Shown: one piece after another, positions 1-22,147 of the stretch | Numbering within the stretch: position 1 is the first letter of the stretch | Layout: each line of letters begins with the position of its first letter | Virus record (IMG/VR): IMGVR_UViG_3300037189_018990 | Coordinates: 1-22,147 of that record | DNA from: a virus | Strand: one strand, 5' to 3' | DNA: 22,147 bases | The notes under the pieces: model-generated | Databases searched by the model: none | What the model was told of the DNA's origin: nothing | The model's input: only the letters and a program-made list of their open reading frames with translations | Program-made: the position numbers and the translations under genes

Positions 1-1315
1 GAATAATGAAACGAGCAAATCGAAGTTCATCTCTAGTAATTTCAGTACCATCCTTAAAGGGTTGAGCATCACCAATGAATCTAGAAGAAGGAATCTTTAA
101 TGAGTTGTAAAGCTTCTTAAGGAAATAATTTAAATCGTCTAACTGACCTAATGATTGACCGCCAGGTAAGGATGAAACATCTGAGCCATTACCCTGAGCG
201 TCCTTAGTAAACCAATAAGCATCCAACATGGATTGAGGATCATAAACGTTTGTTACACCGCCCTTAGGGTTACTACCGGCTTGAGTATCCCAGTTCTTCT
301 TGGACCAATACTGCTGCATCAATCGACGAAGATAAGCTTCAGCCTTTGGAGCAGGCATGTTACCAGTATAGATTGAGAATTTAAGACGTTCTGGAGCTCG
401 AACTAAACGATAGATAACAATTGAGTCTTCAATAAGAGATAACTGACGATAAGCTCTCTTAGCATTCTCTACATAAGGTAAACGAATAGACTTATACTCA
501 TTCCAGATACCAGAATGAACGTAAGTGACCTGTGCCTTTTGCATGAAGAACAATTCTTCTTGATCCTTTAAGTTAGCTGAAGTAGCTGGTCCCATTACAG
601 GCTTACGAATTAAGAAACCTTTAACCATTTCATTCTGTACATTCTGATATACAGGGTTGATTAATTCAGCCGGCATTGATATCATACCTATAATACCTAA
701 ATGAGGACGTTCGTCATCAATAATGTTTTCAAAGTATAACTCTCCATCAATTAAGAATTGACGGAAATATTCCCAACCTGAATCTTCTAAGTCAAATATT
801 GTAACGAACTTTTTAAATTCCTTTTCAATAATATCTTTAACTTCTTTTGTATAATCTCCTCTTAAACTAAAATTAATAATGATATCATTTTCATCCTTAA
901 CAACACACTCGTCAGCAATTTCATCTAAACAATCAGCTAATTCTGCATAAGCTGCCATTCGACGATAATCAGTTAATCGTCTTGCTTTATCCTTATCAAC
1001 GTTTGCATAAATGAACGCTTGATAATCTTTATTAATCATTAAGCTGGAAGGAGTACCAGCTGGTGCTTGATTAAAAGAAGGTTCGTGTAAGAAGACAGAT
1101 TCATCCTGAATCATCTCTTCTCTCTTCGGAGCAGCTCCCTTAAAGAGAGGGAACTTCGGATTCCTCTGCATCATGCTATCAAGAATCTGATAAGCATAAG
1201 GCAATCTAGATACGAAAGCGCCTAATAATGTTGTAGATGGAAACGCTTGATCATTTCTAGGTCCTTGAGAATCACCTGGAACGGCATTATTATATGATGT
1301 CGATGTATTGATCAC
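1..1315 (-). CDS. 20: Portal vertex protein, T4 gp20-like (partial, C-terminus beyond left edge)
   Basis: This is the dodecameric portal through which DNA is packaged and to which the neck and tail attach. The minus strand is open from a GTG at 1313-1315 to the window edge, giving 438 codons against 524 residues in T4, so roughly the last fifth is missing. The frame has an in-frame TAA just upstream and no other good start, so GTG is chosen. Recognisable gp20 blocks are YFRQFLIDGELYFENI in the first half, RQLSLIEDSIVIYRLVRAPE at about residues 288-307, the GNMP..KAEAYL block, and LPGGQSLGQLDDLNYF at about residues 381-396. It follows the tailspike gene with a 43-nt gap that holds a TTAAATA late-type box 6 nt before the GTG. 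There is no Shine-Dalgarno. Family assignment rests on remembered T4/cyanophage gp20 motifs and is secure. Confidence 0.93.
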   Translation of the reverse strand, partial: MINTSTSYNNAVPGDSQGPRNDQAFPSTTLLGAFVSRLPYAYQILDSMMQRNPKFPLFKGAAPKREEMIQDESVFLHEPSFNQAPAGTPSSLMINKDYQAFIYANVDKDKARRLTDYRRMAAYAELADCLDEIADECVVKDENDIIINFSLRGDYTKEVKDIIEKEFKKFVTIFDLEDSGWEYFRQFLIDGELYFENIIDDERPHLGIIGMISMPAELINPVYQNVQNEMVKGFLIRKPVMGPATSANLKDQEELFFMQKAQVTYVHSGIWNEYKSIRLPYVENAKRAYRQLSLIEDSIVIYRLVRAPERLKFSIYTGNMPAPKAEAYLRRLMQQYWSKKNWDTQAGSNPKGGVTNVYDPQSMLDAYWFTKDAQGNGSDVSSLPGGQSLGQLDDLNYFLKKLYNSLKIPSSRFIGDAQPFKDGTEITRDELRFARFII

Positions 1316-1321
1316 GTCTAT

Positions 1322-1328
1322 TATTTAA
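1322..1328 (-). promoter_or_regulatory. T4-late-like TTAAATA box upstream of gp20
   Basis: On the minus strand TTAAATA is followed by 6 nt (ATAGAC) and then the GTG start. T4 late promoters are TATAAATA with transcription starting about 6 nt downstream, which would place +1 at or beside the start codon. The same TAAATAATAGA string precedes the genes starting at 7125 and 13027. Confidence 0.5.
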
Positions 1329-1358
1329 TACTAAAAGGATGCTTTTTAAACTAAAATG

Positions 1359-4300
1359 TTAAGGTCCAAATACTATATTGTTACCACTTACAAAGTTATA
1401 AATGTTAGATGTTGGATCTACACCATTAGTAGCAAATCTTGCATTTCCTCCTTGTATTGGTATAATCATACCAGACATTGAAGGTACTGAACAGTAACAT
1501 ATATTATCAATAAACGTCTGTCCTGTTAACGGAGGGGTTTGATTCCAACCCCAATAGGCGTAGTTAGCACCGAACCCACCATAATATGTTGGTTGATAAT
1601 TTGGAGGATCGTTAACATAGGTTTGAGGTACAGCAGAGTTAACTGTTGTTGCAGTATTTCCATTTATATCTACCCAGAAGTGAATATTATTGTTTTTAGC
1701 TACATTCTTTAATCCCATCACACCTCCCACGCCATCTAGGTAATGTGTGTAACCTACAGGGTATACCGGCTTTTCATTATATAGATAAAGGTCGTTCTTC
1801 TCTATTAACCATGTAGATTTAGGTTCAGCAACACTACAGAAAGGCATTAAGCCTGCTCCGTAAATTTTATTACCAGAAAGATAGGTATAACCATTATCTG
1901 ATCTTACGGCAGGGTTATGAGCTAAATATTGTAAATTAGCTGTTGAAGTAGCTAAGCCTATTGTAAATACATTATCGGTAACAAAAGAACTTACCCCGGC
2001 GTTAAATGAAGCGTTGTACGGATAGATAGTTCCTCCGGTTATACTTGTACCTGCTGTATTAGTTCTACTGTTAGCAAAAACATTATACGGATAAACATCA
2101 ACACCAGATACTCTCGTCATTTGTATACTAATAGCTGTTGTTGCACCATATGATGTCCAGCCTCTATAAGGATAACCGGTAATCTGATAGATACCTTCAT
2201 CGTTAGTAGTATCTACACCATATCCGAGATTATATTTACCTCCAATAATAGCTACATAACTACCTACTTTAAATCCTCCGACAGCAGTTAAAGCATCGAT
2301 ACCTCTCCATGTATTTTGATCTATCCAAATATTATTAAATGTTAATGTTTGACCTACAGCAGGTATGTTATATACAGAGGTTACTGTTGGTCCGAAATAT
2401 CCTGATAAGCCTACTAATTGAGATACTCCTAAAGCTCCCCAATTAGTACCCATATATAAAGATTCGACACCTAATCGGGAGAAAGTATTATTACCTACAT
2501 AATTTACTAACCCTGCACCAAATATAAAACCGTCCTTTGGATAATTGTTCGGGCTGTTAACAGGAACATAAGTTGTACCTTCAACAAAGTTATTAAACGA
2601 GTTAAGATTTTTAACATCGTTATAGAAGAAAGCTATCTGTCCTCCACCTGCTCCATTTACACTATCACTACCTTTTGGATATAAAAAAGTATTATTGTTT
2701 AAATTAAATGTTTTAACACCTCCTCCGGATACTGCTGAACTATTACTACTAATAGCTCGATGACAATTAACAAATATATTATTTGTTATATTAATTGTAT
2801 CTCTATTAAGAATGTATGGAGAAGTATTACCCCATCCAAAACTTCCTCCGTTATTACCTCTCACTGATATACCTGCGTTAGCTTTATCACCGCATAGGTA
2901 ACCATCATTAACGATTTTAAATCCATCAATAGTGCAATTAACTATATTTTCTACAATACAGAATGTCGAGGAACAGTTACTGGATAAACCGTATACAATA
3001 GTTGTATTAGTTGCACTTAATGTAGCGCCTGAACCATAAAGATTTAAACTCGATACTGTTGTATTATTAGTATTGACCCAGTTACCAATTGATAAGTAAG
3101 CAGACTCAAATAAAGATTGCCCCCAAGTTGTTACAGCTTGTTTAGGACCGGCCCCTGTTGCATTAATATCAAATGAACTTAAGAAGTAGGTTTTACTATT
3201 AAAGTACAGATTAGGAATACCACTTAATGAACAGTAATCAATAGCAGCTTGAATAGCAGGTTGATCGTTTGTTCTTCCATCTCCTCTAGCTCCCCACATA
3301 TGTACATTAGCTGAATTACCTGTAAACTGTCTTATCCAACGACCAGGTTGATTAGTAGTAACATTATTAGGAATTAAAACTGAACCATTATCCACAGTTG
3401 CAAGACTTGCACTATTATAGGTTAGTATACCTCCACCACTATCATTCGGTGTAAAGTATCCAGATGTATTAATAGATGTATTATTTACCTGTAGGAACGC
3501 ACTAGTTGTAATTAAGTTATAAACTGTAGGAGGTGTGTACTGTAATATCCAGCGACCTTGCTGAAAGGGTGTAAGTTTATTAGGCTTTATTACACTAACA
3601 CCGTCATCAGTTAATATACTATTTGCAACCCAAATAAACGTACCACCTAAACCATCCCCAGGTGTATTTCTATTGTTTGTATTAATTGTTATATTTTGTG
3701 CTGAAAGTGTTACATATCGCCCTCCACCAGCTGTACTACCGTCAACATTAAAGTTTGTACTATATACGTTTCTTAAATCATTAACTGTATCAACATTATT
3801 AAAGATAATATTATTATTATAAATGTTATTAGCTGTCAAGTAACCTGCAACAGAACTATTGTTAGATCCAAACGGTATAACTAATTGAGCAGATAATGGA
3901 TTACTAATAAAGATATTATTATTATAAACTTGGTTATTTGATCTTATCGTACCATATGATAAAGAAATAGGGTTATAATAAGTTGGTGTATAACCATTTG
4001 CAGGAACATACGGATTTAAACTTTCATCACAGTTATTGTAAATTTGAGGCATGTACGTATTGACAGCTGCTGTTGATGCATTAGTACCATCAACCCATAG
4101 ATAAAGATTATTATTATAAATTTGTGAACCAGATGTTGCTATTGAAATACATGTTGGAACGTAATTGGATATTGTTGGTAACTCATTATACATGTAATAG
4201 TTATTATTAGTGAGAATTTGATAAGCTTTAGGATCGGCATGTTCAAACGGAAATAAATTAAATCCGCCGTAACCGCTTGTACTAATAAAGAAATTATTTC

Positions 4301-6059
4301 CAGATAAGAGAACATTACCCATGTCCGATCTCCACGGGAAACCACCACCATAAACATTATTACCAATACCACTTACTGTAATTCCGTATGTACTTGTAGG
4401 ATTGTATTCAAAAAAGTTATAAGCATTTGCTGTAAGTCCGGGTCCAGGTGTTAAATATTGATTATACCAAGAATTTGTACCTAGTATTCCTGATACACAA
4501 ACAAATGTTGCACTAAATTCGTATTGATACAAACCTACATTACTCAATGTAGGTACTAATAGTTGTTGTAACTGATAGATACCTAAACTTGTATTTGTAC
4601 CGCCGTAACCATCACCCGCTAAGTCATAATACTTACTCGGTATAAAACTTGCGCACAAGTATTGAGCGGCTGTATATGGTGTCCAATTTGATGCAGCAAA
4701 TTTAAAATTAACTGTTAAGGGTTGCCCTACCGAAGGTACTACAATATTAGTATAAGGACCAACATAGCTAAATCCTAATATATTACTAAACATTGCTTCA
4801 ACACCGAAATTACTCAAAGTATTATTTTGAAATAATGAATTAATAGCACTACCAAACATAAAACCGTCTTTTGTTGCAAGATTACCGTTACTATTGTATA
4901 TAGTAAACGGAAGAGATGTACCTTCAGCAAAGTTATTAACAACGTTAAGATTTTGTATAGCAGTGTTATCGAGTGTTACAATTGTACCACCTGAACCATC
5001 CGGATTTCTAAAATTAATAACATCAGAACCTCTTGGGTACTTAAATGTATTATTTGTTATGTTTAGCGTTTGTAAACTCGTACCTGATAGAGATGAATAC
5101 TGCCCGCCCTTAATAGCACTATGACAATTGATAAATTTATTATTTGATATTGCTATAGTTTTAACTTTTGATGGTTTAAAATAACTACTATCAACCTGTA
5201 CAGGGCTATACCCACCCATTATAATGCCACCGTTAGCGTACATATTATTACCGGAGCTCAATGAAGTACTTTCTAATGTAAAGCCTGATATATTACATGC
5301 TGTTAAATTTGAACTTAAAAAGAATATACCGTTATAACCGCATGTTGAATCAGATAGTTTACAAACTAAAGTGTCATTATAACACTTAAACGGTATTTGA
5401 GTTGTAAAGAGTCTTGTACTACCTGTACCTATTAAATTTAAATTAAAGTAATAATTTAATTGTGGGTAATAACCAACATCAAGATAACCACCAACAAAGT
5501 TAGCTGCCGGATAAGGATTTTTATATTTCGGATACCATGCTGATAAACTATTCAATAATGTATTATGATTTATTGAATTAGTCTGTAGACCTGATAGTGC
5601 TAAATAATAATTAGCTGAATTAAAATAAAGATTATTAATACCACTTAAAGAGCAATAGTTAATAGCATTTTGTAAAGCAGGTTGATCGTCAGTGATACCA
5701 TCTTCTTTAGTTCCCCACATTTTAACATTAGCTGATTTATTAACAAACTGTCTTATCCAACGACCAGCTCCAGTGATATTAGAAGGTTTAAAAACTGTAG
5801 CGTTATCATCTGCTGCCGTACTAGTAGCACTCCAAACTATTGTACTACCGCCATTGTCATCCTTCTGATAATAACCTAGTAATTGTACAGCATTATTATT
5901 AATTTGGGTGGCAGTTACATTTGTTACAATAGTATCTACAGTACCTAACTGACGAACAAGTACATTATTGTTCTTAACATCACTTACACTATTATAGCAA
6001 TAATAAGGATTAGAGTTATAAACTACGAGACCTTGGGCGTATGGAACTGTGTATGGCAT
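1359..6059 (-). CDS. Giant tailspike/adhesin with two tandem pectate-lyase-like beta-helix modules
   Basis: This 1566-residue protein probably binds or degrades a host surface polysaccharide. Two copies of the classic tailspike entry motif are visible: VKMWGTKEDGITDDQPALQ at about residues 112-130 and VHMWGARGDGRTNDQPAIQ at about 918-936. Each is preceded by a GG(S/G)-rich linker ending GRWIRQF. A third partial linker ending GRWILQY lies near residue 836. Each copy continues with YCSLSGI.NLYFNS, Asn-rich beta-helix coils (many NNT/NNN ladders) and a KDGF(M/I)FG block. The offset between copies is about 806 residues, so nearly the whole protein is one module doubled. It follows the gp15-like gene with a 1-nt gap (TAA-T-ATG), which suggests coupled translation. 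In T4, genes 16-19 sit between 15 and 20; here only this gene does. Catalytic residues could not be assigned. A host-range depolymerase is likely but inferred. Confidence 0.82.
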   Translation of the reverse strand: MPYTVPYAQGLVVYNSNPYYCYNSVSDVKNNNVLVRQLGTVDTIVTNVTATQINNNAVQLLGYYQKDDNGGSTIVWSATSTAADDNATVFKPSNITGAGRWIRQFVNKSANVKMWGTKEDGITDDQPALQNAINYCSLSGINNLYFNSANYYLALSGLQTNSINHNTLLNSLSAWYPKYKNPYPAANFVGGYLDVGYYPQLNYYFNLNLIGTGSTRLFTTQIPFKCYNDTLVCKLSDSTCGYNGIFFLSSNLTACNISGFTLESTSLSSGNNMYANGGIIMGGYSPVQVDSSYFKPSKVKTIAISNNKFINCHSAIKGGQYSSLSGTSLQTLNITNNTFKYPRGSDVINFRNPDGSGGTIVTLDNTAIQNLNVVNNFAEGTSLPFTIYNSNGNLATKDGFMFGSAINSLFQNNTLSNFGVEAMFSNILGFSYVGPYTNIVVPSVGQPLTVNFKFAASNWTPYTAAQYLCASFIPSKYYDLAGDGYGGTNTSLGIYQLQQLLVPTLSNVGLYQYEFSATFVCVSGILGTNSWYNQYLTPGPGLTANAYNFFEYNPTSTYGITVSGIGNNVYGGGFPWRSDMGNVLLSGNNFFISTSGYGGFNLFPFEHADPKAYQILTNNNYYMYNELPTISNYVPTCISIATSGSQIYNNNLYLWVDGTNASTAAVNTYMPQIYNNCDESLNPYVPANGYTPTYYNPISLSYGTIRSNNQVYNNNIFISNPLSAQLVIPFGSNNSSVAGYLTANNIYNNNIIFNNVDTVNDLRNVYSTNFNVDGSTAGGGRYVTLSAQNITINTNNRNTPGDGLGGTFIWVANSILTDDGVSVIKPNKLTPFQQGRWILQYTPPTVYNLITTSAFLQVNNTSINTSGYFTPNDSGGGILTYNSASLATVDNGSVLIPNNVTTNQPGRWIRQFTGNSANVHMWGARGDGRTNDQPAIQAAIDYCSLSGIPNLYFNSKTYFLSSFDINATGAGPKQAVTTWGQSLFESAYLSIGNWVNTNNTTVSSLNLYGSGATLSATNTTIVYGLSSNCSSTFCIVENIVNCTIDGFKIVNDGYLCGDKANAGISVRGNNGGSFGWGNTSPYILNRDTINITNNIFVNCHRAISSNSSAVSGGGVKTFNLNNNTFLYPKGSDSVNGAGGGQIAFFYNDVKNLNSFNNFVEGTTYVPVNSPNNYPKDGFIFGAGLVNYVGNNTFSRLGVESLYMGTNWGALGVSQLVGLSGYFGPTVTSVYNIPAVGQTLTFNNIWIDQNTWRGIDALTAVGGFKVGSYVAIIGGKYNLGYGVDTTNDEGIYQITGYPYRGWTSYGATTAISIQMTRVSGVDVYPYNVFANSRTNTAGTSITGGTIYPYNASFNAGVSSFVTDNVFTIGLATSTANLQYLAHNPAVRSDNGYTYLSGNKIYGAGLMPFCSVAEPKSTWLIEKNDLYLYNEKPVYPVGYTHYLDGVGGVMGLKNVAKNNNIHFWVDINGNTATTVNSAVPQTYVNDPPNYQPTYYGGFGANYAYWGWNQTPPLTGQTFIDNICYCSVPSMSGMIIPIQGGNARFATNGVDPTSNIYNFVSGNNIVFGP

Positions 6060-6060
6060 A

Positions 6061-7125
6061 TTAGAAAGAAGTTAAGCTAGCGTACTGAGTTAATTTACCA
6101 TACCCTGCCTGATTTTGAACTATAACATCTATATTACCTGAGTAGAGAGGTGGTGGCATTGTTAACTGTATGTAATTATCGTTATTAGTTGTATACTGAG
6201 ATGTGAGCAATTGTACAGCTGTAAAACCAGGATAGTTAGCTGATAGGGTTGAATAACCTGAGAACGGATTGTAAAACGTATCAGTACCTTTAAAAGGCAC
6301 ACCAGAAACGTAAACATTAGTTACATCGAAGAATGAACGACCGTATAAGCTATAAACATTAGAAGCTGATAACAATGATGTATAAGGAACGATAGCATCA
6401 GGCTGAGGTTGAGCAGATAGAATTATTCTATCTGTTGTATTCGGATAAGCACTTAATAGATATGCTAATGAATACTGAGTTGTTAATTGAGGTAGAACAG
6501 AATAATCTACCATAATCTTAAAGATATTACCATCATCTTTCGGTATTGACTTAAAGAGCCAACCTTGAAACGTGAATGAAGTATCACCTTGAACTCTTGC
6601 CGTTTGAGTAGCATTAACATCAGTAGGGTAAGTTGTGGTAATATTACCTGACCATACCACTTTACTTCTTATTTCGTAATCGTTAACGTTAGGTATACGC
6701 CAAGAAATTTCAATATACGGATCAAAATAAGGAAATAGATTAGTTATTATTTGATCGAAATCTTCTTGATACCTTGTCAAGATGGACATATTAATAGTTA
6801 AATCAACAGGTATAGGTTGATGAAGTACGTGACTGTAACGAGGGTCATTACTACTAAAGTGAGAACCGGCTATCTTATTAAAGACTCTATTAACATCTCT
6901 AGCTATACCTCCATTAGATACTGCTACGACTGGCAGTTGAATGTTTTGTGCCTTATCTAAAATATCTAAAAGTACACGTTGCTTTGGTGCGTAGACAAAA
7001 CGGCACTGAATTTGATCTTGTGCTATCTTATCTTTATTATAACGTTTAACGACTATATCATCTAAAGCGGCAATGAACATAGTGAACATTGTCGAAACTT
7101 CCCAATTGTATGTATAATCGCGCAT
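6061..7125 (-). CDS. 15: Tail sheath stabiliser/tail completion protein, T4 gp15-like, with extra C-terminal Ig-like domain
   Basis: T4 gp15 caps the contractile tail and joins it to the neck. The first 240 or so residues follow the gp15 plan: an N-terminal MFIAALDDIVVKRYN strand-helix, a basic QIQCRFVYAPKQR block near residue 43, a QPIPVDLTINMSIL strand near residue 103 (compare PVPYDL in T4), a QIITNLFPYFDPYIE helix-strand, and a closing FTFQGWLFK strand. The protein is 354 residues, about 80 longer than T4 gp15. The surplus C-terminal 90-100 residues (SLYGRSFFDVTNVYVSGVPF ... IDVIVQNQAGYG) look like an IPT/TIG or Ig-like domain, which could decorate the neck. The start ATG is preceded by a TTAAATA box 7 nt away, and the upstream gene ends inside that box. 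Gp15 homology is recalled from motifs, not computed. Confidence 0.75.
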   Translation of the reverse strand: MRDYTYNWEVSTMFTMFIAALDDIVVKRYNKDKIAQDQIQCRFVYAPKQRVLLDILDKAQNIQLPVVAVSNGGIARDVNRVFNKIAGSHFSSNDPRYSHVLHQPIPVDLTINMSILTRYQEDFDQIITNLFPYFDPYIEISWRIPNVNDYEIRSKVVWSGNITTTYPTDVNATQTARVQGDTSFTFQGWLFKSIPKDDGNIFKIMVDYSVLPQLTTQYSLAYLLSAYPNTTDRIILSAQPQPDAIVPYTSLLSASNVYSLYGRSFFDVTNVYVSGVPFKGTDTFYNPFSGYSTLSANYPGFTAVQLLTSQYTTNNDNYIQLTMPPPLYSGNIDVIVQNQAGYGKLTQYASLTSF

Positions 7126-7131
7126 TATCTA

Positions 7132-7506
7132 TTATTTAAGTCGAGCTTCTGGATCTGCTTCTATTTCCCCAGCTACTAATATATGTTTTAATACTTCCAT
7201 TGATACTTCAGCTGTTTCCTTATCCATAATACCTTCACTTACAGCGTCAGCTATAATATCAAAATTAAAATGTACATATTTTTTAATAAAGGCTAAAAGT
7301 TCTTGAGGACGCGTTGCCATATAGGCTTCAGCTTCTTTTAAAGCTATCTCTTTATAATTAGGTGCAGTAACATCTATTTCCCCACTCATTAACTTCGCTT
7401 CAAACTGTTCAAAGTATCGTTCTTGTCTTTCATCATAAAAAGCTCTCACGTCTTTCTTAAAGGAGTCAAACATCCGTTCACGGATTATTTCAGGTGAGAG
7501 TTTCAT
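7132..7506 (-). CDS. Conserved-looking phage protein of unknown function, 124 aa
   Basis: I do not recognise this protein. It starts MKLSPEIIRERMFDSFKKDV and is mostly helical and charged. It contains a long helix with FYDERQERYFEQFEAKLMSGE, a middle segment APNYKEIALKEAEAYMATRPQ, and a C-terminal helix EVLKHILVAGE. There is no signal peptide or membrane segment. The open frame extends upstream to 7596, but that extension is hydrophobic and irregular and would run almost to the tmRNA 5' end, so the ATG at 7504-7506 is preferred. A TTAAATA box lies 10 nt before that ATG. It is the first gene of a minus-strand run that continues into gp15, the tailspike and gp20, so a neck or tail role is a reasonable guess from position only. 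Confidence 0.7.
   Translation of the reverse strand: MKLSPEIIRERMFDSFKKDVRAFYDERQERYFEQFEAKLMSGEIDVTAPNYKEIALKEAEAYMATRPQELLAFIKKYVHFNFDIIADAVSEGIMDKETAEVSMEVLKHILVAGEIEADPEARLK
7133..7139 (-). promoter_or_regulatory. T4-late-like TTAAATA box upstream of gp15-like gene
   Basis: Minus strand TTAAATA, then 7 nt (ATAGATA), then ATG at 7125. The box overlaps the TAA stop of the preceding gene, so part of the match is forced by that stop codon. Confidence 0.45.
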
Positions 7507-7516
7507 AGCATAGAAG

Positions 7517-7523
7517 TATTTAA
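7517..7523 (-). promoter_or_regulatory. T4-late-like TTAAATA box upstream of the 124-aa gene
   Basis: Minus strand TTAAATA lies 10 nt before the ATG at 7506. It would be the head promoter for the run 7506 to 1. The spacing is longer than for the other boxes in this window. Confidence 0.35.
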
Positions 7524-7599
7524 GAAAAAAGCTTGTAAATACTACTTTTGTCGCCATAATTAAAAAAGAGCAATTAAGCTCAATGATCTTTGACAATTT

Positions 7600-8043
7600 G
7601 GGGGCGTACTGGCTTCGACTTATAATTGAAGTTTGTATTGCATGCAGTAGTTGATCTGTGGCTACTTTAAAACGGATTAAAAAATAAATGCAAAGGCTAT
7701 TACCAATGCAGTTAAGTCAGTCAAGTCCTTCGTGACAAATATGGCTGAGTCCCTCTTCGCTTGCGAAGACGAGCTCTGCCTTATGGCTGCCTAACACTAA
7801 GAGAGGATCCTATTAAATCTCTTAGCACAACAATAGGTAAATGTAGTTCTTGCGATACTCGTAAATTAAGTGCAAGGGGTGGTATGTGGTCCTTAATCAC
7901 ACATACAGGTAGGACTATAAAAACAGATTGGTCGGCGACACCAGGTTACCTTAAGTCAGCCAAAGTACGAAGTCGTTCTAAGCATGTAGAGGTACAAATA
8001 GACCATTATAAACCCAGGGGTTCGACTCCCCTCGCCTCCACCA
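7600..8043 (+). ncRNA. ssrA: tmRNA (transfer-messenger RNA), one-piece, phage-borne
   Basis: tmRNA rescues stalled ribosomes, acting first as tRNA-Ala and then as a short mRNA. The ends form the tRNA-like domain. GGGGGCG at 7600-7606 pairs with CGCCTCC at 8034-8039 and flanks (one G-U), followed by A and an encoded CCA at 8041-8043. The 5' TGGCTTCGACTT block and the T arm AGGGG-TTCGACT-CCCCT match tmRNA consensus, and GCATGTAGA near 7982 is the usual 3' motif. A clear pseudoknot PK1 is present: AGTAG 7646-7650 with CTACT 7662-7666, and GATCTGT 7653-7659 with ACGGATT 7672-7678. An 8-bp stem CTAAGAGA/TCTCTTAG lies just after the tag stop. Length is 444 nt against about 363 in E. coli; much of the excess is a longer tag frame. 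It opens a plus-strand RNA-gene cluster. It appears intact, with no intron or permutation. Confidence 0.95.
7690..7794 (+). other. tmRNA tag reading frame, 34 codons plus TAA
   Basis: The resume codon is called as GCA at 7690-7692. It lies at tmRNA nucleotide 91 (E. coli: 90) and 12 nt after PK1, following AAAAAATAAAT as in other tmRNAs. The frame runs to TAA at 7792-7794. The tag begins AKAITNAVKSVKSF and ends EDELCLMAA, a hydrophobic C-terminus of the kind read by ClpXP-type proteases. Most tags are roughly 8-20 residues, so 34 is very long. Residues I4, V8, V11, V15, M18 and L22 follow an i+4/i+3 pattern, indicating an amphipathic helix. An in-frame GCT at 7744 would give a 16-residue tag but sits far from PK1. 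Confidence 0.75.
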
Positions 8044-8188
8044 ATTAACAGTAATCGGCAAAACCCTCTCTACAGCTGTTCGAAGAGTTGTATGCATGGA
8101 ACCGGTTCGTCGTGAGTCATAACAAAACCAATACATAATGAAGGACGCTTCAAGTTGTCGGGACAAAAAGACCACATTAATTTAGTAA

Positions 8189-8274
8189 ACCTCCGGCGCC
8201 TCTCCATATTAAAACTTTATATGTTTTTTGCTGCAGCTTTTCATATAGAGTATGTGAAGCGTAATTCCGGAGGT
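8189..8274 (+). ncRNA. Candidate structured RNA (three-way junction) directly upstream of tRNA-Met
   Basis: The 240 bases between the tmRNA and tRNA-Met hold no convincing gene. Within them ACCTCCGG (8189-8196) pairs with CCGGAGGT (8267-8274). Inside lie two hairpins: CATAT 8205-8209 with ATATG 8219-8223, and GCTTTTCATA 8236-8245 with TATGTGAAGC 8251-8260 (one G-U, one mismatch). The result is an 86-nt closed three-way junction ending 8 nt before tRNA-Met. It lacks tRNA D- and T-loop consensus, so it is not a tRNA. A shared TTTAGTAAACC entry and identical 8-nt spacing link it to the shorter stem before tRNA-Thr. Confidence 0.35.
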
Positions 8275-8282
8275 GTTCTTTC

Positions 8283-8354
8283 CGCAGGGTGGACAAGCGG
8301 CAAGTCGTTGCGCTCATAACGCAAAGATCCTGGGTTCGAATCCCAGCCCTGCCA
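8283..8354 (+). tRNA. tRNA-Met(CAT), initiator-like
   Basis: The folded arms are acceptor CGCAGGG/CCCTGCC, D stem GAC/GTC, anticodon stem TTGCG/CGCAA around loop CTCATAA, and T arm CTGGG-TTCGAAT-CCCAG. The discriminator is A, CCA is not encoded, and length is 72 nt. Two initiator hallmarks are visible. Position 1 is unpaired from position 72 (C-C; bacterial fMet has C-A), and the D stem has A11-U24. The third hallmark is altered: the anticodon stem has G-C, C-G, G-C pairs instead of three G-C. The body closely resembles E. coli tRNA-fMet. The alternative is an elongator Met or Ile(lysidine) tRNA with a mismatched end. Confidence 0.9.
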
Positions 8355-8364
8355 ATTTTAGTAA

Positions 8365-8414
8365 ACCGGGCGGGCCTCTGTACATACAAGCTATCTCACG
8401 CCCGGTCTTTTTTT
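8365..8414 (+). terminator. GC-rich stem plus T7, terminator-like, abutting tRNA-Thr
   Basis: ACCGGGCG (8365-8372) pairs perfectly with CGCCCGGT (8399-8406) across a 26-nt loop and is followed by C and seven T (8408-8414). The first base of tRNA-Thr is 8415. As an intrinsic terminator it would cut tRNA-Thr off from the tmRNA/tRNA-Met transcript. It could instead be a processing or antitermination structure for the tRNA. Confidence 0.55.
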
Positions 8415-8488
8415 GGTCTGTTAGTTAAATGGTATAACTTCGCCTTTGTAACGCGAAATCGACAGTTCGATTCTGTCACGGACCTCCA
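8415..8488 (+). tRNA. tRNA-Thr(TGT)
   Basis: Acceptor GGTCTGT pairs with ACGGACC (one G-U). The anticodon loop is TTTGTAA, giving TGT, and the T arm is GACAG-TTCGATT-CTGTC. The discriminator is T and CCA is encoded (8486-8488). The pair closing the anticodon loop is a C-C mismatch. TGT reads ACA/ACN codons, which suits the AT-rich, Thr-rich tail genes here. Confidence 0.93.
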
Positions 8489-8513
8489 TTTTATAAAAGT
8501 AGAGACCGATAGC

Positions 8514-8520
8514 ATAAATA
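8514..8520 (+). promoter_or_regulatory. T4-late-like ATAAATA box upstream of HNH gene
   Basis: ATAAATA is followed by 6 nt (TAACAG) and then the ATG at 8527. It has the same box-to-start geometry as the minus-strand late genes. Confidence 0.45.
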
Positions 8521-8526
8521 TAACAG

Positions 8527-8973
8527 ATGGGTGCTACAGGTCTTAATATAAAACAATACAATAATATGCGTAAATTAACAGGTAATATTACAGCTACCTG
8601 TTTTTGCGGTAAAGCGTATACAAGACAGAAACATAGAGCTGGTAAATATTGTAGCTTACAGTGTCAAAAGTTAGAGAGACAGCATATAGCTATAGAAAAA
8701 AATATAACACTTTTTAAGCAAGGTAAACTTACTATTAGAGGTGTAATAAAACGAACCATGCTAGCAATGGGTATTGAACATAAATGTCAGATATGCGGTT
8801 TAACAGAATGGCTCGGTAAACCTATTTCAATGGTACTTGATCATATCAACGGTCGTGCAGATAATAATTTACCAGAAAACTTACGTCTTATCTGTCATAA
8901 CTGTGATTCACAAACCGATCATTATAAAGGTAGAAATAAAGGCAACGGACGTAAAGCTTTAGGATTAATATAA
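8527..8973 (+). CDS. HNH homing-type endonuclease, free-standing
   Basis: This is a 148-residue DNA endonuclease. An N-terminal Cys cluster (CFCG at 25-28 and YCSLQC at 41-46) looks like a zinc ribbon. A central helical region carries a RG-rich segment. The C-terminal HNH core has CQIC (87-90), LDHINGRADN (104-113), ENLRLICHNC (117-126) and SQTDHYKGRNKG. The DH is the metal/catalytic pair, with N118 next, and Cys87/90/123/126 form the structural zinc site. It stands between tRNA-Thr and tRNA-Glu with no intron evident, so it is probably a selfish mobile endonuclease resident in the tRNA island. An ATG at 8566 (residue 14, MRKLTGN) is an alternative start. The 8527 start is preferred because an ATAAATA box sits 6 nt upstream, as in neighbouring genes. 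Confidence 0.9.
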   Translation: MGATGLNIKQYNNMRKLTGNITATCFCGKAYTRQKHRAGKYCSLQCQKLERQHIAIEKNITLFKQGKLTIRGVIKRTMLAMGIEHKCQICGLTEWLGKPISMVLDHINGRADNNLPENLRLICHNCDSQTDHYKGRNKGNGRKALGLI

Positions 8974-8979
8974 CTTTGA

Positions 8980-8986
8980 ATAAATA
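8980..8986 (+). promoter_or_regulatory. T4-late-like ATAAATA box upstream of small membrane peptide
   Basis: ATAAATA is followed by 5 nt and the ATG at 8992. It lies in the 18-nt gap after the HNH stop codon. Confidence 0.4.
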
Positions 8987-8991
8987 TATGT

Positions 8992-9108
8992 ATGCTAGAT
9001 CCCCTCGAAGCTGCTATGACAGGGGTGATGTTTTTATTCTTTTTGTGTTGTTATTGCACTATTGTTTTTGTAAAATTTTTTATTGGACTCTTTAGAAAGC
9101 GTCGATAG
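8992..9108 (+). CDS. Small single-pass membrane peptide, 38 aa
   Basis: The frame reads MLDPLEAAMTGVMFLF, then a continuous hydrophobic, Cys-containing segment to about residue 33 (FLCCYCTIVFVKFFIGL), then FRKRR and TAG. An acidic N-terminus, one transmembrane helix and a basic C-terminal end give a coherent topology, probably N-out/C-in. It begins 5 nt after an ATAAATA box, matching neighbouring genes, and fills most of the 147-nt gap between the HNH gene and tRNA-Glu. Function is unknown; small phage membrane peptides can be holin-like or modify superinfection, but nothing here shows that. It is short enough that chance cannot be excluded. A CCCCT/AGGGG hairpin lies inside the frame. Confidence 0.5.
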   Translation: MLDPLEAAMTGVMFLFFLCCYCTIVFVKFFIGLFRKRR

Positions 9109-9120
9109 ACTATATGAAAT

Positions 9121-9195
9121 GGTCTCATAGTGTAATGGTTAGCATACGGCTCTTTCACAGCTGTGGTAGGGGTTCAAATCCCCTTGGGACTGCCA
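9121..9195 (+). tRNA. tRNA-Glu(TTC)
   Basis: Acceptor GGTCTCA pairs with TGGGACT; position 1-72 is a G-U wobble. The discriminator is G and CCA is encoded (9193-9195). The anticodon loop CTTTCAC gives TTC, and the stem is GGCT/AGCT-like. The T arm is AGGGG-TTCAAAT-CCCCT. The arrangement resembles bacterial tRNA-Glu. Confidence 0.94.
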
Positions 9196-9207
9196 TAAAT
9201 ATAATTG

Positions 9208-9783
9208 CTTCGGCGCTCAACCGGCTAAAGCAAACATATCAACTCGCTTAATAAAGGAGAACACATATGACAACACACAACACATACACACTAGGCAGGG
9301 TCATTCCTGCAACAGGATCTGGTTATAGCCAACTTCCAGCTCTGTTTAACGAAAGTTGGTTCAGTGAACTGTTTAAGGATGTAGATAAAGCATTTGATAT
9401 TCCAAATGCAACATATCCTTATAACGTTAAAGCAACTACCGATAAGAATAAGGTGCCAACTAGCTATACTATTGAAGTAGCTTTGGCAGGTGTCGGTAAA
9501 GATAATATTACTGTTAAGGTGCAAGATAGGCATCTGAACATTGATATTAATAAAGAAGAGGAGACAACTGATGAGATTATCTCCTACGTCAAGAAAGGTA
9601 TTAGCAGGAGGAAAGGACAATTGTCTTTCGCTCTTTCTGATAAGACTGACGCAAAAAACATCGCATCAACCTACGTGGACGGTCTCTTGCGAGTTACCGT
9701 TCCAGTAGTTCAACCGGAGGTCATTAATATTGACGTAAAGGTTGATTAAGAGTTTAATTTAGCCTTGCAGTTGAGCGCCGAAG
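9208..9783. repeat. Long inverted repeat flanking hsp20
   Basis: CTTCGGCGCTCAAC at 9208-9221 is perfectly inverted as GTTGAGCGCCGAAG at 9770-9783. A second block GGCTAAA (9223-9229) is inverted as TTTAGCC (9758-9764), offset by a few bases. The arms enclose the whole hsp20 gene. Each arm also has a local fold: TTGCTT/AAGCAA upstream and AGCCTT/AAGGCT downstream. Confidence 0.75.
9267..9749 (+). CDS. hsp20: Small heat-shock protein, Hsp20/alpha-crystallin family
   Basis: This is an ATP-independent holdase of 160 residues. The N-terminal arm (1-50) is variable and contains SWFSELFKDVDKAFD. The alpha-crystallin domain begins at about residue 51 (YPYNVKAT) and includes YTIEVALAGVGKDNITVKV, the loop with NKEEE, the KGISRRKGQLSFALSD strand pair and the hallmark A-x-x-x-DGLLRVTVP near residues 135-147. 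The C-terminal I-x-I oligomerisation motif is present (INI near residue 155). Phage Hsp20 proteins are a known feature of marine T4-like phages. Unlike its neighbours it has a strong Shine-Dalgarno, AAGGAG at 9254-9259, 7 nt before the ATG, so it may be translated early or under different control. It is followed by an intrinsic terminator and enclosed in an inverted repeat. Confidence 0.93.
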   Translation: MTTHNTYTLGRVIPATGSGYSQLPALFNESWFSELFKDVDKAFDIPNATYPYNVKATTDKNKVPTSYTIEVALAGVGKDNITVKVQDRHLNIDINKEEETTDEIISYVKKGISRRKGQLSFALSDKTDAKNIASTYVDGLLRVTVPVVQPEVINIDVKVD

Positions 9784-9796
9784 GCTTTATTCTTTT
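9761..9796 (+). terminator. Intrinsic terminator after hsp20
   Basis: AGCCTT (9761-9766) pairs with AAGGCT (9781-9786) across a 14-nt loop, followed by TTATTCTTTT. It lies 11 nt after the hsp20 stop and is part of the downstream arm of the long inverted repeat. Confidence 0.65.
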
Positions 9797-9799
9797 ATT

Positions 9800-9982
9800 A
9801 TGAAATATCTTTTGCTACTACTGTTGAGTATAGTAACTCTTAAGGCACAGACATCTGTAGCGTACTCACCTATTTACGGATACAATACAATGTCCTATCC
9901 AGGTGGATGGTGTATAATCACTAACCCTTTTATCAATCCTCCTATCTATAGCGGTAAAGCAGTAGGTGCAAATCCTACTTGA
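9800..9982 (+). CDS. Small secreted protein with signal peptide, 60 aa
   Basis: The N-terminus MKYLLLLLLSIVTLKAQ is a textbook type I signal peptide. A cleavage after LKA, leaving Gln at the mature N-terminus, is common in Bacteroidota. The mature part is about 44 residues, rich in Tyr, Pro, Gly and Asn (YSPIYGYN, YPGGW, NPFINPPIY), with one Cys. It has no family I recognise. It starts directly after the hsp20 terminator with no Shine-Dalgarno or late box, so how it is transcribed is unclear. The signal peptide is the best evidence that it is a gene. A role at the host envelope is inferred only. Confidence 0.65.
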   Translation: MKYLLLLLLSIVTLKAQTSVAYSPIYGYNTMSYPGGWCIITNPFINPPIYSGKAVGANPT

Positions 9983-10009
9983 CGCTCCAATTTTTTTTAT
10001 AACTAAAGA

Positions 10010-10016
10010 ATAAATA
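10010..10016 (+). promoter_or_regulatory. T4-late-like ATAAATA box upstream of the 92-aa gene
   Basis: ATAAATA is followed by 5 nt (TCAAT) and then ATG at 10022. The 39-nt gap before this gene holds a T8 run (9992-9999) but no terminator stem. Confidence 0.45.
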
Positions 10017-10021
10017 TCAAT

Positions 10022-10300
10022 ATGGATCCCTACACCGTAGATAGCAATACGATAAAATGGTGTGGTTTTTTTAAAACAGAAGAGTTGGCTCAAAAAAGTT
10101 TAGATGATAAGGTAGTAATGTTTGCTAAAAAAAAGAATATCTTAAGTGTTAAGAAAGAATTACAAATTAGAAAACCCTCTAACGAACTTTTACATAAACT
10201 TAACGAACTTAACGAAGCTCGTAAATCGGTTACTGATGGAATGCTCCTCTATAAATTTACTATTGTACTATCACCTAAAGTAAAATCAGCGAGCGAGTAA
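10022..10300 (+). CDS. Small protein of unknown function, 92 aa
   Basis: I do not recognise this protein. It opens MDPYTVDSNTIKWCGFFKTEE and has a Lys-rich central segment (KKKNILSVKKELQIRK), then a helix ELLHKLNELNEARKS and a terminal beta-like segment MLLYKFTIVLSPKVK. It is soluble and basic with no signal peptide. An ATAAATA box 5 nt before the ATG matches other late-type genes. Its last 15 nt overlap, tail to tail, the end of the methyltransferase gene on the other strand. Confidence 0.65.
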   Translation: MDPYTVDSNTIKWCGFFKTEELAQKSLDDKVVMFAKKKNILSVKKELQIRKPSNELLHKLNELNEARKSVTDGMLLYKFTIVLSPKVKSASE

Positions 10301-10948
10301 AATATCTAAATCATCTTTAAAGAGTATATCACTTTGAGGTACACCTAAAGAGTCCCAAATTTCTGTTCTTTCTTTTTTAGTTAAACTCTGTAAATCAAAA
10401 GAGTAACCTCCCTTAACTAATTTTTCATAAAACTCTGTTTTTAATAATATCTCTAAAAATTCGTTTTGTAGAGTAACTTCTCTTCCTAATTTTACAAACT
10501 TATCAGCATTAGCGTGAATACTATAAGGTTCTTGTAACCATACTTCATCATCTTGAACGTATATAGGTTTAGGGGCTTGTAAGATGAGAATAGCACTTTC
10601 TGGATACTTAGCAATCTCTTCCCATATGTTTGATATTAAATGAAAGCTTTGTTTAAAGATTATAAGATTAGGTTTAGGGCCGCTATAGTCTTCAAAACGC
10701 TCCTTACGAAATTCAAAACCTTCCATTGTTCGATGATCGACATTATCAATACCGATAATGTTTGTACAGTGATTCTTGAAACAGCTTGTATATACCCCTG
10801 AACCGCAACCAACATCTAAAATAGTATCAGTAGGTAGAAGGTTAAACGAATTTAATAAATTAGTACTCTTTATCGCCCAATGATATTCTCTATTTGTTAC
10901 TTCACAGAACTCCTTCCAAAGTTCTCTGCCCTTAAGATTTTCTTTCAT
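10286..10948 (-). CDS. Class I SAM-dependent methyltransferase
   Basis: The protein has 220 residues. SAM-binding motif I is ILDVGCGSGVY at residues 43-53, and the motif II acidic residue lies in IIGIDNVD at about 64-71. A motif IV-like strand LIIFKQSFHLI follows near residue 95, and ILILQAPKP continues the Rossmann order. The substrate is not visible. There is no DPPY-type or cytosine-methyltransferase PC motif, so DNA methylation is not supported; small-molecule, protein or glycan methylation are open. It is divergent from the deaminase pair (55-nt gap) and convergent with the small gene ending at 10300. A near match to the late box (TTAAGTA) lies 4 nt before its ATG. T4-like phages often carry such methyltransferases as accessory genes. 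Confidence 0.85.
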   Translation of the reverse strand: MKENLKGRELWKEFCEVTNREYHWAIKSTNLLNSFNLLPTDTILDVGCGSGVYTSCFKNHCTNIIGIDNVDHRTMEGFEFRKERFEDYSGPKPNLIIFKQSFHLISNIWEEIAKYPESAILILQAPKPIYVQDDEVWLQEPYSIHANADKFVKLGREVTLQNEFLEILLKTEFYEKLVKGGYSFDLQSLTKKERTEIWDSLGVPQSDILFKDDLDILLAR

Positions 10949-10965
10949 ACAATACTTAATAAAGC

Positions 10966-10994
10966 TTGACTATAGAGGCAAGAGTCTCTATAAT
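10966..10994 (+). promoter_or_regulatory. Strong sigma70-like promoter for the deaminase pair, with dyad symmetry
   Basis: TTGACT (10966-10971), 17 nt, then TATAAT (10989-10994) is nearly ideal. Expected +1 is about 11001, only about 3 nt before the ATG at 11004, so the mRNA would be essentially leaderless. TATAGAG (10971-10977) is inverted as CTCTATA (10986-10992) over the spacer and -10. TCTCTA (10985-10990) is inverted again as TAGAGA (10998-11003). Confidence 0.7.
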
Positions 10995-11003
10995 TCTTAG
11001 AGA

Positions 11004-11423
11004 ATGAAGTACTTTAAGAGACTTGAAGAAATAGCTCAAAGCTTAGTAGAATATAATTCTGATAGGCGATGCAGGCATTTTTCATTTATTCTTTATAAGA
11101 ATCGTTTGATTGCAACAGGTACAAATAGCGGTAAGACACATCCGTTAAACCTTATTAATAGAAAGGTATCGAAAATAACTGGAGATGATTACTCTGATCA
11201 AAAGCAAACTTGTTCTGAACTTAACGCTATTCTTAAATTAAAAAGACTTACAAACATTGATACAAAGAAGTGTGTACTAATAAATATCAGATATGATAGG
11301 AATAACAAAGTAGCTCTAGCAAAGCCTTGCATGAGCTGTGATAACCTATTAAAATATCATGAATTTAAACAAATCATCTGGTCTACTAATGGAGGACGTT
11401 ATAGCTGTGAAACAAAGAATTGA
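11004..11423 (+). CDS. Divergent cytidine-deaminase-fold zinc protein
   Basis: The protein has 139 residues. The zinc/catalytic signature of the deaminase superfamily is present in variant form: TCSELNAI at residues 69-76 (Cys70 as ligand, Glu72 as proton shuttle) and PCMSC at 108-112 (Cys109, Cys112). Upstream FSFILYKNRLIATGTNSGKTHP (26-47) gives the two core strands and the substrate-loop Asn and His. It is more diverged than the following gene, and the substrate is unknown; a free base, nucleoside, nucleotide or nucleic acid is possible. The only start is the ATG at 11004, almost at the predicted transcription start. Its 3' end overlaps the next deaminase by 17 nt if that gene starts at GTG 11407. 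The pair therefore looks translationally coupled. Confidence 0.75.
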   Translation: MKYFKRLEEIAQSLVEYNSDRRCRHFSFILYKNRLIATGTNSGKTHPLNLINRKVSKITGDDYSDQKQTCSELNAILKLKRLTNIDTKKCVLINIRYDRNNKVALAKPCMSCDNLLKYHEFKQIIWSTNGGRYSCETKN

Positions 11424-11826
11424 TTGGGATACATACGCATTAAAACTAGCGGAAGTGGCTGCACTTCGATCTGAAGATCCTTTTGTGCAGGTTGGAGCAT
11501 CTGCACTAGATAAGGATAATAGAGTGCTTGGCGTGGCCTATAACGGTCTAGCCCCTGGTAAAATAGTATCTGACGTATTCTGGTCAGATAGAGATGGAAG
11601 ACGTCCTTATATACTTCATGCTGAAACTAATTTACTATCAATGTTTAAGCGAAACGAGGCTCATACTATTGCTTGTACGTTAATGCCTTGCTCCTCATGC
11701 GCTACCCATATTGTAGCCCATGGAGTTAAGAGAGTAATTTATAAAGATGTTTATACTAAAGATCAAAAGTCTTTAGACATCTTTAAGTTTTACGGTATCG
11801 AAGTAAAGAGAATTACTTTAACTTAG
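11407..11826 (+). CDS. dCMP/cytidine deaminase family protein
   Basis: Zinc motif HAE is at residues 71-73 of the GTG-started protein and PCSSC at 94-98, with Glu73 catalytic. The N-terminal IDWDTYALKLAEVAALRSEDP leads into VGASALDKDNRVLGVAYNG, the dCMP-deaminase-like substrate loop. Deamination of dCMP to dUMP would feed dTMP synthesis, a usual T4-like function. The frame is open upstream to ATG 11359 and ATG 11389. GTG 11407 is chosen because it begins where the family usually begins and has GGAGG 11 nt upstream. That gives 139 residues, the same length as the preceding paralogue. The last 14 nt overlap the end of the opposite-strand gene 11813-12025. A nucleoside substrate cannot be excluded. 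Confidence 0.88.
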   Translation: MKQRIDWDTYALKLAEVAALRSEDPFVQVGASALDKDNRVLGVAYNGLAPGKIVSDVFWSDRDGRRPYILHAETNLLSMFKRNEAHTIACTLMPCSSCATHIVAHGVKRVIYKDVYTKDQKSLDIFKFYGIEVKRITLT

Positions 11827-12025
11827 CTCTGAGCTTCTTTAAAATAGCACCAGCAACTTTTGCTCCGGCTTCTTTTGAGCCATACTTCTTAGCAGCTTTC
11901 TTTTCGATCTTAGCAAAGTTCTTACCTGGCTTACCGATATCCTTACCTTTATGAGCTTCTTTAGCAGAGTAAGACTTCTTACCTTCTGTTAAAATACTAT
12001 CTACGAGATTATCAAAGTTGTCCAT
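11813..12025 (-). CDS. Small basic protein with capsid-targeting-like N-terminus; candidate internal head protein
   Basis: This 70-residue protein is Lys/Ala-rich and strongly basic. The N-terminus MDNFDNLVDSILTEG is acidic and amphipathic and ends in L-T-E (residues 12-14). T4-type prohead proteases cut after (L/I)-x-E. Cleavage there would release a basic mature peptide of 56 residues with repeats such as AKEAHKGKDIGKPGKN, KKAAKKYGSKEAGAK and ILKKLRAKLK. That resembles the capsid-targeting leaders of T4 internal proteins. The gene directly upstream has a matching N-terminus, which strengthens the idea. It has an ATAAATA box 6 nt before its ATG. The mature part could bind DNA or be injected; this is inference. 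Confidence 0.75.
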   Translation of the reverse strand: MDNFDNLVDSILTEGKKSYSAKEAHKGKDIGKPGKNFAKIEKKAAKKYGSKEAGAKVAGAILKKLRAKLK

Positions 12026-12031
12026 ATTGTT

Positions 12032-12038
12032 TATTTAT
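12032..12038 (-). promoter_or_regulatory. T4-late-like ATAAATA box upstream of the 70-aa gene
   Basis: Minus strand ATAAATA, then 6 nt (AACAAT), then ATG at 12025. It includes the TAA stop of the preceding gene. Confidence 0.45.
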
Positions 12039-13027
12039 TCGTAATTTGATTCTCTTCCGCTTAATTCACCGCCTCCAGACTTTATATAATCATTGTAAGC
12101 ATCACTGAAGTGTCTATTAAAAGTATCTTTTTCAACATCTCGCATGTTCTCTTCACTTCCTTCTAAGGCTCCACCGCCTCCGGCTTCATCAGATGTCTGA
12201 GGTTCAAGCACTCCCTTAATAATAAGCTCTTTAAGATATCTACCAATCTTACTTTGAGGGATACCAGCTTTACGTAATTTATCGGCAATTTCTTCTCCTG
12301 AACGAGTTTCACCGGCTAGCCCTCCAAGCCTATCATAAACAGATCTAAGATCACCACTCAATGTTCCGGCCTTAATATCATCTTCGGGATTGAGGAAATA
12401 GTCTGTACGAGGGGAAAATTCAGCTTCCTTACCTACATCCTTACCTTCTTCGTTTTCATCAGCTTCAGGCTCTTCTAATGTATTCTGATCTCCGAACTCG
12501 CTGGAAAGAGTTTCTTGTTCGTCCTCTATACCCTCTTCTCCATCAGTAGCTAAACCTTCTGTCTCCTTAGCTGTATCTTCAACAGCGGTATTGACAATTT
12601 CCCTTGTTACAGTATCACCGAAGTCTTTAGTAGCGGCAGCAAGCTTAGAAATAACTCTAGCTGTATAACCTCTATAAGCATCGTAATTCTTAAGGCTCTT
12701 AGCCTCAGGATGCTCTTCTTTAATCTTATTTACAATACCTTCTAAAGCCGTAGCAATATCAGCTCTATATTCCTTTTCTGTGCTGGAAGGATTAATATTA
12801 CCTTCATGCTGACCAAAAACGTCATCGTAAAGATCCTTAACAATCTTTTTAACGGCATCTTCCTTTGTAATAGAAAGAGCATCAGCAATATCCTTAATAA
12901 GATATCCGCCTGTCTTTTCAGATCCTATTCCCTTCTCTAAAGAAGTACCAAAAGAATCAAAATCAGCAGCTACAGGAGAAAGTTCATTGAGTAAGCTTTC
13001 AAAGAGAGAATCAAAAGAGGATGTCAT
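12035..13027 (-). CDS. Acidic 330-aa protein with capsid-targeting-like N-terminus and winged-helix-like C-terminus
   Basis: I do not recognise a family. The N-terminus MTSSFDSLFESLLNELSP parallels the downstream gene (FD-L--S-L-E) and contains L-N-E at 13-15, a T4-type prohead protease site. A helical domain follows (about 40-150). Residues 150-205 are a very acidic Glu/Asp linker. Residues 225-275 (SVYDRLGG ... GEEIADKLRKAGIPQSKIGRYLKELIIKGVL) look like a winged helix, and a Gly-rich tail ends DYIKSGGGELSGRESNYE. An ATAAATA box lies 8 nt before the ATG. Candidate roles are an internal head protein injected with DNA or a scaffold-related protein. The winged helix would suit a regulator delivered on infection, but that is speculative. 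Confidence 0.72.
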   Translation of the reverse strand: MTSSFDSLFESLLNELSPVAADFDSFGTSLEKGIGSEKTGGYLIKDIADALSITKEDAVKKIVKDLYDDVFGQHEGNINPSSTEKEYRADIATALEGIVNKIKEEHPEAKSLKNYDAYRGYTARVISKLAAATKDFGDTVTREIVNTAVEDTAKETEGLATDGEEGIEDEQETLSSEFGDQNTLEEPEADENEEGKDVGKEAEFSPRTDYFLNPEDDIKAGTLSGDLRSVYDRLGGLAGETRSGEEIADKLRKAGIPQSKIGRYLKELIIKGVLEPQTSDEAGGGGALEGSEENMRDVEKDTFNRHFSDAYNDYIKSGGGELSGRESNYE

Positions 13028-13035
13028 ATGTCTAT

Positions 13036-13042
13036 TATTTAT
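13036..13042 (-). promoter_or_regulatory. T4-late-like ATAAATA box upstream of the 330-aa gene
   Basis: Minus strand ATAAATA followed by ATAGACAT and then ATG at 13027. It shares TAAATAATAGAC with the box before gp20 and includes the stop codon of the preceding gene. Confidence 0.5.
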
Positions 13043-13416
13043 GGGGTTATAGTCTTAATTTCTAAAATTTTATTATAATATTGAGAAGGACTTGTATTTT
13101 TAATACTTACATTTTGTAGGCGTTGACTAATATTAGCATCATTTCCTGCTAAAGCTCTAAAACGATAGTCAAAATATATTACCTTTTCAAGAGGATAATT
13201 TTCTGTAAAAAACGGAATAGGTATTTCTAATATCTCTTTTACATTCTTATTACTAAGAAGAGTTAACTGAATATAGAAGTGTGCTTGTTTAAAGAGTATA
13301 AGCCTGCCTTGCTTTACTACTTTTTTACCGAGGTTAAAGACAAGACTATTTTGAAGTGAATTCGTAAAAAAGGCCTCTCCAGGATAGTTATCTATATAGG
13401 TATTTACTATTGACAT
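13039..13416 (-). CDS. Phage protein of unknown function, 125 aa
   Basis: I do not recognise this protein. It is beta-rich, with strands such as NSLVFNLGKK, GRLILFKQAHFYIQLTLLS and KEILEIPIPFF, then a YFDYRF strand and a polar segment. It has no Cys clusters, signal peptide or membrane helix. The start ATG follows the preceding gene's stop with a 2-nt gap (TAA-TT-ATG), so it is translated in a run with its neighbours (SH3-like protein, gp31, gp62). A small structural or assembly role is possible from the neighbourhood, without direct support. Confidence 0.7.
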   Translation of the reverse strand: MSIVNTYIDNYPGEAFFTNSLQNSLVFNLGKKVVKQGRLILFKQAHFYIQLTLLSNKNVKEILEIPIPFFTENYPLEKVIYFDYRFRALAGNDANISQRLQNVSIKNTSPSQYYNKILEIKTITP

Positions 13417-13418
13417 AA

Positions 13419-13808
13419 TTAGTTATTCATAAATGCCGCCTTTTGATCGGAGGACATTGGTATAAGATTTTCGTTAAAGTATTTCCAAAACTCTGTAGCA
13501 TCAGGAGATGTTTTAATAACCGATACAACATCAACATCATTACAATTTATCATTCTGTAACTTTGCATAAACACATCCCATACCGGTATTAAATTTTTTT
13601 GAGCTGGGTTATACTTCAATCCTCCGTCCCTTGGAGGGTTGTAATTAAGAATATTTCTACCTAATTGAGAATTTAAAAGTAATCTATCATTGGTGCAAAG
13701 CATTCGTCTATAATCTTTATAGCCTGCTTTCTCTATACGTCTTCTAAAGCGTACTTCAACAACGCTATTCTGTAGAAGAAGTGTTAAAGCACCAATTCCT
13801 ATTCTCAC
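13419..13808 (-). CDS. SH3-like beta-barrel (DUF2693/WYL_2-like) phage protein
   Basis: The 129-residue protein starts at a GTG that overlaps the gp31-like stop (GTGA). The pattern NSVVEVRFRRR (14-24), RRMLCTND (34-41), NLIPVWDVFMQSYRMIN (near 71-87) and VDVVSVIKT matches the small phage SH3-barrel family once called DUF2693. In that family a Cys/Thr-containing strand is followed by V-W-D-V and an aromatic-rich strand. The family has no firmly known biochemical function. The C-terminal FWKYFNENLIPMSSDQKAAFMNN is a helix pair. Related proteins beside gp31/gp62 in marine T4-like phages are my recollection, not a search result. Confidence 0.6.
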   Translation of the reverse strand: MRIGIGALTLLLQNSVVEVRFRRRIEKAGYKDYRRMLCTNDRLLLNSQLGRNILNYNPPRDGGLKYNPAQKNLIPVWDVFMQSYRMINCNDVDVVSVIKTSPDATEFWKYFNENLIPMSSDQKAAFMNN

Positions 13809-14251
13809 TGCTTCTTTTTAAGCACCTTCCTTTTAATAGGTGGTAAAACAGATGTAGCTTCAGTTTTGGGTGTAAAATTAATAGGCTCACAAATACCGAA
13901 AATTCTATTTTCGGATAAGAATACCATCATCTTACCATTCCTCTGTAGCGCTTGAAGACCTCTATCTCCAGGGAAGATAACAGTGTCTCCTTTCTTAACT
14001 GTTTTACAATCTGGACCAACTAACATAACCCTAGCAATACGCCAGGCTCTGTTATCAACAATCTGTCCAGGAAGAATAATACCATTACGGACAAGGCTCT
14101 TACCATCTTCAGCTGTATCCAAATACTCTACTGAAATAACATCTCCGAGGAGTTGAGTGATTTCATAATCCTCTGGAAGAGGAAGGTTCTTATAATCTTC
14201 AGGTGCAATGCCTTGATTCTCTTGAACAGCGTTAATTTGTTGTTGATACAT
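13805..14251 (-). CDS. 31: GroES-like co-chaperonin, T4 gp31 analogue
   Basis: T4 gp31 replaces GroES so that host GroEL can fold the major capsid protein. The GroES core is visible: LLGDVISVEYLD (34-45), a mobile-loop-like segment SLVRNGIILPGQ (52-63), ARVMLVGPDCKTVKKGDTVIFPG (73-95) and MMVFLSENRIFGI (108-120). GroES-like proteins have the same order: I/V-P-L strand, mobile loop with a hydrophobic triad, G-x-G-x-x-VKxGDxVxF. Length is 148 against 111 for T4 gp31 and 97 for GroES. The extras are an N-terminal 25 residues and a basic tail ending RKVLKKKQ. A near match to the late box (TTAAATT) lies 7 nt before the ATG. It sits next to gp62, consistent with a T4-like core block. Confidence 0.85.
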   Translation of the reverse strand: MYQQQINAVQENQGIAPEDYKNLPLPEDYEITQLLGDVISVEYLDTAEDGKSLVRNGIILPGQIVDNRAWRIARVMLVGPDCKTVKKGDTVIFPGDRGLQALQRNGKMMVFLSENRIFGICEPINFTPKTEATSVLPPIKRKVLKKKQ

Positions 14252-14261
14252 ATGATTTAAT

Positions 14262-14615
14262 TTAAGTAGTTATTTCTTTAAGTTCCAGTAATTGTTTTAT
14301 CTCTCTTTGTGAGAGCTCCATATTAGCTGCAAGTAATTCTGTCTTATTATCTTTCTCTTCCTTTTCTATTTTAACTTTTTTAATATAGTTAATTCTTGGC
14401 ATTCGACTAAGCTTAGGAAATGCTGATATAAGAAGTTTATAATGAATATTTTTATCTATATTACCAAACGAGTTAACTGTTTGGTTTATAGCACTTGCAG
14501 CTTCGTTAGAGCTAAATGATAACCAGCGATTAATAAGAAAGGGAACGTACTCTTCAACAGGTAAATCTCCTTTCTTCTTAACTAAGATATCACCTAGATA
14601 ATCAAATATTGTCAC
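14262..14615 (-). CDS. 62: Sliding-clamp loader small subunit, T4 gp62-like
   Basis: Gp62 forms one subunit of the gp44/62 clamp loader that places the gp45 clamp on DNA. The 117-residue protein begins MTIFDYLGDILVKKK and continues with PFLINRWLSFSSNEA and FPKLSRMPRINYIKK. This order (MTLFDW..., a PYMIHRFLSM-like block, then the K-rich PKKK..YIKK block) is that of the phage clamp loader A subunit family. It is shorter than T4 gp62 (187). Its C-terminus is a charged helix with KVKIEKEEKDNKTE and ELSQREIKQLLELKEI. The start is GTG, overlapping the upstream gene's TGA by 4 nt (GTGA), so translation is coupled. The large subunit gene (44) is not in the window. Confidence 0.8.
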   Translation of the reverse strand: MTIFDYLGDILVKKKGDLPVEEYVPFLINRWLSFSSNEAASAINQTVNSFGNIDKNIHYKLLISAFPKLSRMPRINYIKKVKIEKEEKDNKTELLAANMELSQREIKQLLELKEITT

Positions 14616-15199
14616 GCAATAACTTTAGCAGTTGCAACGAATACGTCTTGAGCAATAGCATTAAACATATTAATAGCGTCAGCCATAAAAGCTGTAGCAG
14701 CCTCTTCAGTAAGGTGAGTAGAGTAAGCGAAGTCTGGAGCCTTTGTACCTGCTTCGATATTAACACCTACATGAATCATTACTGCTCCGTTCTTCCTAGT
14801 AGCGATAGATACTGAAGCCTTCTTATACTCTTCCCCATCCTTTACCATAATGTCATCTCCATCTACATAACCTTCCTTCTGCAAATATTTTGTACAGAGA
14901 AGAGACCCGAGCTGGGCATTATACAAGCGCTGAAAACAAACTCCTGCAAAGAGATCAATATTAGGAATCTCGATTAGAAGATTAATAGCATTATCAGAGT
15001 AAATGTAATCATGATTGATTGAATCTTCCAAGTCAATAAGGTTAGTAGTAACTTCCATTGGAGCTACAAATGCTACAATATTACCTAGAGCACGGACTTG
15101 CTTCTTATAAAACTTATAAGCAAATCGATCATGGAGTACAGCTCCATCATAGTAGTCACATCCGGTTACATTCTTTAGTTGTTCACGATTAATAATCAT
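14612..15199 (-). CDS. DUF366-like conserved protein
   Basis: The 195-residue protein has CDYYDGAVLHDRFAYKFY (14-31), then GNIVAFVAPMEVTTNLIDLEDS (39-60), then INLLIEIPNIDLFAGVCFQRL. This recalls DUF366: YYDG..L..HWAY-type opening, GDSIVAF.GP.DV and the L-I/V-DLED motif. DUF366 proteins occur in archaea and bacteria and have no established reaction that I can state. The His/Asp/Glu conserved residues suggest an enzyme. The C-terminal part is alanine-rich and helical. It is coupled to gp62 downstream by a 4-nt GTGA overlap. Upstream of its ATG is TATAAT, 11 nt away, without a convincing -35. Family membership is from memory and moderate. Confidence 0.6.
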   Translation of the reverse strand: MIINREQLKNVTGCDYYDGAVLHDRFAYKFYKKQVRALGNIVAFVAPMEVTTNLIDLEDSINHDYIYSDNAINLLIEIPNIDLFAGVCFQRLYNAQLGSLLCTKYLQKEGYVDGDDIMVKDGEEYKKASVSIATRKNGAVMIHVGVNIEAGTKAPDFAYSTHLTEEAATAFMADAINMFNAIAQDVFVATAKVIA

Positions 15200-15223
15200 A
15201 TATCTATATTATAGTCTTTATTT

Positions 15224-15898
15224 TTATTTGCAATAAACACTCTTAAATTTTTTATTTGAGTCCTCCCAATCCTGGGTAAGCATTGAGTCTCCTAATCCGT
15301 AATGAATAACATTAATGGGCATAACTCCCATTGTCACATTATGCTTTTGACATTCCAGAGCAAAAGCTAAATCGTAGTGATGAAAGTTAAACTCTTCATT
15401 AAAACGAGCACCTGTTGTTAAGATCTGTTCAACGTTAACGGCAATAAACAAACCATCTAAAGCAGTTACTTGACCGACTGTAGGACCGAAAGTTGTACAC
15501 CAAACATTATTATCTTTAATGTGTCGAACTTCTCCTAAGAAGTCTTTTCTTTCCCCCATTAAGTGCCAGGCTGTCTTATCTGCTTTTAAGTTAAGAGACT
15601 TAGTGCCTGCAAGACCGGTTACGGTGTAAGGAGACTTATTAAGATGCTCAACAAGAAACAACGTATCGATAATGAGGTCATCATGAACAAATAATACAAT
15701 CTTATCAGAATTTTCATCGGTAATGTATTTGTTATACACTGTTGACAATCCTTCTTTGTTATCTTTAACAACAGTAAAATCAAATGTTTCTGAACTATAC
15801 ATGTCGTATAGTTTATTGATTGATTTACAAATTGGTCTCTTCTTAAATTCTTCTTCTGTTTTAGCTTTTGTTGCTGTTACTAGTAATACTTGCTTCAT
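15224..15898 (-). CDS. Glycosyltransferase, GT-A/family 2-like
   Basis: The 224-residue protein opens with a beta-strand MKQVLLVTATKA. It has an N-terminal RPICKSINKLYD segment, FTVVKDNKEGLSTVYNKYI (41-59) as the nucleotide-sugar acceptor strand-helix, and IVLFVHDDLIID (67-78), where HDD is the DxD-type metal site. GLAG and ALDGLFIAVN follow, then RFNEEFNFHHYDLAFALECQ, typical of the acceptor-side helix with a conserved E/D. VIHYGLGDS near the end resembles the H.. motif of the Glyco_tranf_2_5 family. Donor and acceptor are unknown; phage virion proteins, DNA or host surface are all possible. Its ATG overlaps the TGA of the glutamine amidotransferase gene (ATGA), so the two are translated together. 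Confidence 0.78.
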   Translation of the reverse strand: MKQVLLVTATKAKTEEEFKKRPICKSINKLYDMYSSETFDFTVVKDNKEGLSTVYNKYITDENSDKIVLFVHDDLIIDTLFLVEHLNKSPYTVTGLAGTKSLNLKADKTAWHLMGERKDFLGEVRHIKDNNVWCTTFGPTVGQVTALDGLFIAVNVEQILTTGARFNEEFNFHHYDLAFALECQKHNVTMGVMPINVIHYGLGDSMLTQDWEDSNKKFKSVYCK

Positions 15899-16533
15899 AG
15901 ATTGTAAGGGTTATCGTACTTAAACGACAGCTCATCTACTTGCAATAGTTCATCATTGTAAAGCCAAAATACTACACCATCATCTTCAACAGAACGAGAA
16001 CCTTCAAAAGGAACAGATGAGAAGCTATTACTATCAACGTGAAGTGAAGAACCAGCCTTTACTATCTTTAGATTGTTCTGATCGTGATCGTAAATCCAAC
16101 ACGTAAGTAATCCTTCATACAGTTCAAACGTCTTTTTTAAATCTCCTTTATTGACGTACAAGTGATAAGGAATGATAGAACTATCAACTACAAATTCTGG
16201 ACTTTCAGGAAAGCTTTTAAAGTTCGTTATAATACCATTGTGTGCTACATAATAACTATCAAATTCAAAAGGATGACATGTACTATCTGAATACGGCTCT
16301 TTAGAATTAGTAGGAGCTCTAGAATGAAAAAGATAATATAACGGATCACTAACATCAAGAACTAACTCTTTGAGTAATTCTTCTTTAGTAAAAGGTTCTT
16401 TTTGCTTCTTTAAACAAACATTATTATCTTTATCAAAAGCTAAAAACCCGGAAGAGAAGTACCCTCGCTTAAGATTCTTTTCATAGAGATCAAAAGCTTT
16501 ATCAAAGTTAGAGCTACCAGCTATTCCGCACAT
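15895..16533 (-). CDS. Stand-alone class II glutamine amidotransferase (Ntn hydrolase)
   Basis: The domain releases ammonia from glutamine using an N-terminal Cys nucleophile. Cys2 in MCGIAG is exposed after Met removal. The binding and oxyanion residues are in place: HSRAPTN with Arg72, VAHNGIITNF with Asn99 and Gly100, and VVDSSII with Asp117. It is 212 residues, just the glutaminase domain, without the sugar isomerase, phosphoribosyltransferase or synthetase domain of GlmS, PurF or AsnB. The ammonia acceptor must be another protein or the protein has other use. The coupled glycosyltransferase downstream suggests amino-sugar or glycan chemistry, by inference. The 3' gap before the beta-propeller gene is 35 nt and holds no clear terminator. 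ATG is chosen because it places Cys at position 2. Confidence 0.88.
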   Translation of the reverse strand: MCGIAGSSNFDKAFDLYEKNLKRGYFSSGFLAFDKDNNVCLKKQKEPFTKEELLKELVLDVSDPLYYLFHSRAPTNSKEPYSDSTCHPFEFDSYYVAHNGIITNFKSFPESPEFVVDSSIIPYHLYVNKGDLKKTFELYEGLLTCWIYDHDQNNLKIVKAGSSLHVDSNSFSSVPFEGSRSVEDDGVVFWLYNDELLQVDELSFKYDNPYNL

Positions 16534-16568
16534 TTATCATATATTAAATGATAAACGAATTAAATCAA

Positions 16569-17513
16569 CTACCAGTTAATACCGTCATTTGAATAAGCTG
16601 TTTGGGAGGTATTATACGGTAATATTACAAATTTACTATTACCGTATGTTAATGCACTCATACTTTCAAACGCTGAAGTAGTGCTCCAATTAATACCGTC
16701 TGTTGAATATAAAACTGATGATCTAGAAACAGCAACAAATACTCCATTACCGTAAGTAACAAAATACCAACTAGCATTAGGTATTGTAGCAGAAGACCAA
16801 TTAATACCATCTGAAGAATATAAAGCCTGAGTACCTAAACCGACTTGTACAAATACCCCATTACCATAAGCTACAGCTCTTGAGGCTGCAGAAATACCGC
16901 TTGTTGTTGAATAGCTCCAATTAACACCATCAGTTGAATATGCTGTTTGTGTATAAGGGCCGTTAGCGGCTCCTGCGGCTATAAATTTACCGTTACCGTA
17001 AAATATAACATTCCATCCGTTATTTATTGTTGATGTTGTCCAATTAACACCGTCTGTAGAATACATGAAGGGTGTTGTACCAGATGTTCCATAACTAACA
17101 GCTACAAATTTACCGTTACCGTAAGCTACACCAGTCCAATTTGTACTAGACGATACTGTTGTCCAGTTAATACCATCATAGGAATAAGCTGTACCTGCTG
17201 GATAATACGAAACCGCAACAAACATATTATTACCGTACGTTACTGACCATAATCCCGAAATAGTTAAACTGGATGCATTTGTAATCCAGTTAATACCATC
17301 ATAGGAATAAGCAGTTGCTGTACCCTGACTAACAGCTACAAACATACCGTTACCATATACTACTGTTTTCCAGTTCGCGCTAGTTATTGTTGATTTACCG
17401 TGCAACGGGTAAGAACCAATACTACTAAAGTTGGTAGTAACAGGTCCTACCTGAGATACAGTAATGTTAAAATTAGTAGAAGGTGTACCGACTTGTGTAA
17501 TAAGATTATTCAT
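16569..17513 (-). CDS. Seven-bladed-type beta-propeller with BNR/Asp-box-like DGINW repeats
   Basis: This 314-residue protein is almost entirely repeats of about 38-42 residues: W--V-YGNG-FVAVS---T-AYS-DGINW. At least six or seven copies are visible, each with the Y-G-N-(G/N/S) turn and S-x-D-G-(I/V)-N-W at the blade end. The Asp-box motif S-x-D-x-G-x-x-W is related, and a closed propeller is the natural fold. The N-terminal 45 residues (MNNLITQVGTPSTNFNITVSQVGP) are likely an attachment arm. It ends exactly on a DGINW, so the last blade may be closed by the N-terminus. A carbohydrate-binding receptor-recognition protein on the tail is inferred. It follows the small acidic gene with a TAA-TAT-ATG junction. 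Confidence 0.8.
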   Translation of the reverse strand: MNNLITQVGTPSTNFNITVSQVGPVTTNFSSIGSYPLHGKSTITSANWKTVVYGNGMFVAVSQGTATAYSYDGINWITNASSLTISGLWSVTYGNNMFVAVSYYPAGTAYSYDGINWTTVSSSTNWTGVAYGNGKFVAVSYGTSGTTPFMYSTDGVNWTTSTINNGWNVIFYGNGKFIAAGAANGPYTQTAYSTDGVNWSYSTTSGISAASRAVAYGNGVFVQVGLGTQALYSSDGINWSSATIPNASWYFVTYGNGVFVAVSRSSVLYSTDGINWSTTSAFESMSALTYGNSKFVILPYNTSQTAYSNDGINW

Positions 17514-17516
17514 ATA

Positions 17517-17741
17517 TTAAACATCTGACTGATCAGGGAAAGATGGTTCTCCTTCAAATGGGGTTAAACTTTGAAGTAACTCCTGCCAGTCAGTCCAATA
17601 CTCACTACCTAGTTTATCAGCACTTGTAACCCAAATACCGTCTACAGTCTGTAGAGCAGTACACTTAGCACTATCATGTGCATCATTAATTGCATTAAGA
17701 GTAATCAATTGTTCGTCTGTAATTATAAGCCAGTTATTCAT
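17517..17741 (-). CDS. Small acidic protein in the tail-fibre block, 74 aa
   Basis: I do not recognise this protein. It starts MNNWLIITDEQLITLNAIND and contains Trp-rich motifs DGIWVTSADKLGSEYWTDWQELL and an acidic end EGEPSFPDQSDV. The frame is open seven codons further (to 17762), but ATG 17741 follows the stop of the LamG-like gene with a 1-nt gap (TAA-T-ATG), the junction style of this block, and MNN also begins the next gene. Size and position between tail-fibre genes suit a fibre-assembly chaperone or small virion protein, which is inference from position only. Confidence 0.65.
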   Translation of the reverse strand: MNNWLIITDEQLITLNAINDAHDSAKCTALQTVDGIWVTSADKLGSEYWTDWQELLQSLTPFEGEPSFPDQSDV

Positions 17742-17742
17742 A

Positions 17743-18630
17743 TTAGTAAGTATTTGCTCCAAAGCTTGTCATTAATGTGTTCCAGAGAGTAGTAAAGGTA
17801 GCAACCTGGGAAGCGCTCATACCTAAGGTAATAGCATAACCTCTCATATATCTACGACAGTAGAACGATGTAGATGATGCAGCCTGTTCAGCTCCTACGA
17901 ATAAACTTCTATTAGAGAAGCTAGCAGAAGAAGATACTGCAGTATTAATTTCAGTGCCATTTTGATAAAGTCGGTTTGTTCTACTTCCATTTGATGTTAA
18001 CATTAATGCTCCATCTCTACCTACACCTACATTACCTGCTCCACTCGGGGTATATTCACTAGGCAATGTTGATGAACCTATTGTACCGCCTTCGAGGGTA
18101 CCAGCGTTAACCCAACCGAGTCTTGTTGCGTTAGTAGTACCGAACTCTCCGCCATCGGAAGCTCCCATAATAACTCTTGTATTACCAGACGCTTCAGTTC
18201 CTTTAACATACGCAAACAAACCAAAATTGGATGTACTATCACTTTGTGTATTTGGGTTATATAATGTATCAAGAAATTTACCGATATTGTTAGCATCTCT
18301 AATACCAGCTGTACTACCTGTTGATATATAATCTGTTGAGGGTATAAAGTTATAGTTGGTTAAAGATAGGTTTGAAGTATTTGTTTTTAATTTAATAACA
18401 GAGTTACCAGATGAACCAAATAAATTATCAACTCCAACAAATAAGGACATATCGTTTACAAGGTTCCAAAGATTATTCTTTTTAAGATTAACAACGAACG
18501 TATTAATACTATTTCTACCGCTACTGCTTATTGAGCCTCCGTTACTGGTAACACGATTAAAATACTTTACAGCATCAATATCTCCTTGACTATCATATAT
18601 ACCAACTAAAAAATTTCTGTTGATTGCCAT
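17743..18630 (-). CDS. Tail protein with LamG/concanavalin-like C-terminal domain
   Basis: The 295-residue protein has an N-terminal part (MAINRNFLVGIYDSQGDIDAV...) and a C-terminal jelly-roll-like region: FGLFAYVKGTEASGNTRVIMGASDG, DGALMLTSNGSRTNRLYQNGTEI, then RSLFVGAEQA and a closing GYAITLGMSASQVATFTTLWNTLMTSFG. The closing segment resembles the end of phage LamG-like lectins, where a strand is followed by a helix with L(S/T)xxQ. Ser/Thr/Asn/Gly-rich composition is typical of virion tail proteins. It follows the giant adhesin immediately (TAA-TGT-ATG) and precedes the small acidic gene, so these form one block. Lectin-like binding is inferred. Confidence 0.7.
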   Translation of the reverse strand: MAINRNFLVGIYDSQGDIDAVKYFNRVTSNGGSISSSGRNSINTFVVNLKKNNLWNLVNDMSLFVGVDNLFGSSGNSVIKLKTNTSNLSLTNYNFIPSTDYISTGSTAGIRDANNIGKFLDTLYNPNTQSDSTSNFGLFAYVKGTEASGNTRVIMGASDGGEFGTTNATRLGWVNAGTLEGGTIGSSTLPSEYTPSGAGNVGVGRDGALMLTSNGSRTNRLYQNGTEINTAVSSSASFSNRSLFVGAEQAASSTSFYCRRYMRGYAITLGMSASQVATFTTLWNTLMTSFGANTY

Positions 18631-18633
18631 ACA

Positions 18634-21600
18634 TTAGAATAATTTACCTACTGCGTATATGTTATTAGACGAATCAGTATAAATTAATGCTCCTCCGTAT
18701 CCACTTGAGACACTTGAACCAGCTGCAAATATTGTTCTATTAGAAGAAAGTATAACACTATTTGAACCTGTATTCATTATAGCTACGTTAAACCCTGCTT
18801 GAAGTGTTGAAGGTATAGCAGCTGTTAGATTACTACTATTTGTATTAAAATGTAATACGTTATTATTATCAGCATTACTGAATGTCCAATTTGTTGATGT
18901 ATTAACAACGTTAACATTTACGTTACTACCGGATGCAGTTACAACACCGGCAACACTAAGTTGACCTGTTATTGCACCGCCACTTAATGGAAGATACTTT
19001 GATTGATTAGTATAAGCACTATTCCAGTTAGCACTTAAAGCACAAACTGTAGCATAAGTTGATTGCCAGTTACCGGTTAAGGCTTTAATATCAGTGCCTT
19101 GGTAATTGCTTATACCCCAGCCTGCACTAGAGCTTTGTACTATTGTATAAACAGAGTTCCAATTACCCGCTGAAAGATTTAACGCAGTAGAAGTAACGTA
19201 AGCTGTATTCCAATTAGCACTTAAAGAACAAACTGTAGCATAAGTTGATTGCCAGTTACCGGTTAAAGCTTTAATATCTGTACCTTGATAATTACTTACA
19301 CCGGTTAGATTAGAACCATCACCGTAATAGCTTAACGCACTTATAGTACCTTGAGATGAAAGATTATTAACGTATGTAAAGTTAGCTTGAGAGGCACTTA
19401 ATTTTGTACCTAATATAAAAGTATTAGCATATCCCTTTGTATCGTTGCAGCATCCTCCTAAGATAGCAGAATAATTAGATGATACAGTATTAGAACCTCC
19501 ACCAGCTATGACTGAACCTGCAATAGCGCCAGTTATAGTATTTTTACAACCTCCGTTAATGCTAGTGTTAGCAAGTGTTGCTCCGATACTAGATATTGAA
19601 TTTATAATAGCGTTACATTGACCACCGTTAATATTAGATGTTGTAAGCTGAGAACCGTAACCTAAGAAATTACCAGTACCAGAACTTATAATCTTGTTAC
19701 AATATCCTCCTCCGATACCGGAATATGTAAGAGATGTATAAACACCACTACCACTATTACAAACACAGTTTGAATTACCACCTAATATGTAAGTGTCGTT
19801 CATTACACCAGTGGAAATAATACTATTATAGCTTCCTCCAGCTATATTTACATTACAAGTAGAGGATGGTAAACCGGTATTTTTTATACAGTTACCGGCA
19901 CCACCTCCTATATTTCCATTTATAGATGCAATAATAGAGTTACCAGATCCTCCAGCAACTACAGTGTAACAACCAGATGCAATATTATTAACACCACTAC
20001 CAACACTTGAATAGCATCCTACTACAGCACCACCTAAACCTATATTGCTATTACTACCTATAGAAGGTAAAATTGAACTATTAGAAACGACTAATGTATA
20101 AGGTACGTTAGACAGATTAGATCCATCTCCGTAGTAACTTGTAGCACTAACATTACCAATAACAGTTAATTTATTATTGGGTGCTGTAGTACCAATACCG
20201 ACATTACCGGTATTAGTAATGCGCATTCTTTCATTACCGCTTAACGTTCCACCGGTAAAGAAGGTTAAATTACCTGTTGTTGCAGCAGCACCATGAACTA
20301 AATTACCGCTTGTTGCATACACATAAGAATCTCCAGCGTTAACAACATTAAATGCAGGTGCATATATATTACCATTATACTTTGTACTGGCTATACCTAA
20401 GTCAAGATAGTTAATTCCGTCATCGTTATATAACGACACGTCTGTACTAGCACTAACCCCTGCAACAGTATTTTGTATTTGATTAAAGACAGAACCGCTT
20501 GCTGCAGCTGTAATAGTAAGAGGAGAGATATTAAGAGGTGCTATTGTAGCGGTTGTACCTAAGTTAGCTGATACGGCACTAAGATTGCCCTTTACAGTTA
20601 AGTTACTACCAATATATGTACCGCTTAATGCGTTTAATGAAATAGTGTTGGCACCATTACCTGTATTGTTATTACCTGCACCGTCAGAAATAACATACTG
20701 ATTACCGCTACTAAAAGTATTATTAGCAGATATTGTAGTAGTTAATATACTACCTGCACTTACAATACCTTGTGACGAAAGATTGTTTACGTAGGTAAAA
20801 TTAGAATTAGAAGCTATTATATTAGATCCTAAAATATACGTATTAGTATAACTAGTAGAATTATTTTGACCGCCTAAAATAGCAGAGTAGCCTCCATAGG
20901 AAGTTAAAACACTGACAATAGTGGCAGAAGGATTTAATCCTGTTGCTGTTACTCCAGGCCAATAAGTACCTGTATCTAGAGTTGTACCGACATAATAAGA
21001 TATTGGTTGTTGTGCATTGTAAAATGCAGAGTTGCGTGAATCATAAATATGCTTATTACTAGAATCAAATAAGCTCCAATAATAACCAGGACCTGAATTT
21101 GATGTATGTAGATAATACCCGCTATTATCTGTCTTTGTAAATGTTGTTGATGGAGTATTTGTAGTAGCTGTGTAGGTACCATTTACAGCAGAAGTACCTG
21201 CTCCAGAAATCGTTACTGTGAAAAGATTTTTATTTATTGAATTATTTTGACCACTACTAATAAAAGAGTGACATCCTGTTGCTACGTTACAGTAGCCTCC
21301 TTCAATAATGGAATAACATCCTGATACATTATTACAGCAGCCTCCTCCAATAATGGAATAACATCCTGATACATTATTACAGCAGCCTCCAACTACAATA
21401 GAATAAATTGCAGAAGCTGTATTATTCCATCCGCCACCAACAAACGAATAATAATTAGATGCTGTATTACCTGCACCATTTACAACAGTAGAACCGCAGC
21501 AACTAGCTACATTACCAGAACCACCACCAATAAACGAGCAATGACCGGAAGCAGTATGACCTGCTCCACCGACTATTGCTGAAAAATTACCGGTAGCTGA

Positions 21601-22147
21601 GTTAGAAAGCCCGGCATCATCGAACCCGCCACCAACTACAACAGAATTAATACCTGTTGCTCTATTACAAGATCCTCCTCCTATTGTAGAATATATACCT
21701 GTTGCTCTATTACAAGCTCCTCCTCCTATTGTAGAATACACACTACTAACAAAATTACAAAAACCGCCACCTATAGAAGAATAATTTCCTGTAACATTAT
21801 TAGCGGAACCGCTTGCAATAAATGTATATTGTCCTGAAGCTGTATTACCTTTACCGCCTAAAATAACAGCACTACTTGCAGGAGCCGAAATTGTATTACC
21901 TACACCTCCTAAAATAGAAGAATTGTAGCCTGAATTTGAATTAGATTGTCCTGAGAATATAGATGAGAAATAAAAATTAGGTGTTAAAGAAGATTGACAG
22001 GCACAGTTTACTCTACCGTGTACGGTAATAAAATTACCTCCTGCTACACAGTTTCCAAAACCAGCACCAGTATAAGAAAGAGATGTAGCACTTAATGTGT
22101 TTTGACAACCGCCACCTATTACGTTACCAAATCCTCCACCTATAATA
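18634..22147 (-). CDS. Giant Cys-rich beta-roll adhesin/tail fibre (partial, N-terminus beyond right edge)
   Basis: The frame is open to the window edge; the Met at 21741 is internal, and the same repeats continue above it, so the start lies beyond 22147. At least 1170 residues are visible. The N-terminal visible part is 15-16-residue repeats of the form YS(I/F/V)(I/V)GGG-CN-A(T/S)G, like YadA-type trimeric adhesin head repeats. Many carry Cys at the C-N position and sometimes CC. The middle has two NFTYVNNLSSQG and two SYYGDGSNL motifs, and NVGIGTTAPNNKLTV. The C-terminal part repeats NYQGTDIKALTGNWQSTYATVC, then a final jelly-roll-like end AVGKLF. No peptidase S74 chaperone domain is present. 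It probably forms a long trimeric host-binding fibre. It heads the receptor-binding block. Confidence 0.85.
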   Translation of the reverse strand, partial: IIGGGFGNVIGGGCQNTLSATSLSYTGAGFGNCVAGGNFITVHGRVNCACQSSLTPNFYFSSIFSGQSNSNSGYNSSILGGVGNTISAPASSAVILGGKGNTASGQYTFIASGSANNVTGNYSSIGGGFCNFVSSVYSTIGGGACNRATGIYSTIGGGSCNRATGINSVVVGGGFDDAGLSNSATGNFSAIVGGAGHTASGHCSFIGGGSGNVASCCGSTVVNGAGNTASNYYSFVGGGWNNTASAIYSIVVGGCCNNVSGCYSIIGGGCCNNVSGCYSIIEGGYCNVATGCHSFISSGQNNSINKNLFTVTISGAGTSAVNGTYTATTNTPSTTFTKTDNSGYYLHTSNSGPGYYWSLFDSSNKHIYDSRNSAFYNAQQPISYYVGTTLDTGTYWPGVTATGLNPSATIVSVLTSYGGYSAILGGQNNSTSYTNTYILGSNIIASNSNFTYVNNLSSQGIVSAGSILTTTISANNTFSSGNQYVISDGAGNNNTGNGANTISLNALSGTYIGSNLTVKGNLSAVSANLGTTATIAPLNISPLTITAAASGSVFNQIQNTVAGVSASTDVSLYNDDGINYLDLGIASTKYNGNIYAPAFNVVNAGDSYVYATSGNLVHGAAATTGNLTFFTGGTLSGNERMRITNTGNVGIGTTAPNNKLTVIGNVSATSYYGDGSNLSNVPYTLVVSNSSILPSIGSNSNIGLGGAVVGCYSSVGSGVNNIASGCYTVVAGGSGNSIIASINGNIGGGAGNCIKNTGLPSSTCNVNIAGGSYNSIISTGVMNDTYILGGNSNCVCNSGSGVYTSLTYSGIGGGYCNKIISSGTGNFLGYGSQLTTSNINGGQCNAIINSISSIGATLANTSINGGCKNTITGAIAGSVIAGGGSNTVSSNYSAILGGCCNDTKGYANTFILGTKLSASQANFTYVNNLSSQGTISALSYYGDGSNLTGVSNYQGTDIKALTGNWQSTYATVCSLSANWNTAYVTSTALNLSAGNWNSVYTIVQSSSAGWGISNYQGTDIKALTGNWQSTYATVCALSANWNSAYTNQSKYLPLSGGAITGQLSVAGVVTASGSNVNVNVVNTSTNWTFSNADNNNVLHFNTNSSNLTAAIPSTLQAGFNVAIMNTGSNSVILSSNRTIFAAGSSVSSGYGGALIYTDSSNNIYAVGKLF
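19021..19291 (-). repeat. Near-perfect 186-nt-offset repeat in the adhesin C-terminal region
   Basis: The stretch beginning ATTCCAGTTAGCACTTAAAG at 19021 recurs at 19207 as a close copy about 85 nt long with only scattered substitutions. It encodes the repeated NYQGTDIKALTGNWQSTYAT segment, 62 residues apart. Confidence 0.8.
21303..21392 (-). repeat. Perfect 45-nt tandem repeat in the adhesin
   Basis: The unit beginning CAATAATGGAATAACATCC starts at 21303 and again at 21348 and is identical for about 43 nt. It encodes 15-residue repeats (NVSGCYSII-GG-CCN). A related pair with the same period lies at about 21644-21735. Confidence 0.85.

Follow-up and report, generated by a model that had tools for sequence, protein, structure and literature searches.

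Long tmRNA tags with a conserved amphipathic helix pattern in a group of uncultured T4-like phages

Introduction

Peptide tags encoded by transfer-messenger RNA (tmRNA, SsrA) have been reported with 8 to 35 residues (PMC8012679), the commonest length being 10 (PMC11915505). In Mesoplasma florum the tag exceeds the E. coli tag in length and is read by Lon, and Mollicute tags end in NYAFA (PMC9382460). Phage tmRNAs listed earlier are those of Bacillus phage G and of Mycobacterium phages Bxz1, Wildcat and others (PMC4131195).

Here we describe a tmRNA gene on an IMG/VR record of 22,147 nt (the window, which is the whole stretch of DNA analyzed), together with its relatives in other viral contigs. 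With the one-piece tmRNAs of Rfam family RF00023 it shares the tRNA-like domain, the G.U pair, CCA and pseudoknot PK1, as well as an alanine resume codon, a tag frame with a stop codon and pseudoknot PK2. Unlike the usual member of that family it has a tag of 34 codons instead of 10, and this tag carries a conserved amphipathic helix. The Lon-read tags of Mollicutes (PMC9382460) likewise exceed the usual length, but they have the NYAFA end and no sequence relation to the tags described here was seen. The tmRNAs of phage G, Bxz1 and Wildcat are likewise phage-borne, but belong to other phages than the uncultured T4-like ones studied here, and no cultured phage record matched the window's tag or tmRNA. 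An initial annotation of this DNA had put ordinary tags at roughly a third to a half of the window tag's length, which agrees with the mode of 10 (PMC11915505), but published tags reach 35 residues (PMC8012679). The length is thus extreme, at the top of the published range, yet not unprecedented; what is new is the conserved helical tag family rather than the length itself.

Genomic context of the tmRNA gene

Judged by its gene content the window is a 22-kb fragment of an uncultured T4-like phage, with genes for a gp15-like tail sheath stabilizer, a gp62-like clamp loader, Hsp20 and a dCMP deaminase. The tmRNA gene, its pseudoknots and its neighbors are the following:

6061..7125, minus strand: T4 gp15-like tail sheath stabilizer (PF16724, E 1e-20; phrog_227), which places the phage
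7132..7596, minus strand: ORF adjoining the tmRNA gene, without Pfam or PHROG match
7600..8043, plus strand: one-piece tmRNA gene (ssrA), CCA encoded (Rfam RF00023)
7648..7678, plus strand: pseudoknot PK1, with stem 1 GUAG/CUAC and stem 2 GAUCUG/CGGAUU (pair counts, compensatory changes)
7797..7840 (outer limits approximate), plus strand: pseudoknot PK2, CUAAGAGA/UCUCUUAG and CCUAUU/AAUAGG, directly 3' of the stop codon

The closest cultured relatives, which share about 22-29% identity in gp15 and about 34-36% in the capsid protein gp23, are mostly cyanophages and too distant for a host name to be assigned. Among 32 records, many of which are fragments, gp23 was found in 12. A counterpart of the ORF at 7132..7596 also adjoins the tmRNA gene in contig L260, and three tRNA genes lie near the tmRNA gene in the window. 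An HNH endonuclease gene (8527-8973, plus strand), located just 3' of the tmRNA gene and two tRNA genes, is possibly a mobile element gene belonging to the RNA cluster. Hsp20 (9267-9749, plus strand) and a GroES-like co-chaperonin (13805-14251, minus strand) are further protein-quality genes on the same fragment.

Structure of the tmRNA

The window tmRNA matches RF00023 over the full model with 106.1 bits (E 6e-41; gathering score 47), so that the covariance model agrees with the tmRNA call of the initial annotation. For the structure tests we aligned 23 tmRNAs, comprising the window tmRNA and 22 phage homologues with 51-84% identity to it. The tRNA-like domain of the window tmRNA has the acceptor pairs and the CCA end, and the third acceptor pair is G.U in all 22 aligned copies in which both sides are present. 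This pair is the determinant recognized by alanyl-tRNA synthetase.

In PK1 100% of the alignment cells of stem 1 and 94% of those of stem 2 are paired, with changes on both sides in three of four and in six of six pairs, respectively, and the pairing exceeds every slid control. PK1 of the window tmRNA is therefore real, backed by compensatory changes. The two PK2 helices are paired in 71% and 87% of the cells, and when all four pseudoknot helices are taken jointly, their pairing greatly exceeds that of shuffled and slid controls.

Reading frame and resume codon of the tag

7690..7692, plus strand: resume codon GCA (place after PK1; GCA or GCT at the homologous site in relatives)
7690..7794, plus strand: tag reading frame of 34 codons plus TAA at 7792-7794 (selection, in-phase indels, stop-free relatives)

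From GCA at 7690 to GCC TAA the frame encodes AKAITNAVKSVKSFVTNMAESLFACEDELCLMAA, which makes an added peptide of 35 residues if the tmRNA-borne alanine is counted. The GCA sits 11 nt 3' of PK1, separated from it by AAAAAATAAAT; the PK1 covariation bears out the earlier placement of the resume codon just after this pseudoknot, while the spacing of 12 nt given at the time needs correction. An A-rich element, e.g. AACTAAAT, precedes the resume GCA or GCT in relatives.

The relatives were gathered from viral contigs by neighboring-gene and sequence-pattern searches. Including the window's, at least 27 distinct long phage tags were obtained, one cut by a contig end and 26 complete with lengths clustering at 31-35 codons across seven tmRNA clusters (75% identity cut); more long tags were read outside this main set in L176, L207, L202, L054 and L260. 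The tags fall mainly in two subgroups, one window-like (AKAI...) and one sister subgroup (AEDNTDAILAEAEYIFNNADEFL...). Because the search patterns favored window-like 5' ends, these counts give no estimate of how frequent long tags are among all phage tmRNAs.

Several lines of evidence bear on the frame. Stops interrupt frame +1 in 25 and frame +2 in all 27 of the distinct tags, and no relative has an in-frame stop in the stretch that corresponds to 7690-7744, the place where the initial annotation had suggested looking for one. Within codons 1-18 in-phase indels of 3 nt occur in L095, L076, L078 and L260. The comparison of synonymous and non-synonymous changes, likewise proposed there, gave a tag pN/pS of 0.38 in the window subgroup (2 of 500 column shuffles as low) and of 0.18 in the sister subgroup (0 of 500), with about 0.8 to 2.6 in the other frames. 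For codons 1-18 alone the ratio is 0.08 in the sister subgroup (0 of 500 shuffles as low) and 0.46 in the window subgroup, where it is not significant (57 of 500 shuffles, and 77 of 1000 in a run with seven sequences); for this part the decisive selection signal comes from the sister subgroup, that of the window subgroup being weak alone. The position of PK1, the homologous GCA/GCT, the in-phase indels, the distribution of stops and the selection together place the resume codon at 7690 and not at 7744; the alignment of the 23 tmRNAs with its PK1 covariation likewise points to 7690. With the RF00023 match, the in-frame selection and the stop-free relatives, the phage tmRNA with a 34-codon tag from GCA 7690 to TAA stands as first proposed, and we regard it as near certain from the comparison of sequences that a translated tag of this length exists.

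Amphipathic helix

7696..7758, plus strand: segment coding for the predicted amphipathic helix, tag residues 3-23 (hydrophobic moment P 0.004; AlphaFold2 helix)

Over residues 3-24 the window tag has a hydrophobic moment of 0.42 at 100 degrees, the angle at which the moment peaks (residue shuffling, P = 0.004). In most relatives P is below 0.05, and in a joint test of eight representative tags none of 5000 shuffles reached the helix moment; the signal is absent from one distant tag, that of L189. AlphaFold2, run on the tag alignment, gave a single helix over residues 2-33 with a pLDDT of 83-87 over residues 1-20 and lower values thereafter, which lends the helix weak support, since the program readily predicts helices for peptides as short as 34 residues when the alignment is shallow. 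The moment bears out the helical face noted in the initial annotation, a heptad-like hydrophobic pattern, and the model agrees with it. The tag is maintained by selection in this group of related uncultured phages, and its length and helix pattern are conserved. Net tag charge is not conserved: the window tag has -1 and the L122 tag +2, and the tags of the sister group lie at about -9 to -11. Because charge differs between subgroups, one shared partner surface is not obvious.

C-terminal end and possible function of the tag

7765..7791, plus strand: acidic C-terminal part ending in LMAA, probable protease degron (sequence; -AA ends in the family)

A C-terminal -AA is the end recognized by ClpX. 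It is found on 23 of the 26 complete family tags (the other three end in LFA, LFA and AAV), and as the window tag ends in LMAA, a ClpX-type ssrA degron with an LAA-like end has probably been kept in the family. An SspB-type N-terminal motif resembling AANDENY is absent from the window tag, which starts (A)AKAITN, while the sister-group tags start (A)AEDN and are only loosely like it. A search for phage SmpB genes in 32 phage records, which include many fragments, gave none, so that host SmpB presumably serves; SspB was found in none of 23 records and a ClpP-family protein in four of the 23.

The best overall explanation, to which we give a probability of roughly 55%, is a working tmRNA of a T4-like phage whose tag combines a degron with a helical docking segment. 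In the infected cell the phage tmRNA would be charged with alanine and, with the help of host SmpB, would enter ribosomes stalled on broken mRNA. Translation would resume at GCA 7690, and the unfinished chain would gain alanine plus 34 residues, that is, a putative ClpX-type -AA degron with an amphipathic helix, about 20 residues long, in front of it. Most likely this helix would provide a surface on which an adaptor or protease domain, of host or phage origin, docks, and docking could speed or steer the handover of tagged proteins to proteolysis in the infected cell. For the combined role of degradation and docking, a proposal built on sequence features, we consider the chances about even; docking itself is a guess, as no partner protein was found among the families tested. 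Since most tags end in -AA, degradation with an extra docking helix is favored over evasion of ClpX, and the suggestion that the tag steers products away from ClpX has accordingly lost ground; redirection to a partner, suggested along with it, may occur.

An unlikely alternative, though the best placed one, is that the tag acts simply as a degron and that the host protease reading it is not ClpXP but one, such as Lon or FtsH, which needs a longer and partly hydrophobic tail. The long Lon-read tag of Mesoplasma florum is a precedent (PMC9382460), the window tag has a hydrophobic helical stretch, and the three tags with LFA, LFA and AAV ends depart from -AA. Mollicute tags end in NYAFA (PMC9382460), however, an end present on no family tag, and most family tags have the -AA typical for ClpX. 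The conserved length and the coiled-coil-like hydrophobic spacing of 3-4 residues would also suit a role beyond degradation, as envisaged in the initial annotation, with a helix that gathers tagged chains or brings them to a phage factor and the chains being sequestered or stabilized rather than destroyed, but the degron-like ending is kept and no candidate partner turned up among the families tested (SmpB, SspB and ClpP), which makes such a role quite improbable. Equally hard to favor is the idea that the length of the tag merely follows from constraints on the RNA, such as room for a helix or the spacing to PK2, with the amino acids mattering little: although the tag region of the window contains a short local hairpin (CUUCGCUUGCGAAG) and the window subgroup shows DNA-level conservation of codons 1-18, the consensus fold has only a 3-bp helix inside the tag region, and selection acts in-frame, on amino acids. 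A true resume codon at 7744 (GCT) or at another later codon, with an untranslated linker RNA upstream, is the kind of shortened tag that ARAGORN gives in relatives (e.g. VAESLFSQEEDYCLMAA in L145), but this program gives no tag of 34 or more codons in full, and we rejected 7744 on the position of PK1, the in-phase indels 5' of it, the sister-group selection on codons 1-18 and the stop-free relatives, leaving this reading a very small chance.

The analysis shows ribosome-rescue RNAs in a group of T4-like phages whose helical tags are under selection and lie at the upper end of known tag lengths, and such tags suggest that phages alter what becomes of tagged proteins in infected cells. A bolder proposition, which we hold to be doubtful, is that T4-like phages have evolved a rescue tag with a built-in helical interaction module, by which the phage and not the host would route unfinished proteins, for example to a protease adaptor or complex of the phage's choice.

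Detection by gene finders and distribution

ARAGORN found no tmRNA in the window. In 22 records with tags of 34 or more codons it recovered none in full (14 missed, seven shortened, one in the wrong frame), and of the tags with 32-33 codons it gave complete ones for L065, L084 and L119, while others were missed or shortened. ARAGORN and BLASTN hits supplied the main candidates of the largest tmRNA database (2025; PMC11915505), so that long tags may be under-recorded.

Neither the tmRNA nor the whole window showed DNA similarity to cultured phages, and tblastn with the tag gave no real match in them. The peptide AEYIFNNA had 24 matches in bacterial genomes, none of them in a tmRNA, and the tag profile found nothing in 694 genomes of two bacterial phyla, while its positive control recovered eight of 13 phage records.

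Other tmRNAs in viral contigs

In L202 (5132-5740) and L260 (844-1485) an insert of about 0.6 kb occupies the same site in PK1 of the tmRNA. It encodes an endonuclease VII-like protein (PF02945), 65% identical between the two, and its two ends have complementary sequences of about 25 bp or more; the insert may be excised, or folded out with PK1 still forming. A hairpin pattern derived from it matches only these two contigs. In L202 a group I intron (RF00028, 83 bits) is additionally located in the T-loop (6089-6293), so that this tmRNA gene is interrupted twice. In the published survey tmRNA introns are known only in the T-loop (PMC11915505). The tmRNA of a 195-kb T4-like phage record (L054, 1520-1961, minus strand) has the T-loop GGCAGCA instead of the GTTCRA motif, and its D-loop region is also changed.

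Outside the family, a phage-contig tmRNA in L195 (3382, plus strand) and L212 (13555, plus strand) encodes a proline-containing tag of 35 codons (ANTDNVVYANFGEGVSDAPTQMSEPTPWAPMAIAA), so that long tags may have more than one origin. What appears to be the coding piece of two-piece (permuted) tmRNAs was seen in the phage contigs L104, L105, L109, L133, L136 and L151, and a viral-contig tmRNA in L142 (854, plus strand) has a very short tag of seven codons, ADYAIAA.
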